DNA from: Halococcus qingdaonensis
GTDB lineage: Archaea > Halobacteriota > Halobacteria > Halobacteriales > Halococcaceae
Assembly: GCF_024508235.1 (NCBI RefSeq)
Contig: NZ_CP101943.1
Span: 310,001-374,000 of the forward strand
Reading direction: 5' to 3'
Length of the DNA: 64,000 nt
Under the pieces are notes generated by a model. That model was not told the DNA's origin. It was given only the letters and a program-made list of their open reading frames with translations, and did no database searches. Of this stretch, positions 1 through 64,000 are shown piece after piece; the first letter of the stretch is position 1, and each line of letters opens with the position of its first letter. The position numbers were made by a program, and so were the translations under genes.

Positions 1-153
1 TCGGCGATCCATATCCTCCACGGGCCGGGCGAAGCCTACGCCCATCTGGAACATCTCAGCGCCCACGATGTGACCGAGCCGACCGACGACGGCTACCGGC
101 TGCTCGACAGCGAGCCCGACCTCGACGAGCTGTTCCCTGCAGTCGCCGAGTGA
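1..153 (+). CDS. C-terminal end of an unidentified protein (partial)
   Basis: The window opens inside a reading frame that runs in frame 1 to a TGA at 151-153. The 50 visible residues are acidic, with His-rich stretches (HILHGPGEAYAHLEHL) and an Asp/Glu-rich tail ending in LDELFPAVAE. Composition fits a soluble haloarchaeal cytoplasmic protein. No motif identifies the family and no function is proposed. It is followed by an intergenic repeat and a tRNA on the other strand. Confidence 0.6.
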   Translation, partial: SAIHILHGPGEAYAHLEHLSAHDVTEPTDDGYRLLDSEPDLDELFPAVAE

Positions 154-192
154 CCTACGACGGCGGTGCGGTCGCAGTCGCGGCGGCTGCGG

Positions 193-399
193 TGCGGTCC
201 TGGTGGATGAAGGGCGAGCATCCCGATGGGATGCGAGGGCTTCTGCGGTGCTGTGGCGTGAGAGTATCCGCGCGAGTGGAACGAGCGCGGTTCACCGTGA
301 GCGAGGCCGGAGGCCGAGCGAGCGGGGAGTTTTTAGCGTAGCTTTTTGCAAGGAGTGGTGCGCGAGCCGTAGGCGAGCGCACCCGACGCAGTAAAAAGG
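193..399 (-). repeat. Intergenic modular repeat, copy 1 of 3
   Basis: Read on the minus strand, this element shares blocks with the elements at 2376-2660 and 58359-58650. It has a T-run, a hairpin, an A-run (CTTTTT / AAAAAG flanking a 7-bp stem 357-363/377-383), then CTAAAAACTCCC, then GAACCGCGCTCG, then CACAGCACCGC, GAAGCCCTCG, and finally CCTTCATCCACCAGGA. The stretches between these blocks differ in every copy and are mostly GC-rich hairpins. It lies between a gene end and tRNA-Arg. Whether it is transcribed is unknown. Confidence 0.75.
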
Positions 400-406
400 T
401 ACTATT

Positions 407-479
407 CGGGCGTGACGGGATTCGAACCCGCGGTCTAGAGGTTAGGAACCTCTCGCCCTATCCGCTAGGCCACACGCCC
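407..479 (-). tRNA. tRNA-Arg (anticodon CCT)
   Basis: A complete 73-nt cloverleaf can be folded on the minus strand. The acceptor stem is GGGCGTG/CACGCCC with discriminator G, the D stem is GCCT/GGGC, the anticodon stem is AGAGG/CCTCT, the variable loop is AGACC, and the T loop is TTCGAAT. The anticodon loop TTCCTAA has CCT at positions 34-36, so it reads AGG arginine codons. No CCA is encoded and no intron interrupts the anticodon loop. Confidence 0.97.
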
Positions 480-517
480 CGGCGAGGTCTGGGGCGGCGG
501 ATCGAAAAACCGTTGCG

Positions 518-850
518 TTATTGGTTACTTTCGACTTCGGTGTTGCGCTCTTCGACTTCGGGCGGGTTGTGATCGACGGTGTCGGTCTGTGTGTCGGTCG
601 CGTCGGCGTCGGTCGTGGTGGTCGTTTCACTAGCGCCCGAGCCGCCCTCGGCGTCGCCCTCCTGCATCTCGTCGAGTTCCTCCTCGATTTCCTGCCGTCC
701 CTTGTCGAACTCGCCGCGGGCCTGACCGAGCGCGCCAGCGAGCTGGGGAATCTTGTTCGCGCCGAACAGGAGGACGATGATCACGAGGATGATCAACACC
801 TCCGGTCCGCCGGGAATACCCGGGATCTGCAGCAGCGATAATCCCATCAT
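518..850 (-). CDS. tatA: Sec-independent translocase subunit TatA/TatE family
   Basis: This 110-residue protein has the TatA architecture: a short N-terminal segment, one membrane helix (about residues 17-31, LIILVIIVLLFGANKIP), a hinge, and an amphipathic helix (PQLAGALGQARGEFDKGRQEI). A long acidic Thr/Asp-rich cytoplasmic tail follows. FGxxKIP at the hinge is characteristic. TatA oligomerises to let folded twin-arginine proteins cross the membrane, the main export route in haloarchaea. At least three Tat substrates are encoded in this window. The second Met, three bases in, is an equally possible start. Confidence 0.95.
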   Translation of the reverse strand: MMGLSLLQIPGIPGGPEVLIILVIIVLLFGANKIPQLAGALGQARGEFDKGRQEIEEELDEMQEGDAEGGSGASETTTTTDADATDTQTDTVDHNPPEVEERNTEVESNQ

Positions 851-1014
851 TGTGGCTGTAGCTTACGAACTATCCATTATAGGCCTTTTGCTCACCGAAA
901 TGACCGCTGTGGGCGAGCAGGCATGCGTTCGCCGACCGCCCGACTGTCCGGCCGTCCGGTCTCCCCGAATCGGGCACAACAGTCTTGCGCGGGCGGCACC
1001 GACCGGTGGGTACG

Positions 1015-1494
1015 ATGCTCTCCGATGGCGACTCGGCACCGGCGTTCACCGCACCGCTCGCGAACGGCGATCTCGGCGAGACGTTCACGCTCTCGGAACG
1101 CCTCGACGACGCGCCGCTCGTGCTCGCCTTTTTCCCCGGCGCGTTTTCGAGCGTCTGCACCGGCGAGATGCGCACGTTTCAGGAACGTCTCGGCGACTTC
1201 GCAGACGCCGGCGCGCGGATCTACGGTATCAGCGTCGATTCGCCGTTCGCGCTCAATGCCTTCCGTGAGGAGAACGATCTGGAATACGATCTCATCAGCG
1301 ACGCGAACCACGAGATCGTCGACGCCTACGACGCGACGATGAGCTTCGACGAACTGGGCATCGACGAGGTCGCCCAGCGCGCGGTGTTCGTCGTCGACGG
1401 TGACGGCGAGATCACCTACGCGTGGCGCTCCGACGATCCCGGCGTCGAACCGGACTACGACGAAGTCGTGAGCGCAGCCCGCAACGCAGCCTGA
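1015..1494 (+). CDS. Peroxiredoxin (AhpC/TSA superfamily)
   Basis: This 159-residue thioredoxin-fold protein carries the peroxidatic motif FFPGAFSSVCTGEM near residue 40, in which the Cys attacks peroxides. An AVFVVDGDGEITYAW strand follows near residue 125, as in AhpE/BCP-type enzymes. Only one Cys is visible, so it is a 1-Cys type or relies on an external resolving thiol. The start at ATG 1015 puts the usual MLSxGDxAP N-terminus in place; the frame is open further upstream to 985 but without family similarity. It is likely monocistronic and cytoplasmic, removing H2O2 or organic peroxides. Confidence 0.92.
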   Translation: MLSDGDSAPAFTAPLANGDLGETFTLSERLDDAPLVLAFFPGAFSSVCTGEMRTFQERLGDFADAGARIYGISVDSPFALNAFREENDLEYDLISDANHEIVDAYDATMSFDELGIDEVAQRAVFVVDGDGEITYAWRSDDPGVEPDYDEVVSAARNAA

Positions 1495-1541
1495 ACTGAG
1501 CGAACCCAATCGGTTTTCCCGGCGGCCACCTAGTCCGTTCC

Positions 1542-2360
1542 ATGAGCGACACCGATAGCGTCCGCAAGGACCGAGTGTACGATCCCGATATCGAACACGC
1601 GTTTCCCGACGAACGACTCAACGAAGTGCTCGAAACGGTCGAGAACGACGCCGAGATTCAGGCCTATCTCGACGCCCAGAACGTGAACCCGGTCACGAGA
1701 AAGCGCTACAACGATCACGGGTCGAAACACATCTCGATCGTCCGCAACCGCGCGCTCTGTCTCTACGACCTACTGAAAGCCGGCGGCGTCACGTTCAACG
1801 GTGCGGGCGATCAGGGACTCGCCGAGGCCGACGAGTCGGTGATCATCGCGCTGGCTGCGACGCTACACGACATCGGCCACGTCGTCCACCGGACCGATCA
1901 CCCCTACTACTCGATCCCGCTCGCCGCCGACGTGCTCGACCGCCTCCTCCCCGAGTTCGGATGGTACGACGTCGAGGAACGCGTCCGACTCAAAGGTGAG
2001 GTGCTCCACGCGATCCTCTGTCATCATACCGCCGAGATGCCGCTCACGCTCGAAGCCGGCGTCGTCAGAATCTCCGACGCTCTCGACATGGAACACGGTC
2101 GCTCGCGCCGCCCGTACGAACAGGGCGGGCGCGGAATCAACACCGTCTCCAGTCAGGCCATCCGCGAGCTAAGCCTCAGAGCGGGTGACGACGTCCCCGT
2201 CGTCGTCGAGATCGAGATGACCGACGCCGCCGGCATCTATCAGGTCGACAGCCTGCTCATGGCGAAACTCACTGATTCAGGGCTCGAAGACGACGTCCGC
2301 ATCGTCGCCGTCACGACCCGCGAGCCCGACAAACAGCTCGTCGAACGCGTCGAACTCTAA
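1542..2360 (+). CDS. HD-domain phosphohydrolase
   Basis: This 272-residue metal-dependent phosphohydrolase of the HD superfamily has the first metal ligand in NDHGSKHISIVRNRA, the signature HD in LAATLHDIGHVVH, and downstream His residues in LHAILCHHT. SDALDMEHGRSRRPYE supplies a later Asp. The C-terminal third looks like a separate small alpha/beta domain (VPVVVEIEMTDAAGIYQVD). The family includes nucleotidases and cyclic-nucleotide hydrolases; the substrate here cannot be read from sequence. It starts 47 bp after the peroxiredoxin. Confidence 0.85.
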   Translation: MSDTDSVRKDRVYDPDIEHAFPDERLNEVLETVENDAEIQAYLDAQNVNPVTRKRYNDHGSKHISIVRNRALCLYDLLKAGGVTFNGAGDQGLAEADESVIIALAATLHDIGHVVHRTDHPYYSIPLAADVLDRLLPEFGWYDVEERVRLKGEVLHAILCHHTAEMPLTLEAGVVRISDALDMEHGRSRRPYEQGGRGINTVSSQAIRELSLRAGDDVPVVVEIEMTDAAGIYQVDSLLMAKLTDSGLEDDVRIVAVTTREPDKQLVERVEL

Positions 2361-2375
2361 AACCCGCACTTCCAC

Positions 2376-2660
2376 TTTTTTAGACGGGGGCATCGCGCGC
2401 CTACGGCGTCTGCTCGCGGGCCGTAGGCCCGCTCGCACGGACCGAGGCGGCGGAGCCGCCTCGCGGCGCTCAACCCCCGTCCAAAAACCTGGACTAAAAA
2501 CTCCCGCTTGTTCGCTCCGCTCACTCGCGGCGAACCGCGCTCGCTACGCTCGCGCGGACACTTCCCACCACAGCACCGCAACCGCCGAAGCCCTCGGGGC
2601 GCGCTCACTCCGCTCGCTCGCCCCCTCGCCCTTCATCCACCAGGACCGCACCACAACCGC
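2376..2660 (+). repeat. Intergenic modular repeat, copy 2 of 3, with a cloverleaf-like head
   Basis: This is most of the 464-bp gene-free gap after the HD gene. A head region is closed by an 8-bp stem (2383-2390/2474-2481). It contains three hairpins: 2398-2408 (4 bp, loop TAC), 2416-2432 (7 bp, loop GTA) and 2444-2462 (8 bp, loop GGA). The shared body follows: AAAAACCTGGACTAAAAACT, GAACCGCGCTCG, CACAGCACCGC, GAAGCCCTCG and CCTTCATCCACCAGGA. The remaining gap (2661-2824) holds a CCGCA-rich tract and the promoter region of the next gene. I see no credible coding frame. Confidence 0.75.
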
Positions 2661-2824
2661 TCCGCCACCGTAGCCGCACCGCAACCGCATCGCAGCCGCA
2701 GGCCACAAATCACCCACAGTGGCCGTCAGCGGCGGCTTTCCGTGTGTTTTATTTGCATGACAAAACTGTCCGCAGAGGGTTCGAACGGATGGCTTTTTGA
2801 AGCTTCACGGCGACCGTTCTAGCA

Positions 2825-4117
2825 GTGTCGGAAGCAGCCGGAGGCTCGCTGGGCCTCTTCAAAAACCGTGAGTTCGTCGCCCTCGCCAGCACCGCCTTCG
2901 CCCGCTCGCAGGCGTTCTCGACCATCCTGATCGCACTCGGACTGTACGCCGATATCTTCGGCACCACCGGGACCGTCGAGGGCCTGTTCGGCACGGCCTT
3001 CGCGCTCGCCCAGTTGCTCATCGTCCTGCCGCTCGGTCGCGCCGTCGACACGCACAACGCCAAGCGCTTTCTCGTCGTTGGGTTGGGAATCAACGTCCTC
3101 GCCTTCGTCGGGTTCGCGCTCGTCGGCAGCGCTACCGACGTCATCCTCGTCCGCATTCTCCAGGGGGCCGGCGCGAGCGTGCTCTGGATTACGGGCTCGG
3201 CGGTCGTCGGCGAACTCAGCCCCGGCGACGAGCGCGGGCGCTGGCTTGGCACCTACAACCAGGTGACGGCGTTTTCAAGCCTCGCGGGCGACCTCGTCGG
3301 CGGCTTCCTCCTCTTCGCCTACGGCTTCACGCTCACCTACGCGGTGCTCTCGCTGGTGACGATCCTGGCGACGCTCGCCGTGCTCGCCTTCCTCCGTGAC
3401 AATCCCGGTGGGACGACCGATCCCGAGGAAGCGACGGGCATCGAGACGCTGCGCACACTCTTGGACCGGGCGGCGGTGCGCGCGCTCGTCGTCTTCCGCC
3501 TCGGCTTCGGCTTCGGGAAGATGGCCGTCATCATCTTCCTCCCGATCTACGCCCACACCGAGTTCGGCATGAACCCGCTGATGGTCGGCGGTATCCTCGC
3601 CGGCGGGAAGCTCACGAAATCACTCCTCCAAGGGGTGGTCGGCAGCTACACCGACCGGGTGGGTCACAAACACCAGTTCGTCATCGCGGGCGCGCTCACC
3701 TACGCGCTCGGGACGGCGATGGTCCCCTTCGCCGATAGCGCCGCCGGATTCCTCCCGGCAGTCTCGCTGTCGGCGTTTGGCGGATCGGTGACGCTCCAGC
3801 CCGCCTTCTTCGTCCTCTTCGCGGCCTACGCGGTCATCGGCGTCGCCGACAGCCTCCGCCTGCCCGCGAGCATGGCGCTATTCGTCGAGGAGGGCGAGCG
3901 CTTCGACGCCGTCGCCGCGAGTCTCTCGCTGCGCTCGGTCGTCTGGAAGGTCGGCGAGGTGGTCGGCCCGCTCACCGTCGGCGCGCTCTGGGACGCCGCC
4001 TCGGTGTTCACCGCCTTCTTCACCGCCGCGGGCTTCATCGTGCTCTCGACGGGCGTGTTCGTCCTGCTCTACCGGACCGAACCCGCACCGAGCGCGACGC
4101 CGACGCCGGGCGACTGA
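2825..4117 (+). CDS. Major facilitator superfamily transporter
   Basis: This 430-residue polytopic membrane protein has two halves of about six hydrophobic helices each and a charged central loop (about residues 190-215, DNPGGTTDPEEATGIE). The loop after helix 2 has the MFS motif A-like sequence PLGRAVDTHNAKRFLVVG. GVVGSYTDRVGHKHQF in the second half is the equivalent loop. This is the layout of a 12-helix secondary transporter, often an exporter. Substrate is not inferable. The start is GTG at 2825. Confidence 0.88.
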   Translation: MSEAAGGSLGLFKNREFVALASTAFARSQAFSTILIALGLYADIFGTTGTVEGLFGTAFALAQLLIVLPLGRAVDTHNAKRFLVVGLGINVLAFVGFALVGSATDVILVRILQGAGASVLWITGSAVVGELSPGDERGRWLGTYNQVTAFSSLAGDLVGGFLLFAYGFTLTYAVLSLVTILATLAVLAFLRDNPGGTTDPEEATGIETLRTLLDRAAVRALVVFRLGFGFGKMAVIIFLPIYAHTEFGMNPLMVGGILAGGKLTKSLLQGVVGSYTDRVGHKHQFVIAGALTYALGTAMVPFADSAAGFLPAVSLSAFGGSVTLQPAFFVLFAAYAVIGVADSLRLPASMALFVEEGERFDAVAASLSLRSVVWKVGEVVGPLTVGALWDAASVFTAFFTAAGFIVLSTGVFVLLYRTEPAPSATPTPGD

Positions 4118-4135
4118 CTAAAAAACCGTCCTCCG

Positions 4136-5278
4136 TTAGAGCAGGTCCGCGTCGGCGAGCCGATCGACCGCCTCGCGGATCCGCTCCTGGCTGTTCGCGT
4201 AGGAGATCCGTGCGTAGCCCGGCGTGCCGAACGCGCTCCCGGGGACCGTCGCGACGTGGGCGTCCTCAATGGCGTTCTCACACCACTCCTGATCGTCCTC
4301 GGCCACCGGCACCATCATGTAGAAGGCTCCCCCGGGTTTCGAGACCTCAATGCCGTGGTCGGCCAACAGGTCGGCCAGCAGATCACGCCGTTCCTCGAAG
4401 GCCTCGGTCATCTCGACGACCGTTTCGTCGGTGTTTTCGAGCGCCTCGATGCCGGCGTGCTGGACGAAGTTCGTCGCCGAGGAGACCGAGTGCGACTGGA
4501 GCTTGCTGCTCTGGTCGACCATCTCCTGGGGCGCGGCGAGATAGCCGAGCCGCCAGCCGGTCATCGAGTAGGCCTTCGAGAAGCCGTTGATCGTGACCGT
4601 GCGATCGCCCATCCCGTCCAGGGTGCCCAAACTCGTCGGCTCGACGCCGTAGGTGATCTCCTTGTAGATCTCGTCGGAGATCACGGTGATGTCGTGTTCG
4701 ACCGCGAGATCGCGGACGCCTTCGAGTGCCGCGTCCGAGTAGACGGCACCGGTGGGGTTCGACGGCGAGTTCACCACCAGGAGCTCCGTCTCGTCCGAAA
4801 CGCTCTCGGCGAGTTCGTCGAGTGCGGGTTCGAGCTGGAAGTCGTGGGTCGCGAGGTCCACACGGGAAAGCGAGCCGCCGGCGAGTTTCGCCATCGCCTC
4901 GTAGGAGACCCACGCGGGATCGAGCAGGCAGACCTCGTCGCCGTCCTCGATCAGCGTCTGGAACGTCTCGTAGAGGGCCTGCTTGCCGCCCGGCGTGACG
5001 ATGATTTCCTCGGACGAGTAGTCGAGCCCGTCGTCGTCGAGCTTCGCGGCGATCGCCTCCCGGAGCTCGACGATGCCGTTGGAGGCGGTGTAGCCCGTGT
5101 GGCCGGCGTCCATCGCGTCCTTCGCGGCTTCGATGATGTTCTCGGGCGTGGGGAAGTCGGGTTCGCCGACGCTCAGATCGACTACGTCCGCGCCCTCGGC
5201 TTCGAGCTCACCAGCGAGCGTGCTGATCGCGAGCGTCGCGCTCGGCTCGACGCGCTCGACTCGGTCTGTAAACTTCAT
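4136..5278 (-). CDS. PLP-dependent aminotransferase, class I (aspartate aminotransferase-like)
   Basis: This 380-residue fold-type I aminotransferase has DLSVGEPDFPTP near the N-terminus, VNSPSNPTGAVYS in the middle (Asn contacts the cofactor), and the Schiff-base lysine in TINGFSKAYSMTGWRLGYL. A C-terminal RISYANS supplies the carboxylate-binding arginine. This pattern fits class I gamma aspartate aminotransferases, common in haloarchaea. Its ATG overlaps the ribH stop by four bases, so the two are translationally coupled, though no pathway link is obvious. Confidence 0.93.
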   Translation of the reverse strand: MKFTDRVERVEPSATLAISTLAGELEAEGADVVDLSVGEPDFPTPENIIEAAKDAMDAGHTGYTASNGIVELREAIAAKLDDDGLDYSSEEIIVTPGGKQALYETFQTLIEDGDEVCLLDPAWVSYEAMAKLAGGSLSRVDLATHDFQLEPALDELAESVSDETELLVVNSPSNPTGAVYSDAALEGVRDLAVEHDITVISDEIYKEITYGVEPTSLGTLDGMGDRTVTINGFSKAYSMTGWRLGYLAAPQEMVDQSSKLQSHSVSSATNFVQHAGIEALENTDETVVEMTEAFEERRDLLADLLADHGIEVSKPGGAFYMMVPVAEDDQEWCENAIEDAHVATVPGSAFGTPGYARISYANSQERIREAVDRLADADLL

Positions 5279-5679
5279 GCGAGCGCCTCCAGCTGGTCGA
5301 GTGCGCTCTCGACGGCACGCGCACCGTAGTCGACGCGCTCGCGTGCTTCGGCACCGCTCATTCCGGGTCCGAGAACGCCGAAGGCCACGGGTTTGTCGCG
5401 GTCAAGGCTCACGTCGGTCAGCCCCTGTGCGGCCGCGCCAGCGATTACCTGATCGTGGTCCGTATCTCCAGAAACGATCGCGCCGAGGGCCGCAACGGCG
5501 TCGATGCCGTCCCGGCGCGCGAGGCGATCGGCCGCCAGCGGCGTGTCGTACGCGCCGGGCACCGGGATGGTCTCGGCGATCTCCGCGCCGTGCTCGGCGG
5601 CGGCGTCGCGTGCGTGCTGCTCCATTTCGGCCGCCAGTTCCCCGTAGAACTGCGCGACCACCAATCCCAAACTGGGCAT
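5275..5679 (-). CDS. ribH: 6,7-dimethyl-8-ribityllumazine synthase
   Basis: This 134-residue enzyme of riboflavin synthesis condenses 5-amino-6-ribitylaminouracil with dihydroxybutanone phosphate. The family signatures are IPVPGAYDTPLAA, AALGAIVSGDTDHDQ, where the alcohol-binding and catalytic His lie, and PVAFGVLGPG. The start at ATG 5679 matches the short N-terminus of the family (MPSLGLVVAQFYGEL); an upstream ATG at 5700 would add seven residues with no family support. It is the upstream gene of a two-gene unit with the aminotransferase. Confidence 0.93.
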   Translation of the reverse strand: MPSLGLVVAQFYGELAAEMEQHARDAAAEHGAEIAETIPVPGAYDTPLAADRLARRDGIDAVAALGAIVSGDTDHDQVIAGAAAQGLTDVSLDRDKPVAFGVLGPGMSGAEARERVDYGARAVESALDQLEALA

Positions 5680-5766
5680 ACGTGCGGATGCAGAGCGCAC
5701 GTCAAAGGCCTACCGCTCCGCGAGCACAAACGAAACGCTCCTAACCGCCCCGACACCCTCACCCGT

Positions 5767-7485
5767 ATGGCATCGACCGACGGCAGTGCCGGGCGCGGCC
5801 GCCGCGTCACGCTCGCCGTCGTCGCCATCGCGCTGTTCGCACTCGTCGCCCGCATCCTCCTGCTCGGCGATCGCATCGCCCACTGGGACGAGGCACGCGT
5901 CGCCTACTGGATCCTGGATTACGCCAACACTGGGGCTTTCGAATACCAACCGATCATCCACGGGCCATTTCTTCAGCAGGTCAATCGGGTCGTCTTCGAA
6001 CTGTTCGGCGCGAACGACTTCACGATGCGGCTGGTGGTCGCGCTGCTCGGGGCGGCGCTGCCGCTCGCGGCGCTGCTCTTCCGAAAGCGACTCTCCGATG
6101 TCGAGACGGTTGCATTCGCCCTGTTTCTCGCCGTCGATCCCATCTTGCTCTACTACTCGCGGTTCATGCGCAGCGACCTGCCGTTGGCGGCGTTCATGCT
6201 GTTCGCGCTCGGCTTTTTCGTTCGTGCGCTCGACAGTCGCCGCCCCCGGTACGTCCACGCGGGCATCGTCGCGCTCGCGCTCGCTTTTACGACGAAGGAA
6301 AACGTCCTCGTCTACCTCGTGACGTGGCTTGGCGCGCTCGCCCTGCTCGTCGACCGTCGACTACTCCTCGATCGCCGACCGCTCGCCGACCGCGATCTCT
6401 CGTTCGACCGCGAAGCCACGCGTGAGCGCATCGAGGCATTCGGCTCGACTCTGCGCATGTGGGTCCCCCACCTGCTCCTCGCCGTCGTCGAATTCCTCGT
6501 CATCGTCGTGTGCTTCTACGCACCACGGACGAACGGCGAGACGCCGGGATTCGACACGCTCCTTTCCGATCCGACGGCACTACCGGCAGTGATCGGCGAG
6601 GCGACGCTCGGCTCGTGGAACGCCTTCGTCTCCCAGTGGATCAACGGCGATAGCCAGAGCCACGCCTACCTGCCCTATCTCGGCGATCTCGTCGAGACGC
6701 TCGTCGTTGGATCGGGCGCGCTCGTCGTGCTCGCGGTCATCGGCTTCCTCACCGACCGTTACTCCGGCGAGCGCCCGCGCGATCTCGTCGCGTTCGCCTT
6801 CTACTCCGGGTTCGTGAGCGTTCTCGGCTATCCCATCATCACCGATATCATGGCTCCGTGGGCGACCGTCCACGCCGTCGTCTTCCTCATGCTACCGGCG
6901 GCGGTCGGCACGGGTGTGCTCTACACACGGGGGAAAGCGGCGCTCGCCAACGACGACCGTCCCGGAGTCGCCGCAGCGCTCGTCATCGCCCTGCTCGTCG
7001 TCGGCCAAGTCGGCTACGTCGGGATCGGGAACGTCTATCTCGACGACCAGTCGGAATCGAACGCGCTCGTCCAGTACGCCCAGCCCGCCGACGACCTCCG
7101 CCCGACGATCGAGGAGATGGTCGCCCTGAGCGCGAACAATCGAGGACCGGACGTGTTGCTCTACGGCGATCACCTCGTCGCCGATTCGCCTGGAAGCCGG
7201 GAACCGAAATGCTCCGACTGGTTCAACATCCTCCCGTTACCCTGGTATATCGAAGCACACAATATGAACGTCTCGTGTGCGACGGAGCCATCGGGCTTCG
7301 AGCAGCGCGTGAACGAAAGCAGTCCACCGGTCGTGATCGGGCTGACTACCGACAGCGAGTTCCTCGCGGCCAATCTGGAGGGCTACGACGAGCGGGCGTA
7401 CGTGCTCCGGACCCAGGACACGGCGAAGACCAACACGACGTTTTTCGTCGACGAGAGCCGGCTGCCGAGGAACGCGACCCAGTAA
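5767..7485 (+). CDS. Agl23-like (TIGR03663) polytopic membrane protein
   Basis: This 572-residue membrane protein has about 11-12 hydrophobic helices. Its first lumenal loop carries HWDEARVAYWILDYANTG, including the Asp-Glu pair typical of GT-C glycosyltransferases of the PMT/ArnT type. GTIGxxRL-style loops and a soluble C-terminal domain (LVADSPGSREPKCSDWFN) follow. It matches my recollection of the haloarchaeal family named flippase activity-associated Agl23, which takes part in surface glycoprotein N-glycosylation. No other glycosylation genes are nearby. The ATG at 5767 begins the hydrophobic N-terminus; the open frame upstream overlaps ribH antisense. Confidence 0.85.
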   Translation: MASTDGSAGRGRRVTLAVVAIALFALVARILLLGDRIAHWDEARVAYWILDYANTGAFEYQPIIHGPFLQQVNRVVFELFGANDFTMRLVVALLGAALPLAALLFRKRLSDVETVAFALFLAVDPILLYYSRFMRSDLPLAAFMLFALGFFVRALDSRRPRYVHAGIVALALAFTTKENVLVYLVTWLGALALLVDRRLLLDRRPLADRDLSFDREATRERIEAFGSTLRMWVPHLLLAVVEFLVIVVCFYAPRTNGETPGFDTLLSDPTALPAVIGEATLGSWNAFVSQWINGDSQSHAYLPYLGDLVETLVVGSGALVVLAVIGFLTDRYSGERPRDLVAFAFYSGFVSVLGYPIITDIMAPWATVHAVVFLMLPAAVGTGVLYTRGKAALANDDRPGVAAALVIALLVVGQVGYVGIGNVYLDDQSESNALVQYAQPADDLRPTIEEMVALSANNRGPDVLLYGDHLVADSPGSREPKCSDWFNILPLPWYIEAHNMNVSCATEPSGFEQRVNESSPPVVIGLTTDSEFLAANLEGYDERAYVLRTQDTAKTNTTFFVDESRLPRNATQ

Positions 7486-7521
7486 ACAACGCTTAAGCGC
7501 GCGAGTCGGAAACCGCCGGAT

Positions 7522-8673
7522 ATGCAACTCACCACAGACGGACCGGTCGTGGGAGTGGTCGGTGGCGGCCAGCTCGGGCGGATGCTCGGCGAGGCCGCTG
7601 CACCCATCGGCGTCGACGTCGTCGCGAGCGATCCGACGCCGGAGCCGCCGGCCGCACCGGTCGTGACCGACACGCTGCACGGCGATTTCGACGACCCCGA
7701 CACGATCGATGCCCTCGCTGCACGCGCGGACGTGTTGACCTACGAGATCGAACTCGCCGATCCCGACGCGCTCGAACGCGCGAGCGAGGCCCACGACGTC
7801 CCCGTGCATCCCGCCCCCGATACGCTCCGGATGATCCAGGACAAACTCGTCCAGAAGCGCCATCTCCGCGAGGCCGGGATCCCGGTGCCCGAGTTCCGCG
7901 CCGTCGACGACACGGCCGAACTCAGGAAGGCGCTCCAGGAACTCGGCTATCCGGCGATGCTCAAAGCACGGGAGGGCGGCTACGACGGCCGCGGCAACGT
8001 TCCGATCGAATCGCCGGGCGGTGTCGAGGCAGCCTTCGAGCAGATCGAGGGAAAGGCGATGATCGAGGCGTTCGTCCCCTTCGAGCGCGAACTCTCGGTC
8101 ATCGGCGTTCGCGGCGACGACGAACGGCGGGTGTTCACGCCCGGCGAGAACGTCCACGAGGAGGAGATCCTGCGCGAGACGGTCGTGCCGGCGCGCGTGC
8201 CCGAGGACGTCCGGGAGCGCGCCAAGAGCGTCGCCCGCGAGGTGCTCGATCTGCTCTCCGGGCGCGGCGTCTTCGGCATCGAGCTGTTCGAGACCGACGG
8301 CGAGATCTCTGTCAACGAGATCGCACCCCGTCCCCACAACTCGGGCCACTGGACGATCGAAGGCGCGCGGACCTCGCAGTTCGAACAGCACATCCGCGCC
8401 GTGCTCGGCTGGCCGCTCGGCGCGACCGACCGGCGCGGCCGGACGGTGACGAAGAACCTGCTCGGTGACGTCGCGGAGCCGCGACCCGCCGCCCTCGACG
8501 GCGTCGATGCGATCCTCTCGTCGCCGACGGCGAACCTCCACTGGTACGGCAAGCGCGAGGCGCGCCCGCTCCGGAAGATGGGCCACGTCACGCTCACCGA
8601 CGCCCGTACCGAGCCCGACGAACTGCTCGCGGACGCCCGCGAACTGCGTAACCACTGGAGCTTCGACTCATGA
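7522..8673 (+). CDS. purK: 5-(carboxyamino)imidazole ribonucleotide synthase
   Basis: This 383-residue ATP-grasp enzyme carries out ATP- and bicarbonate-dependent carboxylation of AIR to N5-CAIR in purine synthesis. It begins with the family signature VGVVGGGQLGRML. The ATP-grasp elements include MLKAREGGYDGRGN, and the metal-binding NEIAPRPHNSGHWTIE follows near residue 273. The stop overlaps the purE start by four bases, so the two catalytic steps are coupled. It lies 36 bp after the Agl23-like gene but has its own likely promoter context. Confidence 0.95.
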   Translation: MQLTTDGPVVGVVGGGQLGRMLGEAAAPIGVDVVASDPTPEPPAAPVVTDTLHGDFDDPDTIDALAARADVLTYEIELADPDALERASEAHDVPVHPAPDTLRMIQDKLVQKRHLREAGIPVPEFRAVDDTAELRKALQELGYPAMLKAREGGYDGRGNVPIESPGGVEAAFEQIEGKAMIEAFVPFERELSVIGVRGDDERRVFTPGENVHEEEILRETVVPARVPEDVRERAKSVAREVLDLLSGRGVFGIELFETDGEISVNEIAPRPHNSGHWTIEGARTSQFEQHIRAVLGWPLGATDRRGRTVTKNLLGDVAEPRPAALDGVDAILSSPTANLHWYGKREARPLRKMGHVTLTDARTEPDELLADARELRNHWSFDS

Positions 8674-9278
8674 GCACGGAAATCGACGATCTGATCGACG
8701 AGCTACGGAGCGAGGCAGCGACGGATCGCCCGTCGGCTGAGACGCCCGATGTGGGGATCGTCATGGGGTCGGATTCGGATCTCGACACGATGGCGGGGGC
8801 TTACGAGGCGCTCTCGGAGCTCGGCTTCGAAGAGGACACGGGCGAGGGAGTGGAGAGCCGCTTTTCCTACGAGAGCTACGTGGTGTCGGCCCATCGGACG
8901 CCCGATCTGATGTACGCCTACGCGGAGACAGCCCACGAGCGCGGACTCTCGGTCATCATCGCGGGCGCGGGCGGCAAGTCGGCCGATCTGCCGAACATGA
9001 CCGCCTCGATCGCCTTTCCGGTGCCCGTCATCGGCGTCCCGGTACAGGAGAAGTCGGTCGATTCGGTCATCGGGATGCCGACCGGCGCGCCGATCGTCGC
9101 GGTCGATGCGGGCAAGTCGTTCAACGCCGGGCTGTCGGCGGCCCAGCTGCTCGCGAGCGATCACGATGAGCTTGCCGAGCGTCTGATCGACTATCACGAG
9201 GAACTCGAAAGCGGGGTCGGGACGATCTCGCGCGAGCTCCACGAGCAGGGGATCGAGGTGTTCCGTGAGGACCACTGA
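8670..9278 (+). CDS. purE: N5-carboxyaminoimidazole ribonucleotide mutase
   Basis: This 202-residue PurE converts N5-CAIR to CAIR, the step after PurK. It shows GIVMGSDSDL, SAHRTPD (with the catalytic His), AGAGGKSADLPNMTA and VPVQEKSVDSVIGMPTG. The roughly 25-residue acidic N-terminal extension before VGIVMGSDSD is longer than in bacterial PurE, and the chain has an extra C-terminal helix. Translation is coupled to purK through an ATGA overlap. Confidence 0.95.
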   Translation: MSTEIDDLIDELRSEAATDRPSAETPDVGIVMGSDSDLDTMAGAYEALSELGFEEDTGEGVESRFSYESYVVSAHRTPDLMYAYAETAHERGLSVIIAGAGGKSADLPNMTASIAFPVPVIGVPVQEKSVDSVIGMPTGAPIVAVDAGKSFNAGLSAAQLLASDHDELAERLIDYHEELESGVGTISRELHEQGIEVFREDH

Positions 9279-9362
9279 ACGGCGTGTCAGGTCGCTCGCG
9301 GGCGGAAAGAATCAATCCTTATGTGAGTGCGCTCCAAAGCATCGCCACGAGCAACCAAGCAC

Positions 9363-9764
9363 ATGAATGAATGGATAGCTGTCGGGGCGCTGGCGTTCGT
9401 CGCCATCGCAGTCCCGCTCTCGTTGCTGGGCGTATCGTTCCTGTTGCGACCCAGCGTGCCCGAACAGGGAAAAGCGGCCGTCTACGAGTCGGGTGAGGTC
9501 CCGACGGGCAACACGCGCATCCGGTTCAACATCCAGTACTACATGGTCGCGCTGTTGTTCCTCGTCTTCGACATCGAGACGGTGCTCATTTTCCCGTGGA
9601 CGGTCATCTACCGCGACGCCGTACAGAGCGCGGGGCTGGCCGCGGCGCTCGTGCCGATGTTGATCTTCATCGGCGTGCTCGTCGTCGGGCTCGCGTGGGC
9701 GTGGCGTAACGGCGCGGTGCAGTGGATCCACAGCCAGAATTCGAACAGTACGACACGACAATGA
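9363..9764 (+). CDS. nuoA: NADH-type dehydrogenase (complex I) subunit A
   Basis: This 133-residue membrane subunit has three helices (about residues 5-27, 60-84 and 90-113). The conserved loop YESGEVPTGNTRIRFNIQYY and FLVFDIETVLIFPW, which carries the conserved acidic pair, are present. NuoA helps connect the peripheral and membrane arms near the quinone chamber. The ATG at 9363 follows an open stretch to 9327 that lacks family similarity. It is the first gene of nuoA-B-CD-H-I, overlapping nuoB by ATGA. Confidence 0.95.
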   Translation: MNEWIAVGALAFVAIAVPLSLLGVSFLLRPSVPEQGKAAVYESGEVPTGNTRIRFNIQYYMVALLFLVFDIETVLIFPWTVIYRDAVQSAGLAAALVPMLIFIGVLVVGLAWAWRNGAVQWIHSQNSNSTTRQ

Positions 9765-10453
9765 GTAGCGACAATCAACCTCAGACCGCGGACGCACAGA
9801 CGACTCAGGAGGCCCGGATGGGCGGCGGGACGGACAACCGGTTCAACTCCAAGCTCAGAAACGCCTTCGGCTCCTCGCCGTTCATCCTCACGAAGTTCGA
9901 CTCGTTCATGAACTGGGTGCGTGGCTCCTCGATGTTCATGCTCCAGTTCGGCATCGCCTGCTGTTCGATCGAGATGATGCACACCTACGCGGTGAAACAC
10001 GACCTCGATCGCTTCGGCTCCGGCGTCCCCCGGGCGTCGCCACGACAGGCCGACGTGATCATCGTGCCGGGCACCATCGTCTCGAAGTTCGCCCCGCGGA
10101 TGAAGCGGGTCTACGACCAGATGCCCGAACCGAAGTTCGTCGTCTCGATGGGCTCGTGTACCATCTCGGGCGGCCCGTTCCAGAAGGGATACAACGTCGT
10201 CAAGGGTGCCGAGGAGGTCATCCCGGTCGACATCCACGTGCCGGGCTGCCCGCCGCGACCGGAAGCGCTCATCTACGGCGTCGCGAAGCTTCAGGAGCGC
10301 ATCTCCGAAGGTGAGTCGGCTCCGGTGACGGTCAAGCCGTACGAACTCCAACAGTTCGGCGATCTGGAGCGCGACGAGCTCGTCGACGAGCTCGCCGACG
10401 AGATCGATCGGGACACGCTCGTCATGCGGTACAACTGGAACGATTCGCCATGA
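9761..10453 (+). CDS. nuoB: Complex I subunit B (N2 cluster)
   Basis: This 230-residue subunit carries the terminal 4Fe-4S cluster N2, which reduces quinone. The ligands are visible: the adjacent Cys pair in [11 protein letters not shown], the Cys in [11 protein letters not shown], and the Cys in [15 protein letters not shown]. The N-terminal 30 residues are polar and absent from bacterial homologues. It overlaps nuoA (4 bp) and nuoCD (4 bp), indicating one polycistronic unit. Confidence 0.97.
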
Positions 10454-12126
10454 GTCTGGAACGACCGACCGATCGAACCGACGCCGTCGGCGTCACCGAA
10501 GAGGGACTCGACTACGACGCGCTCGCCGATCTGCTCGGCGACAGCGTGGTGAGCCGTGAACAGCACCACCACACGGAGGCCTTCACCATCCGGCCCGACG
10601 AGGTCCAGGACGTGCTGTTCGCGCTGCGTGATCAGGCAGGCTTCGATCACTGCTCGAACGTCACTGCCCAGGAGTACGAAAACCGCTTCGAGACGGTCTA
10701 CAACCTGAAGAAATACGTCGATCCCACGCAGGAGCTCTCCGTCGTCGTGCCGGCGTCGAAGGACAACCCCGTGAGCCAGAGCGCGGAGCCGGTCTACCGG
10801 ACCGCCGACTGGCACGAGCGCGAGGCCTACGATCTGGTCGGCATCCAGTACGAGGGCCATCCCGACATGCGTCGGATCCTCCTGCCCGAGACGTGGAAAG
10901 GCCACCCGATGGGGCTCGACTACAACCAGGAGAAGCCCCAGATCGTCACGCTCGAAGCGCACGCCAACCCGCTCGAAGACGACGAGCACGATGCCGGTGC
11001 GGACACGATGTATCTGAACATCGGCCCACACCACCCGGCGACACACGGCGTGCTCCACATCGAGACGGTGCTCGACGGCGAGCAGGTCGCCCACGTCGAG
11101 CCCGACATCGGCTATCTCCACCGCTGTGAGGAGCAGATGGCACAGCAGGGCACCTACCGCCACGAGATCATGCCCTATCCCGATCGCTGGGACTACGTCT
11201 CGGCCGGTATCCTGAACGAGTGGGCGTACGCCCGTACCGCCGAGGAACTGACCGACCTCGACGTACCCGACTACGCACAGGTCATCCGGACGATGAGCGC
11301 CGAGCTCTGCCGGATCGCCGCGCACATGCTCGCGGTCGGCACGTTCGCGCTCGACGTTTACGGCGAGTTCACCGCGACGTTCATGTACGCGTTCCGCGAC
11401 CGCGAGGTCGTCGAGAACATCCTTGAAGATCTGACGGGCCAGCGACTGATGTTCAACTATCTCCGGCTCGGTGGCGTGGCGTGGGACCTGCCCGAACCGC
11501 GCGAGGATTTCTTCGAGAAGATCCGGGACTTCCTCGACGGGCTCCCCCACAAGCTCGACGAGTACCACGACCTGCTGACCTCGAACGAGATCTTCCAGCT
11601 GCGCTGTGCGAACACCGGCGTGCTCGACGCCGAGACGGCCAAACAGTACGGTGCGACCGGCCCCGTCGCCCGCGCGTCGGGCGTCGACTACGACATCCGG
11701 CGCGACGACCCCTACGGCTACTACCCCGAACTCGACTGGGACGTCGTGACCGCCGAGGAGGGCGACAACTACGCGCGCGTGCTCTGTCGGCTCCAGGAGG
11801 TCGAGGAGTCCGCACGCATCATCGACCAGTGTGTCGACCTGCTCGAAGACTGGCCGGAAGACGACCGCGAGATCCAGTCGAACGTGCCCCGGACGCTCCG
11901 TCCGGACGACGATGCGGAGATCTACCGCGCCGTCGAGGGCGCGAAGGGTGAACTCGGCATCTACATCCGGAGCGACGGTACCGACAAGCCGGCCCGGTTC
12001 AAGATCCGCAGTCCGGCGTTCTCGAACCTGCAGACGCTGCCGGAGCTCGCCGTCGGCGAGTACGTGCCGGACCTGATCGCGTCGCTCGCGAGCCTCGATA
12101 TCGTCCTCGGTGAGGTCGATCGATGA
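10450..12126 (+). CDS. nuoCD: Fused complex I subunit C/D (operon copy)
   Basis: This 558-residue fusion has a NuoC domain (about 1-160, with YRTADWHEREAYDLVGI and LPETWKGHPM) and a NuoD domain (about 190-558). NuoD forms much of the quinone pocket. The pocket His lies in NIGPHHPATHGVLHIE, and the pocket tyrosine is Tyr249 in PDRWDYVSAGILNEW. RLGGVAWDLP and the C-terminal ASLDIVLGEVDR are present. It sits in the operon between nuoB and nuoH with 4-bp overlaps. A highly similar paralogue lies at 41278-42930. Confidence 0.97.
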   Translation: MSLERPTDRTDAVGVTEEGLDYDALADLLGDSVVSREQHHHTEAFTIRPDEVQDVLFALRDQAGFDHCSNVTAQEYENRFETVYNLKKYVDPTQELSVVVPASKDNPVSQSAEPVYRTADWHEREAYDLVGIQYEGHPDMRRILLPETWKGHPMGLDYNQEKPQIVTLEAHANPLEDDEHDAGADTMYLNIGPHHPATHGVLHIETVLDGEQVAHVEPDIGYLHRCEEQMAQQGTYRHEIMPYPDRWDYVSAGILNEWAYARTAEELTDLDVPDYAQVIRTMSAELCRIAAHMLAVGTFALDVYGEFTATFMYAFRDREVVENILEDLTGQRLMFNYLRLGGVAWDLPEPREDFFEKIRDFLDGLPHKLDEYHDLLTSNEIFQLRCANTGVLDAETAKQYGATGPVARASGVDYDIRRDDPYGYYPELDWDVVTAEEGDNYARVLCRLQEVEESARIIDQCVDLLEDWPEDDREIQSNVPRTLRPDDDAEIYRAVEGAKGELGIYIRSDGTDKPARFKIRSPAFSNLQTLPELAVGEYVPDLIASLASLDIVLGEVDR

Positions 12127-13262
12127 GCGTTTCGGAGATCGTCTTCCAGGCGGGCAACGCCACGAACGGCTCCGGGGCGGCGAACGCGACGAACGCCTCG
12201 GCGGCCGGCGGCGGACAGACGTTCCCCGAGATCCTGAGCGGGCTGCTCGGCCTCGGGCCGAACCCCGATCCCGGCCTGCAGTTCCTGTTCGCGATCGTCG
12301 GCGCGACGCTTATCGCCGTGCTCTTCTTGACGATCGCCGCGGTCGGCGGTATCTGGGGCAAGCGGAAGATCACGGCCGCGTTCACCGACCGGATCGCGGT
12401 CAATCGGGTCGGTCCGTTCGGCCTGTTGATCATCGTCGCCGACGCGGTGCGACTGCTCTCGAAGGAAGTCATCATTCCCGACGCCGTCGACCGCCCGGCG
12501 TTCGATATCGCGCCGATGGTGCTCCCGTTCTCGGCGCTGTTGGGCTTCGCGGTGATCCCGCTTGGCAGCGGGCTGCAGCTGGCCGACCCGGAGACGGGCT
12601 TCGTGTTCGTCTTCGCGGCCTCCTCGCTTGCCTCGCTCGGACTCCTGATGTCCGGCTACTCGTCGAACAACAAGTACTCGTTCCTCGGCGGGCTGCGCGC
12701 GCTCGCACAGAACCTCGCCTACGAGATCCCGCTGGTGGTGACGGGCGCGTCGGTCGTCCTGTTTACCGGCACGCTCAAGCTAAGCGAGGTCGTCGCCGTT
12801 CAGAGTCAGCCGCTGCTGACGATCGGCGGGCTGACGATCCCGTCGTGGTTCGCGTTCGTCAACCCGTTCGCATTCGTGCTGTTCCTGATCGCGAACCTCG
12901 CCGAAGTCGGCCGCAACCCGTTCGATACGCCCGAAGCGCCGGGCGAGCTGGTGGCGGGCTACATGACCGAGTATTCGGGCGCGTACTTCGTGCTGCTCTA
13001 TCTCGGCGAGTTCCTCCACATCTTCCTCGGCGGCGCGATCGTCGCGACGCTGTTCCTCGGCGGCCCCGCCGGACCGGTCCTGCCGGGGCTCGTCTGGATG
13101 GTGATCAAGATCCTCGCGGTGTATCTGTTCACCCAGTGGATGCGCTCGGCGATGCCGCGCGTTCGTATCGACCAGATGATCGAGATCGGTTGGAAGGGCC
13201 TGCTCGTGATGAGCTTTGCCAACCTCGTGCTCACGGCGATCCTCGTGGGCGTGATCGCCTAA
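12123..13262 (+). CDS. nuoH: Complex I subunit H
   Basis: This 379-residue membrane subunit has an estimated eight or nine helices and forms the floor of the quinone channel. Typical motifs are KRKITAAFTDRIAVNRVGPFG, the loop FLIANLAEVGRNPFDTPEAPGEL, and GYMTEYSGAYFVLLYLGEF with its conserved acidic residues. It has an unusually Ala/Asn-rich N-terminus (GNATNGSGAANATNAS) before the first helix. It overlaps nuoCD by 4 bp. Confidence 0.97.
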   Translation: MSVSEIVFQAGNATNGSGAANATNASAAGGGQTFPEILSGLLGLGPNPDPGLQFLFAIVGATLIAVLFLTIAAVGGIWGKRKITAAFTDRIAVNRVGPFGLLIIVADAVRLLSKEVIIPDAVDRPAFDIAPMVLPFSALLGFAVIPLGSGLQLADPETGFVFVFAASSLASLGLLMSGYSSNNKYSFLGGLRALAQNLAYEIPLVVTGASVVLFTGTLKLSEVVAVQSQPLLTIGGLTIPSWFAFVNPFAFVLFLIANLAEVGRNPFDTPEAPGELVAGYMTEYSGAYFVLLYLGEFLHIFLGGAIVATLFLGGPAGPVLPGLVWMVIKILAVYLFTQWMRSAMPRVRIDQMIEIGWKGLLVMSFANLVLTAILVGVIA

Positions 13263-13272
13263 CTACAAACCC

Positions 13273-13734
13273 ATGATCGGACTGCTCAAATCGATGGCGA
13301 CGACGATGAGACACGCACTCGACGGCTCGACGTTCACCGTCGAGTATCCCGATACCGCACCCGAGGTCAGCCCCCGTTTCCGTGGGGTCCACAAGTTCAG
13401 CCAGGAGCGCTGTATCTGGTGTCGGCAGTGTGAGAACGTTTGCCCGAACGACACCATCCAGATCGTGATGGACGAACAGCGCAACGGCGAGCAGTACAAC
13501 CTCCACATCGGGCAGTGTATCTACTGCCGGCTCTGTGAGGAGGTCTGTCCCGTCGACGCGATCCTCCTGACCCAGAACTTCGAGTTCACCGCCGACACGA
13601 AAGACGAGTTCGCGCTCAACAAAGAGGAGCTGAAGAACGTCCCGTGGTACAAGGACATCGACCCGCTCGAAGCCCGCGAACCCGACCGTGGCGGATGGGT
13701 CGGCGAGGGCGAGGGCGAACTCGACTACCAGTAG
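13273..13734 (+). CDS. nuoI: Complex I subunit I, 2x[4Fe-4S] ferredoxin
   Basis: This 153-residue subunit has two ferredoxin motifs, CIWCRQCENVCP and CIYCRLCEEVCP, binding clusters N6a and N6b that feed N2. It ends in an acidic tail. It is the last nuo gene here: the membrane subunits J, K, L, M and N that normally follow in haloarchaeal operons are absent from the window. The next gene has its own TATA box. Confidence 0.96.
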   Translation: MIGLLKSMATTMRHALDGSTFTVEYPDTAPEVSPRFRGVHKFSQERCIWCRQCENVCPNDTIQIVMDEQRNGEQYNLHIGQCIYCRLCEEVCPVDAILLTQNFEFTADTKDEFALNKEELKNVPWYKDIDPLEAREPDRGGWVGEGEGELDYQ

Positions 13735-13751
13735 CCGTCGGCTGCAGGAAT

Positions 13752-13758
13752 ATTTATA
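13752..13758 (+). promoter_or_regulatory. TATA box of the Thr-rich winged-helix gene
   Basis: TTTATAT sits 45-51 bp ahead of the ATG at 13803, within an AT-rich patch after nuoI. Archaeal spacing would place the transcript start near 13780-13785, giving a short leader. This argues that the downstream gene is separately transcribed from the nuo operon. Confidence 0.55.
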
Positions 13759-13802
13759 TGATGGCGATTCATTTCATCGATAAGCGGAGCGTGTGAAACG
13801 AG

Positions 13803-14387
13803 ATGCCAACGACCGACACCACAGATACGGCGACCGAGACGACGGACACAGAGAGCGAAACGACGGGAACGGCGACCGAGTCCACGGAGAACGGCACGGC
13901 GCAAGCGACTACGACGAGCGAGCCCACGACCAACGGTACTGCGACGGCGACCGAAACCACAGGGACGGCGACGGAGACGCCAAGCGAAACCACGGAAACG
14001 GCGACCGAAACGACGAACACGACGACCGGGACCGAAACCACGACAACTGAGAGCACTACTACAGCGACCGAGATCACGGACGAGGAGAGCGACGCCGACG
14101 CGGAACTGACCGCGTTCGCCGGGGGGTCGTCGACACGGACGGCGGTACTCGAACGGCTCGTCACCGGGCCGGCGAACGCCAGCGACATCGCCACGCGTGA
14201 TCCGCCGAACGTCGAGGACATGCACGGCGTCACGGGCAATCTGAGTGTCAGCAAAACCCGATCCGCGATCGATACACTCCGCGATCGCGGGCTGGTCGAA
14301 CTGCTCGTCGATAACGAAACGCCCATCTACAGCCTCACTGCCAAGGGCGAGCGGATTCTGTTCGAGATCGAACGGAACGACGGCTGA
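13803..14387 (+). CDS. Thr-rich protein with C-terminal winged helix-turn-helix
   Basis: This 194-residue protein has two very different halves. Residues 1 to about 95 are almost only Thr, Glu, Ala, Ser and Asn in short degenerate repeats (TETTDT, TATETT), with no signal peptide or membrane helix. Residues from about 100 to the end form a compact wHTH: RTAVLERLVTGPANASDIA, then a recognition segment TGNLSVSKTRSAIDTLRDRG, then a wing ending LTAKGERILFEIE. The wHTH half resembles MarR/PadR-like haloarchaeal regulators. It follows nuoI and precedes the convergent halocyanin gene. Target and role are unknown. Confidence 0.75.
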   Translation: MPTTDTTDTATETTDTESETTGTATESTENGTAQATTTSEPTTNGTATATETTGTATETPSETTETATETTNTTTGTETTTTESTTTATEITDEESDADAELTAFAGGSSTRTAVLERLVTGPANASDIATRDPPNVEDMHGVTGNLSVSKTRSAIDTLRDRGLVELLVDNETPIYSLTAKGERILFEIERNDG

Positions 14388-14459
14388 GCGACACTTGCGT
14401 ATCGTCGCTGCGATTTTCACGACTCTCTCGATCACTGCAACCGAGTGCCGCTGGCAGCG

Positions 14460-15008
14460 CTACTCGGCGCTGCCTTCGAAATCGCCGCCGTAGCGCATGA
14501 AGAAGTAAGCGAGCCCGAGCGTCGAGAGCAGGAACGTCGACGCGGCGACGCCGAGCTGTTTGGCGAACCCGGGGATCGCGGGTTCGGAGGAGCCGCTACT
14601 GCCACCACCCTCTTGAACGATGATGGTGCCTTCCATCCCGGCGGATGCGTGCGGGTCACAGACGTAGCTGTGTTCGCCGGTCTCCTGAAACGGTGGCGTC
14701 GTGAAGCTGAACCCCTTGTCCTCGATCGGCTGATGGCCCCAATCGCCGTCGTCGGGGTGGACGTTGTGACCATCGGATTCCCAGGAGAACTTCACGGGCG
14801 TGCCGGGCGCGATCGTCAGTTCGGCGGGCTCGAACGAGAGCGAGCCTCCGGGACCGACTTTCACCGTTTTCGCCGAGCCACCGCCCGATCCCCCTGAGTC
14901 CTCCTGGGCCGCGGCCGTCCCGCTCGCGCCCGCGACGGCCGCCGTTCCCGCAGCCGTCCTGAGGAAGCCCCGTCGACTCACGCTGCTATCGGCGTCGGTA
15001 TCGTCCAT
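14460..15008 (-). CDS. Halocyanin-like blue copper protein, membrane anchored
   Basis: This 182-residue protein begins with a Tat signal (SRRGFLRTAAGTAAVAGASG). A Gly/Ser linker and a plastocyanin-type domain follow. Copper ligands are the His in SDGHNVHPDDGDW and the C-x2-H-x4-M cluster YVCDPHASAGMEG, preceded by FSWES. A C-terminal helix (about 155-173, VAASTFLLSTLGLAYFFM) anchors it at the outer membrane face. Halocyanins carry electrons in haloarchaeal respiratory chains, which suits its place beside nuo genes, although it is on the opposite strand. Confidence 0.92.
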   Translation of the reverse strand: MDDTDADSSVSRRGFLRTAAGTAAVAGASGTAAAQEDSGGSGGGSAKTVKVGPGGSLSFEPAELTIAPGTPVKFSWESDGHNVHPDDGDWGHQPIEDKGFSFTTPPFQETGEHSYVCDPHASAGMEGTIIVQEGGGSSGSSEPAIPGFAKQLGVAASTFLLSTLGLAYFFMRYGGDFEGSAE

Positions 15009-15068
15009 GCTTCACTCTCACGGGGCGACGCTACTGAACATTACGATGGCCGTCGGTCGAGAAGCGGG

Positions 15069-16334
15069 CTACTCGAGCGCGCTCGCGGCCCGGATCACGG
15101 CGCGCTCGCCGAAGGCCGGGCCGACGAACTGCGCGCCGACGGGCAGACCGTCAGCAGTGCCGGCCGGCACCGAGATCGCCGGCAGGTCGGCGAGGTTCAC
15201 GGGGACGGTGTTGGCGTCCATGAGGTAGTGCTGGAGCGGGTCTTCCGGACTCTCGCCGAGTTTCGGCGGCAGAACGGGCATCGTCGGCGATGCGAGGACG
15301 TCCGCTTGCTCGAAGGCGGCATCGAACTCCTGCTTGATCCACGCGCGCGTGTCCTGAGCCTTCTCGTAGTATTTGTCGTGATAGCCAGCCGATAGCGCGT
15401 AGGTGCCGAGCAGGACCCGCCGTTTCACCTCGGAGCCGAACCCCGCTTCGCGCGCTCGGGCGAACGCGTCGTTCCAGTCGCCGTCGAACCCGCCCGAGAT
15501 CCCGTAGCGGACGCCGTCGAAGCGCGCGAGGTTCGAGGAGGCCTCGGACATGGCGATGACGTAGTACGCCCGCACGGCGTGGGTGAGCGAGTCGAGTTCG
15601 ATCTCTCGGATCTCCGCCCCTCTCTCTTCGAGCTCCGCGATGCGCTCCTCGAAGACCGCCGCGACGCGCTCGTCGGCCCCATCGACGAGATCGGTGAGAA
15701 CGCCGATCGTCGTCCCGTCGATATCGCCGTCGGCGGCACTCGCGTAGTCCGTGTCCGCACCCTCTGAGCGCGTCGTCGCGTCGCGCTCGTCCGGGCCGGC
15801 GATGATGTCGAGCAGGGAAGCGGCCCCTTCAACCGTGGGTGCGAGCGGGCCGACCTGTTCGAGCGAGTTGGCGTAGGCGACGAGCCCGTACCGCGAGACC
15901 AGCCCGTAGGTCGGTTTGATGCCGACGACGCCGCAGAAGGCGGCCGGACAGCGCACCGAGCCACCCGTATCGGTGCCGAGCGCGAGATCGGCCTCTCCGG
16001 CGGCGACGGCGGCTGCACTGCCGCCCGAGGAGCCACCCGGCACGCGCTCCTCGTCGACGGGGTTCGTCGTCGGGCCGAAGTGTGAGCTCTCGGTCGTGGT
16101 TCCCATCCCGAACTCGTCCATGTTCGTCTTCCCGACGATCGTCGCTCCCGCTCGCTTGAGGCGCTCGATCACGGTCGCGTCGTAGGGCGGGACGTACTCG
16201 GCGAGCATCGCCGAGCCGCAGGTCGTTCGCGTTCCGTCCGTGCTGATGTTGTCCTTGACCGCGATCCGCTGGCCGTCGAGCGGACCGTCGGCGTCGCCGT
16301 CGATCTCCGTCCGGGTGATGAAGGCGTCGCTCAT
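15069..16334 (-). CDS. gatA: Asp/Glu-tRNA amidotransferase subunit A
   Basis: This 421-residue amidase supplies ammonia from Gln for amidation of misacylated Asp-tRNA(Asn) (and Glu-tRNA). The Ser-cis-Ser-Lys triad is visible as RIAVKDNIS and PGGSSGGSAAAVAAG, followed by LGTDTGGSVRCPAAFCG. The ATG at 16334 overlaps the gatC stop by four bases; the frame is open further upstream but that would run through gatC. No gatB is present in the window. Confidence 0.95.
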   Translation of the reverse strand: MSDAFITRTEIDGDADGPLDGQRIAVKDNISTDGTRTTCGSAMLAEYVPPYDATVIERLKRAGATIVGKTNMDEFGMGTTTESSHFGPTTNPVDEERVPGGSSGGSAAAVAAGEADLALGTDTGGSVRCPAAFCGVVGIKPTYGLVSRYGLVAYANSLEQVGPLAPTVEGAASLLDIIAGPDERDATTRSEGADTDYASAADGDIDGTTIGVLTDLVDGADERVAAVFEERIAELEERGAEIREIELDSLTHAVRAYYVIAMSEASSNLARFDGVRYGISGGFDGDWNDAFARAREAGFGSEVKRRVLLGTYALSAGYHDKYYEKAQDTRAWIKQEFDAAFEQADVLASPTMPVLPPKLGESPEDPLQHYLMDANTVPVNLADLPAISVPAGTADGLPVGAQFVGPAFGERAVIRAASALE

Positions 16335-16609
16335 CCGACCGGCGGCCCCTCGAAGTAGCCGTCCTCGGTTTCGGGGGCGTTTCGAAGCGCCTCGTCCTGC
16401 GAGAGACTTTCGCGTGCCTCGTCGGTCCGCAGGACGTTGACGAGCTCCGGCTCGGACTCGATTTCCGGAACCTCGTCGAGCGTCTCGAAGTAGTCGAGCA
16501 CGTCGGCGAACTGCGCGGCGAACGCCTCGGCTTCGTCCTCGTCGAGGTCGACCCGCGCGAGGTCGGCGACGTGGGCCACCGTCGCCGGGTCGACGCTCGC
16601 ATCGCTCAT
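16331..16609 (-). CDS. gatC: Asp/Glu-tRNA amidotransferase subunit C
   Basis: This 92-residue small subunit stabilises GatA-GatB. It shows the typical VAHVADLARVDLDEDEAEAF start and a C-terminal RNAPETEDGYFEGPPVG, close to the conserved DxxxxGYFxVP. It is co-transcribed with, and overlaps, gatA. Confidence 0.95.
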   Translation of the reverse strand: MSDASVDPATVAHVADLARVDLDEDEAEAFAAQFADVLDYFETLDEVPEIESEPELVNVLRTDEARESLSQDEALRNAPETEDGYFEGPPVG

Positions 16610-16692
16610 ACGGAGAGAGGGCGAGCGCCACCACTAAGCGTTTCGAAAGCGGACTCCGCAATACCGAAAGCCACCGGCCGTTTTCGTTTCGC

Positions 16693-17187
16693 ATGGAGAC
16701 GACCCGGCATTTCACTGCGACGGTCTATCTCGTCAACGACGGGGCGACGGCACTCCATCGCCATCCGAAACTGGGCATTCGCCTCCCGCCCGGCGGGCAC
16801 GTCGACCGCGACGAACTGCCTCACGAGGCCGGTCTGCGTGAGGTGCGCGAGGAGACGGGGCTGGATGCCGACCCCCTCGGCAGTGCGCCGGCAATCGACG
16901 CGCCAGCCGGCCGTGCGCTCCCACAACCCCGCTATCAGATGCTCTACGACATCGACGTCCACCCGGATGGCCAGGTGAGCCACCAGCACATCGACTTCGT
17001 CTATTTCGCGCGCGTCGGATGTCGGGCCATCGCTCCCGACGGCGACGACGAGCCGGGATCCGAGGCATGGGAGTGGTATACGCCAGCGGAGCTCCGTGCG
17101 AGCGATATCGACGCCGACACGGTGGAAATCGGCTGTGAGGCGATCATAGAAAACAACAATTCTGAACGGAGTATAGATACAAGATAA
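16693..17187 (+). CDS. Nudix hydrolase
   Basis: This 164-residue protein has a complete Nudix box: G-x5-E-x7-REVREETGL within GGHVDRDELPHEAGLREVREETGL, split here as GGHVDRDELPHEAG and LREVREETGL. The Glu residues bind Mg and cleave an X-linked nucleoside diphosphate. IDFVYFARV and WEWYTPAELR complete the fold. The substrate is not predictable. The last codons run into the AT-rich segment that follows, and base composition changes sharply near 17150. Confidence 0.9.
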   Translation: METTRHFTATVYLVNDGATALHRHPKLGIRLPPGGHVDRDELPHEAGLREVREETGLDADPLGSAPAIDAPAGRALPQPRYQMLYDIDVHPDGQVSHQHIDFVYFARVGCRAIAPDGDDEPGSEAWEWYTPAELRASDIDADTVEIGCEAIIENNNSERSIDTR

Positions 17188-17209
17188 CAATCATTAGGTC
17201 CTAAGAGCT

Positions 17210-17969
17210 ATGACCCCACGAGAATGGGAGCTGGAAAAAAAATATACTTTACCTTGGCGCATTGTCAATGCTTTTCATTTCATCAATGGCAGCTGTTTTT
17301 ATTTTCACCTCAATAGTAGAGTATACTTCGCCGATCATTGTCTATTTCATCTCAAAGTATGGAGTCTTGTCTGTACTATTTTTTCTTTCTATACCATCAC
17401 TCCTCGCTATAGCAGTTGGGTTGTATGTGGAGCCTACAGCTATTGACCAACCGTCTCAGAGAATACAAACTACTCACCCAAATAAAGAATTTAGAGCAAT
17501 CCGTAAAGAAGCGCGAAGCACTCTTGATAATCAAATTGACGCTATTAGAGATGTAAAAAATGATTGTGTCAAGATAATTCGGCTAAATCTAATTATAGCA
17601 AGCGTAGTATCTGCTGGATTTTCAGTACTCGCACGTTCTAGGTCTGATACAGTCGTAAATTTAGCTACGAGTATATATTCGAAAGCAGGTGTTGTCGCAT
17701 GGGGATTGTCAATAGTTGTAGCTTTAGTTGGGTATACTATCGTAACGTATTCTGGCGGAATTAATACGAATACAATTGACAATCTCCATGATAGAAGGCA
17801 TACATATACTATGTTTCAGATTTTAGTAGTCGATGAGTATTATCGGTCTCTGTCACAGAATGACAAAAACATTCAAACAGGGATAGCAACTGTAGCAATG
17901 TCGATGTATTTTTCGATAATTTCGATATTATTATTCATCGTGGGAATAATGAACTCCTCATTTGTATAG
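17210..17969 (+). CDS. AT-rich multi-spanning membrane protein with probable frameshift
   Basis: As read, the main frame runs from a TTG at 17262 (ATG 17268) to 17969 and gives about 235 residues. A better N-terminus starts at ATG 17210 (MTPREWELEK) in another frame. Removing one A from the A8 run at 17235-17242 joins the frames and yields MTPREWELEKNILYLGALSM leading straight into the first helix. The joined product of about 253 residues has five predicted helices (roughly 11-33, 45-70, 116-134, 150-172, 218-240) and a polar loop at 72-112. Base composition is far more AT-rich than its neighbours, suggesting acquisition. Family not recognised. Confidence 0.6.
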
Positions 17970-18001
17970 TGAGAAAACGATTGTGCGAAGCTGAATCTGT
18001 A

Positions 18002-18691
18002 TCACATCTGCATTATGTTGTGTGTCATATTTTTGATTCGGCGTTTGACGCCGCCGGCGGCCTGCCGGAAGCTGATATACCACGGTGTGCGTTTGCCGGT
18101 GATCTCGGTGTGCCCGTTCCGTATCCCGTCGAGAACGCCGGCGGCCGTGTGGTCGGTCGCGTCGACGTGCGTCACGGCCTGGCCGACCATCTCGGCGATG
18201 TGGGCGTCGCTGCCGGCGGTCATCGGGAGGTCGTGCGAGCGGGCGAATCGGCCGGCGCGGCGGTTCGAGCGGCCGGTCAGCAGCCGGGAGTTGTAGATCT
18301 CGATGGCGTCGGCGCTGGCGAGTTCCTCGCTCGTGATATGCGGGGCGACACCGCTGCGCGAGCGCTGGAAGGGATGGGGGACGACCGCGATGCCGCCCTG
18401 ATCGTGGATCCGTTCGATCGTCTCGGTGAAGGGGAGGCCGGCCGACACGCGTTCATGGATGCCGAGCGCGAGAACGTGGCCGGCGGCGCTCGTCACTTCG
18501 GAGCCGGGGATGCCGATCAGTCCGTAGTCGGCGGCGCGGTCGGCGGCCGCGAGGCTCGCGTCGATCTCGTCGTGGTCGGTCACCGCGAGCGCGTCGAGCC
18601 CGACGGCGTCGGCCTGCGAGAGCAGCAGTTCGATGGGATCACGGCCGTCGAAGGACAGTTCGGAGTGGCAGTGAAGCTCGGCCGACAGCAC
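18002..18691 (-). CDS. PHP-domain metal-dependent phosphoesterase
   Basis: This protein of about 229 residues has the PHP metal ligands in order: [19 protein letters not shown], a GSEVTS Glu, VVPHPFQRS, and [10 protein letters not shown] near the C-terminus. PHP enzymes hydrolyse phosphate esters; histidinol phosphatase and nucleotide phosphatases are relatives, but this short form cannot be assigned a substrate. I chose GTG 18691, which gives the family-like start [10 protein letters not shown]; an ATG at 18757 would add 22 residues. It is divergent from purL. Confidence 0.85.
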
Positions 18692-18833
18692 GGCACGGGC
18701 TTCGGGCGCTGGCACGAAAAGCCCCCGGTATTGCCGTCGCGGACGAGTCGATCGCACAGTCCGTGTCGCCGACGCCCCACGGAGCCGCCCGACTCATCGC
18801 AAGCGACTTTGCCGGTGTCCCGAACGGGGAGAC

Positions 18834-20972
18834 ATGTCCCTCTCCGCGCCCGATCGCGAACGCGTCGTCGAGGAGCTCGGCCGTGAACCGACACGCGCCG
18901 AGGCCGCGCTGTTCGAAAACCTCTGGAGCGAACACTGTGCCTATCGCTCCTCGCGACCGCTACTGTCGGCGTTCGAGAGCGAGGGCGAGCAGGTCGTGAT
19001 CGGCCCTGGCGACGACGCCGCCGTGGTCGCGCTGCCGGACGACGAACTGTACGTCACGTTCGGCATCGAGAGCCACAACCACCCCTCCTACGTCGATCCC
19101 TACGACGGCGCGGCCACGGGCGTGGGCGGCATCGTCCGCGACACGCTCTCGATGGGCGCGTACCCGATCGCGCTGCTCGATTCGCTGTATTTCGGCGCAT
19201 TCGACCGCGAACACTCGCAGTACCTCTTCGACGGCGTCGTCGAGGGGATCGCCGACTACGGCAACGCGATCGGCGTGCCGACGGTCGGCGGTAGCCTCGC
19301 CTTCCACGAAGGCTACGAGGGCAACCCGCTCGTCAACGTCGCCTGCGTCGGCCTCCTCTCGCCTGATCGACTGCTCACCGCCGAGGCCCAGCGCACGGGC
19401 AACGAGCTCGTCCTCGTCGGCAACGCGACGGGACGCGATGGGTTGGGCGGGGCGAGCTTCGCGAGCGAGGATCTCGGCGAGGACGCCGCGACTGAGGATC
19501 GCCCGGCGGTCCAGGTCGGCGATCCCTACGCCGAAAAACGACTGATCGAGGCGAACGAGGCCCTCGTCGACGAATCGCTCGTCGAGTCGGCCCGCGATCT
19601 CGGCGCGGCGGGACTCGGCGGAGCCTCTTCGGAGCTCGTCGCCAAGGGCGAGTGCGGCGCGCGCATCGACCTCGAAGCCGTCCATCAGCGCGAGCCCGGG
19701 ATGAACGCGCTCGAAATCTTGCTCGCCGAATCACAGGAGCGGATGTGTTACGAAGTCGCTCCCGAGAACACCGAGCGGGTCGCCGCGATCGCCGACCGTT
19801 TCGATCTCGGCTGTTCGGTCATCGGCGAAGTGACCGACGGCAACTACACCTGCACCTTCGACGGAGAGACCGTCGTCGACGTTCCCGCCGAATTCCTCGC
19901 CGACGGCGCGCCGGCAAACGATCTCCCCGCCGAGCAGCCACCGGAGCCGACCCGTGACCTCCCCGAGACGGCACTCGACACGGCGTTCGAGCGCGTCATC
20001 GGCGATCCGAACACCGCCAGCCGCGAGTGGATCTATCGCCAGTACGATCACGAGGTCGGGCTCCGGACCGCCCGTGGTCCCGGCGACGACAGCGCCGTCT
20101 TGGCGATCCAGGAGACGGGGACCGGGCTCGCGCTGTCGGCGGGCGCGGAGCCGAACTGGACGGCGGCCGATCCCCACGCTGGTGCGCGCGCGATCGCGCT
20201 CGAAAACGCCACCAACCTCGCCGCGAAGGGCGCGATGCCGCTCGCCGCGGTCGACTGTCTCAACGGCGGCAATCCCGAAAAACCGGAGGTCTACGGCGGC
20301 TTTTCGGCCATCGTCGACGGGCTCGCGTGGATGTGCGACGCGCTCTCAGTACCGGTCGTCGGCGGCAACGTCTCGCTCTACAACGACTCGGCGGCGGGCG
20401 CGATCCCGCCGACGCCGACGATCGCGATGCTCGGCGCGCGCGACGGCTACGATGCGCCACCGACCGAACTCTCGGGTGACGGAACGCTGCTGGTGATCGG
20501 CGATCGTGCGCTCGCTGGCCACGAGGGGGGACTCGGCGGCTCGGCGTATCTCGACACCACTGGTGGCACGGATCGTTTCCCGACGCTACCCGAAGAGCCA
20601 CACGCGCTGATCGAGACGCTCGCCGACGTGGCGAACCACGACGGAACACTCGCGGTCCACGACGCGAGCCACGGTGGTCTCGCGGTGACGCTCGCCGAGA
20701 TGGTCTCGCCGGCTGCGGGCGCGGACGTGGCACTCGATGGCCCGGCGAGCGCCGCCGAACAGCTCTTTCACGAACAGCCGGGGCGGGCGATCGTCGAGAC
20801 GACGACTCCCGATGCGGTTCGGGAGGCGTTCGTGGATATCGCTCCGGTTCACGAGATCGGCACGGCGACCGATACGGGCCGGCTCGATCTCGCAACCGAC
20901 GACGGCGACCTGTCGTTCGCGGCCGGAACGATCGCCGAGCGACGGGCGGTGCTCGATCGCGCGATGAACTGA
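18834..20972 (+). CDS. purL: Phosphoribosylformylglycinamidine synthase subunit PurL
   Basis: This 712-residue synthetase converts FGAR to FGAM with ATP and ammonia from PurQ. Signatures are [57 protein letters not shown], and the second-half [16 protein letters not shown] [11 protein letters not shown]. The ATG at 18834 gives the standard N-terminus ([18 protein letters not shown]). purS and purQ, its partners, are not in the window. It ends one base before the convergent SDR stop. Confidence 0.96.
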
Positions 20973-21860
20973 TCACTCGCCGGCGATCGCCCGTTCGATG
21001 GCCGCATCGAGCGGTGTGTGCGCGACCGAGACGAGATCGTCGAGCCCGCCGTTTCTGACGACGACCGTGTTGTCGAGGCCGGCCATCAGCGGTGCGACGA
21101 CGGTCTCGGGTACGTTGGTGAGTAGAGCGAGCCAGCGTGCCGCGAGGCGCTCGCTCAACCACGGGACGGCGGCGACGAATAGCCAGTGGCCGTCCGCGCG
21201 TGCCGTGCGCCGCAGCAGGTCCGCATAGGTGAGCACCGCCGGCCCGCCGATGTCGAACGATCGCCCGCGGGTTTCCGGTACGTCGAGCACCGCAGCGAGA
21301 TAGTCGACGACGTCGTCGATCGCGATCGGCTGGCAGTTCGTTCGCGCCGCCGTCGGGAGCGGGAGGACGAACACGCGCGGGAGATGGGCGACGAACTGGC
21401 GCACCATCTCGAAGCTCGCCCCGCCAGCGCCGACGATGACCGCCGCCCGGAGTACGGTGAGATCGTAGTCGCCCGCGGCGAGCAGTCGCTCGACCTCGTG
21501 GCGCGAGCGGAGATGTGGCGAGAGCGCGTCGGACTCCCGGCCGAGCCCGCCGAGATATATCACCCGCGAACAGTCGGCGGCACCCGCCGCGCGGGCGAAG
21601 TTGTGTGCCGCTCGTCGATCGCGCGCGACGAAATCGGCCGCATTCATCGAGTGGACGAGGTAGTACGCCGCTTCGCAGCCCTCGAACGCCGCCTCGAAAC
21701 TGCCGGTGTCGAGCAGGTCGCCCTCGACGACGCGCGCCGGCGGGCCGTCGTAGCGCTCGGCGTCGCGAGTGAGCACGGTGAGGTCGTGACCGGCCGCGGC
21801 GAGAGCGGGGAGCAGCCGTCCGCCGACGAACCCCGTCGCACCGGTCACTAGAACGCGCAT
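20973..21860 (-). CDS. Atypical short-chain dehydrogenase / NAD(P)H-binding protein
   Basis: This 295-residue Rossmann protein begins VLVTGATGFVGGRLLPAL (GxxGxxG cofactor loop) and has DLLDTGSFEAAFEGCEAAYYLVHSM, a signature of atypical SDRs related to NDUFA9. VIYLGGLG and VLRAAVIVGAGGASFEMVRQ occupy the positions of the catalytic strand. The canonical Tyr-x3-Lys dyad is not evident, which fits a cofactor-binding or structural role. It is convergent with purL. Confidence 0.85.
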   Translation of the reverse strand: MRVLVTGATGFVGGRLLPALAAAGHDLTVLTRDAERYDGPPARVVEGDLLDTGSFEAAFEGCEAAYYLVHSMNAADFVARDRRAAHNFARAAGAADCSRVIYLGGLGRESDALSPHLRSRHEVERLLAAGDYDLTVLRAAVIVGAGGASFEMVRQFVAHLPRVFVLPLPTAARTNCQPIAIDDVVDYLAAVLDVPETRGRSFDIGGPAVLTYADLLRRTARADGHWLFVAAVPWLSERLAARWLALLTNVPETVVAPLMAGLDNTVVVRNGGLDDLVSVAHTPLDAAIERAIAGE

Positions 21861-21983
21861 GTCTCACCGAGAACGTCCGTCCGCATAGCTCCTCTCACTC
21901 ACGGTGCTAGCGGCAACGGAAAGCGGGGACGAAGGTGGAGAGGGGTGTGATGATGCCAGGCAACGGAGTCGCCCCCGCTGGCG

Positions 21984-22002
21984 CGGAGCCGTGTTGGCTC
22001 CG
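21984..22002. promoter_or_regulatory. 7-bp hairpin in the alaX-SDR gap
   Basis: CGGAGCC and GGCTCCG are separated by a 5-base loop, in a 194-bp gap downstream of alaX and upstream of the SDR gene (both minus strand). No U-run follows on either strand, so a simple terminator is not obvious. It may be an RNA fold in the intercistronic region. Confidence 0.3.
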
Positions 22003-22054
22003 TTCCGAACTGATTCGGGTGTTGTAATAAGTTTTGTGTGCACACGAACCCCGC

Positions 22055-22786
22055 TCACGCTCGCTCCGGCCCGTCGAGCACGAACTCGATGCGCTCGGTG
22101 TCGGCACCTTTCGAGCTCCGGTCGACGATCGTCAGCTCGCCCAGCTCGCCGAGCCGATCGACGTGCGTGCCGCCGCAGGGACAGACGTCGACGTCGCCGA
22201 TCGTGACCGCTCGCAGCGGATCGACGTCGTCGGGGATCAAATCGAGGTTCGACCGGCCGTCGGGCGTTTCGGCTTCGAGGGTTGCCCGCGGGCGGTTCTC
22301 CTTTTCGACCGGGAGGTCCCGTTCGATCAGGGCGTTCGAGCGCTCCTCGATGGCGCGGAGATCGTCCTCGTCGAACGCCGCCGGTGCGAAGTCGATGCGT
22401 GCATGATCGTCGTGGATCCGATTGCCGGCGGTGCTCGCGCCGTACTCGTCGAGGACGACCTTCGAGACGACGTGCTGGGCAGTGTGATAGCGCATGTGCG
22501 CGAAACGACGCTCCCAGTCGAGTTCGCCGTGGACGGTCGCGCCCTTTTTCGGGAGATCGCCCTCGATCGTGTGCCGGATCTCGCCGTGATCCTTCCTGAC
22601 GTCGACGACGCGGCACTCACCGCTCTCGAACGAGAGGCGGCCGTGGTCGGGTGGCTGTCCGCCACCCTCCTTGTAGAACAGCGTTCGGTCGAGCACTATC
22701 GTTCGATCCGATTCGTCGATGTCCTCGACGCGCGCGTCGAACTCACGGCGATAGTCGTCGTCCGGCAGATAGAGCTGCTCGGTCAC
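22055..22786 (-). CDS. alaX: Alanyl-tRNA editing protein AlaX
   Basis: This protein of about 243 residues resembles the editing half of AlaRS and hydrolyses Ser- or Gly-tRNA(Ala) in trans. It has FYKEGGGQPPD, the zinc and catalytic motif RYHTAQHVVS (H-x3-H), and the C-x3-H pair in VCPCGGTHVDRLGEL. I chose GTG 22786 (VTEQLYLPDDDYRREF), which matches the family N-terminus. It is divergently placed to a small membrane protein whose TATA box lies at 22863. Confidence 0.92.
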   Translation of the reverse strand: MTEQLYLPDDDYRREFDARVEDIDESDRTIVLDRTLFYKEGGGQPPDHGRLSFESGECRVVDVRKDHGEIRHTIEGDLPKKGATVHGELDWERRFAHMRYHTAQHVVSKVVLDEYGASTAGNRIHDDHARIDFAPAAFDEDDLRAIEERSNALIERDLPVEKENRPRATLEAETPDGRSNLDLIPDDVDPLRAVTIGDVDVCPCGGTHVDRLGELGELTIVDRSSKGADTERIEFVLDGPERA

Positions 22787-22862
22787 AGAGGTGTCAACGG
22801 CACGCACGACTATGGATCTGTTTGCCGGCCAACGCCGGTAGCTGACGAGCGTCTGACGGGGT

Positions 22863-22870
22863 ATTATATA
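22863..22870 (+). promoter_or_regulatory. TATA box ahead of the 22892 gene
   Basis: ATTATATA ends 22 bp before the ATG at 22892, which is the haloarchaeal leaderless spacing: TATA centre about 26 bp from the start. It is one of the clearest promoters in the window. Confidence 0.65.
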
Positions 22871-22891
22871 GCTGGATTCATATCCGGAACT

Positions 22892-23257
22892 ATGTCGCGT
22901 CGCCACCGCCTCGACTCCTCGGGGACACTCGCCGGTGTGAATCGTCTCCGCGAGCGCATGGACGCGGTCGATCGCGCCAGCGTCGTCGGCAGCGCGCCGA
23001 TCATCGCCGGCACGGGGTTCGTGTTGAGCCGCGCGATCGCCATCGTTCTCGCCGGTGCGTCCGGAATCACCTTCCTCTGGGGACTGGTGATCGGTCTCGC
23101 CTTCGCCACCGCCGGCATCGTCGTGCTCGCCTCAACAGAAACCGACTCCGGACTGGGCCGTTCCACCCAGCACGTCGAACGGATCCCGTTCGAGACGGCC
23201 GGCGGCGTCATGTTGCTCTCGCTGCTCACCGGCATCGTTCTCGGCGCGGTTCTGTAG
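22892..23257 (+). CDS. Small two- or three-helix membrane protein
   Basis: This 121-residue protein has a basic Arg-rich N-terminus (SRRHRLDSSGTLAGVNRLRERMD). Hydrophobic segments follow near 35-55 and 58-80 (WGLVIGLAFATAGIVVLAS), and a last one near 103-120. There is no motif of known function. Expression is probably leaderless from the TATA box just upstream. Confidence 0.7.
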   Translation: MSRRHRLDSSGTLAGVNRLRERMDAVDRASVVGSAPIIAGTGFVLSRAIAIVLAGASGITFLWGLVIGLAFATAGIVVLASTETDSGLGRSTQHVERIPFETAGGVMLLSLLTGIVLGAVL

Positions 23258-23327
23258 CTCCGCGCAATCGGCCATCCATCGGCCTCGATCGGTGTTCGAT
23301 AGTTCGTTTTCGCTTCGCTCACGGCCG

Positions 23328-23363
23328 CGGCAAGCCGAACGGATAGACTTTTGTGGCTTGCCG
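23328..23363. promoter_or_regulatory. Perfect 9-bp inverted repeat upstream of the CHAT gene
   Basis: CGGCAAGCC (23328-23336) and GGCTTGCCG (23355-23363) are separated by 18 bases. The pair lies about 70-105 bp ahead of the ATG at 23432. Half-sites of this spacing suit a dimeric regulator; a hairpin terminating the previous gene is the alternative. Confidence 0.4.
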
Positions 23364-23431
23364 TGACGTCACATACAGGACGAACCTGATCGACGATAAC
23401 GAATGAATGCGACGAGACAGGTCGGCGAGTA

Positions 23432-25495
23432 ATGGCTGCGGTGTTCTTCAAACGGTCGACGGACGGGCTGGCGATCGTGGACCCGATCGAGCGCCGCCAG
23501 TACGAGCTGGCCACGAGCGCGGTACGACCGACGTCGGTCGAGCGGTCGAACTTTCTATTTCCGATCGAGAGCGCGGTGTCGGTCCGGACCGACGGGATCA
23601 CGCTGCCGAGCGTCGTCTCGGTCCACGTCCGTGACGGGTCGGGCGTGGTGATCGACCGCGCCGAGCATCACGCTGACGAACGGTTCCCGGCCGGCGAATA
23701 CATCCTGGAGGTGAGCGCGCCGATCAAACTTTACCTGCGAGTCGAAAGTCCGCTTCGGATCAGCGCCGACGCCGAGGGAATGGCGATCGAATTCGGTGGC
23801 GAACACGAGGTGCTGGTCGGCGCGCGCTCGCATCACGAGCGACCGGCGGCGACGGTACAAACGCCGGCCGATCCCGAAGCGATGATGAAGACGATCTCGA
23901 CGTTCGGATCGGCGCTGAAGACGACCAGTCCGGAACGGTCGTATCCGACACTCCGGGGCCATCCGCCGACGGTGAAGCTGGGCGACTCCGTGGATCTGGC
24001 GGGACTCGAACCACCCGAAACGGGTGTGACGATCGAGATTCCTCCTGAATACGACTCGATCTACGCGGTTGCGCCGCTTGCGTACTATTTGGGTGCGACG
24101 ATCGAACCGGGCTCCGAACCGCTGTTGCGGACCGATCGCGGGTTCGAACAGTCGCTCGCCGGTCCGCAGGGGTTCGAGCAAACGGTTGCACGGACGCTCA
24201 AGCAAGCGTTCTTCATGGACTGTCTCACCCGAACCGAGGGCTGGACGCCGATGGACCTCCACGAGCGACGGCTGTTAGAGGACGAGCTGGAGTTCGATTT
24301 CCCGGCGCTCTACGAGCAACCGCTGGCCGCGCAGCTCGAAACGTATCTCTCGATTCCCTACCGGACGATCGCCGAGCACGTGCCGGCGTGGAAGCTCACG
24401 GCCACCGTCACGGCGACGGCCGACAGCATCGAACATCTACCCTTCGTCGTGTCCGATCTCGCCGTCGTTCGGTCCGCACGGACGCGCGAGGTCTCGGTGC
24501 CGAACGTTCGATCGGCCGCGCTCGACACGTTCCTGCGCGACGACACGCGGAGTACGGGCACCCAGCCGGGCGGCGAGAACACGTACGTCAAACCGCTCCG
24601 GTCGGATTCGCTGGAGCAGACGTGGATCGGAGAGGGGACGCCGCTGGGGGCGAGCAAGGCGTCGCTGGCGGCCTATCGCAACCGATTGGAGCGCACACCC
24701 GCCGAGGGTGACATCGAGATCACGGTCGTTTGTAACGACGCGGCGATGGACGACGAGCGCGTCGTCGAGGCGAGCTATGGCGAGCGGGCCGATCTTCCCT
24801 TCGACGTGACCGTCGCCCACGACCTGACGACCGACGAGTTGGCGGACGTGCTCGCCGCCCGGACGGATTTCCTCCACTACATCGGCCACGTCGACGACGA
24901 GGGGTTCGCGTGTGCGGACGGCCGTCTCGACGCCCGGCAGCTCGATTCGGTCGGTGTCGATGCGTTTCTCCTGAATGCCTGTCAGTCCTACCGTCAGGGA
25001 ATGGCGTTGATCGAGGCCGGTGCCATCGGTGGGATCGTCACAATTTCAGATATTTTGAACAGCGAGGGCGTCAAGATGGGCCGCGCGCTCGCCTGCCTGC
25101 TCGATGCCGGTTTTCCGCTCGGGCCTGCCCTCGAAATCGCCCGTGGCGAGAGTATCGTCGGCGGGCAGTATCTCGTCGTCGGTGACGGCGGCTTCGCCAT
25201 CGCCGATGCCGCGGGCGGCACGCCGACGCTCTGTGAGATCGAGCGCACCGGGGACGGGTTCCGGATCGATCAGATCACGTATCCGACGCGCGAGCGCGGT
25301 CTCGGCAGCCTGTTCATTCCTGCTACCTCGGGCGACCGTGACTGCTATCTCTCCTCGGGTCGCGTCCGTCGGCTCAATCTCTCGGCACACGAACTCTGGG
25401 CGTTTCTCACGCTCGAAGCGATGCCGGTGAAGATCGACGGCCAGCTCCACTGGAGCGACCGGCTGGATTTCGGCGTGCTTCAGGGACCGGAGTAA
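23432..25495 (+). CDS. CHAT-domain (caspase-like) protein
   Basis: This 687-residue protein appears soluble. The first ~200 residues look beta-rich and the middle (about 210-400) looks helical. A C-terminal domain has caspase-fold hallmarks: FLHYIGHVDDEGF with His482 and His486, then FLLNACQSYRQG with Cys517, followed by GAIGGIVTISDILNSEG and an FYxxLxxG-like helix. That His-Gly-His / Asn-Ala-Cys-x-Ser pattern is the CHAT signature, a peptidase group often tied to cell-death or stress responses. No TPR repeats are visible and no partner substrate adjoins. It is separated from tbsP by a 375-bp gap. Confidence 0.8.
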   Translation: MAAVFFKRSTDGLAIVDPIERRQYELATSAVRPTSVERSNFLFPIESAVSVRTDGITLPSVVSVHVRDGSGVVIDRAEHHADERFPAGEYILEVSAPIKLYLRVESPLRISADAEGMAIEFGGEHEVLVGARSHHERPAATVQTPADPEAMMKTISTFGSALKTTSPERSYPTLRGHPPTVKLGDSVDLAGLEPPETGVTIEIPPEYDSIYAVAPLAYYLGATIEPGSEPLLRTDRGFEQSLAGPQGFEQTVARTLKQAFFMDCLTRTEGWTPMDLHERRLLEDELEFDFPALYEQPLAAQLETYLSIPYRTIAEHVPAWKLTATVTATADSIEHLPFVVSDLAVVRSARTREVSVPNVRSAALDTFLRDDTRSTGTQPGGENTYVKPLRSDSLEQTWIGEGTPLGASKASLAAYRNRLERTPAEGDIEITVVCNDAAMDDERVVEASYGERADLPFDVTVAHDLTTDELADVLAARTDFLHYIGHVDDEGFACADGRLDARQLDSVGVDAFLLNACQSYRQGMALIEAGAIGGIVTISDILNSEGVKMGRALACLLDAGFPLGPALEIARGESIVGGQYLVVGDGGFAIADAAGGTPTLCEIERTGDGFRIDQITYPTRERGLGSLFIPATSGDRDCYLSSGRVRRLNLSAHELWAFLTLEAMPVKIDGQLHWSDRLDFGVLQGPE

Positions 25496-25694
25496 GTGCA
25501 GGCGCTGGCACCGCTCACGTCGGTGACGCCACAACACGCCACCGTGAACTGAATGCTCTCGCTCGGCGACTCCGCTTCCGATGGTTGTTGACTATCACTC
25601 ACAACTGGTCGATATTCATCCGTGTCCGGGATGAAACTATCGTATGGTTTCCAACAGCAACGTATACGGTCAAAACCGTGTCGCGCGACGGCCG

Positions 25695-25725
25695 TCGATC
25701 AGCCGAACGATCAACGGCTGATCGA
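25695..25725. promoter_or_regulatory. 11-bp perfect inverted repeat upstream of tbsP
   Basis: TCGATCAGCCG and CGGCTGATCGA flank a 9-base spacer. It lies in the 375-bp gap between the CHAT gene and tbsP, about 150 bp ahead of the tbsP start. The rest of the gap is AT-richer toward tbsP and shows no credible gene. It is a candidate operator or the CHAT terminator hairpin. Confidence 0.45.
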
Positions 25726-25728
25726 GGG

Positions 25729-25752
25729 TGCAGACGTCATCTTCTGTCTGCA
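25729..25752. promoter_or_regulatory. Second inverted repeat upstream of tbsP
   Basis: TGCAGAC and GTCTGCA flank 10 bases, immediately downstream of the 11-bp repeat. Two adjoining dyads in one intergenic region suggest a compound control site for tbsP. Confidence 0.35.
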
Positions 25753-25870
25753 TGACATGCATATCGTTGCGGATATCGTGCCCGGAAGTTACAATATGCA
25801 TTTACTTTGTGCGTTTCAGGTTCGGTTGGCCAATAAAATTAAATAGATGGAAAACCTCCGTTTAGTTGCT

Positions 25871-26701
25871 ATGAGTTTCACGAACCGAATCGAAACGGAC
25901 GTTGCCGACGTATATCGCGCCGTGTTTTCGGAAACGACCGACGACGCGTTCGTCGTCGCGCCCGCGGCGGCATCGGTTGAACGGCTCGTGACGGTGCTCG
26001 ACGGTCTCGACAGCCCGCCGACAGTGCGCCTACTCGCGTTCGACAGCACGCTCAAGGACGTTCTCGACGACTTCCTGGTTGCCAGCACCGCCGCCGATCT
26101 CATCGACGAGGGCACGCTCTCGTTGGGGACGATCGAGGAAGCCGGCACCGGCCAACTGATCGTCACCGACGAAACGGTCGTCTCGCTCGTCACGGCGGGC
26201 CAGCGGGTGGCCGCCCTCGGCACCGACGACGGGGAGTTCGTCGCGAACGCCAACGAGCGCTCCGAGGAGCGCTGGGAAGCGAGCTCGTCGTACAGCCTCA
26301 GAACCCCGCCGCTCTCGCGGATCCGCGAGACGATGGCCGAGGCGTTCGATCCCGGCGTCCGCGACGACTTCGACGCCGTGCTCGCCTCGCTCGACACCGC
26401 CCGCGGCGACGGCGACGGTCTCGACGAGGTGACGATCAGCCTGCTCGTCGCGGCGAAAAACGAGGAGCTGCTCTACGACATCTCGAAGTGGGGTGAGGAC
26501 ACCGGCGTCGCGAGCAAGGCCACCTTCTCGCGGACGAAAACCCGCCTCGAAGAGATGGGGCTGCTCGACACGACGAAGGTGCCCATCGACGTCGGCCGCC
26601 CGCGACTGCGGCTGCTGCTCGGCGACGAGCGCCTCAGCGAGGCCGACGCCGACGAACTGGCGGCCGTCGCCACCGGCATCCTCTCGACCGACGCGTCCTG
26701 A
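25871..26701 (+). CDS. tbsP: Transcriptional regulator TbsP (DUF5821 family)
   Basis: This 276-residue haloarchaeal regulator has an N-terminal sensor-like half (to about 185). It is followed by a highly conserved winged-helix region: ARGDGDGLDEVTISLLVAAK, LYDISKWGEDTGVASKATFS, and VPIDVGRPRLRLLLG. In Haloferax, TbsP is reported to act with TrmB in control of central carbon genes. An AT-rich TATA-like stretch at 25834-25843 lies about 30 bp ahead of ATG 25871, favouring this start over the ATG at 25847. It overlaps nothing and is likely monocistronic. Confidence 0.88.
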   Translation: MSFTNRIETDVADVYRAVFSETTDDAFVVAPAAASVERLVTVLDGLDSPPTVRLLAFDSTLKDVLDDFLVASTAADLIDEGTLSLGTIEEAGTGQLIVTDETVVSLVTAGQRVAALGTDDGEFVANANERSEERWEASSSYSLRTPPLSRIRETMAEAFDPGVRDDFDAVLASLDTARGDGDGLDEVTISLLVAAKNEELLYDISKWGEDTGVASKATFSRTKTRLEEMGLLDTTKVPIDVGRPRLRLLLGDERLSEADADELAAVATGILSTDAS

Positions 26702-26774
26702 CTCCGTCGGATCGTCGCCGATCGCACCGGAAACGACGCTCTCACTGCCGATCGATTGCTTCGTCCTCTCCGGC

Positions 26775-27716
26775 CTAGTCAGCAAACGCTTCGTCGAGAT
26801 CGTCCGCGAGCACCGCGATCGCGTCGCGGCTGCGGTCGATGGTATCGACCAGATTGAGGAAACCGTGGATCATCCCCTCGAAACACTCGTGAGTGACCGG
26901 CACGCCCGCCGCGTCGAGGCGATCGGCGTAGGCGATCCCTTCGTCGCGCAGCGGATCGAACCCCGCGGTGATGACGGTCGCTGGTGGGAGGCCGGAGAGA
27001 TCGCGTGCCATGAGCGGTGCGGCGTACGCGTTGCGCGCGTCGGTCGGCTGGTCGAGATAGCGCTCGTAGTACCACTCGGCGCTGGCCCGTTCAAGGAGAT
27101 AGCCCTCGGCGTTCTCCTCGTAGGAGTCGAACTCCTGGAGCGACGGCGAGTTGACCGACGGGTAGACGAGCGACTGGTGGCAGAGCTCCGGCCCGTCGCG
27201 GTCGCAGGCGACGAGCGTGACGGCGGCGGCCAGATTGCCGCCCGCGCTGTCGCCGCCGACCGCGACTCGCTCCCCGTCGCCGCCGAGCTCGTCGGCGTAA
27301 TCGACTGCCCACTCGGTGGCCGCGTAGCAGTCCTCGACGGCCGCCGGGAAGGGATGCTCTGGCGCGAGGCGATAGTCGACCGAGACGACGAGACACTCGA
27401 CCGCATTGGCGAGCGCGCGACAGACCGGGTCGTGAGTGTCGAGCCCGCCGACGACCCATCCGCCCCCGTGAAAGGTGACGAACACGCCGTAGGGCTCCGT
27501 CCCCGTCTCGGGTGCGTAGACGCGCACCGGCAGCGGTCCGCCCGGCCCCTCGATCGAGAACTCCTTGATCTCGCCGACGGGTTCCGGATCGGGCGTCGTG
27601 AACAGTTCGTCGAGGCGGTCGCGGGCGGTCGGGACCGACATGCCGTGGGTCGGCGGCGTGCGCTGTTGGTCGATCCGTTCGAGCAGCCGTTCGACCTGTG
27701 GATCGGGGTCGTCCAT
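26775..27716 (-). CDS. Alpha/beta hydrolase, hormone-sensitive lipase (HSL) family
   Basis: This 313-residue esterase has the HSL oxyanion motif VTFHGGGWVVGG, the nucleophile elbow AVGGDSAGGNLAAAV, the acid in TAGFDPLRDEG, and the His in FEGMIHGFLN. HSL-group enzymes cleave short acyl esters. The ATG at 27716 gives the usual helical N-terminus (MDDPDPQVERLLERIDQQR). The frame stays open far upstream, but that is antisense to the METTL5-like and Nramp genes and is a GC artefact. Confidence 0.93.
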   Translation of the reverse strand: MDDPDPQVERLLERIDQQRTPPTHGMSVPTARDRLDELFTTPDPEPVGEIKEFSIEGPGGPLPVRVYAPETGTEPYGVFVTFHGGGWVVGGLDTHDPVCRALANAVECLVVSVDYRLAPEHPFPAAVEDCYAATEWAVDYADELGGDGERVAVGGDSAGGNLAAAVTLVACDRDGPELCHQSLVYPSVNSPSLQEFDSYEENAEGYLLERASAEWYYERYLDQPTDARNAYAAPLMARDLSGLPPATVITAGFDPLRDEGIAYADRLDAAGVPVTHECFEGMIHGFLNLVDTIDRSRDAIAVLADDLDEAFAD

Positions 27717-27812
27717 CCGCCGGACCGACGGCGACGATCGACGTAGTTCTGTCCCTGAATAACTCCGAGGTATGTGGAAAGGTTTTCGTATGCCCGATGG
27801 ATATGACTGGCG

Positions 27813-28436
27813 ATGAGTTCCGTGAGCGCGCTGGCCCAGCGACTCGCTGTGGTCGCCGGCTTCGAGAACCCACGGACGAGCCTGGAGCAGTACCGGACGC
27901 CGCCGGGGCTGGCGGCCAGGCTGGTCCACGACGCCGATCTGCAGGGCGACATCGAGGGACGGTTCGTCGTCGATCTCGGAACGGGGACGGGGATGCTCGC
28001 GCTTGCGGCCGCGCTCCGTGGGCCGCGCGGCGTGGTGGGTGTCGATATCGACCCCGATCCGCTCTCGACGGCGCGCGACAACGAGGGGCGGGTCGGCACG
28101 GCCGCCGACATCTCGTGGCTGCGCGCCGACGCGACCGACGCGCCGCTCGACACGGATGGCGAAACGACCGTCGTGATGAACCCGCCGTTCGGCGCGCAAG
28201 CGGGCAACGAACACGCCGATCGCGCGTTCCTCGCGACGGCCGCCCGCCTGGGCGACGTCTCCTACTCGGTCCACAACGCTGGCAGCCAGGAGTTCGTCGC
28301 ATCGTTCGCCGCCGACAACGGCGGGACGGTCATGCGCTCGTTTCGCGCCGAACTCGATCTCCCCCGACAGTTCGACTTCCACGACGAGGACTCCCACACC
28401 GTCGAGACCGAGATTTTTCGCATCGAGTGGGCCTAG
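27813..28436 (+). CDS. METTL5-like adenine-N6 methyltransferase
   Basis: This 207-residue Rossmann methyltransferase has the SAM loop FVVDLGTGTGMLALAA, VVGVDIDPD, and the catalytic motif TVVMNPPFGAQAGNEHADRAFL. The NPPF motif and ENPRTSLEQYRTPPGLAA N-terminus match the archaeal and eukaryotic METTL5 family, which methylates an adenine in small-subunit rRNA. It is divergent from the esterase and convergent with the transporter, overlapping its stop by four bases. Confidence 0.9.
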   Translation: MSSVSALAQRLAVVAGFENPRTSLEQYRTPPGLAARLVHDADLQGDIEGRFVVDLGTGTGMLALAAALRGPRGVVGVDIDPDPLSTARDNEGRVGTAADISWLRADATDAPLDTDGETTVVMNPPFGAQAGNEHADRAFLATAARLGDVSYSVHNAGSQEFVASFAADNGGTVMRSFRAELDLPRQFDFHDEDSHTVETEIFRIEWA

Positions 28437-29677
28437 AGCCACGTCACGATCTGGCTGTAGAGGCTGCGCGCCGTCAGCAACGTGAAGACGAACATCAGCA
28501 CGGTGACGACGGCGAAGACGGCGTTCAGCCAGCGCGGGTGATCGAAGAACTTCCGATTGGCGAAGAAGAGCGCGAGCGCGAAGATCGGCAGTCCGATGAG
28601 GCCGTTGACGGCGGGCATCACGATGCCGAGTCGCACCGGCGTGATATCGGTGAACTCCAGCAGGAGGACGGCGAAACCCACCGCCATCACGATGAGTATC
28701 TCGACGGTGCGCCGGAAGCCCCGATCGCCGAAGACGGTCGTCCGATCCCAGGCCTGCGGGATGAGGAAGCCGGCCCCGAACAGCGTGCCGGTCGCCGAGG
28801 AAAACGTCGCCAGCAACACCGCCAGCACGAACACCGGCAGCGCCCAGCCGCCGAAGATGGCCTGTAACGGCACGCCGGGGCTGGTGAGCGTCGGGGTTCC
28901 CGGCTCCATCGTCAGCGCCGAGACGATGATCACGGCCGCGCTGAGGAGCACGATGAAGGCGATGCCGACGAAGTTGTCCCGGCGGTACGGCCCCATCTCG
29001 GTCCAGTTCTTCGAGGGCTGGATGCTCGATTGAATGATGAAGTTCGGGTAGTAGACCGTAGTGCCGAACAGCGCGATGAGGCTGGTCAGGAAGCCGATGT
29101 CGCTCTGCAGGTATGGCACAAACCCTGACATGACCCGCCCGATCGGGAGATCGAGTCCGAGCGTGAGAACGATGTAGATGGCGAACACGGTCAGGATGAT
29201 CGCCGCGATGGCGGCCTCGATGCGGTCGTAGACGCGGAGTTCGACCAGCGCGATGCCGATGCCGCCAGCGAGGATCGCACCGAGGTAGACGTTGTCGAGC
29301 GGCGTCAGATAGGCCAGCGCAGCGCCGGCGACCGCGTAGTTCGAGATCGCCCAGAACTGCATGATGAAGGCGATGAACAGCGCCATCGCCTTCGTCGGCC
29401 CCGCGCCGATCGCCCCACGGATGTAGCTCACGACGGGTTCGTCGATGGTCGCGAGCCGGCCGGACATCTCGTGCATCGCCAGATCGACGACGAGCGCGAC
29501 CGGGAGCGCCCACAGCAGGAGGAACCCCCAGTTCGCTCCCGTGTTTGCGAGGATGTACACCGAGCCGGCCCCGAACACGTTCGCCGAGAACAGCAGCCCG
29601 AGACCGTACGCCTCGACGAACCGTTTCGGCCCTTCCACCGGGAGCCAGGAGGGGACGTAACTGTCCGCCGAACTCAT
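28433..29677 (-). CDS. Nramp-superfamily transporter, divergent type
   Basis: This 414-residue membrane protein has about 11 helices with the Nramp/APC layout. TM1 has FSANVFGAGSVYILA where manganese Nramps carry Asp-Pro-Gly-Asn, and TM6 reads LFGTTVYYPNFIIQSS in place of the metal-binding Met motif. Loss of both suggests a relative such as the NRMT magnesium or other non-transition-metal branch. The ATG at 29677 is preferred; GTG 29692 adds five residues. Confidence 0.8.
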   Translation of the reverse strand: MSSADSYVPSWLPVEGPKRFVEAYGLGLLFSANVFGAGSVYILANTGANWGFLLLWALPVALVVDLAMHEMSGRLATIDEPVVSYIRGAIGAGPTKAMALFIAFIMQFWAISNYAVAGAALAYLTPLDNVYLGAILAGGIGIALVELRVYDRIEAAIAAIILTVFAIYIVLTLGLDLPIGRVMSGFVPYLQSDIGFLTSLIALFGTTVYYPNFIIQSSIQPSKNWTEMGPYRRDNFVGIAFIVLLSAAVIIVSALTMEPGTPTLTSPGVPLQAIFGGWALPVFVLAVLLATFSSATGTLFGAGFLIPQAWDRTTVFGDRGFRRTVEILIVMAVGFAVLLLEFTDITPVRLGIVMPAVNGLIGLPIFALALFFANRKFFDHPRWLNAVFAVVTVLMFVFTLLTARSLYSQIVTWL

Positions 29678-29850
29678 CGTCGACTCACCCACGATCGTGT
29701 CATCTATATTCGTCCTCCATGACTATAGATGGCACATGATGCCTAGCTGGTTGGATCGGTCGCCTGCAGAGGACGGCTCCTTTAACCGCGATGATCCGAT
29801 TCAGGGCTGTTCGCCGGCGGGGATCGGATCGAATGGCTCCGCGACACCGC

Positions 29851-31521
29851 TCATCGATAGCGCTCGCGTTCGGCGATCGGGACGCGCGTCTCGCCGGTCG
29901 CGGCGAACAGCGTCCGTCCCTCGCGGCTGAAGGTGATGTTCGCGGCGCGCGTCGTGCCGTTGCTCGGGAGCGGCGCACGTCCGAGCGTCCCGTTGGCTCG
30001 CGAGACGACGAGTCCGAACCCCTTCCGTCGGGGGACGATCGAGACGTTCTTTCCTCGGATCGTCGCGTCGGCGGTCGCCGGCGCGGAGCGGTAGCCGACG
30101 TGACTTTCGGTGCTCCGATTGAGCCAGACCTTGTAAGCGCGGTCGTCGCCCGCCCGCCAGCCGCTGCGCGAGACCCGTATCCGTTCGTCCCAGCCCAGGC
30201 CGCCGAGGCGGACGGCCGCCCGGCCGGTGAACGCGAGCCGCGATGCCTGGACGGCGGTCGTCCAGAGGTGGCGGCGCTCGCTCGTCACGATGACGCCGCT
30301 GGCGTTCACCGTGGTGCTCTCGCCGAACGCCGCGACGTCGACGACCGACACCTGTCGGTTGGTGACGTTCTCGGCGTATCGCACGGTGTAGTCCCTGACG
30401 GCGATCGCCTCCGACTGCTCGCTCGTCGCGTTGGTGGGTGTCGCGTTGGGTGTAGCGGCCGCCCGCGCCGTCGACGACTCGACGGTCGTGAGATTTACCG
30501 GAATCGCGGGTGCCGACAGCGCCGCGAGCGCGAGCAGTACGACCACGGCCGTGCCGGCCCATCGCTCGGTGCCGCCGACAAGCGGGACCGTCGATGGGAT
30601 GCGTCCGGTGGCGACGACGCTCGCGACGACCAGAAGGGCGAGCCCGAAGACGAGCACCACGCCGAGCGCGCGGTAGAGCACGAACCCGCCGTTGCCGCGA
30701 AACCAGTAGACCGCCCACAGCGACTGCGAGATGGCGAACAGAACTGTACCGAGCCAGAGCCGGCCCGCGGTGGGCCCGGTTCCACGCCGCCGGACGAGCG
30801 CGATCCCGGCGAGCACGCCGACGAGCAGGCCAATCGCGTGGGCCTGGATAGCGATGCCGGCCCACCACGGCGCGCCGAACGACGGGTCGGCGCTGGCCTC
30901 GACGACCGGGTTCTGGATGGTGGTGTACACTCGCCGGATCGCGTCGCTGGCCGCGAGCGCGATCACCGTCGCCAGCGGGTAGTGGACGAGCGCGACCCCG
31001 GCGATAGCGAACAGCACGCCCGAGAAGCCGATGACCGGGCCGACCGCGAACAGCGCGACGAACAGCCCGACGAGCAGCGCCGCGGCCGGGATCACGAGTA
31101 CGCGGGCGATCGGACTCTCCACGAGTGGCGATTTCGGACCCCGTTCGTCCGGATAGTGACCCCAGGCGTATTCGGCCAGCGGGGCGAGCGCGAGCGTTCC
31201 GACCAGGTTCCCAACCAGATGATTCGGGCTGACGTGGGCGAACGAGGAGAGGGCGATGCCGAGCGGGGAGCCGTACGACCACGCGCGGAAGGGAAGCGCG
31301 AGCGGGCCGTACCAATGCTGGAACCCACCTTGTACGAACAGATAGACGGCGAGCACACCGAGTACCGTGAGCAGCGTTCCCCAGGGGATGCCGGCGAGAA
31401 AGCGCGCCCGCAGCGCCGCCGTCCGGTCACGGGCGTCGAGTCGCCACGCCACGAGCGCCGAGAGGACGACCGCGAGGACGACGGCGATGCGGGTGAGCGC
31501 CAGCCACGGCGACATGGCCAA
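29851..31521 (-). CDS. Rhomboid-family intramembrane serine protease with extracytoplasmic domain
   Basis: This 556-residue protein has rhomboid motifs HVSPNHLVGNL (HxxxGN region), VIGFSGVLFAIAG (GxSG nucleophile) and IQAHAIGLLVG (catalytic His) in about residues 85-235. Four more hydrophobic helices run to about 350. A polar domain of about 200 residues follows, rich in Asn-x-Ser/Thr sequons (NATPTNATS, NVTNRQVS), consistent with an exported, glycosylated tail. Rhomboids cleave transmembrane substrates; the C-terminal domain could bind them. Confidence 0.88.
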   Translation of the reverse strand: MAMSPWLALTRIAVVLAVVLSALVAWRLDARDRTAALRARFLAGIPWGTLLTVLGVLAVYLFVQGGFQHWYGPLALPFRAWSYGSPLGIALSSFAHVSPNHLVGNLVGTLALAPLAEYAWGHYPDERGPKSPLVESPIARVLVIPAAALLVGLFVALFAVGPVIGFSGVLFAIAGVALVHYPLATVIALAASDAIRRVYTTIQNPVVEASADPSFGAPWWAGIAIQAHAIGLLVGVLAGIALVRRRGTGPTAGRLWLGTVLFAISQSLWAVYWFRGNGGFVLYRALGVVLVFGLALLVVASVVATGRIPSTVPLVGGTERWAGTAVVVLLALAALSAPAIPVNLTTVESSTARAAATPNATPTNATSEQSEAIAVRDYTVRYAENVTNRQVSVVDVAAFGESTTVNASGVIVTSERRHLWTTAVQASRLAFTGRAAVRLGGLGWDERIRVSRSGWRAGDDRAYKVWLNRSTESHVGYRSAPATADATIRGKNVSIVPRRKGFGLVVSRANGTLGRAPLPSNGTTRAANITFSREGRTLFAATGETRVPIAERERYR

Positions 31522-31595
31522 TCCTGAGCGTGCGTGGGTTTCACTCTGTCGCGGCCAGTCGTCAGGTTCAAGCGCGCGAGAACGAACAGTAGTGT

Positions 31596-31877
31596 ATGGA
31601 ACTGCGGGTCATCGAAAGCGACGAGAACGAGCTCTCGATCGAGGTCGCCGACGAGGGGCACACGTTCATGAACGTACTCAAAGGTGCATTGCTCGAAACC
31701 GAGGGTGTCACGACGGCCACCTACGACGTCAATCCCGAGCAGTCCGGCGGCCAGACCGAGCCGGTGCTCACGATCCGTACCGAGGGGACGGACCCGCTCG
31801 ACGCGCTCGAAGACGGCGCGGGACGGGTGAACGACATGACGGCGGCGTTCCGGACGGCTTTCGAGAGCGCTGCCTGA
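31596..31877 (+). CDS. rpo11: DNA-directed RNA polymerase subunit Rpo11 (L)
   Basis: This 93-residue partner of Rpo3 is in the polymerase assembly platform, homologous to eukaryotic RPB11/AC19. Signature segments are [20 protein letters not shown] and an amphipathic C-terminal helix. It stands alone with a short upstream gap from the divergent rhomboid gene and is convergent with a small membrane gene four bases away. Confidence 0.95.
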
Positions 31878-31880
31878 GGA

Positions 31881-32117
31881 TCAGTTCGCGGGCTGTCTGT
31901 ACAGACCGACGGCCTCGCGGGCGAGTACGAAGCCCGCGATGAGCAACACGCCGCCGAACACCGCCATCCAGAGCCCGATGGTTTGTTCGCCCGCACCGAG
32001 CGTCTCGATACCGTTGAGTTCGAGAAACACACCGGCAACGGCCGCAAGCGTCGCCCCGACGGCGCGCATGGCGGCCGAGCCGAACTCCGCCACCAACTCT
32101 AGAACTGGTTCGATCAT
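31881..32117 (-). CDS. Small two-helix membrane protein
   Basis: This 78-residue protein has hydrophobic segments near residues 13-33 (AAMRAVGATLAAVAGVFLEL) and 45-67 (GLWMAVFGGVLLIAGFVLA). No known motif is present. It ends four bases from the rpo11 stop, in convergent orientation. Confidence 0.6.
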   Translation of the reverse strand: MIEPVLELVAEFGSAAMRAVGATLAAVAGVFLELNGIETLGAGEQTIGLWMAVFGGVLLIAGFVLAREAVGLYRQPAN

Positions 32118-32204
32118 TGAGGTCGCTCATTCGTGGATTGTCAAAGTGCTTTTGCTTCGGCGGCGAAACGTAATCCTTGAGGGAATTCGGCGAGAATCGG
32201 CGGT

Positions 32205-32432
32205 ATGGCCCGCTACGGCGATCTCAACTACGGTTGGCTCACGAAACACGGCTTCGGGCTCGGCGTCGCCCTGTTCGTTCTCGGCGCGCTGGGTTCGATC
32301 GCCGGTCCGGCGCTGTTCGGCTCGCTCCCCGGCTGGGAGGCGACCCTGTTCACCGACAGCGAAGTCGCCGGCATCGTCATCGCCTTCCTCTCGGTGATGG
32401 TCTTCGGGATCGTCCTGCCGCTCACCGAGTGA
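32205..32432 (+). CDS. Small conserved-type membrane protein
   Basis: This 75-residue protein has a polar start (MARYGDLNYGWLTKHGF) and two helices (about 18-38 and 53-72). The N-terminal pattern looks like small haloarchaeal membrane proteins I have no function for. It is convergent with hisF. Confidence 0.65.
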   Translation: MARYGDLNYGWLTKHGFGLGVALFVLGALGSIAGPALFGSLPGWEATLFTDSEVAGIVIAFLSVMVFGIVLPLTE

Positions 32433-32463
32433 GCACGCTCCACCCACGACGGCGACTGCCTTC

Positions 32464-33279
32464 TCAGCGCCGCACCGGAACCCCGTGTTCGTCGAGGTAT
32501 TCCTTCACGTCCTCGATCGAGTATTCGTCGAAATGGAAGATCGAGGCGGCGAGCGCCGCGTCGGCATTCGCCGCGGTGAACACCTCCTCCATGTCGGCAG
32601 GGCCGCCACAGCCGGAGGAGGCGATGACCGGCGTCGAGACGCTCTCACAGACCGCGCGCGTCAGCGGGACGTCGTAGCCCTCCTTCGTGCCGTCGGCGTC
32701 GATCGAGTTGACGAACAGCTCGCCGGCTCCTCGACTTTGGGCCTCGCGCGCCCACTCGACCACGTCGATACCCGTGCCCTCGCGGCCGCCCTTCACCGTG
32801 CACTCGAACCAGCAGGATTCGCCGTCAGTCGTAACGAAATGTTCGCCCTCCTCGTCGTAGCGACGGCGTGCATCGACCGAGATGACGATACACTGGCTAC
32901 CGAAGCTCTCGGCACCCTCGGTGATGAGTGCCGGTCGATCGAGCGCGCCCGTGTTGATCGAGACCTTGTCCGCGCCCGCCCGCAGGGTCTCCCTGATGTC
33001 CGCGCGCGTGCGGATGCCGCCGCCCACGGTCAGGGGGATGAACACCTCGTCGGCGACGCGCGAGACGACGTCGAGCATCGTCTCGCGGCCGTCGGCCGAG
33101 GCAGTGATGTCGAGGAAGACGAACTCGTCGGCACCCGCCTCGTTGTACCGGCGGGCCATCTCGACGGGATCGCCCGTGTGTTCGAGGTTCTCGAAGTTCA
33201 CGCCGGTGTAGACCGCCGGCTCGCCGTCGTCGTTGAGATCGACGTCGATACAGGGGATAACGCGCTTGGTGAGTGTCAT
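32464..33279 (-). CDS. hisF: Imidazole glycerol phosphate synthase cyclase subunit
   Basis: This 271-residue TIM barrel of histidine synthesis cyclises PRFAR with ammonia from HisH. It begins [20 protein letters not shown] with the catalytic Asp, followed by [29 protein letters not shown], and [15 protein letters not shown] with the second catalytic Asp, then [12 protein letters not shown]. The ATG at 33279 is the family start; an earlier one at 33300 adds seven residues. Other his genes are not in the window. Confidence 0.96.
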
Positions 33280-33422
33280 ATACTGTTGACACCGTGCCAC
33301 TCATTCTTAACTCGAAGGCTTTGGCGCTACATATGATGTATGGCAGCTTCCGCGGAGACCGCATATGAGCAAACACAAATCGTGAATTCGCCACTGATGG
33401 AAAGACCATCCATGCATTGATT

Positions 33423-34994
33423 ATGACAGGCTCACTCGGATATAATATGCCAAAATATGCCACTCTTGACGATATAGACGAGGAAACACGATATAGTATC
33501 CTTACCGCCTTGCATGAAAACGAGCGGTTTTTGGGTGGTATTACGGCGACGGACGCTTTCCGAGCAAGCCAACAAACCCGTTTGATCCTGACTGATCAGC
33601 GTCTCCTCACGTTCAGCCAGAAAAATGCTACAAGCCCTCTTTCCGAAATTGATCGGGCAAATATCTCACACGCCGACTTCGAAGAAGGAATCCTGAGTCG
33701 AACACTGACTATCGTAGGAACGGACGGACTCACTCAAGAATGGGATCTCGATATCAACGGTGCAGGCGAATTTGCCGAGGCAGTCCTGAGTGGTGGTGTT
33801 CAGCGCGTCTATGATGACGATTTCCAAATCGAATCACACTCTCACATCAATGGGGTAAACGACTCGAAAACTACTCCGGGCTTCAACAATGGACCCGGCG
33901 GCAATACGGAACGGAATCACGGACGGGACAGAGAACCATCGGCAACTGAAAGGGGTCGGAGCACACAGGAACCCGTTACTGACAGTAGCACGGATTACCA
34001 GCACCCAGCCATCGCTGATCTTTCACAATCCGAGTTGCTTTCCGAGCTTCAGTCGATGGATAACTACGATTTCGAGTACTTCGTCGCCGATATCTGGGAG
34101 CAGATGGGATGGGAGACAGAAGTCTCGCAAGCATCGGTGGACGCTGGAATCGATGTGACCGCTACGAAATCGAACCCCTACCCAGAGAAGAACATAATCC
34201 AGGCCAAACGGTACGGTGAAAACACGAGTGTTGGCGGTCCGGACATACAACAATACGCGAGTCTCAAACAACAGGTCTCAGGTACTGATTCGGTAATCGT
34301 CGTTACCACGGGATCGTTCACCAACGCTGCTGAAAAACGTGCTACCGATCTCAACGTCAAAACCGTTGATGGAGACGGAATTGTAAGCATGGTTGACGAT
34401 CTCGATGCGCGCAATCTCGTCACGGATTATATTGATATTCCTCTTGAATCATCTGCCGAATCGGAATTCGATTCCGAACTCGGGTCTACGCCGATGGGCG
34501 ATCACGGAACAGACTCTCCTGATACGGCTGCTATGGGACATGCGAGTCCTGCACCGGATCACGAACTGGAGGCTATTTCCTCCGACGAAGGCGATTCGAC
34601 GATCCTTCACGTTGCCGACCGAATCGTGGGTGCCACAAATCAGACGACTGATCAGGAATCATCTGCCCTCGAAACGAGGGATCAAACGAGAACGGCCGAT
34701 CAGACGGGAGCTGACGATGTAATCGCCAACTCGCAATCAGCCGGAAACTGGCACTATGGTGTCATTGGGCTCTCTGCAATCAGTATCCTCGGACTTTTCG
34801 CGGGAGTTGCTGATGTTGCTGGCTTCTCCATTCTGTTACTGCTTCCCATCACGTATCTTGATATCCGAGATGTACGTACAGTGACTACCGAGTGGCAACC
34901 GAAAACGTGGCTGTATCTTCTCGGAATGTTCTTCGTGGTGTTCATTGCTGCGCCGCTCTATCTCTACCGACGCAAAACAGTTGTCGGACTGTAA
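33423..34994 (+). CDS. PH-like / Mrr-type nuclease / membrane-anchor fusion
   Basis: This protein of about 523 residues has three parts. Residues about 25-120 resemble a bacterial PH domain (ENERFLGGITATDAF, RLILTDQRLLTFSQ). After a Ser/Asn-rich linker, about 200-330 form an Mrr-type PD-(D/E)xK fold with Glu218 in YDFEYFVADIWEQMGW, Asp244 in DAGIDVTAT and Gln260-Ala-Lys262 in IIQAKRYG. A long acidic linker leads to two C-terminal helices and a basic tail. The gene is AT-richer than its surroundings, suggesting transfer. Start is uncertain (ATG 33423 or 33447). Confidence 0.82.
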   Translation: MTGSLGYNMPKYATLDDIDEETRYSILTALHENERFLGGITATDAFRASQQTRLILTDQRLLTFSQKNATSPLSEIDRANISHADFEEGILSRTLTIVGTDGLTQEWDLDINGAGEFAEAVLSGGVQRVYDDDFQIESHSHINGVNDSKTTPGFNNGPGGNTERNHGRDREPSATERGRSTQEPVTDSSTDYQHPAIADLSQSELLSELQSMDNYDFEYFVADIWEQMGWETEVSQASVDAGIDVTATKSNPYPEKNIIQAKRYGENTSVGGPDIQQYASLKQQVSGTDSVIVVTTGSFTNAAEKRATDLNVKTVDGDGIVSMVDDLDARNLVTDYIDIPLESSAESEFDSELGSTPMGDHGTDSPDTAAMGHASPAPDHELEAISSDEGDSTILHVADRIVGATNQTTDQESSALETRDQTRTADQTGADDVIANSQSAGNWHYGVIGLSAISILGLFAGVADVAGFSILLLLPITYLDIRDVRTVTTEWQPKTWLYLLGMFFVVFIAAPLYLYRRKTVVGL

Positions 34995-35070
34995 TGAATG
35001 CACTGAGGTTCCGTGAGCTACTCTTCGGCACATTCGAATCATTTTATACGCTCCTCATCAATTTGCGACC

Positions 35071-35352
35071 ATGAGCGACGACGCGCCGACCGAGCCGCGC
35101 GAGTCGGAATCCGGCCAGGAGCAGGCGACCGACACCGTAGACGAGACGATGGTTGAGGGCGATCGCGAGCAGCGCGAGAGCCACCCCGACGACGCAGACG
35201 AGGGCACGCACGGAAGCGTCGAACCGGTCGCCACCCGCGAGACGTCGCCGATGAGCGAGTTCACGGGGCGACAGGCCGGCATCGGCGCGCTCGTGGCGGT
35301 CGTCGGACTCGTCGTCACGTTCGCGATCCCGCTACTGCTCACCCTCGGCTGA
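35071..35352 (+). CDS. Acidic tail-anchored small protein
   Basis: This 93-residue protein has about 65 highly acidic, probably disordered residues (many Glu/Asp/Thr). One C-terminal helix (IGALVAVVGLVVTFAIPLLL) reaches almost to the end. The layout is that of a tail-anchored protein with a cytoplasmic acidic domain. No family function is known to me. Confidence 0.65.
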   Translation: MSDDAPTEPRESESGQEQATDTVDETMVEGDREQRESHPDDADEGTHGSVEPVATRETSPMSEFTGRQAGIGALVAVVGLVVTFAIPLLLTLG

Positions 35353-35479
35353 GTCGGCTCGTCCACACCGACCGTACCCGTCCGATCGTCCGTTCGATTC
35401 CGGTTCGTGTTCGCTCGTTTTCACGCCTGAGCGGCCCTTTCCGTCACCGTCTTTCCCGGCGAGCGAGTAGGCAGGATCG

Positions 35480-36577
35480 ATGACAGCAGATCTCTTCGCA
35501 CCGCTCGAACTGCGCGAGACGACGATCCCGAACCGGGTGATGGTCTCGCCGATGTGTCAGTATTCCTGTGACGACCGCGACGGGCTGGCGACCGACTGGC
35601 ATCTCGTCCACCTCGGCAGTCGGGCGTCCGGCGGGGCCGGCGTCGTGATGACCGAGGCGACCGCCGTCGAAGCCCGTGGGCGCATCTCGCCGGAGGATCT
35701 CGGCATCTGGAGCGACGCACACACCGAGGCGCTCGCGCCGATCGCCGAGTTCGTCAAATCGCAGGGCTCGGTGCCCGCGATCCAGCTCGCCCACGCCGGC
35801 CGGAAGGCGTCGAAGGCCCGGCCGTGGGACGGCGGCGAGCCGCTCCAGCCCGACGAGGGTGGCTGGGAGACGATCGCACCGAGCGACCAGCCGTGGCCCT
35901 ACGAGAACGGCGAAACGGCGACCGCGAAGATGGACCAGGACGACATCGAGGACGTCATCGACTCGTTCAGCGCTGCCGCCGAGCGTGCCGACGAGGCGGG
36001 CTTCGACGTCGTCGAGGTCCACGCGGCCCACGGCTACCTCCTCCACGAGTTCCTCTCGCCGGTCACCAATCATCGGACGGACGACTACGGCGGCGACTAC
36101 GAGGGCCGGAGCCGGCTGGTCCGCGAGGTGACCGCCGCGGTACGGGAGGTCTGGCCCGACGACAAACCGGTCTTCGTTCGGATCTCGGCGACCGACTGGC
36201 TACCCGACCGTGAATCCTGGACGGTCGACGACTCGGTGCGACTGGCCGACGATCTCGCCGCAGCGGGCGCGGACCTCATCGACGTGAGCGCCGGCGGTAA
36301 CGATCCCGACCCACAGATCCCCTATCGGGGACCGGGCTACCAGCTCCCCTACGCCGACCGCATTAGCCGCGAGCGCGAGTCGGAGATCGCCGTCGGCGCA
36401 GTCGGCGGTATCTCCTCCCCTGAGCAGGCCGACGCGCTCGTCCGCAACGGCCGGGCCGACATGGCCATCGTCGGCCGCGAACATCTCCGTGATCCGTATT
36501 TCTCGCTGCACGCCGCCCGCGAGCTCGATCGGCCTGAGGCCGCCGAGCCACCTATCCAGTATCGGCGCGGGTTCTGA
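35480..36577 (+). CDS. NADH:flavin oxidoreductase, old yellow enzyme (YqjM-like)
   Basis: This 365-residue FMN TIM barrel has the features of the YqjM class. These are RVMVSPMCQYSC with the flavin-tuning Cys, LVHLGSRASGGAGVVMTEAT, IQLAHAGRKASK, and HAAHGYLLHEFLSPVTNHR with the substrate His pair. YGGDYEGRSRLVREV and VGGISSPEQADALV follow. It reduces activated C=C bonds with NAD(P)H. The physiological substrate is unknown. It is likely monocistronic. Confidence 0.93.
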   Translation: MTADLFAPLELRETTIPNRVMVSPMCQYSCDDRDGLATDWHLVHLGSRASGGAGVVMTEATAVEARGRISPEDLGIWSDAHTEALAPIAEFVKSQGSVPAIQLAHAGRKASKARPWDGGEPLQPDEGGWETIAPSDQPWPYENGETATAKMDQDDIEDVIDSFSAAAERADEAGFDVVEVHAAHGYLLHEFLSPVTNHRTDDYGGDYEGRSRLVREVTAAVREVWPDDKPVFVRISATDWLPDRESWTVDDSVRLADDLAAAGADLIDVSAGGNDPDPQIPYRGPGYQLPYADRISRERESEIAVGAVGGISSPEQADALVRNGRADMAIVGREHLRDPYFSLHAARELDRPEAAEPPIQYRRGF

Positions 36578-36751
36578 GCGGCTCGATCGTTGCGAGTCCC
36601 ACACCAGCACCGAGATAGCGCTAGACGTCGACTGGTGCTCGAATTGAACCGTCACTCTCACTACCACTGGCCTCGCACGATCAGCACAGCCGATGGATGG
36701 AACTACTTCTGGTGACTGTCGGCACGCGTCGTCCCGAGATAGGACCCTGTG

Positions 36752-37468
36752 ATGCGGAGACGGGACTACCTTCGCGGGCTGGGTGCGATCGCCGGCATCG
36801 TCGGTGTCGCGGGCTGTTCGTCGAGCACTTTCGAGGAATCGGTCGCGGGTCCGACGGCCCAGGAGCCAGCAGGAAACGCACCCGACGAGCCACGCACCGA
36901 ACGCACTGCGCCGGGATCGGTGACCACCCGGACCGCCGATGAACCGACCGCCAGCCAGACGGCCCAGCCGACGACTACGGTGACACCGATCCCGACGCCG
37001 GAACCGCCCGCGAACAGGCTGTTGCTCGCGCCGGCACTCGGTACGGGCTGGGGGTACGTCGACGGCTCCGCGCCACGGGTTCGGGACAACGGCACGATAA
37101 CGGCGCTCTATCGTGGGACGCAGGCGTACGCGCGGACCCTTCGGACACGACTCTGGCCGTGCGAGGGTCGGACGCTCGACGCGCTCGGCGGAACGTGTTC
37201 GCTCGGGAGCCTCCCCAGCCGATATCGCTCGCGCGACGACATCGAGACGGCGGATCCCTCGATCGGCGAGACCGCGTTCGCGTGGTGGTCGGGGCCACGG
37301 ACCGACATGGAAGTCGTCGCGGCCGATCACGTGTTCCGTATGACCCACACACCACTCGCGGCGCAAGTGGACGAGGGTACGGCCAGCCTGCCGTCCCGCG
37401 CTGCACGGCTGACCGAACTCATCGGGTTCGCCCGACAGCAAGCCGAAAAGCTCGCCTCGTCCGACTGA
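36752..37468 (+). CDS. Tat-exported lipoprotein of unknown function
   Basis: This 238-residue protein begins MRRRDYLRGLGAIAGIVGVAGC, a twin-arginine signal with a lipobox (VAGC), so it is predicted to be lipid-anchored outside the membrane. A Pro/Thr-rich stalk (about 45-85) precedes a domain of about 150 residues (LLLAPALGTGWGYVDGSAP...VVAADHVFRMTH). Two Cys (WPCEG, GGTCS) could form a disulphide. No family recognised. ATG 36752 is preferred over GTG 36749. Confidence 0.7.
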   Translation: MRRRDYLRGLGAIAGIVGVAGCSSSTFEESVAGPTAQEPAGNAPDEPRTERTAPGSVTTRTADEPTASQTAQPTTTVTPIPTPEPPANRLLLAPALGTGWGYVDGSAPRVRDNGTITALYRGTQAYARTLRTRLWPCEGRTLDALGGTCSLGSLPSRYRSRDDIETADPSIGETAFAWWSGPRTDMEVVAADHVFRMTHTPLAAQVDEGTASLPSRAARLTELIGFARQQAEKLASSD

Positions 37469-37582
37469 ACCGTCGCGTCGAGGACCGTCTCCCGATCGTC
37501 CTCGTCTCTTTCGAGTCCGAGAAACGCACGATCGACTGCCGGGGCCGAAAGAGGCACCCGTCTGGTGGCCGTTCTCTACCCG

Positions 37583-38419
37583 ATGGCAACCGAAAACCGA
37601 AGCGATACGTTCGACATCGGCGGCGAGGACACCGTCCACCGACTGGGCTACGGTGCGATGCGACTCACCGGCGAGGAGATCATCGGCCCGCCGAACGACG
37701 AGGAGGAAGCGAAGGATGTCCTCAGCCGAGCGACCGAACTCGGCGTGGACTTCATCGATACCGCTGACTCCTACGGGCCGGCGGTCTCCGAGCGCCTGAT
37801 CGGCGAGGCGCTCGCGCCTTACGATGACGTGTTCGTCGCGACCAAAGGCGGGCTTTGGCGCGACGACCGGGACGGCTCGTGGCCGAAATGTGGCCAACCG
37901 GGTTACATCCGCAACTCGATTCTGGGCAGTCTCGACCGACTCAAGACGGATACGATCGATCTCTACCAGTATCATCGTCCGGACCCCGACGTGGACTACG
38001 CCGAGGCGGTCGAGACCTTCGCCGATCTCAAAGAGGAGGGGAAGGTCACCCACGTCGGTGTCTCGAACGTCTCGGTCGAGCAGCTCGAAACGGCCCGCGA
38101 CGTGGTCGAGATCGCCACCGTCCAGAACCAGTACAACATCGGCGACCGCGAGCACGAGGAAGTCCTCGACTACTGCGAGGAGCACGACATCGGCTTCATC
38201 CCGTGGGCACCGCTTGGCTCGGGCGACCTCGACGGGCTCGGCGAGGTGGCGGACAACCACGACGCGACCGAGTATCAGGTCGGGCTCGCCTGGCTGCTCC
38301 AGCATTCGCCCGTGATGCTCCCGATCCCGGGCACGTCGAGCGTCGAGCACGTCGAGGAGAACATCGCCGCCAGCGATATCGAGCTCACCGACGAGGAGAT
38401 CGAGACGATCGAGAACTGA
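37583..38419 (+). CDS. Aldo/keto reductase
   Basis: This 278-residue NADPH-dependent (beta/alpha)8 reductase has the catalytic tetrad Asp and Tyr in FIDTADSYGP, Lys in VATKGGLW and His in LYQYHRPDPD. The cofactor-binding C-terminal PIPGTSSVEHVEENI is complete. The length is slightly short of the usual 300 or more. ATG 37583 matches the family start; an upstream in-frame start at 37565 is weaker. Confidence 0.93.
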   Translation: MATENRSDTFDIGGEDTVHRLGYGAMRLTGEEIIGPPNDEEEAKDVLSRATELGVDFIDTADSYGPAVSERLIGEALAPYDDVFVATKGGLWRDDRDGSWPKCGQPGYIRNSILGSLDRLKTDTIDLYQYHRPDPDVDYAEAVETFADLKEEGKVTHVGVSNVSVEQLETARDVVEIATVQNQYNIGDREHEEVLDYCEEHDIGFIPWAPLGSGDLDGLGEVADNHDATEYQVGLAWLLQHSPVMLPIPGTSSVEHVEENIAASDIELTDEEIETIEN

Positions 38420-38469
38420 ACCGGAAAACGAGCAATCACACTCGATTTTCTGGACCAACCATTGTCGGT

Positions 38470-38580
38470 GGCGGTGGCGCGCGATGAATCCGGCCGAAGG
38501 CCGGAGAACGCGCGAGGGATGAGTGAACGAGCGAAGCGAGTGAGCGAATCGGCTGGGGAGGGTGTGGCTTGCGGTTCTCA
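38470..38580. repeat. Intergenic GC-rich repeat with 3-nt-loop hairpin
   Basis: The 250-bp gap after the aldo/keto reductase holds a GC-rich palindromic tract. It has CCGGCC/GGCCGG with loop GAA inside a GCGCGCGA..GAACGCGCG frame, followed by GAGCGAAGCGAGTGAGCGAA. The hairpin type (6-8 bp, three-base loop) is the same as in the three-copy family, but the shared blocks of that family are absent. Confidence 0.5.
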
Positions 38581-38669
38581 TTTTCGCCAGAATTCGCTGT
38601 GAGGTCGTCGCTTAGTTGGCTAAAAGTTGATAAAAAATGTCGGAAAATCTTGATGCGTGGGTGTGGGAT

Positions 38670-39224
38670 TCACGAATCGCGCTGTTCGAGCCATTCCTCC
38701 CGCAACAGGCCGTATTGGAGCATGTCGCGATGCTCGCCGTCGATGAACATATACTTGCGGCGGCGACCTTCCTTGCTGAAGCCGAGCGATTCAAGCAATC
38801 CCTGGGATGCGTCGTTGAAATCGAACGCCCCCGCGCCGATGGCGGGTGTCTCGTAGCTCCGAAAGACGTACTCGACGACGAGCGCGACTGCCTCGGTGCC
38901 GTAGCCCTCACCGTGGACCTCCGGCACGAGCCAGTAGCCGAGCTCCGGGCGCTTCCAGTCGGCGTCCTCGACCGAGACGACGCCGACTCGTCGGACCGCT
39001 CCCTCGTTGGGTTGGCCAGGGCCCGCGTCATCATCGAGACAGACGAGAAAGCGATCGGTCGCTTCGGTATCCCACTCCTCGACCTGTTTTCGATTTCTGA
39101 GTGGGGAACCGAGCGGATAGCGAATCTCGGGATTCGCGGATGCGCGCTGGGTGAACGGAACGTCCTCTTCCTCGACGGTGCGGAGCGTGACGCGCTCGCC
39201 GCGCTCGATGCGTGCGCCGGGCAT
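38670..39224 (-). CDS. GNAT N-acetyltransferase, RimJ/RimL type
   Basis: This 184-residue acetyltransferase starts with ERGERVTLRTVEEEDVPF. Its acetyl-CoA loop is in LGYWLVPEVHGEGYGTEAV, with the usual ARLLEKLGF equivalent as LLESLGFSKEGRRRKY. Such enzymes acetylate protein N-termini or small amines; the target is not inferable. The stop is 75 bp from the dph2 end region on the other side of a short gap, and both are minus strand. Confidence 0.88.
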   Translation of the reverse strand: MPGARIERGERVTLRTVEEEDVPFTQRASANPEIRYPLGSPLRNRKQVEEWDTEATDRFLVCLDDDAGPGQPNEGAVRRVGVVSVEDADWKRPELGYWLVPEVHGEGYGTEAVALVVEYVFRSYETPAIGAGAFDFNDASQGLLESLGFSKEGRRRKYMFIDGEHRDMLQYGLLREEWLEQRDS

Positions 39225-39294
39225 GACCGTACATCCCGGATGAACAGGTTATGCGTTCCGACTCAGTTCGTTCCAATAGTCAGATCTCTGTCAC

Positions 39295-40344
39295 CTACCA
39301 GGTGCCGTGGAACGTGTCGAACGAGAGCGAGTCGAGCGGCTCGTTGCCGACGGCGATCTCGTACTCACCCGGCGTGAGCATCGGCTTGTGGAATTGCGGG
39401 CCGTCATCGGTCGTAATTCTCGGACAGCCGGTGTTGACGAACGCGTCCATGTCGAAGTTCCGGAGCCGATCGGGCGTCACCTCGTCCATCGTGATGAGGT
39501 AGGCGTTGTCGTTCGCCTCGACGATCTCCTCGGCCTGATCGTAGCGACCCTGACCGATCTTCGTACAGAAGATGACGCCCCACTTCTCGGCGTCCATCGC
39601 GCGGTGGACGGCACCGTAGCGCTGCTTGAGGAACTTCTCGGTGTCGGCGATCGAGACGGCGTTGTTGACGGGATCGGCGATCACGACTTTCTTGTCCGGG
39701 TGTTCCATCGCCAGCCCGAGCGGGTGGAACTTCCCGCCACCGACGTAGAGCACCTGGTCGGCGTCGATGTCCGCCGAGGCGTAGTTACAGCCCAGTACCT
39801 GTCCTTCGTGGGTGAGTCGCTCGTCGCCGCGGCGAGTGTGAACGTCGAAATCCCGCTCTTCGAGCCACGTGCGCATCTCCTCGAACTTGTTCATGTGCTG
39901 GGCGGTCGTCACGAGGCCGACGTCGGGGTTCTCGTCGGGATCGGCGAGTTCGTTCAGGGAGTCCTCCAGGATCGGCTCGACGTCGACGTTCGAGAAGAGC
40001 GGCACGTAGATGATCTTGTCCGATTCCTTCATCGGCGAGTGGCCGAAGTGGACGAACACATCAGTTCGGCGCATCATGTATGTGTCGAGGTCACAGGCCC
40101 CGTAGCAGGGTTGACCCGACAGGAGAACTCGAACGTTGTCGGGCAGGCGCTCGCGCAGGTCGTCCGTCACTGCTGGGCCGCGGCGTTTCAGTCCCTCGGG
40201 GAACTGCAACCCGACCTTCTTCGCGTCGCGCTCGTCGACCGCCTCGACGATCCTGTCGAGCTCGTAGTCCCACTCCCGGTCGTGTTTGAGCGCCATCCCC
40301 GTCTTGGTGAGGTCGCCCGATTTCGATTCCGACGTGTGGCTCAT
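39295..40344 (-). CDS. dph2: 2-(3-amino-3-carboxypropyl)histidine synthase, diphthamide synthesis
   Basis: This 349-residue radical enzyme modifies the conserved His of elongation factor 2, transferring the aminocarboxypropyl group of SAM with a 4Fe-4S cluster. The three Cys ligands are visible in SGQPCYGACDLD, VLGCNYASAD and VNTGCPRITTD. GLQFPEGLKRRGPAV near residue 45 is typical. The start at ATG 40344 is the first of several; a later in-frame ATG sits 16 codons on. Confidence 0.95.
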   Translation of the reverse strand: MSHTSESKSGDLTKTGMALKHDREWDYELDRIVEAVDERDAKKVGLQFPEGLKRRGPAVTDDLRERLPDNVRVLLSGQPCYGACDLDTYMMRRTDVFVHFGHSPMKESDKIIYVPLFSNVDVEPILEDSLNELADPDENPDVGLVTTAQHMNKFEEMRTWLEERDFDVHTRRGDERLTHEGQVLGCNYASADIDADQVLYVGGGKFHPLGLAMEHPDKKVVIADPVNNAVSIADTEKFLKQRYGAVHRAMDAEKWGVIFCTKIGQGRYDQAEEIVEANDNAYLITMDEVTPDRLRNFDMDAFVNTGCPRITTDDGPQFHKPMLTPGEYEIAVGNEPLDSLSFDTFHGTW

Positions 40345-40504
40345 TGGCCGGTTTACCGCCTCCTGCCGTTTAGTCTCGGCGTTTTGACGAGCGACGAGAC
40401 GATGGCAACGCGGGGAACGGCTCCGCCGTGATCCCGTTTTGTGCGAACGGAGCGACACCGTCCCCATCCACAGCTCTCGTCGGTCCGTTCACGTCCACCA
40501 CCTC

Positions 40505-41164
40505 TTACCCCTCGCCGACGACATGGTGAACGAGCGCGGCTTCGGCCTTCCGGAGATGCTCGGCGGCCGTCCCGGGCGCACAGTCCAACTCCTGGGCGAC
40601 GTCGGCGACCGTGGCCTCCCGCGGTGTCTCGTAATAGCCGCGTTCGAGCGCGATCGTCAGTGCCTCGGACTGGCGCTCGCTCAGGGCGCTCGCGGCATCC
40701 ATCCGCCCCGCGTCGTACTGGCCGGCGCGTCGAACGTCGACGTCGACGCCGGGCGGGGCCTCGTCGAGCGCGCGCTGGAGCGATGCGGCCGTCCCGACGA
40801 CGGTGAGGCCGATGGTGCGGTCGGTGCGGTAATCGATCGGTGGCATCACGACGATGCTGCCGTGCGTGAAGGCGTCGGTCAGTCGCCGCGTTCCGGCGTC
40901 GAGTCGCTCGCGCGCGTAGACGTAGAACCCGTCGCCGTCGGTCGACACCACCTCGTGCTCCAGGACCGTCGCGACGTCAGCGAGCGTCTCCGCGTAGGGT
41001 TCGGGCGGCCCCTCGGCGTAGAATATCATCGTGTTCGTCTCGCCGACGGCGGGGTTCCACTGGAGGAGGCGATAGGACTCGTATCCCTCGTGGCTGGCGA
41101 CGAACTCGTGCATCGGATGGATGATCCCTTCGCTCTGGCCGAGGCGCAGTCGCAGATATTTCAT
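40505..41164 (-). CDS. Bacterio-opsin activator-like HTH regulator
   Basis: This 219-residue regulator has an N-terminal sensor-like domain (to about 155). A C-terminal HTH_10 follows: LSERQSEALTIALERGYYET, then TVADVAQELDCAPGTAAEHLRKAEAAL. The Bat/HTH_10 family controls bacteriorhodopsin and many redox or light-related haloarchaeal genes. It is transcribed divergently from the second nuoCD, 113 bp away, with a palindrome at its own promoter, suggesting that it regulates itself and possibly nuoCD. Confidence 0.9.
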   Translation of the reverse strand: MKYLRLRLGQSEGIIHPMHEFVASHEGYESYRLLQWNPAVGETNTMIFYAEGPPEPYAETLADVATVLEHEVVSTDGDGFYVYARERLDAGTRRLTDAFTHGSIVVMPPIDYRTDRTIGLTVVGTAASLQRALDEAPPGVDVDVRRAGQYDAGRMDAASALSERQSEALTIALERGYYETPREATVADVAQELDCAPGTAAEHLRKAEAALVHHVVGEG

Positions 41165-41186
41165 GACGGGTGTTGTCGTCCTGGAA

Positions 41187-41194
41187 CTTAAACT
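41187..41194 (-). promoter_or_regulatory. TATA-like element of the HTH regulator gene
   Basis: On the minus strand AGTTTAAG lies 23-30 bp ahead of the ATG at 41164, the leaderless spacing. The 16-bp palindrome ends two bases upstream of it, over the presumed BRE. Confidence 0.5.
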
Positions 41195-41195
41195 A

Positions 41196-41211
41196 GCCTC
41201 GCTAGCGAGGC
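41196..41211. promoter_or_regulatory. 16-bp perfect palindrome between the HTH regulator and nuoCD2 (operator candidate)
   Basis: GCCTCGCTAGCGAGGC is fully self-complementary and lies where TFB would bind at the regulator promoter, and 67 bp from the nuoCD2 ATG. A dimeric HTH protein bound here would interfere with its own transcription. The identity of the bound protein is inference. Confidence 0.6.
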
Positions 41212-41249
41212 AGAACGCGCTCGATGCTGGCGATCGATCGTCCGGTATC

Positions 41250-41267
41250 GTCGGCCGGCAAGCCGAC
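41250..41267. promoter_or_regulatory. 6-bp inverted repeat before nuoCD2
   Basis: GTCGGC and GCCGAC flank six bases and end 10 bp ahead of the ATG at 41278. It overlaps the expected transcript start, and could be a repressor site or a 5' hairpin. Confidence 0.3.
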
Positions 41268-41277
41268 AGTTCACAGC

Positions 41278-42930
41278 ATGAGCTCGCAGTCACCCATCGA
41301 ACCGCGGAACGACGATCTCGACGAACCGCTCGCGGAACTGCTCTCCCCGTACACCGTCGCCCGCGACGACCACCGCAACGCACCGGGATTCGTCGTGCGA
41401 CCCGACGAGGTCCAGGACGTCCTGTTCACGCTGCGCGACGAGGCGGGCTTCGATCACTGTTCGAACGTCACCGCTCAGGAGTACGAAGACCGCTTCGAGA
41501 GCATCTATCACCTGAAGAAATACGCCGATCCGACCGCCGAAGTAAGCGTCATCGTCCCCACACCGCGGGACGATCCCGTGAGCCAGAGCGCGGAGCCGGT
41601 CTACCGAACCGCCGACTGGCACGAGCGCGAGGCCTACGATCTGGTTGGTATCGAGTACGAGGACCATCCGGATCTACGCCGGATCCTCCTGCCCGAGACG
41701 TGGCAGGGCCATCCGATGGGGCTGGAGTACAACCAGGAGAAACCCCAGATCGTCACGCTCGAAGCGCACGCCAACCCGCTCGAAGACGACCAACACGACG
41801 CCGGTTCGGATACGATGTTCCTGAACATCGGCCCACACCACCCGGCGACCCACGGCGTGCTCCATATCGAGACGGTGCTCGACGGCGAACAGGTCGCCGC
41901 CGTCGATCCGGATCCGGGCTATCTCCATCGCTGCGAGGAACAGCTGTGTCAGCAAGGGACCTACCGCCACGAGATCATGCCCTACCCGGACCGCTGGGAC
42001 TACCTTGGCGGACAGATTCTGAACGAGTGGGCGTACGCCCGTACCGCCGAGGAGCTCGCGGATCTCGACGTACCCGAATACGCACAGCTCATCCGCACGA
42101 TGAGCGGCGAACTCTCGCGAATCCTCGCCCACATGCTCGCGATCGGGACGTTCGCGCTCGACGTCTACGGGGAGTTCACCGCGACCTTCATGTACGCTCT
42201 CCGCGACCGCGAGATCGTCCAGGGAATCCTCGAAGACCTGACGGGCCAGCGGCTGATGTTCAACTACCTCCGGCTCGGTGGCGTGGCCTGGGACCTGCCC
42301 GAACCGCGCGCAGCGTTTTTCACGAAGATCCGTGATTTCCTGAACGAACTCCCACACAAACTCGACGAGTATCACGATCTGCTCACGACGAACGAGATCT
42401 TCCAGCTTCGATGCGTCGATACCGGGGTCCTTGACGCCGAGACGGCGAAACAGTACGGCTGCACCGGCCCCGTCGCCCGCGCCTCGGGCGTCGACTACGA
42501 TCTGCGCCGTGACGATCCCTACGGCTACTACCCCGAACTCGATTGGGACGTCGTGACTGCCGAGGAGGGCGACAACTATGCACGCGTGCTCTGTCGGCTC
42601 CAGGAGATCGAGCAGTCCGCACGTATCATCGATCAGTGTGTGGATCTGCTCGAAGATTGGCCGACAGACGACCGCGAGATCCAGTCGAACGTGCCCCGGA
42701 CGCTGCGCCCGGACGACGCCGAGCTCTATCGCGCCGTCGAGGGCGCGAAGGGCGAGCTCGGTATCTACATCCGGAGCGACGGCACCGACACACCGGCCAG
42801 ATTCAAGATCCGCAGTCCGTGTTTTGCGAACCTCCACGCGCTGGAAGAGATGGCCGTCGGCGAGTACGTCCCGGATCTCATCGCGTCGCTCGCGAGCCTC
42901 GATATCGTTCTCGGCGAGGTCGATCGCTGA
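41278..42930 (+). CDS. Second, stand-alone NuoCD (paralogue)
   Basis: This 550-residue protein is collinear with the operon NuoCD across the whole chain, with long identical stretches such as TEEGDNYARVLCRL-type segments and the same C-terminus ASLDIVLGEVDR. The quinone-site His (NIGPHHPATHG) and Tyr (Tyr242 in DRWDYLGGQILNEW) are kept. Residues right after the Tyr change from VSAG to LGGQ. Other changes cluster at DPDPGYLHRCEEQLCQQ and SGELSRILAH. The N-terminal ~35 residues are unrelated. No other nuo gene is adjacent; a Bat-type regulator is divergent. Confidence 0.95.
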   Translation: MSSQSPIEPRNDDLDEPLAELLSPYTVARDDHRNAPGFVVRPDEVQDVLFTLRDEAGFDHCSNVTAQEYEDRFESIYHLKKYADPTAEVSVIVPTPRDDPVSQSAEPVYRTADWHEREAYDLVGIEYEDHPDLRRILLPETWQGHPMGLEYNQEKPQIVTLEAHANPLEDDQHDAGSDTMFLNIGPHHPATHGVLHIETVLDGEQVAAVDPDPGYLHRCEEQLCQQGTYRHEIMPYPDRWDYLGGQILNEWAYARTAEELADLDVPEYAQLIRTMSGELSRILAHMLAIGTFALDVYGEFTATFMYALRDREIVQGILEDLTGQRLMFNYLRLGGVAWDLPEPRAAFFTKIRDFLNELPHKLDEYHDLLTTNEIFQLRCVDTGVLDAETAKQYGCTGPVARASGVDYDLRRDDPYGYYPELDWDVVTAEEGDNYARVLCRLQEIEQSARIIDQCVDLLEDWPTDDREIQSNVPRTLRPDDAELYRAVEGAKGELGIYIRSDGTDTPARFKIRSPCFANLHALEEMAVGEYVPDLIASLASLDIVLGEVDR

Positions 42931-42989
42931 CCACGCGTCCCGGTCCGATACGCGGGCAATTGAAACCCGCCGCGTGTCTACGCCGATCC

Positions 42990-43649
42990 ATGCCCGCCGA
43001 CCTCCCGCTCGAACACGTCCACGTCGAACCGGACAGTCCGACCGACGGTCCCGCTCCGGCGGTGTTCGTCCTCCACGGCCGCGGCGCGGACGAGCAGGAC
43101 CTCCTCCCGGTCGCCAAGCGCCTCCCCGACGAACTCCACGTCGTCAGCCTGCGCGCACCCGATCGGCTCATGCATGGCTACACGTGGTTCGAGATGGAGC
43201 TCCCCGATGACGACATCGGGCGCAGCCAGCCCGAACCCGAAGATTTCCGTCGATGTCTCGATCTCGTCGACGAGAGCATCGCTGCCGCAACCGAGCGCTA
43301 CGATCTCGACAGTGATCGCATCGGTCTGCTGGGATTCAGCCAGGGAGCCATCACCAGCCTCTCGCTGCTCTGCGAGGTGCCCGAGCGGTTCGCGTGGGTC
43401 GTCTGTTCGCACGGCTATCTGGCCGCAATACATGCGGATAGCGAGCCGGAAGACATCGCCGACACGCCGGTGTTCGTCGGCTCGGGCACCGCCGATCGGA
43501 TGATCCCGGCCGAGCGCGCCGAGCGGGCCGCAGAACGCCTCCGCGAGTGGGACTGCGACGTCGAATTCAATCGATACGAGAGTGCCCACGGCATCGGTCC
43601 GGACGAACTCGCCGATCTGGTGGGGTGGGTCGAGGATCGACTCGCCTGA
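42990..43649 (+). CDS. Phospholipase/carboxylesterase family alpha/beta hydrolase
   Basis: This 219-residue hydrolase has VFVLHGRGADEQDLL (oxyanion), the nucleophile in IGLLGFSQGAITSL, Asp in GSGTADRMIP, and His in YESAHGIGPDE. This is the YpfH/acyl-protein thioesterase-like family. The native ester is unknown. It starts 59 bp after nuoCD2 on the same strand and may read through from it. Confidence 0.9.
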   Translation: MPADLPLEHVHVEPDSPTDGPAPAVFVLHGRGADEQDLLPVAKRLPDELHVVSLRAPDRLMHGYTWFEMELPDDDIGRSQPEPEDFRRCLDLVDESIAAATERYDLDSDRIGLLGFSQGAITSLSLLCEVPERFAWVVCSHGYLAAIHADSEPEDIADTPVFVGSGTADRMIPAERAERAAERLREWDCDVEFNRYESAHGIGPDELADLVGWVEDRLA

Positions 43650-43688
43650 CCGCCACGTTGAAGACGCTCACGACCCAACCCTGTGGCG

Positions 43689-44096
43689 ATGAGCACCGAA
43701 TCGGAAGTCGAACCGGAGATCGACGCCACGACGGGTAGCCAGCCGGAGACGGTCGCGGGCGACCTCGGCGCGGCCATCGCCGACATGCCCGAATACGAGC
43801 AGTTCGTCGAGACGAAAGCCGCCGTCGAGCGCAATCCTGAGGCCCAGCAGAAGGTCCAAGAGTTCGAGCGCCTCCGTGATCAGTTCGTCCAGGCTCGCCA
43901 GACCGGCGAGGCCACGCAGGACGACCTCGAAACCCTCCAGAACGCCCAGCAGGAGCTACACAAGGTCCCCGAGATGGCCGAGTTCCTGCAGGCTCAGGAC
44001 GAGCTCGACGCGCGTCTCGAACGGCTCAACCAGGAGATCACCGCCGACCTCGACATCGACTTCGGCGACCGCATCGGCGGCTGCTGTAACGACTAA
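43689..44096 (+). CDS. YlbF/YmcA-family protein
   Basis: This 135-residue, mostly helical protein has VAGDLGAAIADMPEYEQFVE and KAAVERNPEAQQKVQEFERL, with the ELHKVPEMAEFLQAQDELD helix typical of YlbF. It ends in GDRIGGCCND, a Cys pair like that with which Bacillus YlbF-YmcA complexes bind an iron-sulfur cluster. The role in archaea is unknown. ATG 43689 is preferred to GTG 43683. Confidence 0.85.
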   Translation: MSTESEVEPEIDATTGSQPETVAGDLGAAIADMPEYEQFVETKAAVERNPEAQQKVQEFERLRDQFVQARQTGEATQDDLETLQNAQQELHKVPEMAEFLQAQDELDARLERLNQEITADLDIDFGDRIGGCCND

Positions 44097-44146
44097 CCCT
44101 CCGACGTTGTCCGGCAGTATATAGCCGTCCAGCACCTGATTTCTGT

Positions 44147-44440
44147 ATGGTCGCCGTCCGCTACACCTGTCCGCGCTGCGACGCGCTCGTCACGCTCGAT
44201 CGCGCGGCCGAACTCGCCGACAAGTCGGTGACGCCCTTCGCCCTCGACGGCTGGGAGTACGCCGCTCCACACGAGGCCTTCGAGAGCGCCGACGGCGTCG
44301 AGATCGTCTGTGGCGCGGCCGAGACCGACGGCGAAGGCTGTGGCGAACTGTTCTACCTGAACTTCGTGAAGTACGACGAGGGTCGTGCGGTCGAGGCACG
44401 CACGACGCCAGCGGACGTCTCGTTCGACTTCCTGCGCTAG
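44147..44440 (+). CDS. Small zinc-ribbon-like protein
   Basis: This 97-residue protein has CPRC near the start (VRYTCPRCDALVTL) and a second Cys pair (EIVCGAAETDGEGCGELFY), the spacing of a zinc ribbon. No known partner. It is convergent with rtcB, overlapping by four bases. Confidence 0.7.
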   Translation: MVAVRYTCPRCDALVTLDRAAELADKSVTPFALDGWEYAAPHEAFESADGVEIVCGAAETDGEGCGELFYLNFVKYDEGRAVEARTTPADVSFDFLR

Positions 44441-45894
44441 CCCTTGATGTTGCAGACCGGGAAGGTCCGGGCCACGGTGTCGCCGATGCCCAGCTCGTCG
44501 GAGACGCGCACGACCTCGTCGACGTCCTTGTAGACGCCCGGGGCCTCCTCGGCGACCGTCGCGCCGCTCTGGGCCTTCACGTACACTTTCTGGCCCCGTA
44601 GCTCGTCCTGGACGTCCTCGCCCCAGAACTCGTCTTTGGCCTGCGTGCGACTCATCGTCCGGCCGGCACCGTGGGCCGTCGAGCCGAAGGTCGTCTCCAT
44701 CGAGCTCTCGCCGCCGCGCAGGACGTACGAGCCAGCGCCCATGCTCCCTGGGATGATGACCGGCTGGCCGACGTCGCGATAGGCGCTGGGCACTTCCTCG
44801 CGCCCGGCCGGGAACGCCCGCGTCGCGCCCTTGCGGTGGACGTAGAGTTCGCGCTCCTCGCCGTCGACCTCGTGGACCTCCTTCTTGGCGATGTTGTGGG
44901 CGACGTCGTAGAGCAGATTCATCTCCATCTCCTCCCACGAGCGGTCGAACACCCGCTCGAACACCTGCCTGGTGCGATGCATGATGAGCTGGCGGTTGAC
45001 CCACGCGTAGTTGATCGCCGCACACATCGCGCCGTAATACTCCTCGGCGAGCCGACTCCCGGCCGGCGCGGCCGCGAGCTCCTTGTCCGGCAGCTGATCG
45101 AGGAGCTCCGGATGGGCCTGCTCGACCTCGCGGGTGTACTCGGTACAGACCTGATGACCGAGCCCGCGCGAGCCACAGTGGATGAGCACGACGATCTGAT
45201 CCGCCGAGAGCCCGTAGGAATCGGCCACGCCCTCGCGGAACACGTCGGTCACGCGCTGGACTTCGAGGAAGTGGTTGCCCGATCCCAGGCTGCCGATCTG
45301 GTTTTTCCCCCTGTCCTTGGCCTTCTGCGAGACCGCAGCGGGGTCGGCGTCCGGTCGGCGACCCTCGTCCTCGCAGTGGGCGAGATCGCCATCGACGGCA
45401 TAACCCTCGTTGAGCGCCCACTCGACGCCCCGATCGAGGATCTCCTCGACCGTCTCGACGCCCGATTCGACGACGCCACCGCCGCCGAGTCCCGAGGGGA
45501 CGTTCGCAAAGAGCGACTCGACCAGCTCCTCCTCGTGGCCCTGGACGTCCTCGTAGCTGAGGTTCGTCGTCATCATCCGCACGCCACAGTTGATGTCGAA
45601 GCCCACAGCTCCGGGCGAGATGCACCCCTCTTCGGCATCGATGCCGGCAACACCACCCACCGGGAAGCCGTAGCCCTGGTGGCCGTCGGGCATACAGATC
45701 GCGTACTTCCGTACGCCCGGGAGCTGTGTCGAGTTCTTCAGCTGCTGGAGCGTCTTGTCGTCGGCGATCTGATCGAGCAGTTCCTCGCTAGCGAGCACCC
45801 GTGCCGGGGCGTTCATCTCCTCGTCCTGCGGGATCTCCCAAACGTACTCCTCGACTCGTTCGAGCGTGATCCCGTCGGCGTCGTACGTGTCCAT
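44437..45894 (-). CDS. rtcB: tRNA-splicing ligase RtcB
   Basis: This 485-residue GTP- and Mn-dependent RNA ligase joins 2',3'-cyclic phosphate and 5'-OH ends of tRNA halves. Motifs are ICMPDGHQGYGFPVGG, GAVGFDINCGVRM with the metal Cys, IGSLGSGNHFLEVQ, LIHCGSRGLGHQV, HNIAKKE, and the guanylylated His in STAHGAGRTMSR. ATG 45894 is the family start. It lies 46 bp after the archease gene, its activating partner. Confidence 0.97.
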   Translation of the reverse strand: MDTYDADGITLERVEEYVWEIPQDEEMNAPARVLASEELLDQIADDKTLQQLKNSTQLPGVRKYAICMPDGHQGYGFPVGGVAGIDAEEGCISPGAVGFDINCGVRMMTTNLSYEDVQGHEEELVESLFANVPSGLGGGGVVESGVETVEEILDRGVEWALNEGYAVDGDLAHCEDEGRRPDADPAAVSQKAKDRGKNQIGSLGSGNHFLEVQRVTDVFREGVADSYGLSADQIVVLIHCGSRGLGHQVCTEYTREVEQAHPELLDQLPDKELAAAPAGSRLAEEYYGAMCAAINYAWVNRQLIMHRTRQVFERVFDRSWEEMEMNLLYDVAHNIAKKEVHEVDGEERELYVHRKGATRAFPAGREEVPSAYRDVGQPVIIPGSMGAGSYVLRGGESSMETTFGSTAHGAGRTMSRTQAKDEFWGEDVQDELRGQKVYVKAQSGATVAEEAPGVYKDVDEVVRVSDELGIGDTVARTFPVCNIKG

Positions 45895-45940
45895 ACGAAT
45901 CGTATTCGAGCACTGCCGGAATAGGTTTCGTCTGCCTGGG

Positions 45941-46351
45941 TCAGACGTCGAAGACGACGTAGGCGTTCCAGCCGTCACTATCCTGCTCGATGCGCATCTC
46001 GGAGTACGTCACGGCCTTCACCTCGCGCGCATCGATCGTCCCGAGTGGAACGCCCCGTGCGCTCGCGTCGAGTCGCCACCCGTCGCCCGTCCGATCCACC
46101 GCCGCCCGGTTCTCGACGGGAAGCACGCCACGCACGTCGCGCTGGTAGATACAGTCGGCGAGATACTCGTAGAGCAGCGCCTCGCGGTTTTCGGCCTGGA
46201 CCGCGAACGAGAAGCGGTCGCCGTCGTCGGGGATCGTCTCGCACATCGCCGCCGCCAGCCCGTCGGCGACCGCACCGAACGTTGCGTCGAGGGTTTCCCC
46301 GTCGGCGGCGACGGCCACGTCGGCGGTATGTTCGCGGAGTTCGAAGCTCAC
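45941..46351 (-). CDS. Archease (RtcB cofactor protein)
   Basis: This 136-residue protein has the signature FELREHTADVAVAADGETL and metal-site residues near LLYEYLADCIYQRDV, ending YSEMRIEQDSDGWNAYVVFDV. Archease speeds guanylylation and turnover of RtcB. The start is GTG 46351, overlapping the upstream DUF502 stop by GTGA. With rtcB next, it forms a ligase-cofactor unit. Confidence 0.95.
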   Translation of the reverse strand: MSFELREHTADVAVAADGETLDATFGAVADGLAAAMCETIPDDGDRFSFAVQAENREALLYEYLADCIYQRDVRGVLPVENRAAVDRTGDGWRLDASARGVPLGTIDAREVKAVTYSEMRIEQDSDGWNAYVVFDV

Positions 46352-47196
46352 GACTCGCCCCGTTCCGATCGGTCGCTCTCGCCGGATTCGTCGGTGGGTT
46401 CGCCCGGCCCGCCGACGACCCCCTCCGCGACGGTCGTCCGTTCGGCGTCGTACTCGCCGAGCGCCGCCATCTCGTCGGCCGAGAGGCTCGCCGCACCCTC
46501 CGTATCGCCGATCGCCACGCCGCTCGTGACGATGGCGCTGACGGCCTGTTCGACGGTGAGATCGACGTCGTAGACCTTCGCCGCGGGGACGTGGATCAGG
46601 AACCCACCCATCACGGGGTTCGGCGCGAGCGGCATGAACAGCGTTTTGAGATCGTCGTGACTCGCCGCCTCGTCGACGGTCGCCGGCGGTTTCGCAGTCA
46701 CGAACGCGAAGGAGTAGGTCCCCTCGTTGGGGAACTCGATGAGCTTCACCTCCTGAAAGCTGCTGGTGTCGCTTTCGAGCAGCACGTCGCTCATGCGCCG
46801 AAAGCTGGTGTAGACCGAGCCGACGCCGGGGATCGCCTCCATCGCGGTGTGAAACCACGCCGAGAGCTTGCGGTCCGAGGAGGTCGCGTGCGCGACGAAG
46901 CCGACGACGAGCACGATCGCCACGAGCGCGAAGACGGTCCCGAACTCGATAAGCACGGAGCCGAACTCGGGGCCGAGGCCGATCGCGCGGGCGAAGCCGA
47001 TAACTGGGCTGACGAGGCCGAGTACGCGCGCGGCGGCGACGACCGGCGTGAGCACGTTGCTGAGGAAGTTGAGCACGAACCCGAGGATCATCACGGTGAC
47101 GAGAAACGGGATTGTGAGCGCGGCACCCGTGATCAGCCATTCACGCACCTGATAGAGCAATCCCGACGATTCTCGCGAGTCCGACGCCGAAGCCAT
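46348..47196 (-). CDS. DUF502 family membrane protein
   Basis: This 282-residue protein has two long helices (about 22-45 and 83-104) and the family segment AMEAIPGVGSVYTSFRRMSDVL, then EFPNEGTYSFAFVT and PTPNPVMGGFL-like PLAPNPVMGGFLIHV. DUF502 function is unknown. The acidic C-terminal 60 residues are extra. It is coupled to archease, which may reflect co-expression only. Confidence 0.9.
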   Translation of the reverse strand: MASASDSRESSGLLYQVREWLITGAALTIPFLVTVMILGFVLNFLSNVLTPVVAAARVLGLVSPVIGFARAIGLGPEFGSVLIEFGTVFALVAIVLVVGFVAHATSSDRKLSAWFHTAMEAIPGVGSVYTSFRRMSDVLLESDTSSFQEVKLIEFPNEGTYSFAFVTAKPPATVDEAASHDDLKTLFMPLAPNPVMGGFLIHVPAAKVYDVDLTVEQAVSAIVTSGVAIGDTEGAASLSADEMAALGEYDAERTTVAEGVVGGPGEPTDESGESDRSERGES

Positions 47197-47254
47197 ACCC
47201 CTGCCAGCGGGTGCCGCGTCGAAAGCGTTGTGCCTTCATCTGCGGGCGGTGGAG

Positions 47255-47260
47255 TTATAG
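47255..47260 (+). promoter_or_regulatory. TATA box of the 47284 acetyltransferase
   Basis: TTATAG lies 24-29 bp before the GTG at 47284, consistent with a leaderless transcript and supporting that GTG start. Confidence 0.55.
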
Positions 47261-47283
47261 TTCCCTACACGTAACGCCCGACG

Positions 47284-47760
47284 GTGAGTATCGATGTCAC
47301 GAATCGCGTCGTCGAGCCCGGCAGTGACGAGCATCTCGACGCCGCGTGGGAGCTGAAAGAGCGCATCCGCCGCGAGGAGGGGGTGCTCAAACAGCGCCGC
47401 GGCTTCTTTGCCGACGCCTACCGCCGAGCGACCGTCCATCTCGTCTTCGCGGGCGAGGAGGAGCTCATCGGCTTCGCGGCCGTCCGCCGCGACGGCTACG
47501 TGCTCTTTCTGGCCGTCGACATGCCCCATCGTGGCGAGGGGTTCGGCGAGCGCCTCATCGCCACCGTCGCCGACGAGCACGGCTCCGTGAGCTGTCACGC
47601 CCGCGCGAGCAATCAGGACGCCGTCGGTTTCTACGAACACATCGGCTTCGAGGTCCAGCGCCACATCGATCACTACTACGAGGACGGCGGCGCAGCCTAC
47701 TATCTCAAACTCGGTGACGGCGGTCTCACCGATCGCATCTCGTCGTTCTTCCGCGGTTGA
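47284..47760 (+). CDS. GNAT acetyltransferase, RimI-like
   Basis: This 158-residue protein has VLFLAVDMPHRGEGFGERLIATV (acetyl-CoA loop R-G-x-G-x-G/A) and SNQDAVGFYEHIGFEVQRHIDHYY, the latter typical of RimI-type enzymes acting on protein N-termini. GTG 47284 is supported by the TATA spacing. It is convergent with the ferredoxin fusion. Confidence 0.88.
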   Translation: MSIDVTNRVVEPGSDEHLDAAWELKERIRREEGVLKQRRGFFADAYRRATVHLVFAGEEELIGFAAVRRDGYVLFLAVDMPHRGEGFGERLIATVADEHGSVSCHARASNQDAVGFYEHIGFEVQRHIDHYYEDGGAAYYLKLGDGGLTDRISSFFRG

Positions 47761-47807
47761 CTATCCTTTCCGACCCGTTGAAAAACCTCGTCCCTGCAGC
47801 GACTGCC

Positions 47808-48461
47808 TTAGTCGCTGGCGTGGGCCTGCTCGAACGGTCTGGGCGGCAGCCTGAGCTCGTCGAGTCCGGGCAGGTGTTTGATGTTGTAGATCACCTTCAT
47901 CTCGTCGGTGAGCGGGATGCCGTTACAGGAGAGGCGAATCCCGTGGGCCTTCATCTCCGGCGGGAGGATCGTGTCGGCGGGCATCTCCAGCTCGCCTTCA
48001 ACGACCGCGACCGCACAGTTCGCGCACGCGCCGCCGCGACAGGCGTAGGGCCACGCGAACCCGCGGTTCTCGGCGGCTTCGAGCAGCGACTCGCCCGGCT
48101 CGACGACGAACTTGCCGTGGTTGACCGGGTCGAGATCCGCGTCGCCCGCCTTCCCGAAGAGATCGCTGTCGCCGACGTCCCAGCCGTGATCGTCGAGCAC
48201 GGCGTAGTTCAGATATTCGACGTGTGCGCCGTCCGGGCCGTCGTCCGGTTCGGGCTCGTCTTCGATCTCCTCTTCCTCGGGCGGTGCTTCGAGCTCGCGG
48301 CCGGCCTTGGCCGCCTCGTAAGCCGCCCGGACGCGCTGGAACTCCGCGGTCGATCCCCCGTGGTCGGGATGGGCCTCGATGATGCGCTCGCGGTAGGCTC
48401 TCCGGAGGTCGGCCTCGCTCGCGTCGGGGTCGATGTCCAAAACCTCGAACGGGGACGCCAC
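47808..48461 (-). CDS. J-domain / [2Fe-2S] ferredoxin fusion
   Basis: This 217-residue protein begins with a J domain (SPFEVLDIDPDASEADLRRA, HPD in IEAHPDHGGST, about residues 2-55). An acidic linker and a plant-type ferredoxin follow, with Cys ligands PYACRGGACANCAVAVVEG and a fourth in RLSCNGIPL. The His-Pro-Asp loop would stimulate an Hsp70 (DnaK). A C-terminal IYNIKHLPGLDELR matches haloarchaeal ferredoxins. The GTG at 48461 starts directly at the J domain; the frame is open to 48533. Confidence 0.9.
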   Translation of the reverse strand: MASPFEVLDIDPDASEADLRRAYRERIIEAHPDHGGSTAEFQRVRAAYEAAKAGRELEAPPEEEEIEDEPEPDDGPDGAHVEYLNYAVLDDHGWDVGDSDLFGKAGDADLDPVNHGKFVVEPGESLLEAAENRGFAWPYACRGGACANCAVAVVEGELEMPADTILPPEMKAHGIRLSCNGIPLTDEMKVIYNIKHLPGLDELRLPPRPFEQAHASD

Positions 48462-48548
48462 ACCGAATATACCGTACCCCGACTGAAAAGGATTCCCGAT
48501 GCGGAACGGCGCTGTGGCCGCTCTGCCGGCCATCGAGCGCCCGCGTGA

Positions 48549-49376
48549 TCAGTCGTCGCCGAGGCCGAGTCCGGGATACCAGCGATCGGCACCGGCCTCG
48601 CGCGCCCGCTCGTCCATCCGGGCGAGCAGCGCCGTCGCGAGACTCGCCGTCTCGGCCGCCCGGTTCTCGCCTTCGGTGCGGAACTCGCCGGTCGTCCGGT
48701 TGGCATATACTGTGCAGATCGCGCCCGCCCGGAGCCCGTAGAGGTTCGCGAGACTGAGGATCGCGCTCGATTCCATCTCGAAGTTGAGCACGCCGGCCTC
48801 GCGCAGCTCCTCGAAGCGCTCCTCGCTGCCGGCGGCCTCGAACCCCTCGAAGCCCGGCCGGCTCTGCCCTGCGTAGAAACTGTCGGTACTCGCGGTCACG
48901 CCGACGTGGTAGTTGTGGCCCAGTTCCTCAGCTGCGGCGACCAGCGCCGCCACGACGCGGTCGTCGGCGCTCGCCGGGAACTCCTCGCGGACGTACTCGT
49001 CGCTGGTTCCCTCCTGTCTGACGGCCCCCGAAGTGATGACGAGATCGCCGACGTCCATCTCGGGCTGGATCGCCCCGCAGGAGCCGACCCGGAGGAACGT
49101 CTCGCAGCCGACGCGTGCGAGCTCCTCGACGGCGATCGCCGCCGAGGGGCTACCGATACCCGTCGAGGTCGTGCTGATCGGCGCGCCGTCGTACGCGCCC
49201 GTCGCGGTGCGGAACTCGCGGTGTTCGGCGACGATCTCCGATTCGTCCCACTGGTTCGTGATCTTCTCGATGCGCTCGGGATCGCCCGGTAGCAACACGG
49301 TGTCGGCGACGTCGTCGGGAGCGACCCCGAGGTGATACTGCGTTTCGTCGTTCGGATCCTCGCTATCGCCGGTCAT
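48549..49376 (-). CDS. udp: Uridine phosphorylase
   Basis: This 275-residue nucleoside phosphorylase has YHLGVAPDDVADTVLLPGDPER, GIGSPSAAIAVEEL, LRVGSCGAIQPEMDVGDLV, and VLNFEMESSAILSLANLYG in the base-binding region. This family cleaves uridine to uracil and ribose-1-phosphate. ATG 49376 overlaps the cdd stop by four bases, pairing cytidine deamination with uridine cleavage. Confidence 0.94.
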   Translation of the reverse strand: MTGDSEDPNDETQYHLGVAPDDVADTVLLPGDPERIEKITNQWDESEIVAEHREFRTATGAYDGAPISTTSTGIGSPSAAIAVEELARVGCETFLRVGSCGAIQPEMDVGDLVITSGAVRQEGTSDEYVREEFPASADDRVVAALVAAAEELGHNYHVGVTASTDSFYAGQSRPGFEGFEAAGSEERFEELREAGVLNFEMESSAILSLANLYGLRAGAICTVYANRTTGEFRTEGENRAAETASLATALLARMDERAREAGADRWYPGLGLGDD

Positions 49377-49768
49377 CGTCCTAACGTATCGGCCGAGATC
49401 GCGTCCGGCAGCAGCTCGCCGAGTCGGTACTCGCTCCTGGATTCGCCCTCGTCGCAGAGCACCCGGAGGTCGTCGTCGCAGAACTCCGAGAGGCTCTGGC
49501 GGCACATCCCGCAGGGAAGGACGCCGTCGCGCTCGGAGGAGGCGACCGCGAGGCGCGCGAAGTCGTGGTGGCCGTTCTTGACCGCTTCGGCGAGCGCGAC
49601 CTCCTCGGCGTGGAGGCTGTTCGAGTAGTTGGCGTTCTCGATGTTGCAGCCGAGAAAGACCGTTCCGTCCGTCGTTTCGAGCGCTGCCCCGACTCGGTAG
49701 TTGGAGTAGGGGACGTGTGCGCTTTCCGTCGCGTCACGGGCGCGGGCGATGAGTTCGTCGTCGTCCAT
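49373..49768 (-). CDS. cdd: Cytidine deaminase
   Basis: This 131-residue zinc enzyme converts cytidine to uridine. It shows VPYSNYRVGAALETTDGTVFLG, the catalytic H-A-E motif in SLHAEEVALAEAV, and the P-C-x2-C zinc motif LPCGMCRQSLSEF. It is upstream of and coupled to udp, forming a pyrimidine salvage pair. Confidence 0.96.
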   Translation of the reverse strand: MDDDELIARARDATESAHVPYSNYRVGAALETTDGTVFLGCNIENANYSNSLHAEEVALAEAVKNGHHDFARLAVASSERDGVLPCGMCRQSLSEFCDDDLRVLCDEGESRSEYRLGELLPDAISADTLGR

Positions 49769-49839
49769 GCCCGTGGAGTCACTCGCGTGGCGTCAAATAC
49801 CCACCGGGATTCGACGGCGCGTGACGGACTGCTGTCCTC

Positions 49840-50118
49840 TCAGAGCTTGCCTTCGGCGTCGGTGGCGAGCTCGCGCATGCGCTTGCCGATGCGGCCGGCG
49901 TCGGAGAACTCGTCGTCGCTCATCGCCTCGGCGAGGGCGTTGCCGAGGATGAAGACGGCGTGTTTGTGCTCGTTTTTCGATTTGTGAACGTCGTCGGGCG
50001 TGACGTCGAGCTCCTCGTAGGCCTCGAACAGCTCCGGGTCGACGTCCTCGCGGTTGTTGACGAATTCGGTGATCGTCACCATCTCCTCGTGGAGTTCGAG
50101 GAGTTCCTCCTTGTGCAT
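49840..50118 (-). CDS. UPF0058 family protein
   Basis: This 92-residue helical protein has the archaeal UPF0058 pattern MHKEELLELHEEMVTITEF and VHKSKNEHKHAVFILGNAL. The function of the family is not known. It is monocistronic on the minus strand. Confidence 0.88.
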   Translation of the reverse strand: MHKEELLELHEEMVTITEFVNNREDVDPELFEAYEELDVTPDDVHKSKNEHKHAVFILGNALAEAMSDDEFSDAGRIGKRMRELATDAEGKL

Positions 50119-50267
50119 ATTGGGTATCTAGAGGAGTTCGGTCGGTTTAACGGTTGTCCTCACGACCGGCCTCACCGTCGGACAGCAGTACGGAACGATC
50201 GGCGTTCGATACCGTTTCGATGAATGGATCGTCGCGTCACGGGTTCCCGATCAGCTCCCCAAAAATA

Positions 50268-50483
50268 TCAGAAGACGTACTCGTCTTCGTGGCCCATCAT
50301 CCCGTCGTCTTCGAGGCCAGTGCCCTCTTCGTCGTCCATCGGTCCATTCGTCTGATATGCCCGCATTCCCGACGAGAGAAGCTCTTCGACCGCTTCCTGA
50401 CGGTTGAGGAACTCCCCTTCCTCGACCATGCGCGCGATCTGCATTTCGAGCTGCTCCGGGATCGTGATCTCTACTTTAGCCAT
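50268..50483 (-). CDS. Ribbon-helix-helix (CopG-like) protein
   Basis: This 71-residue protein has an RHH fold: strand KVEITIPEQLEMQIARMVEE, helix FLNRQEAVEELLSSGMRAY. A disordered acidic Met/Asp-rich tail follows. RHH dimers bind DNA through the strand; the target is unknown. The 255-bp stretch after it (50484-50738) holds only AT-rich promoter-like sequence and no gene. Confidence 0.8.
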   Translation of the reverse strand: MAKVEITIPEQLEMQIARMVEEGEFLNRQEAVEELLSSGMRAYQTNGPMDDEEGTGLEDDGMMGHEDEYVF

Positions 50484-50738
50484 CGGAACACCGGGGCTTC
50501 GGTAGAGGGGTATTTAATTCTGACGGGGAAATTGGTTCGGCTGAGAACAACCTTTGCTTATAGAAAGCAAATAATAATTTCAATATCGCGATCAAAACTT
50601 CTTGTCTGTGGGTGAATAGTTCCCTGATCTCCACTGGTCGCGAACGGCTCATCGAAACGCACATCGGGCGAATCACGGCGGGAGCGCGCCCGAAACCGGA
50701 AGGACACGCTCAAGGGCCTCCCATCCCAACTATCCGTG

Positions 50739-52079
50739 ATGGCACAGGCAGGACGTGAGGAGCAGCCGCCGGGCATCGGCGACGGACGGCTGGTGAGTCG
50801 CAGCCGCGAGATCGACGACTGTTCGTTCCGTGCGTTTCTCTCGGCACAGTCGTCTCCGCGGGTCTCGTGGGCGACGCCGGACGGCCTCGAACTCGTCGGT
50901 GGCGGCGCGGCGGCGGTCGTCCGTGCCGAGGGGACCGATCGCTTCGATACGCTCCGTGCGGACGCCACAGCGCTGTTCGACGACGTCGATGCCGACGGCC
51001 CGCCCGCCGCCCGCCCGCGCCTTCTCGGCGGGCTTGCCTTCGAGGCCGACCATACGCCCGCCCCGCCGTGGGAGGGGTTTCCGGCGGCGCTGTTCGTCCT
51101 GCCGCGCGTCCAGCTCACGCGTGCGAACGATCGGACGTGGCTGAGCGTCGCGTCCTACGACACCGACGCAACCTCCGAGAGCGTCGCTGAGCGTCTCGAC
51201 ACCGTCCACGAGACGATCGCCGATCTGCCGATGCTGCGCCCGAGCGGACAGCGACCGGGGATCGCCACCACCCGTCGACTGACTACCAACGCCGAGTGGA
51301 CCGAAAGCGTCGAGCGCGCCGTCGCGTCGATCCGGAGCGGCGATCTCCGGAAGGTCGTCTTAGCCACCGCGCTCGACGTGACGCTCGATGCGCCGATCGA
51401 CGTTCCCGACACGCTCGAACGGTTCCGGCGAACCTACCCCGAATGCTACCGATTTCTCGTCCAGCCGACGGAGGAGAAGGGGTTCTTCGGGCCGCCACCG
51501 GAGCGACTCGTCAGGATGGACGGCGACCACGTCGCCACCGAGGCGCTCGCGGGCTCGGTCGAGCGCGGCGACACGCCCGAGGAGGACGCCGAACTCGCGC
51601 GCTCGCTCGAAGCAAGCGACAAACTCGGCCACGAGCAGGCGCTCGTCACCGACACCATCCGCGAGCGCCTCGCTCCCTTTGGCACAGTCTGCGTCGGCGA
51701 GCGCGGGATCAAGCGTCTTTCCAACATCCAACACCTCCGAACGCCGATCACGGCGACGCTCGACGACGACAGCCACGTTCTCGATCTCGTCGAGGCGCTC
51801 CATCCGACACCGGCGGTCGGCGGTCTCCCGCCCGAGCGCGCCCGGTCGGTGATCCGCGAGACGGAACCGTTCGACCGTGGCTGGTACGCCTCTCCCGTCG
51901 GGTGGTTCGACGCCAGCGGCGACGGTGAGTTCGTCGTCGGCATCCGATCGGCGGTCGCTGGCGGCGACGACGCGACGCTGTTCGCGGGCGACGGCATCGT
52001 CGGCGACTCCGACCCCGCCGAGGAGTGGGCCGAGCTCGGGCCGAAGTTCCAGCCGGTGCTCGACGAACTCGACGAATGA
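50739..52079 (+). CDS. menF: Isochorismate synthase
   Basis: This 446-residue chorismate-utilising enzyme makes isochorismate for menaquinone. It has RSGDLRKVVLATALDVTLD, FLVQPTEEKGFFGPPPERLV, TEALAGSVERGDTPEEDAEL, and the C-terminal LVEALHPTPAVGGLPPERA with GWFDASGDGEFVVGIRSA. ATG 50739 is preferred over GTG 50736. It overlaps menD by ATGA. Confidence 0.95.
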   Translation: MAQAGREEQPPGIGDGRLVSRSREIDDCSFRAFLSAQSSPRVSWATPDGLELVGGGAAAVVRAEGTDRFDTLRADATALFDDVDADGPPAARPRLLGGLAFEADHTPAPPWEGFPAALFVLPRVQLTRANDRTWLSVASYDTDATSESVAERLDTVHETIADLPMLRPSGQRPGIATTRRLTTNAEWTESVERAVASIRSGDLRKVVLATALDVTLDAPIDVPDTLERFRRTYPECYRFLVQPTEEKGFFGPPPERLVRMDGDHVATEALAGSVERGDTPEEDAELARSLEASDKLGHEQALVTDTIRERLAPFGTVCVGERGIKRLSNIQHLRTPITATLDDDSHVLDLVEALHPTPAVGGLPPERARSVIRETEPFDRGWYASPVGWFDASGDGEFVVGIRSAVAGGDDATLFAGDGIVGDSDPAEEWAELGPKFQPVLDELDE

Positions 52080-53842
52080 ATCGGGACTCGCGCTGGCCGA
52101 ACCGGAACACGCTCTGGGCGGAGGTCTTCGTTTCCGAACTCGTCGCACAGGGCGTCTCGACGGTCTGTATCGCGCCAGGGAGCCGCTCGACACCGCTGAC
52201 GGTCGCTTTCGCCGAGCATCCGGCGATCGAGGTTCTCTCCCATCTCGACGAACGCTCGATGAGCTTCCTCGCGCTCGGACGCGCCAAACGTACTGGGGAA
52301 CTCGTCCCCGTGCTCTCGACGTCCGGCACCGCGACCGCGAACTTCCATCCCGCCGTCATCGAGGCGAACCAGGCACGCGTCCCGCTCCTGGTGCTGACCG
52401 CTGACCGCCCGCCCGAACTGCGCGACAGCGGCGCGAATCAGACGATCGATCAGCAGAAGCTGTACGGGTCGGCGGTCCGCTGGTATCACGAGCTGCCCGA
52501 ACCCGAGGCGAACGGTCGCAAACTCCGCTCGCTGCGGGTGACGGTCGCCCACGCGCTCGCCGCCAGCACCGGCACGCCGCCCGGGCCCGTCCATCTGAAC
52601 GTTCCGTTTCGCAAACCGCTCGAACCAACTCCCGTATCGGGCGACGTGCCCGACGACATCGCCGATACGGAGCCACTCGGCGCGACGGGACGCGACGGGC
52701 CGTTCGTCCACACCACCCAGGGTCGTCCCGTGCTCGACGATGCCACCGTCGATCGGGTTGCCGACGCGCTCGCGACCGACCGTGGCCTCATCGTCGCCGG
52801 CCCGAGCACGTCCCTCGACGCGTCGGCGATCGCTGCTCTGGCCGAGGCGACCGGCTTCCCGATCTGTGCCGACCCGCTATCTGGACTACGCTTCGGCCCG
52901 CACCGAACTGACGCCCTCGTCTGTGGCGGTTACGACTCATACCTCGATGCGGACGCGTGGCCCACACTGGAGATCGTGATCCGCGTGGGCGCATCGCCGA
53001 CCTCGAAGGTTCTCAGACAGTATCTCCGCCGTTCGGTCCGCGAGTCGGATACCCGCCAGTTCGTCGTCGATCCCGCTGGCGAGTGGCGCGAGGCGACGTT
53101 CGTGGCGAGCGACCTGCTCGTTGCCGACCCGAACCGGCTCGCGCGCACACTCGCCGAGTGCGTCGAGACGAGCGCGAGCGACGAATGGCGCGAACGCTTC
53201 GCTGCGGCCGAACGACGCTACTGGCGACTCGTGGACGAAGCGAATAGTGAACAGTTCTTCGAGGGCACAGCTCTGAGAGACGTCTTCGCCGACGCCCCCG
53301 ATCCCGCGACGGTGTTCCTATCGAACTCGATGCCCGTCCGTGACGCCGATCGCTTCGGCGCACCGCGCGACGCCGGGCTCACGGTGCTCGGTAATCGCGG
53401 CGCGAGCGGTATCGACGGCATTCTCTCCTCGGGGCTGGGTGCCGGCAGTGCGACCGACGAGCCACTCGTCGTCGTCATCGGCGACGTGGCCTACTACCAC
53501 GACATGAACGGCCTGCTCGCGCTCTCGCGCTGCGATGTCGACGCCACGATCGTCCTTCTCGACAACGACGGCGGCGGCATCTTCCAGCTGCTGCCGATCG
53601 CCGAGTTCGATTCGGTGTTCGAACAGTTCGCCACTCCTCATGGACTCGATTTCGCGCCTACGGGCGAGCTGTACGGGTTCGAGTTCGTCCATGCCGACAA
53701 CCGAGAATCGTTTCGGGACGCCTACCGAGCATCGCTCGACAGCGCCGGCACGCAGGTCATCGAACTCTCGTTCGACGCCGAACGGAGCCACCGCTACCGT
53801 GACGACGTACAGAAACGCGTTCTCGACGAGTTCAACGAGTAA
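52076..53842 (+). CDS. menD: SEPHCHC synthase (menaquinone biosynthesis)
   Basis: This 588-residue thiamine-diphosphate enzyme joins isochorismate and 2-oxoglutarate. Signatures are VCIAPGSRSTPLTVAFAEHP, DERSMSFLALGRAKRTGELV, TADRPPELRDSGANQTIDQ, and the ThDP motif GDVAYYHDMNGLLALSRCDV with LLDNDGGGIFQLLP. It is co-transcribed with menF. The opu operon begins downstream in convergent orientation with only two bases between stops. Confidence 0.96.
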   Translation: MNRDSRWPNRNTLWAEVFVSELVAQGVSTVCIAPGSRSTPLTVAFAEHPAIEVLSHLDERSMSFLALGRAKRTGELVPVLSTSGTATANFHPAVIEANQARVPLLVLTADRPPELRDSGANQTIDQQKLYGSAVRWYHELPEPEANGRKLRSLRVTVAHALAASTGTPPGPVHLNVPFRKPLEPTPVSGDVPDDIADTEPLGATGRDGPFVHTTQGRPVLDDATVDRVADALATDRGLIVAGPSTSLDASAIAALAEATGFPICADPLSGLRFGPHRTDALVCGGYDSYLDADAWPTLEIVIRVGASPTSKVLRQYLRRSVRESDTRQFVVDPAGEWREATFVASDLLVADPNRLARTLAECVETSASDEWRERFAAAERRYWRLVDEANSEQFFEGTALRDVFADAPDPATVFLSNSMPVRDADRFGAPRDAGLTVLGNRGASGIDGILSSGLGAGSATDEPLVVVIGDVAYYHDMNGLLALSRCDVDATIVLLDNDGGGIFQLLPIAEFDSVFEQFATPHGLDFAPTGELYGFEFVHADNRESFRDAYRASLDSAGTQVIELSFDAERSHRYRDDVQKRVLDEFNE

Positions 53843-53844
53843 TC

Positions 53845-54522
53845 TCAGGCCGCCGCGGCGGTCCGGTCGCTTGCCGTCTCGGTGCCGAGTCGCCGCTGGG
53901 CCAGCCCGAGCAGTCCGTCGAGCGTGATCGCCAGCAGTGCCCCCGGGATCGCGCCCGCGAGCAGCTGCGTGGTGCTGAACAGTTTGATGCCGCCGATGAC
54001 CCAGACGCCGAGCCCGCCACCGCCGATGAAGAAGGCGAGATAGGCCGAGCCGACATTGAGCACGACGCTCGTGCGGATGCCGGCGAAGATCACGGGGAGG
54101 GCGAGCGGCAGGCGGACCTTCCGGAGGATCTCCCAGTCGGTCATCCCCATCCCGCGGGCGGCGTCGACGGTGCTGTCGCTGACGCTCTCGATGCCCGCGA
54201 TCGTGTTCGTCAGGATCGGCAGCAGCGAGTAGGCGAACAGGCCGACGACCGAGGGGAGAAAGCCCAGCCCGAGTATCGGGAAGGCGAGCGCGATGACCGC
54301 GAGCGTCGGCACCGTCTGAGCGACGTTGCCGAACCCGGAGACGATCGAATTCACTTGATCGTTGCGCGTCGCGGCGATCCCCAGGGGGACGGCGACGATG
54401 ATCGCGAGTGCCTCCGAGACGAACACGAGCGTGAGATGCTCGCGCAGCAGCTCGAAGAACCGAGCCGAGTTCGCCAGCAGATACGCCCACGTCTCCGCGA
54501 GCAGGTTGATGAGATCGCTCAT
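53845..54522 (-). CDS. Osmoprotectant (OpuC-type) ABC transporter permease, second
   Basis: This 225-residue permease has five or six helices and the binding-protein-dependent transport signature DAARGMGMTDWEILRKVRLPLALP. EALAIIVAVPLGIAATRND near the start is typical of OpuCB/OpuCD. It couples to the ATPase gene by a 4-bp overlap. The complex imports glycine betaine, choline or similar compatible solutes. Confidence 0.92.
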   Translation of the reverse strand: MSDLINLLAETWAYLLANSARFFELLREHLTLVFVSEALAIIVAVPLGIAATRNDQVNSIVSGFGNVAQTVPTLAVIALAFPILGLGFLPSVVGLFAYSLLPILTNTIAGIESVSDSTVDAARGMGMTDWEILRKVRLPLALPVIFAGIRTSVVLNVGSAYLAFFIGGGGLGVWVIGGIKLFSTTQLLAGAIPGALLAITLDGLLGLAQRRLGTETASDRTAAAA

Positions 54523-55532
54523 TCGCTCGCCGCCTCGATCTCGTCGGCGTGATAGCCTCTGATGTCCTCCTCGGTGACGACGCCGACGACCGTGGCGTCC
54601 TCGACGACCGGGAGCGCCCGCACGCCGGCCTGGATACACCGCGAGAGCGCGACCTGTGCGCTATCGCTCGGCGTGACCGGGATGAGCTCGCCGCCGTCGG
54701 CCATCACGGTGTCGGCGGGGTCGAACGCATCGACGACGTCCCGGTGTTCGTCGGGCACGTCCGTTCGCATGATCTCGCTGACCTGGAGCACGCGCAGCTG
54801 TTTCAGCGTGCGATCCGGCCCGATGAAGTCCTCGACGAACTTCGTCGCCGGCGCTTCGAGCATCGCCGACGGCGTGTCGTACTGGACGAGCTCGCCGTCG
54901 TTCATCATGGCGATCTTGTCGCCCATCTTCAGCGCCTCGTTGATGTCGTGGGTAACGAAGATGATCGTGGTGTCGATCTCCTCCTGGATGTCGAGGAACT
55001 CGTCCTGGAGGTTCTCGCGAGTGATGGGGTCGAGCGCGCCGAACGGCTCGTCCATCAACATGACGTCGGGCCCGGCCGCGAGTGCGCGGGCGACACCGAC
55101 GCGCTGCTGTTGGCCGCCCGAGAGCTCGCCCGGATAGCTGTCCCGATACTCCTCGGGCGGGAGCCCCATCAGATCGAGCAGTTCGTCGACCCGCTCGTCG
55201 GTGTGGTCGTCGTCCCAGCCCTTGAGCTCGGGCACCGTGGCGACGTTTTCGGCGATCGTCATGTGGTCGAACAGCCCGATGTCCTGGATGACGTAGCCGA
55301 TCTGCCGGCGGAGCTCCGTCGCCGGTAGCTCCTGGATGTCGGTCCCGTCGTAGTAGACCGTCCCCTCGGTCGGCTCTTCGAGGCGATTGACCAGCTGCAT
55401 CGTCGTCGTCTTCCCGCAGCCGGAGGGACCGACGAGGACCGTGGTCGTCCCTTCCTCGACCTCGAAGCTGAGGCCGTTGACCGCCTGTGTACCGTCGCTG
55501 TACTGTTTGTGAACGTTGTCGAACTCGATCAT
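54519..55532 (-). CDS. Osmoprotectant ABC transporter ATP-binding protein with CBS region
   Basis: This 337-residue ATPase has Walker A VLVGPSGCGKTTTMQL, Q-loop GYVIQDIGLFDHMT, signature LSGGQQQRVGVARAL, Walker B VMLMDEPFGALDP and the switch His IIFVTHDINEA. A C-terminal tail of about 100 residues has CBS-like repeats (DTVMADGGELIPVTPSDSAQ, ALPVVEDATVVGVVTEEDI). In OpuA/OpuC proteins such regions sense ionic strength. Confidence 0.95.
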   Translation of the reverse strand: MIEFDNVHKQYSDGTQAVNGLSFEVEEGTTTVLVGPSGCGKTTTMQLVNRLEEPTEGTVYYDGTDIQELPATELRRQIGYVIQDIGLFDHMTIAENVATVPELKGWDDDHTDERVDELLDLMGLPPEEYRDSYPGELSGGQQQRVGVARALAAGPDVMLMDEPFGALDPITRENLQDEFLDIQEEIDTTIIFVTHDINEALKMGDKIAMMNDGELVQYDTPSAMLEAPATKFVEDFIGPDRTLKQLRVLQVSEIMRTDVPDEHRDVVDAFDPADTVMADGGELIPVTPSDSAQVALSRCIQAGVRALPVVEDATVVGVVTEEDIRGYHADEIEAASE

Positions 55533-56242
55533 TGGAGTTGTGTGCGGATTGCGTCGAGCAGTCGTGTCGTGTAGGTCGGTTCGAGGTCCTCGCCGTTACG
55601 CAGGCGGAGACCACGTTCGGTCACGGCAAACAGGTAGTCGAAGGCCAGCGCCAGCACCGAGACCAACACCGTAGCGACGACGATCATCGCCGTGTTGCCC
55701 TGATTGATGCCGTAGAAGATGAAAAAGCCGAGCCCGGGGCCGCCGATGAACGCGCCGATGGCTGCAAGCCCCACCAGCAGGACGACGGCGTTTCTCACCC
55801 CGGCCATCACGACCGGGAGCGCCACGGGCAGGCGAACGCGCCAGAGACGTTCGAACCGGTTCATCCCGAGACCCGTGCCGGCCTCGATGGCAGCGGGGTC
55901 GACCCCCGTGACGCCGAGGTAGGTGTTTCTGATGACTGGCAGCTGTGAGTACGCCACTAACGCGACGATCACCGGCGGCGTCCCGATACCCAAGATGGGG
56001 ACGAGCATCCCGAAGAAAGCGATCGAGGGGATCGTGAGCAGTATGCTGGCGATCCAGAGCACGACCGTCGCCGCGCGCTCGTTGTAGCTGATGGCGATCC
56101 CGAGTACGATGGCAATCGGCAACGCGATCACCAGCGTCTCGACCGCGAGGATGATGTGCTCGCCGAACAGCCGCAACAGACGGTCACTGTTGTCGGCCGT
56201 GAACTGGACGAGCGAATCGAAAAACGAAACGACGCCGCTCAT
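55529..56242 (-). CDS. Osmoprotectant ABC transporter permease, first
   Basis: This 237-residue permease has about six helices and the conserved loop EAGTGLGMNRFERLWRVRLPVALP. ETLVIALPIAIVLGIAISYNERA is typical of this family. It overlaps the ATPase gene and the binding-protein gene by four bases each, so the four genes form one operon transcribed leftward. Confidence 0.92.
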   Translation of the reverse strand: MSGVVSFFDSLVQFTADNSDRLLRLFGEHIILAVETLVIALPIAIVLGIAISYNERAATVVLWIASILLTIPSIAFFGMLVPILGIGTPPVIVALVAYSQLPVIRNTYLGVTGVDPAAIEAGTGLGMNRFERLWRVRLPVALPVVMAGVRNAVVLLVGLAAIGAFIGGPGLGFFIFYGINQGNTAMIVVATVLVSVLALAFDYLFAVTERGLRLRNGEDLEPTYTTRLLDAIRTQLQ

Positions 56243-57177
56243 ATCAACCCCTCCGAGCGAAGGTACTGCCGCGCGACCTTCTGGGGGTCTTGCTTTTCGA
56301 TCTGCACCTTCTTGTTGAGGTCAACGATCTTCTCGTAGGTCAGCGTCGGCCCGATGGCGTTCAGCGGTTCACGGATCTGGGGTTTCTCTTCGACGATGTC
56401 GTTGGTGATCGGTGCCGGATTGTATGTCGGGAAGAAGCTCTTGTCGTCTTCAAGTACCTTCAGGTTGTACTGGCGGAGCTGCGGGTTGGTGGTGAACCCC
56501 ATCCCGATAACAGCCCGTGTGCTATCGATTATCTGGTAGGTGAGCGACGAACTGGCGGTACGAGTGTTGAGATTCGAGGCGGCCTTCTCGAACCCGTACC
56601 GTTTGATCATTCCCGGCCAACCATCGTCTCGTTGGGAGAACGAAATACCGAGCACGACCGGCGCGCTCAGTTGGTTGTTCTTGACGTATTTTGCGAAGTC
56701 GCTGATGGTTTTTACCCCCGTTTTCTCTATCCATTCCGGTTCGGCGATGAGGGCGTAGGTGTTGTTGAACGGGGCCGGATTCAGCATCGTCAGTCCGTAG
56801 TTGCGCTGCATCGACTGCTTGACCTTCCGAAAGAGTTTCTCCGGTTTCGAGATGATCTTGTCCCGTTTGGGCGGGAAGAGCGCCCACGCCGTCCCGGTGT
56901 ACAGCCAGAACAGATCGGTCTCGTCGCTTCTGACTGCCCGGAAGTTCATCGGGTCACCACCGAGGGAGGTCTCGTCGATCACGGACAGATCGGTGTTTTT
57001 GCGAAGGGATTCGATGGCCATGTAGCTCAACAGGACCCCCTCCGGGAACCGCTGTGAACTCACCGTCACGGCGTCGGTGTTGGCACCGAGAACGGCCGTA
57101 CAGCCTGCGGTCGCGCCCATGCCGGCCGTCGCGGCCGTCGCGCCGCCGTATTTGAGAAAGTCGCGTCGTGTGGTCAC
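56239..57177 (-). CDS. Osmoprotectant ABC transporter substrate-binding lipoprotein
   Basis: This 312-residue protein begins with a Tat lipoprotein signal (TRRDFLKYGGATAATAG then ATAGC). The solute-binding domain (VTVSSQRFPEGVLLSYMAIE, FRAVRSDETDLFWLYTGTAW, LIDSTRAVIGMGFTTNPQL) matches OpuCC/ProX-like proteins. It is the first gene of the opu operon. Confidence 0.92.
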   Translation of the reverse strand: MTTRRDFLKYGGATAATAGMGATAGCTAVLGANTDAVTVSSQRFPEGVLLSYMAIESLRKNTDLSVIDETSLGGDPMNFRAVRSDETDLFWLYTGTAWALFPPKRDKIISKPEKLFRKVKQSMQRNYGLTMLNPAPFNNTYALIAEPEWIEKTGVKTISDFAKYVKNNQLSAPVVLGISFSQRDDGWPGMIKRYGFEKAASNLNTRTASSSLTYQIIDSTRAVIGMGFTTNPQLRQYNLKVLEDDKSFFPTYNPAPITNDIVEEKPQIREPLNAIGPTLTYEKIVDLNKKVQIEKQDPQKVARQYLRSEGLI

Positions 57178-57462
57178 GTTCTATCCTCCGCGATCCGTTT
57201 CGACAGCGCCTGCGCGCTGGATGGACGGTTCTCTGGGTTGTCTGGATGCATCGAGTGCATGTATCGCTGTGGCGCTGGGATAACACGGAGTCGGACACTT
57301 AGTCTCTTGGCTTGCCAGTGCGCATGTGTGCCACACAACCGCGAGTTGCCGAACAACTCCGGCAGTGACGATACGCCACAAGTCGGTCGGCCGCTCACGT
57401 AACGTTACCGCCGCCACCGCCCGACTACCAAGGTTTTTCGCTCATCCGGGCGCAGTACCGGT

Positions 57463-58350
57463 ATGGTTTCGGCACTGTTCGACCCCGACCGCTGGCGATC
57501 GATCGATCGGTTCGACTTCACGGATATCACCTACCACCGGGCCACCGAGTCGGGGGCCGTGCGCATCGCCTTCGATCGCCCCGCGGTACGCAACGCCTTC
57601 CGCCCCAAAACCGTCGACGAGCTCGCGACGGCGCTCGACCACGCCAAACGCCAGACCGACGTCGGCTGCGTGCTGCTGACCGGCAACGGTCCCTCGCCGA
57701 AGGACGACGGCTGGGCCTTCTGCTCGGGCGGCGATCAATCGGTCCGTGGCGGCTCCGGCTACGAATACGACGGGAGCGAGGGCGACAGCGAGAACACCGG
57801 CCGGCTCCACATCCTCGAAGTCCAGCGCGCGATCCGCCACCTCCCGAAACCCGTCGTCGCGGTCGTCCCCGGCTGGGCGGTCGGCGGCGGCCACTCCCTC
57901 CACGTCGTCTGCGATCTCACCATCGCCAGCCGGGAGCACGCGAAATTCCTCCAGACTGACCCCGACGTCGCGAGCTTCGACGGTGGCTTCGGCTCCGCCT
58001 ATCTCGCCAAACAGATCGGCCAGAAGAAAGCCCGCGAAGTGTTCTTCCTCGGGAAAACTTACGACGCCGACGAAGCCGCCGAGATGGGCATGGTCAACGA
58101 GGCAGTCCCGCACGACGAGCTCGAAGCCACGGCTCTGGACTGGGCCGACCGGATCAACGGCAAATCACCGACCGCCATCCGCATGCTCAAATACGGCTTC
58201 AACGCCACCGACGACGGCATGGTCGGCCAGCAGGTCTTCGCCGGCGAAGCCACTCGCCTGGCCTACATGACCGACGAAGCGCGAGAGGGCCGGGAGGCGT
58301 TCATGGACGGTCGCGATCCCGAGTTCGAGGACGTTCCCTGGTATTACTAG
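57463..58350 (+). CDS. menB: 1,4-dihydroxy-2-naphthoyl-CoA synthase
   Basis: This 295-residue crotonase-fold enzyme of menaquinone synthesis cyclises o-succinylbenzoyl-CoA. Typical are FDRPAVRNAFRPKTVDEL, FCSGGDQSVRGGSGYEYD, VPGWAVGGGHSLHVVCDLTI, TDPDVASFDGGFGSAYLAKQ and EMGMVNEAVPHDELE. It shares a strand with menF-menD, about 3.6 kb upstream across the convergent opu operon, so it needs its own promoter in the 285-bp gap 57178-57462. Confidence 0.95.
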   Translation: MVSALFDPDRWRSIDRFDFTDITYHRATESGAVRIAFDRPAVRNAFRPKTVDELATALDHAKRQTDVGCVLLTGNGPSPKDDGWAFCSGGDQSVRGGSGYEYDGSEGDSENTGRLHILEVQRAIRHLPKPVVAVVPGWAVGGGHSLHVVCDLTIASREHAKFLQTDPDVASFDGGFGSAYLAKQIGQKKAREVFFLGKTYDADEAAEMGMVNEAVPHDELEATALDWADRINGKSPTAIRMLKYGFNATDDGMVGQQVFAGEATRLAYMTDEAREGREAFMDGRDPEFEDVPWYY

Positions 58351-58358
58351 GACCCCAC

Positions 58359-58650
58359 TTTTTTGCTGCGAGGGGTCGCGCTCGCTCACTACGTTCGCTC
58401 GCTTGACCCCCACTTGCAAAAACCTGGACTAAAAACTCCCGCTCGCTCCCTCGCTACGCTCGGTCACTCACGGCGAACCGCGCTCGTGGTTCGAAAGACG
58501 CGGAGCGTCTTTCGTCATCACGAGAGAGCGAAGCTCTCTCGAACGACTTCGCTCGCGCGGATGCTATCCATTCTCCGCACAGCACCGCCGAAGCCCTCGG
58601 CCCGCTTCGCGGGCCTCGCCCTTCATCCACCAGGAGAGCTTGCTCTCCTG
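58359..58650 (+). repeat. Intergenic modular repeat, copy 3 of 3, with four extra hairpins
   Basis: This lies in the 404-bp gap after menB. The head is TTTTTTGC...GCAAAAA (58359-58366/58416-58422) around a GGGGTC/GACCCC stem. The body shares AAAAACCTGGACTAAAAACT, GAACCGCGCTCG, CACAGCACCGC, GAAGCCCTCG and CCTTCATCCACCAGGA. Between blocks it carries hairpins absent from the other copies, such as AAAGACGC-GGA-GCGTCTTT, GAGAGAGC-GAA-GCTCTCTC and GGCCCGC-TTC-GCGGGCC. The last 100 bp hold a CTCCTG-type tail and no gene. Confidence 0.75.
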
Positions 58651-58754
58651 AGCCTCCGCTCGCGTCGCTCGCCGAGACGCCGGGCGAAGCAAAGGACTGC
58701 TCGCTCACCTGCGGCTCGCTCGTGGTAGTTTCGCGAGCGGACTGACGTACGAGT

Positions 58755-59675
58755 TCAGGAGAGATCAGCTTCGAGTACGAAATCAGGCTCGCCACTCACC
58801 CCGACGCGGGCGGCCGCGGCGTCCGAGACGTGCCGCGACGTCTCGGGGATCAACACTCGCGTGCGGTCGGCATCCAGTTCGGCGGCATCGGCGCTGATCG
58901 CGTCGAACAGGGCGCGAGCGGCATCGAGATCATCCCACGCGCCGACACCGTACTCGGCCCAGTGTTCGCGTTCGCCGTCCTGCTCGCGCTCGTAGTCGCG
59001 CACCCGATGGGCCATCCCCCGGGTGCCATCCGCTTCCTGGACGGCGAACACCTGCGTTTCGTCGGCCGCCCGGCGCAGGCGCTCGCGGGTGAGTTCCGAG
59101 ACGGCCCACGACTCGTTCCCGTCGAGAACGAGTCCGTCCAGAGCGTCGCGTGCCGCCGAGCGCTGCCAGTAGCCCCAGGCATCGTCGGGCGCGTCGATCA
59201 CGTCGTAGTCCGACCCCCTTCTACTACGATTCGACTCGGATTTGGGCTCAGGATGCGCCCAGCGGAACTCTGTCCGTGGATCGAACCCAGCGGCGCGCGA
59301 CCCGCCCAGTCCGGCCACGTTCCACGAGAAGACCATATTCCGACAAACGGCTGCTCCGTGCTCGCGCGCCCACGCGAACAGCGCGTCGTTCAGTTTCGTG
59401 CTGAGACCCGCCCCGCGGTAGTCGGGGTTGACGCGCATCCCCTGGGCCCACGCCTCGTGCCCGGAGAGCAGCACGCCCTGACAGATGCCCGCGATGTCGT
59501 CGCCGGCGTCGGCGACGAACGTCCGCTGGCGATCGCCGTCGCTCGCGACCCACTCGTGATAGACGTCCGGGATGTAATCGCTCGCCTCGCGATTGGCCCA
59601 CGTCCCGCGGGTGAACTCCACGACCGCCTCGTAATCCTCTCGGCGAGCCTGTCGGATGTGGATGCCCGTACTCAC
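58755..59675 (-). CDS. GNAT-family acetyltransferase, extended
   Basis: This 306-residue protein has an N-terminal GNAT domain (IHIRQARREDYEAVVEFTRG, MRVNPDYRGAGLSTKLNDAL as acetyl-CoA loop). A second region of about 140 residues with weaker GNAT-like character ends in DRTRVLIPETSRHVS. The GTG at 59675 overlaps the gatD stop, so it is co-translated with gatD, but no functional link is evident. Confidence 0.85.
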   Translation of the reverse strand: MSTGIHIRQARREDYEAVVEFTRGTWANREASDYIPDVYHEWVASDGDRQRTFVADAGDDIAGICQGVLLSGHEAWAQGMRVNPDYRGAGLSTKLNDALFAWAREHGAAVCRNMVFSWNVAGLGGSRAAGFDPRTEFRWAHPEPKSESNRSRRGSDYDVIDAPDDAWGYWQRSAARDALDGLVLDGNESWAVSELTRERLRRAADETQVFAVQEADGTRGMAHRVRDYEREQDGEREHWAEYGVGAWDDLDAARALFDAISADAAELDADRTRVLIPETSRHVSDAAAARVGVSGEPDFVLEADLS

Positions 59676-60940
59676 TGCACACGACCCCCGTCGGCGAGGC
59701 TCTCGGCGGGCACCGATCGCTCGGTGCACTCGCCGGCCAGCGACGTGCTCATCGCCCCGGCGACGTCGTCCTCGTTCGCCAGCGCCCACATCAGCTTCAC
59801 CTTTGCAGTGCCGGACAGGGTGTCCTCGGCCTCGACCACGCCCGCATCGAGCAGGTCGCGCCCGGTGTCGTAGACCCGATCGCAGACCCGCCCCGAGAGA
59901 CACTGGCTCGTCATCACGACCGTCGTCCCCCCATCGATCAGCTCCTCGATCCGCGGTATCCAGTCGGTGTGGACGTGACCTAACCCTGTGCCTTCGAGGA
60001 CGAGTCCCGCACTCCCCTCGACGACGTCGAGGAATCGTTCGCTCGTGCCGGGCGTGAACTTCACCAGTTCGACGTCGGTTTCGAGCGCCGATGCGATGGC
60101 GAGGTCAACTGTGCCGCGCTCGCGATACTCCTCGTAGACGCTCACTTCGTCGGCCTCGTAGTCGACGTGACCGAGCGGCGTCCCGTCGATGGTTTCGAAG
60201 GCGTCACGGCGCGAGGTGTGGTTCTTCCGCACGCGGGTTCCCCGGTGAAGCGCACACCGGTCGTCGGAATCGCTCGCGTGCATGCAGACCATGACCTCCG
60301 CACAGTCGCTCTTGGCCGCCTCGACCGCACAGACGGCGTTCATCACGTTGTCCGAGGAGGGTCGGTCGGCCGAGCGCTGGCTGCCCGTAAAGACCACTGG
60401 GACCGGCGTATCGAGCATGAACGCGAGCGCGCTCGCCGAGAACTGCATCGTGTCCGTACCGTGCATCACGACCACGCCGTCGGCACCCGCTTCGATCTCT
60501 TCGTGGACCGCCTGGGCCAGCTCCTGCCAGACGTCGGGAGTCATGTTCTCCGAGAGGATGTTCGCCACGACCCGCCCGCGGTAGTTCGCCCGCCCCGCGA
60601 GATCGGGCACCGCCTGGAGCACGTCCTCGGCGTCGAACCGCGCCGTCACGGCTCCCGTTCGGTAGTCGACCGTCGAGGCGATCGTGCCACCCGTCGAAAC
60701 GAGCGCGATCGTCGGCAGTTCCTCGTCGAGCGCCACCTCCGAGGACTCGCTCGCGTCCGCGCCGCCGACGTCGTGGACACCAACCTCGACGACCTCGATC
60801 TCGCTTCCCTCTCTATCGATACCGACGTTGTAGCCACCGTCGAGTTTGAGCACGGCGCGCTCGGCCGTCGTGGCGGGCATGAGAACGCCCTCGTGGGTCC
60901 GTCCCTCGCGCGTGAGACGGACGCGATCGCCCGGATTCAT
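59672..60940 (-). CDS. gatD: Glutamyl-tRNA(Gln) amidotransferase subunit D
   Basis: This 422-residue archaeal asparaginase-type amidase provides ammonia for Glu-tRNA(Gln) amidation with GatE. The AnsA/GatD domain has ALVSTGGTIASTVDYRTGAV with the catalytic Thr, VVMHGTDTMQFSASAL, FTGSQRSADRPSSD and HRGTRVRKNHTSRRDAF. The N-terminal ~80 residues are the GatD-specific domain. ATG 60940 gives the usual MNPGDRVRL start. gatE is not in the window. Confidence 0.95.
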   Translation of the reverse strand: MNPGDRVRLTREGRTHEGVLMPATTAERAVLKLDGGYNVGIDREGSEIEVVEVGVHDVGGADASESSEVALDEELPTIALVSTGGTIASTVDYRTGAVTARFDAEDVLQAVPDLAGRANYRGRVVANILSENMTPDVWQELAQAVHEEIEAGADGVVVMHGTDTMQFSASALAFMLDTPVPVVFTGSQRSADRPSSDNVMNAVCAVEAAKSDCAEVMVCMHASDSDDRCALHRGTRVRKNHTSRRDAFETIDGTPLGHVDYEADEVSVYEEYRERGTVDLAIASALETDVELVKFTPGTSERFLDVVEGSAGLVLEGTGLGHVHTDWIPRIEELIDGGTTVVMTSQCLSGRVCDRVYDTGRDLLDAGVVEAEDTLSGTAKVKLMWALANEDDVAGAMSTSLAGECTERSVPAESLADGGRVQ

Positions 60941-61008
60941 ACCCCGACTACCGCCCTCGCGGACTTCAATTCGTCCTTCCGCCGATCGCGCCACTGAACC
61001 GCATATCG

Positions 61009-61020
61009 ATATATAAATAT
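61009..61020. promoter_or_regulatory. Shared AT-rich promoter core between gatD and R2lox
   Basis: ATATATAAATAT and its flank lie between divergent genes, about 69 bp from the gatD ATG and 54 bp from the R2lox ATG. Either strand reads as a TATA box, so each gene may use it with a short leader. Confidence 0.5.
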
Positions 61021-61073
61021 CCTCGTCGAACCGGCGGGAGCTTCATGAGTCGGTGGCGTGTATCTCACACGAG

Positions 61074-61964
61074 ATGTCGGGGACCGAACCGCCGATGCAG
61101 ATCGACACCGACGCACGAACGTACCGCTACTACCGTCACGCCGTCGAGAAACACTGGGATCCCCACGAGATCGATCTCACAGCCGACCGTGCTGCGCTGG
61201 CCGATCTCGACGAGGTCGGTTTCGAGGGGCTCAAGCGTGCGCTCGCGCTGTTCGGTGCTGGCGAGGACGCCGTCGCCGAGGACCTCGCGCCGCTGTCGGT
61301 CGTCCTCGACGATTTCGAGGATCAGCTGTTCATCACGACCCAGCTCTACGAGGAGGCCAAACACGCGGACTTCTTCGATCGGTACTGGCGCGAGGTCATT
61401 CACCCGGCCGAGGACGACCGCGGTGCGGAGCGCAGCTCGCCGGCTGACGAACGGTGGTTCTCCGACGAATACGACGAACTGTTCGAGCGCAACGAGCGCG
61501 CGATGGCACGGCTACTCGACGACGACACGCCGGAAAACCGTGCGAAGGCGTACTCACATTACCACATGACTGTCGAGGGAATTCTCGCTCAAACTGGCTA
61601 TTACGGCCTCACCCGCCAGTTCGATACCGACACCTACCCCGACGTACCGCACCTGCCGGGGCTCGTCGAGGGGCTCACCTCGATTCGCAGCGACGAGGGT
61701 CGCCACGTCGGCTTCGGCATGGCGAAACTCAAGGAGCTCGTCGAAAGCGAACGGGTCGATGCGTCGGTCATCGAGGACACCGTCGGCGAGTTGCTCCCGC
61801 TGGTGCAGGCGTCGATCCCCGACTACGAGAGCGACGAACCAGGTATCGAGCCGAACGAACTCGTCGAATACGCCACCAGCAAACACGGCCAGCGCATGCA
61901 GCAGATCACCGCCGCGAGCGATGCGATCCCCGACGTCGACGAACTGACCGCGCTCGGCGACTGA
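61074..61964 (+). CDS. R2-like ligand-binding oxidase (R2lox)
   Basis: This 296-residue ferritin-like protein is often labelled ribonucleotide reductase beta, but its residues fit R2lox. Glu64-x2-Val67 is in GEDAVAED, the ExxH is Glu94/His97 in EEAKH, Tyr163-x4-Glu168 is in YHMTVE, and Glu208/His211 is in DEGRHVG. The Val and Tyr positions match those that form the crosslink of R2lox beside the Mn/Fe site. It has no adjacent RNR large subunit. ATG 61074 is the chosen start. Confidence 0.85.
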   Translation: MSGTEPPMQIDTDARTYRYYRHAVEKHWDPHEIDLTADRAALADLDEVGFEGLKRALALFGAGEDAVAEDLAPLSVVLDDFEDQLFITTQLYEEAKHADFFDRYWREVIHPAEDDRGAERSSPADERWFSDEYDELFERNERAMARLLDDDTPENRAKAYSHYHMTVEGILAQTGYYGLTRQFDTDTYPDVPHLPGLVEGLTSIRSDEGRHVGFGMAKLKELVESERVDASVIEDTVGELLPLVQASIPDYESDEPGIEPNELVEYATSKHGQRMQQITAASDAIPDVDELTALGD

Positions 61965-62026
61965 GGGGTCACGATCGAACCGATCGACAGGGAAAGGTCC
62001 ATGTCGTTCGGGGCACACGTTCCCGT

Positions 62027-62509
62027 ATGGCCGACCGTGCCGGCGAACAAACGACGACCCGCGACACCGACGAGCTGCTCGCGGAGGTCGAGACCACGGC
62101 CGAGGCGGTCGACGACGAACCGGCGACGGCGAGCGACGGCCCGACGCTGCGCGAGCGCGTGCAGGAACTGTTCTCGCCGCGGGTCTTTCTGGTCGCGCTC
62201 GTGCTTACCGGCGTCGGCGTCGCTCTCGGCGGGTTCGTCCCGATCCTCGGCGCGATACTCAGATACGTCGGCGTCTTTTTCGCGGCCTTTGCACTCGGCG
62301 CGGCGAGCGAGCGCCGCCACTACGTCGAAGCCGGTCTGGCTGGTGCGCTCGTGCCCGCCCTCGGCACGCTGCTCGATTACTTCGCACTGACGATCGGCGG
62401 AGTCGGAGCTCCGGTCATCGCTGTCGCCGCCGGCGTCGGACTGCTCGCCGGACTCGTCGGTCACTACTTCGGACGTGATCTGCGTGACGGGCTGACGCGC
62501 GAACTGTAG
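62027..62509 (+). CDS. Small multi-spanning membrane protein
   Basis: This 160-residue protein has an acidic N-terminal 45 residues. Three to four helices follow (about 52-75, 80-95, 101-122, 128-148), rich in Gly/Ala/Val. It is not recognised. It starts 63 bp after R2lox, possibly in one transcript. ATG 62027 is the first start within the acidic region. Confidence 0.7.
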   Translation: MADRAGEQTTTRDTDELLAEVETTAEAVDDEPATASDGPTLRERVQELFSPRVFLVALVLTGVGVALGGFVPILGAILRYVGVFFAAFALGAASERRHYVEAGLAGALVPALGTLLDYFALTIGGVGAPVIAVAAGVGLLAGLVGHYFGRDLRDGLTREL

Positions 62510-62556
62510 TGCGCACTTCGCCAAACCGGACGACCCGTCGAGGCCGTGGGAGAGCC

Positions 62557-62883
62557 TCAATGGCCCGTAACCTCTAGTCCGACGACGCCAGCGACGATGA
62601 GACCGATGAACCCGAAGCGGGCGATGCTCGAGGCCTCGTCGAACAGAACGACGCCCAGAATGGCTGTCAGGGCGGCTCCAATGCCCGTCCAGACGGCGTA
62701 GGCCGTTCCGATCGGGAGCGACTGTACGGCTCTGGCCAGCAACACGACGCTGATAGCCATCGAAATCACCGTCGCGACGCTGGGGACGAGTTCCGTGAAG
62801 CCGTCCGAGAGTTCGAGACCGAGCGCCCAGCCGGTTTCGAAGATCGCTGCAACGACGAGGTACAGCCACGCTGAGACCATCAT
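62557..62883 (-). CDS. Small multidrug resistance (SMR) exporter, SugE/Gdx-like
   Basis: This 108-residue protein has four helices. TM1 carries the essential Glu in YLVVAAIFETGWALGLELSD. AYAVWTGIGAALTAILGVVLF is the SMR signature in TM3. The Trp after the Glu and GLEL pattern resemble SugE/Gdx exporters of guanidinium more than EmrE, but SMR substrate calls are weak. ATG 62883 is the first of two adjacent Met codons. Confidence 0.9.
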   Translation of the reverse strand: MMVSAWLYLVVAAIFETGWALGLELSDGFTELVPSVATVISMAISVVLLARAVQSLPIGTAYAVWTGIGAALTAILGVVLFDEASSIARFGFIGLIVAGVVGLEVTGH

Positions 62884-62989
62884 AAAGGCATGCGAACCCG
62901 GGCGCATAGCGGTTGCGGAATCGGACCCGCGGGATGGTCGACTACTGCAGACGCTCCTTCTCTGCTTGCAGACACTCACCGCCGATCCG

Positions 62990-63073
62990 TCATTCGACGG
63001 TCCACTGTCCGTCTTCATGATGGACGAGATCGTTCGTCGCCAGAAGACCGAGTGTGTCCCCAACGACTGTCGC
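62990..63073 (-). pseudogene. Truncated 3' end of the wHTH gene at 63751-64000
   Basis: On the minus strand the last 25 codons (LLATNDLVHHEDGQWTVE, then TGA) match the end of the window-edge gene, with the same stop and downstream bases GATCGGCGG. The upstream homology fades near 63073. About 750 bp separate the two copies, with one membrane gene between. It is a gene remnant left by partial duplication or recombination. Confidence 0.75.
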
Positions 63074-63118
63074 CGGCCTCCTTACGGCACGTAATTGACA
63101 GTTGCAGTAGAGGTTAAT

Positions 63119-63646
63119 TTAGCTCGTCGGAGACATCGTGTCAGCGCTCATCTCGTCTGGCTCGGGCGGCGAGGCATTATCCCGTGAGAAGTGACCGAAC
63201 GCTGCACCAGCGAATATACTGACCATAACAGGTAGCGAGACGGTGGCGAATAGACGCAGAACCATCGCGGTCGTCACAAGCACAGTGAACGCACTGACCT
63301 TCCCGAGAATGAAGGCTCCAACGCCTACCGTCCATAGCAGAACGAGCGGAACCGTCGTTCCGGCGACGACTGCACCACAGAACTGTCGATACTCGTTGCT
63401 GAGATCGAGTTGTCGGATCACGGAATAGCCGAACCCGATCGCGAGGACCACCATCAGCAGCGCTCCGATGACATCCATTCCATAGCTATACAGTGTTACT
63501 GTCTCCCCGATCGTTCCAAACGTGGGTAGCCAGCCCGGTAGCGGCTGCTCGAACAGACTCTCTAGAAGAATCTCCGGTACGATCTTGACGGCCGCACCGA
63601 TGATCCCAATAACCCCAGCAAGTACAGCAATACGTTTGCTCTCCAT
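63119..63646 (-). CDS. Four-helix membrane protein
   Basis: This 175-residue protein has helices near residues 8-27, 54-77, 86-112 and 116-145, and an acidic C-terminal tail. It is not recognised. A TATA-like TAATAAATA at about 63669-63677 is placed for leaderless expression. It is somewhat AT-richer than neighbours and is bracketed by the duplicated gene end. Confidence 0.65.
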   Translation of the reverse strand: MESKRIAVLAGVIGIIGAAVKIVPEILLESLFEQPLPGWLPTFGTIGETVTLYSYGMDVIGALLMVVLAIGFGYSVIRQLDLSNEYRQFCGAVVAGTTVPLVLLWTVGVGAFILGKVSAFTVLVTTAMVLRLFATVSLPVMVSIFAGAAFGHFSRDNASPPEPDEMSADTMSPTS

Positions 63647-63668
63647 AACAGAACTACCGTCTGTTCTG

Positions 63669-63677
63669 TAATAAATA
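63669..63677 (-). promoter_or_regulatory. TATA-like box for the 63646 gene
   Basis: On the minus strand TATTTATTA lies 23-31 bp ahead of the ATG at 63646. Confidence 0.5.
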
Positions 63678-63750
63678 CTAGTGGCGGTTCGATGTATTTA
63701 GTTCTCTGTACGCAGCTACTCCCCTGCTTGATGTTTTTCCCGCCGATCCG

Positions 63751-64000
63751 TCATTCGACGGTCCACTGTCCGTCTTCACGATGGACGAGGTCGTTCGTTG
63801 CCAACAGATCGAGCGCGTCCTCGACGATCGCCAGCGGGACGCCCAGCCGTTCGGCGATCGCGTCGGCGGTATCGGTGCCGGTCTCGATGGCACCGAGAAC
63901 CTCCGCACAGAAGCGCGCGTCGCCGTGCTCGGCGATCCCGTCACCGTTCAGTCGGTCCTGGAGGCGGTCGGTGAGCGTGTCGTGTAGCGCTGCCAGCCGG
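63751..64000 (-). CDS. Winged-helix-like protein (partial, 5' end outside the window)
   Basis: The minus-strand frame is open from the window edge to TGA at 63751-63753, giving 82 residues. A helix-turn-helix-like stretch (GTDTADAIAERLGVPLAIVEDALDL) is followed by a wing, LLATNDLVHREDGQWTVE. It looks like a small transcription regulator or DNA-binding domain. A copy of its last 25 codons lies at 62990. Confidence 0.6.
   Translation of the reverse strand, partial: RLAALHDTLTDRLQDRLNGDGIAEHGDARFCAEVLGAIETGTDTADAIAERLGVPLAIVEDALDLLATNDLVHREDGQWTVE

Follow-up and report, generated by a model that had tools for sequence, protein, structure and literature searches.

The window analysed here, a stretch of 64,000 nucleotides of Halococcus qingdaonensis contig NZ_CP101943.1 (positions 310,001 to 374,000), contains a gene whose product joins an N-terminal PH-like part, an Mrr-type nuclease domain and a C-terminal membrane anchor, with a low-complexity linker on either side of the nuclease (Table 1). 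Its neighbours in the window are hisF, a DUF7550 gene and a flavin oxidoreductase-like gene. The original prediction had described the gene as AT-richer, and its composition bears this out, with a GC content of 51% and a GC3 of 0.51 against 67-71% and 0.86-0.89 in the neighbours. The open frame also offers starts at TTG 33417 and ATG 33423, but ATG 33447 is probably the true one on alignment, because residue 9, which it encodes, is the first residue in both full-length homologues (one from Halobonum, the other from a 276-kb Haladaptatus plasmid). The copy in Halococcus thailandensis is 99% identical at the protein level. A search of NCBIfam with the protein returned no family, a sequence search of solved structures with the whole protein gave chance matches only, and a terminator hairpin looked for 3' of the gene is unsupported.

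Table 1. Features of the PH-Mrr-membrane locus and of the related second-site gene (window coordinates unless a locus is named)
Feature	Position	Strand	Basis or remark
Insert of about 1.8 kb holding the PH-Mrr-membrane gene	33271..35065		Alignment with the empty-site relatives ends at 33270 and starts again at 35066
PH-Mrr-membrane gene	33423..34994	+	Open frame, 523 aa; likely start ATG 33447
PH-like (bPH_3) domain, residues ~9-125	33447..33797	+	Weak in the query; 8/10 of the aligned family match
Low-complexity linker 1, residues ~130-200	33810..34022	+	pLDDT mostly <50; poorly conserved
Mrr_cat PD-(D/E)xK nuclease, residues 209-323	34047..34391	+	Pfam 2.2e-24; model; folds MspJI, AspBHI, AF1548
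Putative catalytic Glu218	34074..34076	+	E in 38/38
Asp240-x-Gly242-x-Asp244	34140..34154	+	Each 38/38
Gln260-x-Lys262	34200..34208	+	Each 38/38
Low-complexity linker 2, residues ~340-440	34440..34742	+	pLDDT mostly <50; dN/dS ~0.97
Predicted C-terminal membrane anchor, 2-3 helices, end PLYLYRRKTVVGL	34749..34982	+	Hydropathy, model, motifs in homologues
294-aa Mrr+membrane gene of congeners G254 and G210	L080 15278-16250; L081 about 15420-16391	reverse complement	

The nuclease domain is the most firmly assigned part of the protein, since Mrr_cat (PF04471) matches at 86.3 bits against a cut-off of 21 (E 2.2e-24). A PD-(D/E)xK site had been proposed at Glu218, Asp244 and Gln260-x-Lys262, and these positions are correct: together with Asp240 and Gly242 they do not vary across 38 distinct haloarchaeal Mrr domains, a non-random set gathered by similarity to the query, in which adjacent positions such as 219 do vary. 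Unconserved catalytic residues, which the original prediction had named as one refuting observation, were therefore not seen in this set. Structure prediction, which had been suggested as a check, succeeded for one part of the protein and not for another; the full-length model is confident in the nuclease only (pLDDT mostly 70-92), while the PH part modelled alone reaches a pLDDT of 39. The solved structures that best match the nuclease fold are MspJI and AspBHI, then AF1548 and EndoMS, with weaker matches to Can2 and Cap4, and the overall TM-scores are low because the nuclease part alone is ordered in the model. In PADLOC the best match is the single-gene candidate PDC-S02 (6.6e-20), which covers residues 184-324 and profile positions 167-306 of 334 and leaves the N- and C-terminal parts unmatched; the weaker matches, mREase_IV and ZorD, likewise lie over the Mrr domain. 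The Mrr_N winged helix gave no Pfam match at E<=1 and the PH-like domain stands in its place, so that the protein is without the N-terminal winged helix of classical Mrr.

The assignment of the N-terminal part as PH-like, also made in the original prediction, is firm in the family and weak in the query taken singly. The bPH_3 profile (PF14470) scores 18.9 bits in the query, under the curated cut-off of 23, with an E-value of 0.018 at full length and 0.0021 for the PH part alone. It is matched, however, by eight of the ten members of the aligned family of this part (best E 1.3e-7), a family that also includes, in other haloarchaea, proteins some 120 residues long that stand alone and a single PH-membrane-TPR-like protein. 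The N-terminal part thus appears PH-like, weakly in the query and firmly in its relatives. Modelled alone, the PH part is rich in strands and has a terminal helix, and the model is poor because only two sequences went into it; the fold assignment therefore rests on sequence families. Profile searches with the PH part also weakly matched the yeast Vps36 PH/GLUE domain (0.5 and 0.0097), which we take as a lead only.

At the other end of the protein, the membrane anchor that had been predicted is again indicated by hydropathy and by the model. Hydrophobic segments occupy residues 457-475 and 498-516 in the 525-residue reading from TTG, and the low-confidence model places three C-terminal helices at 443-456, 462-482 and 495-520; the anchor would thus have two clear hydrophobic segments, to which a third helix should probably be added. 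At least two hydrophobic segments follow the nuclease in 32 of the 38 relatives, and the features best kept among homologues are W-x-P-x-x-W-L-Y and P-x-Y-x-Y. The positively charged tail would fall on opposite sides of the membrane in the two-helix and the three-helix readings.

The whole gene lies in an insert that is shared with H. thailandensis and is replaced by about 92 bp in two congeneric genomes (G254 and G210), where hisF is directly followed by the DUF7550 gene. A transposon or integrative element was considered and rejected, as the insertion showed neither terminal repeats nor a target duplication nor a tRNA; no integrase lies beside the gene. Between this genome and H. thailandensis dS is 0.025 for the PH-Mrr-membrane gene and 0.15-0.20 for hisF, the DUF7550 gene and the flavin oxidoreductase-like gene, and the stretch of low divergence coincides with the insert. 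Its arrival, or its exchange, is therefore later than the split of the two lineages, and its GC3 of 0.51 beside about 0.87 in the neighbours agrees with a recent arrival. The dN/dS between the two Halococcus copies, calculated on few changes, is 0 in the PH part, 0.07 in the Mrr domain and about 0.97 in linker 2. A second site gives the reciprocal picture: G254 and G210 carry there a 294-residue Mrr+membrane gene, flanked by what we take to be uridine phosphorylase-like and cytidine deaminase-like genes, and the site is empty here (window 49376-49380), with H. thailandensis also continuous across it. Sister species thus have two different genes of this kind, at two single-gene sites that lie 14 kb from each other.

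The window holds other irregular stretches. At 17262-17969 on the forward strand, in a stretch of 41% GC, lies a gene for a 235-residue multi-helix membrane protein with no Pfam or PADLOC match, which looks like another single-gene insertion. A block at 40400-42960 with an HVO_0513_N/HTH_10 regulator and a NuoCD-like gene has similar DNA at 10587-12126; it is present in G254 and absent at this place from H. thailandensis and G210.

The gene had been called solitary, with no methyltransferase partner, and this holds: no DNA methyltransferase adjoins it, and the nearest methyltransferase-like frame (27813-28436), 5 kb off, matches MTS/PrmA-type domains. A defence-island context was looked for in this genome and not found. 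No defence genes adjoin the Halobonum homologue either, which presumably sits between ABC-transporter-like genes and msrA; in both genomes the genes alongside have the look of ordinary metabolic ones. On the Haladaptatus plasmid the gene directly upstream (L085 7265-11797) encodes a 1510-residue protein with PDDEXK_1 and an AAA_11/AAA_12 helicase, matching the MkoA and DpdJ models; it may be a defence partner of the plasmid PH-Mrr-membrane gene or a mere neighbour.

The distribution of the gene is patchy as well as young, and the gene probably moves horizontally. This genome has no other Mrr_cat gene, and among ten congeneric genomes four lack any. Of 394 haloarchaeal genomes, 257 have some relative of the query, 15 have the query-type PH-like part, and only three have this part fused to Mrr with a membrane anchor, to which one plasmid is added; with empty sites in sister species as well, this is far from the universal, housekeeping-like distribution that would have spoken against the original prediction. 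Isolated phages gave no match, and the viral contigs searched gave a single Mrr relative and none for PH. The former, taken to lie in a tailed provirus, is an Mrr+membrane gene near tail-like and HNH genes (L084 7953-8804, found also in Halarchaeum rubridurum) and is possibly exclusion cargo.

In the relatives, the N-terminal part that accompanies the Mrr-anchor core is PH-like, TPR-like, a zinc ribbon or short and basic. Some relatives carry long C-terminal repeat-like regions, which we take, judging by their letters and with no family match, to be possible beta-propellers. Other Halococcus loci also fuse bPH_3 to Mrr_cat. L057 has the PH-Mrr-membrane order and differs from the query in an added zinc-ribbon-like stretch and a divergent PH part (bPH_3 4.5e-7), whereas in L058 (883-2535) and L059 (751-2400) Mrr_cat lies between two divergent bPH_3 domains (~1e-16) and there are no membrane helices. 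In another family, one frame of 608 residues in G231 has both the PH and the Mrr match and would be a further fusion. Going by these matches, the PH-Mrr fusion is not a one-off in haloarchaea. In one further PH-like protein (L045 1486-2466) a membrane helix is combined with a TPR-like region of the type that precedes Mrr in L003 and L004; modules of this sort thus also occur outside the nucleases.

Among known systems, one that is close by description is the Haloferax volcanii Mrr (HVO_0682), a type IV restriction endonuclease that acts on GATC-methylated DNA (PMC7776575, PMC7521656), encoded by a gene of 1005 bp (PMC5867850) and expressed as a soluble protein (PMC7521656); Mrr homologues are sporadically distributed in Halobacteria (PMC6471742). 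Compared by description, both proteins are haloarchaeal, Mrr-type and solitary, with no methyltransferase partner, but no PH-like module or membrane anchor is reported for HVO_0682, whereas the query has a PH-like module and a predicted anchor. A functional screen in E. coli yielded a putative membrane-anchored DUF4041 defence protein with a DNA binding/cleavage domain and a defence protein with Mrr fused to a beta-propeller (PMC9519451). Like the query, these appear to be single proteins that combine a DNA-cleavage domain with a membrane anchor or a repeat domain; unlike it they are bacterial, and the passages describing them mention no PH-like domain (PMC9519451). Of solved structures, those of the modification-dependent endonucleases MspJI and AspBHI come closest in fold to the nuclease part, and the best defence model, the single-gene PDC-S02, corresponds to the nuclease region only. 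To our knowledge the recognition domain of MspJI and AspBHI is not PH-like and these enzymes are not membrane-bound. The PH-Mrr-membrane order was not found in the open-licence papers searched, a scope too narrow to prove it undescribed. The parts of the protein are known; their order is unusual.

We read the gene, with confidence a little above even, as a membrane-tethered, type IV-like barrier to DNA, solitary and horizontally moving. The original interpretation is in this way supported in part, for the solitary and predicted membrane-anchored nuclease. Its Mrr-type PD-(D/E)xK domain would cut DNA, which we infer because its catalytic residues are intact and unvarying. The predicted C-terminal helices would keep the protein at the membrane, on its cytoplasmic side, the place at which incoming viral, plasmid or conjugative DNA should first appear, and the PH-like module may serve recognition or control by binding a protein, a lipid or a DNA-associated ligand, or by joining monomers. 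With no methyltransferase, discrimination would depend either on the control module or on a feature of the DNA, namely modified bases as in the cases of Haloferax Mrr and MspJI. This reading is favoured because the Mrr_cat match goes together with a fold match to modification-dependent enzymes, because PDC-S02 is matched and the catalytic set is kept throughout, and because empty sites in G254 and G210 accompany the low dS of the gene. The second single-gene Mrr+membrane site, empty here, argues in the same direction, as do the PDDEXK_1-helicase adjoining the plasmid copy and the relative near a tail gene in a viral contig. By analogy, HVO_0682 (PMC7776575, PMC7521656) and what is described of the E. 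coli screen (PMC9519451) make such a barrier plausible. Against it stand the lack of adjoining defence genes in this genome and in Halobonum, the missing Mrr_N and the restriction of homology with defence models to the nuclease; moreover, a membrane anchor is unusual among type IV enzymes and could have another role.

The main rival is an abortive effector, whose PH-like part would sense infection or membrane damage and release indiscriminate DNA cleavage leading to cell death or arrest. The exchange of modules around the nuclease (PH, TPR-like, zinc ribbon, C-terminal repeat region) does recall a sensor-effector design, Can2 and Cap4, among the weaker fold matches, are ligand-activated nucleases, and the lack of a methyltransferase would fit. 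However, the closest folds are those of modification-dependent restriction enzymes, and there is no second gene able to sense or make a signal and no sign of a neutralising partner, so we consider this rival distinctly the less likely of the two, though one to be taken seriously. The viral-contig relative, the plasmid copies in several haloarchaea and the young single-gene insertion would also suit a provirus or plasmid nuclease that excludes competitors and has been stranded in the chromosome here. We think this improbable, as the locus has no tRNA site, terminal repeats or integrase, and purifying selection on the PH and Mrr parts, although measured on few changes, suggests host use.

A housekeeping role at the membrane, in which the nuclease would take part in DNA uptake, in repair or in the processing of chromosomes, would agree with the predicted membrane location and with the lack of defence neighbours. 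It was rejected on the scattered distribution, as sister species have the empty site and four of ten congeners are devoid of Mrr_cat, and composition and dS show a recent arrival; its probability is accordingly very small. Slighter still is the chance of a non-catalytic domain used for DNA binding only, like the NACHT-associated inactive REase family PF22722, which the protein matches below threshold, given that all the catalytic residues are present and unvarying.

If the type IV-like barrier does restrict DNA from the membrane, haloarchaea place such nucleases at the site of entry and vary their control modules, which would account for part of the gene-transfer barrier in these organisms. 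The empty sites and the dS values suggest that genes of this kind spread singly outside defence islands, so that island-based surveys would miss them. More tentatively, and as a conjecture that we would not yet back, the haloarchaea may possess a combinatorial family of one-gene membrane-tethered nucleases, with a constant Mrr-anchor core and interchangeable sensors, each entering ordinary intergenic sites singly; if true, it would constitute an archaeal layer of immunity at the membrane surface, separate from both classical restriction and defence islands.

Follow-up and report, generated by a model that had tools for sequence, protein, structure and literature searches.

A second NuoCD gene with an altered quinone pocket, paired with a divergent HTH_10 regulator in Halococcus and across Halobacteriales

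Why should a Halococcus genome hold, besides the NuoCD gene of its nuo operon, a second and stand-alone copy facing a divergently transcribed regulator? The question is raised by a 64,000-nucleotide stretch of Halococcus qingdaonensis (the window; positions 310001-374000 of a single-contig genome of 2.70 Mb). The Halococcus orphan is chromosomal. We use "complex I" here for the Nuo core, because haloarchaeal Nuo does not have the NADH module (NuoEFG) and may pass electrons from ferredoxin to menaquinone (PMC8305020).

The orphan gene, its regulator, and the DNA between them

The orphan NuoCD gene (41278-42930, forward strand; 550 aa) is an intact open reading frame with both expected Pfam domains above their curated cut-offs (Complex1_30kDa, 1.4e-35; Complex1_49kDa, 1.3e-84), and it passes the NCBIfam NuoD model PRK06075 with 383.5 bits against a cut-off of 360. 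Counted from an alternative upstream ATG at 41224, the frame spans 41224-42930 and 568 aa, but the start is likely the ATG at 41278, because the resulting N-terminus, beginning MSSQ, is common to the other Halococcus orphans. The nearest named relative is Halococcus morrhuae, with 96% identity for the orphan. The operon NuoCD, found as an open reading frame aligning with the orphan and carrying the motif DRWDYVSAG (10450-12126, forward strand; 558 aa), lies 29.1 kb away; an alignment of 550 codons gives 83.6% identity for protein and 83.8% for DNA, with divergence over the first approximately 37 residues. The sequence-only reading had described a collinear, very similar second copy with an unrelated N-terminus of 35 residues and with the pocket His and Tyr kept (His192, equivalent to Nqo4 His38, and Tyr242, equivalent to Tyr87); its description of the locus was right in every checkable detail, except for the label "Bat-type" beyond the HTH_10 domain. 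The operon reads nuoA-nuoB-nuoCD-nuoH-nuoI (9327-13734, forward strand), and its nuoH is the only copy in the genome. The nuo cluster seems to be split, as three proton-antiporter-type genes (candidate L, M, and N) lie about 390 kb away at 713-717.5 kb of the genome; an HTH-like open reading frame follows nuoI at 13803.

The divergent regulator (40505-41164, reverse strand; 219 aa) consists of an HVO_0513_N domain (3.7e-24) and an HTH_10 domain (2.6e-16), both above their curated Pfam cut-offs. The comparison with Bat holds for the HTH_10 DNA-binding domain but not for Bat's PAS and GAF sensors, none of which was found in a Pfam domain search. The proposed redox or light signal is not supported, as no light or redox domain was found in the regulator. 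Its structure model, a confident one (pLDDT 91.6), has two ferredoxin-like beta-alpha-beta repeats ahead of the HTH, a predicted fold consistent with a ligand-binding domain; structural matches to the model were uninformative as to the ligand and named none. The make-up is that of HVO_0513-type HTH_10 regulators in general, but the window type differs from these in appearing dedicated to an adjoining respiratory gene. No paper on the founding protein HVO_0513 was found in the literature searched.

The palindrome reported between the two genes is present, a 16-bp GCCTCGCTAGCGAGGC at 41196-41211 that occurs once in the window. Overlapping it is a candidate operator, CCTC-N6-GAGGCAGAAC (41197-41216, forward strand), which is conserved in the pairs of other families and, at one mismatch or fewer, has no second occurrence in the 2.7-Mb genome; the regulator is therefore probably dedicated to the orphan locus. 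Upstream of it lies a TATA-like element, CTTAAAC (41187-41193), at a spacing similar to that in the aligned intergenic regions, and this may act as a promoter element. Across the Halobacteriales pairs, the element consists of a TATA-like box followed by CCTC-N6-GAGGCAGAA, with diverged forms that include GTGAGGCAG and TGACGCAGAATCG. Of 91 intergenic regions, 28 contain GAGGCAG, where base-shuffled controls averaged 1.0, and 30 contain TGA[GC]GCAG, where shuffling gave 0.3; these counts overstate independence because the regions include close relatives.

Recurrence of the pair across Halobacteriales

A search of nine near-complete Halococcus genomes found the orphan in six, and all six have a regulator ortholog (69 to 100% identity). 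The three genomes with one NuoCD each (G004, G005, and G009) have only distant regulator paralogs, at 39% identity or less. In one genome (G002), several frameshifted NuoCD pieces make the copy count uncertain. Another, G007, has two orphans (L226 and L228), each with its own regulator copy and 97% identical to each other over the last 420 residues. The dN/dS of the orphan orthologs was 0.04 to 0.09, compared with 0.01 to 0.16 for the operon copy; rather than relaxed (dN/dS near 1), the orphan is under strong purifying selection, with a dN/dS no higher than the operon range. NuoH was single in every Halococcus genome with a match.

The nearest regulator relatives outside Halococcus (45 to 50% identity) adjoin orphan NuoCDs of a different type, in which the tyrosine of the DRWDY motif is tryptophan (W type). 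An independent census by DNA pattern covered 215 Halobacteriales genomes: 80 of them, spread over 31 of 68 genera, have a DRWDW NuoCD and 212 have DRWDY, and reversed control patterns gave no match. NuoH is single in 55 of 60 W-carrying genomes. Among the 212 NuoCD genes in the fetched loci, a divergent HTH_10 gene stood beside 93 of 100 stand-alone DRWDW copies and none of the 86 DRWDY operon copies; these counts give association and not frequency, as the motif itself served to gather many of the W loci, and near-duplicates occur among them. It also stood beside all 8 Halococcus DRWDYLGGQ entries, some of which are the same gene fetched twice. The sequence-only reading had suggested looking for other orphan nuoCD genes with an HTH_10 neighbour, and we found that the pair recurs across the order, which argues that the pairing is not due to chance. 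Orphan and operon NuoCDs share the same two domains, a similar length, collinearity, and presumably their partners; operon copies, on the other hand, keep DRWDY except in six W takeovers, and none in the sample has the HTH_10 neighbour. Our searches found no paper on a second haloarchaeal NuoD.

Besides the regulator, no universal gene neighbour was seen, and the flanking genes differ by family. Related cassettes with the regulator annotated alongside are on plasmids in Natrinema pellirubrum and Haloarcula halophila, and W-like matches occur on Halobellus and Halalkalicoccus plasmids; these plasmid copies and differing flanks indicate that the cassette moves between replicons or lineages. In one subclade of about 12 loci, an alpha/beta hydrolase whose closest solved structures are epoxide hydrolases is found beside or near the regulator. 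W genes in this subclade, including cross-family pairs, are 81 to 98% identical (mostly 81 to 88%), where operon pairs have a median of 77%, and this cross-family similarity suggests some transfer. An epoxide-hydrolase-like gene was also found at L246:1562-2521 and L247:1583-2476, and two cases are on annotated plasmids. The gene downstream of the Halococcus orphan encodes an esterase; we considered whether it was the counterpart of the epoxide-hydrolase-like gene and rejected this, as the two are unrelated.

The quinone pocket and the history of the gene

The tyrosine at the quinone site of complex I is regarded as strictly conserved and as a probable proton donor to quinone, a step that is still debated. 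The headgroup is held by Tyr87 in Thermus and Tyr108 in mammals (PMC8119997). The catalytic domains of the Halococcus orphan and operon copies differ at 14 fixed positions, four of which are the residues directly after the equivalent Tyr242 (Nqo4 Tyr87, NDUFS2 Tyr108), where the alignment gives LGGQ in place of the operon VSAG (residues 243-246; Tyr242 to Gln246 at 42001-42015, forward strand). Other fixed differences include I213P (Pro213 at 41914-41916, forward strand; Ile in operon copies), which turns DIGYLHR into DPGYLHR beside Nqo4 Leu62, and A277G, C280S, A283L, and L/V289I. The last four make Gly277, Ser280, Leu283, and Ile289 orphan-specific in a helix segment (residues 277-289; 42106-42144, forward strand) that ends just ahead of the Thr156 equivalent. 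The changes at 243-246 and 213, pointed out already from the window, are confirmed, and every Halococcus orphan examined has them. The differences are concentrated at the quinone pocket instead of being evenly scattered, and the C domain of the orphan is 77 to 86% identical to that of the operon copy.

In nearly all regulator-NuoCD pairs outside Halococcus, the quinone tyrosine is tryptophan, and W-type orphans keep the histidine. At a 75% criterion, W-type orphans and operon Y copies are told apart by seven columns, and four of the six besides Tyr87 lie in quinone-pocket segments. Five of the seven, numbered by hand from the alignment to Nqo4, are Leu62 to Ile/Met, Tyr87 to Trp, Cys to Ser at 124, Phe to Tyr at 136, and Leu to Met at 404; the remaining two are a Cys to Ser in RSPxF and a Ser to Thr in the C domain. 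The strongest separators are Tyr87 to Trp (100%/100%) and Leu404 to Met (100%/99%). Position 136 adjoins the Thr156 equivalent, and position 404 is that of Phe425, which along with Tyr108 contributed strongly to piericidin binding in simulations (PMC7567858). The window orphan falls outside the W-type class by its residue at the Tyr87 position, which is Tyr. Its Gly244, Ser280, and Leu283 nonetheless match the W type, and other operon copies rarely or never have them (Leu283 absent; Ser280 in 10%). Part of the W-type pocket is thus present in the Halococcus orphan despite its Tyr, whether by convergence or by retention, two histories that the sequences do not distinguish.

History trees were built with the pocket columns removed. 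On these, and with the bootstrap of the underlying tree not yet settled, a single origin of the W type was not rejected (p-AU 0.40), but a grouping of the Halococcus orphans with the W type was (p-AU 0.011; 89 log-likelihood units). The scatter of W types in a quick tree, which would have meant polyphyly, proved to be a search artefact, since the quick tree scored far below one in which all W genes formed a single clade. No large W-derived mosaic tract was found in the Halococcus orphan with 45-column windows. By the tree evidence, the Halococcus orphan is derived from the operon gene and not from the W clade. On the simplest account, the regulator originally controlled an ancient W paralog; in Halococcus the operon copy would later have overwritten that gene and left the regulator and cis-element in place.

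Replacement in the other direction is also seen. A W-type NuoCD lies inside the Nuo operon in six genomes (L146, L173, L176, L177, L178, and L203). In G201 (L177), it is the sole NuoCD; in G109, a W form in the operon coexists with a broken W-type orphan remnant beside the regulator (L175); and G217 also has the W form in the operon. Interchangeability of the W and operon forms in the same enzyme has its strongest evidence in these natural exchanges, which do not show why the takeover happened.

Possible roles of the second subunit

The sequence-only reading had proposed a subunit swapped in to retune the quinone site. Comparison lends the swap good support, through the regulator pairing, selection, pocket changes, single NuoH, and operon replacement, and we consider it probable that the orphan is swapped in, whatever the purpose; retuning is one of two purposes we weigh for it. 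The cell has a single Nuo (complex I-like) enzyme, and the orphan would provide it with an alternative subunit at the quinone site. Driven by its own promoter under the divergent HTH_10 regulator, it would take the place of the operon NuoCD beside the NuoB, NuoH, NuoI, and membrane arm common to both forms. The part of the protein that contacts other subunits is conserved and the deep end of the pocket rebuilt: in most genera by Tyr87 to Trp with Ile/Met62, Ser124, Tyr136, and Met404, and in Halococcus by altering residues 88-91 and the Thr156-side helix around a retained Tyr. Most likely, the altered site would let turnover continue when a quinone-like inhibitor is present, and the regulator would sense that inhibitor. 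This inducible target replacement, in which the swap-in orphan confers tolerance of a quinone-site poison, is our leading reading, held tentatively and at somewhat less than even odds; the assembly, inducible expression, ligand, and poison-tolerance purpose in it are what we infer.

Three explanations would do without such a swap into a working enzyme. If the orphan were a recent, redundant Halococcus duplicate that landed by chance beside a common type of regulator, its origin from the operon gene, with the W grouping rejected (p-AU 0.011), would be explained, and HTH_10 genes are indeed numerous (24 to 57 first-look candidates per Halococcus genome). However, the low dN/dS, the presence of the regulator in exactly those Halococcus genomes that have the orphan, the recurrence of this regulator type and cis-element beside NuoCD in other families, and the clustering of four of the 14 fixed differences directly after the quinone Tyr make this very improbable. 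Still less probable is membership of the orphan in some other membrane complex, either a hydrogenase-like one or a second Nuo. Related large subunits do serve such complexes, and the complex that a NuoCD or HycE enters is determined by its N-terminal domain (PMC7050243), but only one NuoH is present in Halococcus and in 55 of 60 W-carrying genomes, the assembly-directing C domain is 77 to 86% identical to the operon copy, and W genes replace the operon gene in place. The orphan might instead act as a brake, assembling but reducing quinone poorly, so that complex I idles, or so that reverse electron flow and radical formation cease under stress. In Yarrowia, the Tyr144 variants tested are reported to have all been essentially incapable of Q9 reduction (PMC7567858), as a brake would need. 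The W form, however, is the only one in G201 and sits in the operon in G217 and G109, the co-conserved companion residues of W types fit a working site better than a dead one, and the Halococcus orphans retain Tyr; we regard a brake as improbable, if less so than the two preceding explanations.

The closest competitor accepts the same swap-in and assigns it to quinone or redox tuning, i.e., to another menaquinone form, quinone/quinol ratio, or lower driving force, with a regulator that would respond to respiratory state. All of the swap-in evidence fits it equally well; a Nuo that may work from ferredoxin to menaquinone (PMC8305020) could need its potential adjusted, and in helminth complex II the pocket is known to have changed to suit another quinone (PMC8659336). 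On the other side, no redox domain was found in the regulator, the cassette is carried on plasmids, W is fixed as the sole copy in G201, and the few recurrent neighbours that were identified include no recognisable quinone-biosynthesis gene. We consider tuning unlikely as the purpose, but a serious alternative. Poison tolerance is modestly favoured over it because of the Trp in a piericidin producer, the raised inhibitor IC50 of Yarrowia Tyr variants (PMC7567858), the altered inhibitor-contact positions, plasmid carriage, the dedicated regulator, and the putative detoxifying neighbour. Several points weigh against poison tolerance as well. Halococcus retains the Tyr, so the piericidin argument is only indirect for its copy; Yarrowia Tyr variants could hardly reduce Q9 (PMC7567858), so the Trp form could have low activity with long-chain menaquinone; and the epoxide-hydrolase neighbour is limited to about 12 loci. 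We know of no natural complex I poison from brines.

In inducible target-replacement resistance, a spare insensitive copy of a drug target lies beside its regulator. The orphan locus resembles this in its spare copy and its paired, probably dedicated regulator, and it has a conserved, unique cis-element as a candidate operator; related cassettes are portable on plasmids, with a putative detoxifying enzyme in one subclade. The locus differs in that the haloarchaeal target is a subunit of a large respiratory complex, and its insensitivity is putative. The complex I of the piericidin producer Streptomyces mobaraensis likewise has Trp at NDUFS2 Tyr108, but in the producer's own complex I genes, which are not described as a regulated second copy (PMC7567858). 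The nearest known parallel, as its abstract presents it, is the NDUFS2 paralog pair GAS-1 and NDUF-2.2 of Caenorhabditis elegans, two genes for the same quinone-site subunit, where broader expression of the second paralog rescues a mutant of the first (PMC11265314). That pair is under tissue-specific control in an animal, no exchange of its quinone tyrosine is mentioned in the abstract (PMC11265314), and it has neither an adjacent dedicated regulator nor plasmid carriage.

A more specific and more speculative form of target replacement is a portable, inducible complex I bypass, in which a spare subunit, with Trp where catalysis is universally assumed to need tyrosine, keeps the enzyme working under a natural quinone-site poison; it is possible, and we hold it more loosely than target replacement in general. 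If true, quinone-site poisons occur in brines and complex I reduces quinone without the tyrosine. Dozens of lineages carry Trp there in a regulator-paired second copy, at least one genome has it as the sole copy, and few companion changes go with it. A widespread natural exchange at the quinone ligand with a dedicated regulator would surprise a specialist. It suggests either that natural inhibitors of complex I exist as a class so far hidden or that archaea tune their respiration in a way that has gone unrecognised. The role of the tyrosine becomes testable in organisms that can be grown and manipulated, and the regulator offers a signal to seek.

Two further kinds of NuoCD-like gene were observed. 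A third stand-alone type (n = 10; L079, L081, L102, L106, L173, L178, L241, L243, L244, and L245), without an HTH_10 neighbour, reads DRWDYT[AS]N[LM][PT]NEW and is one residue shorter after the quinone tyrosine. At G020:C1:618509-620990, a distant second NuoCD-like gene (36%) occurs as a set with a NuoH-like gene (35%), probably for another membrane complex.
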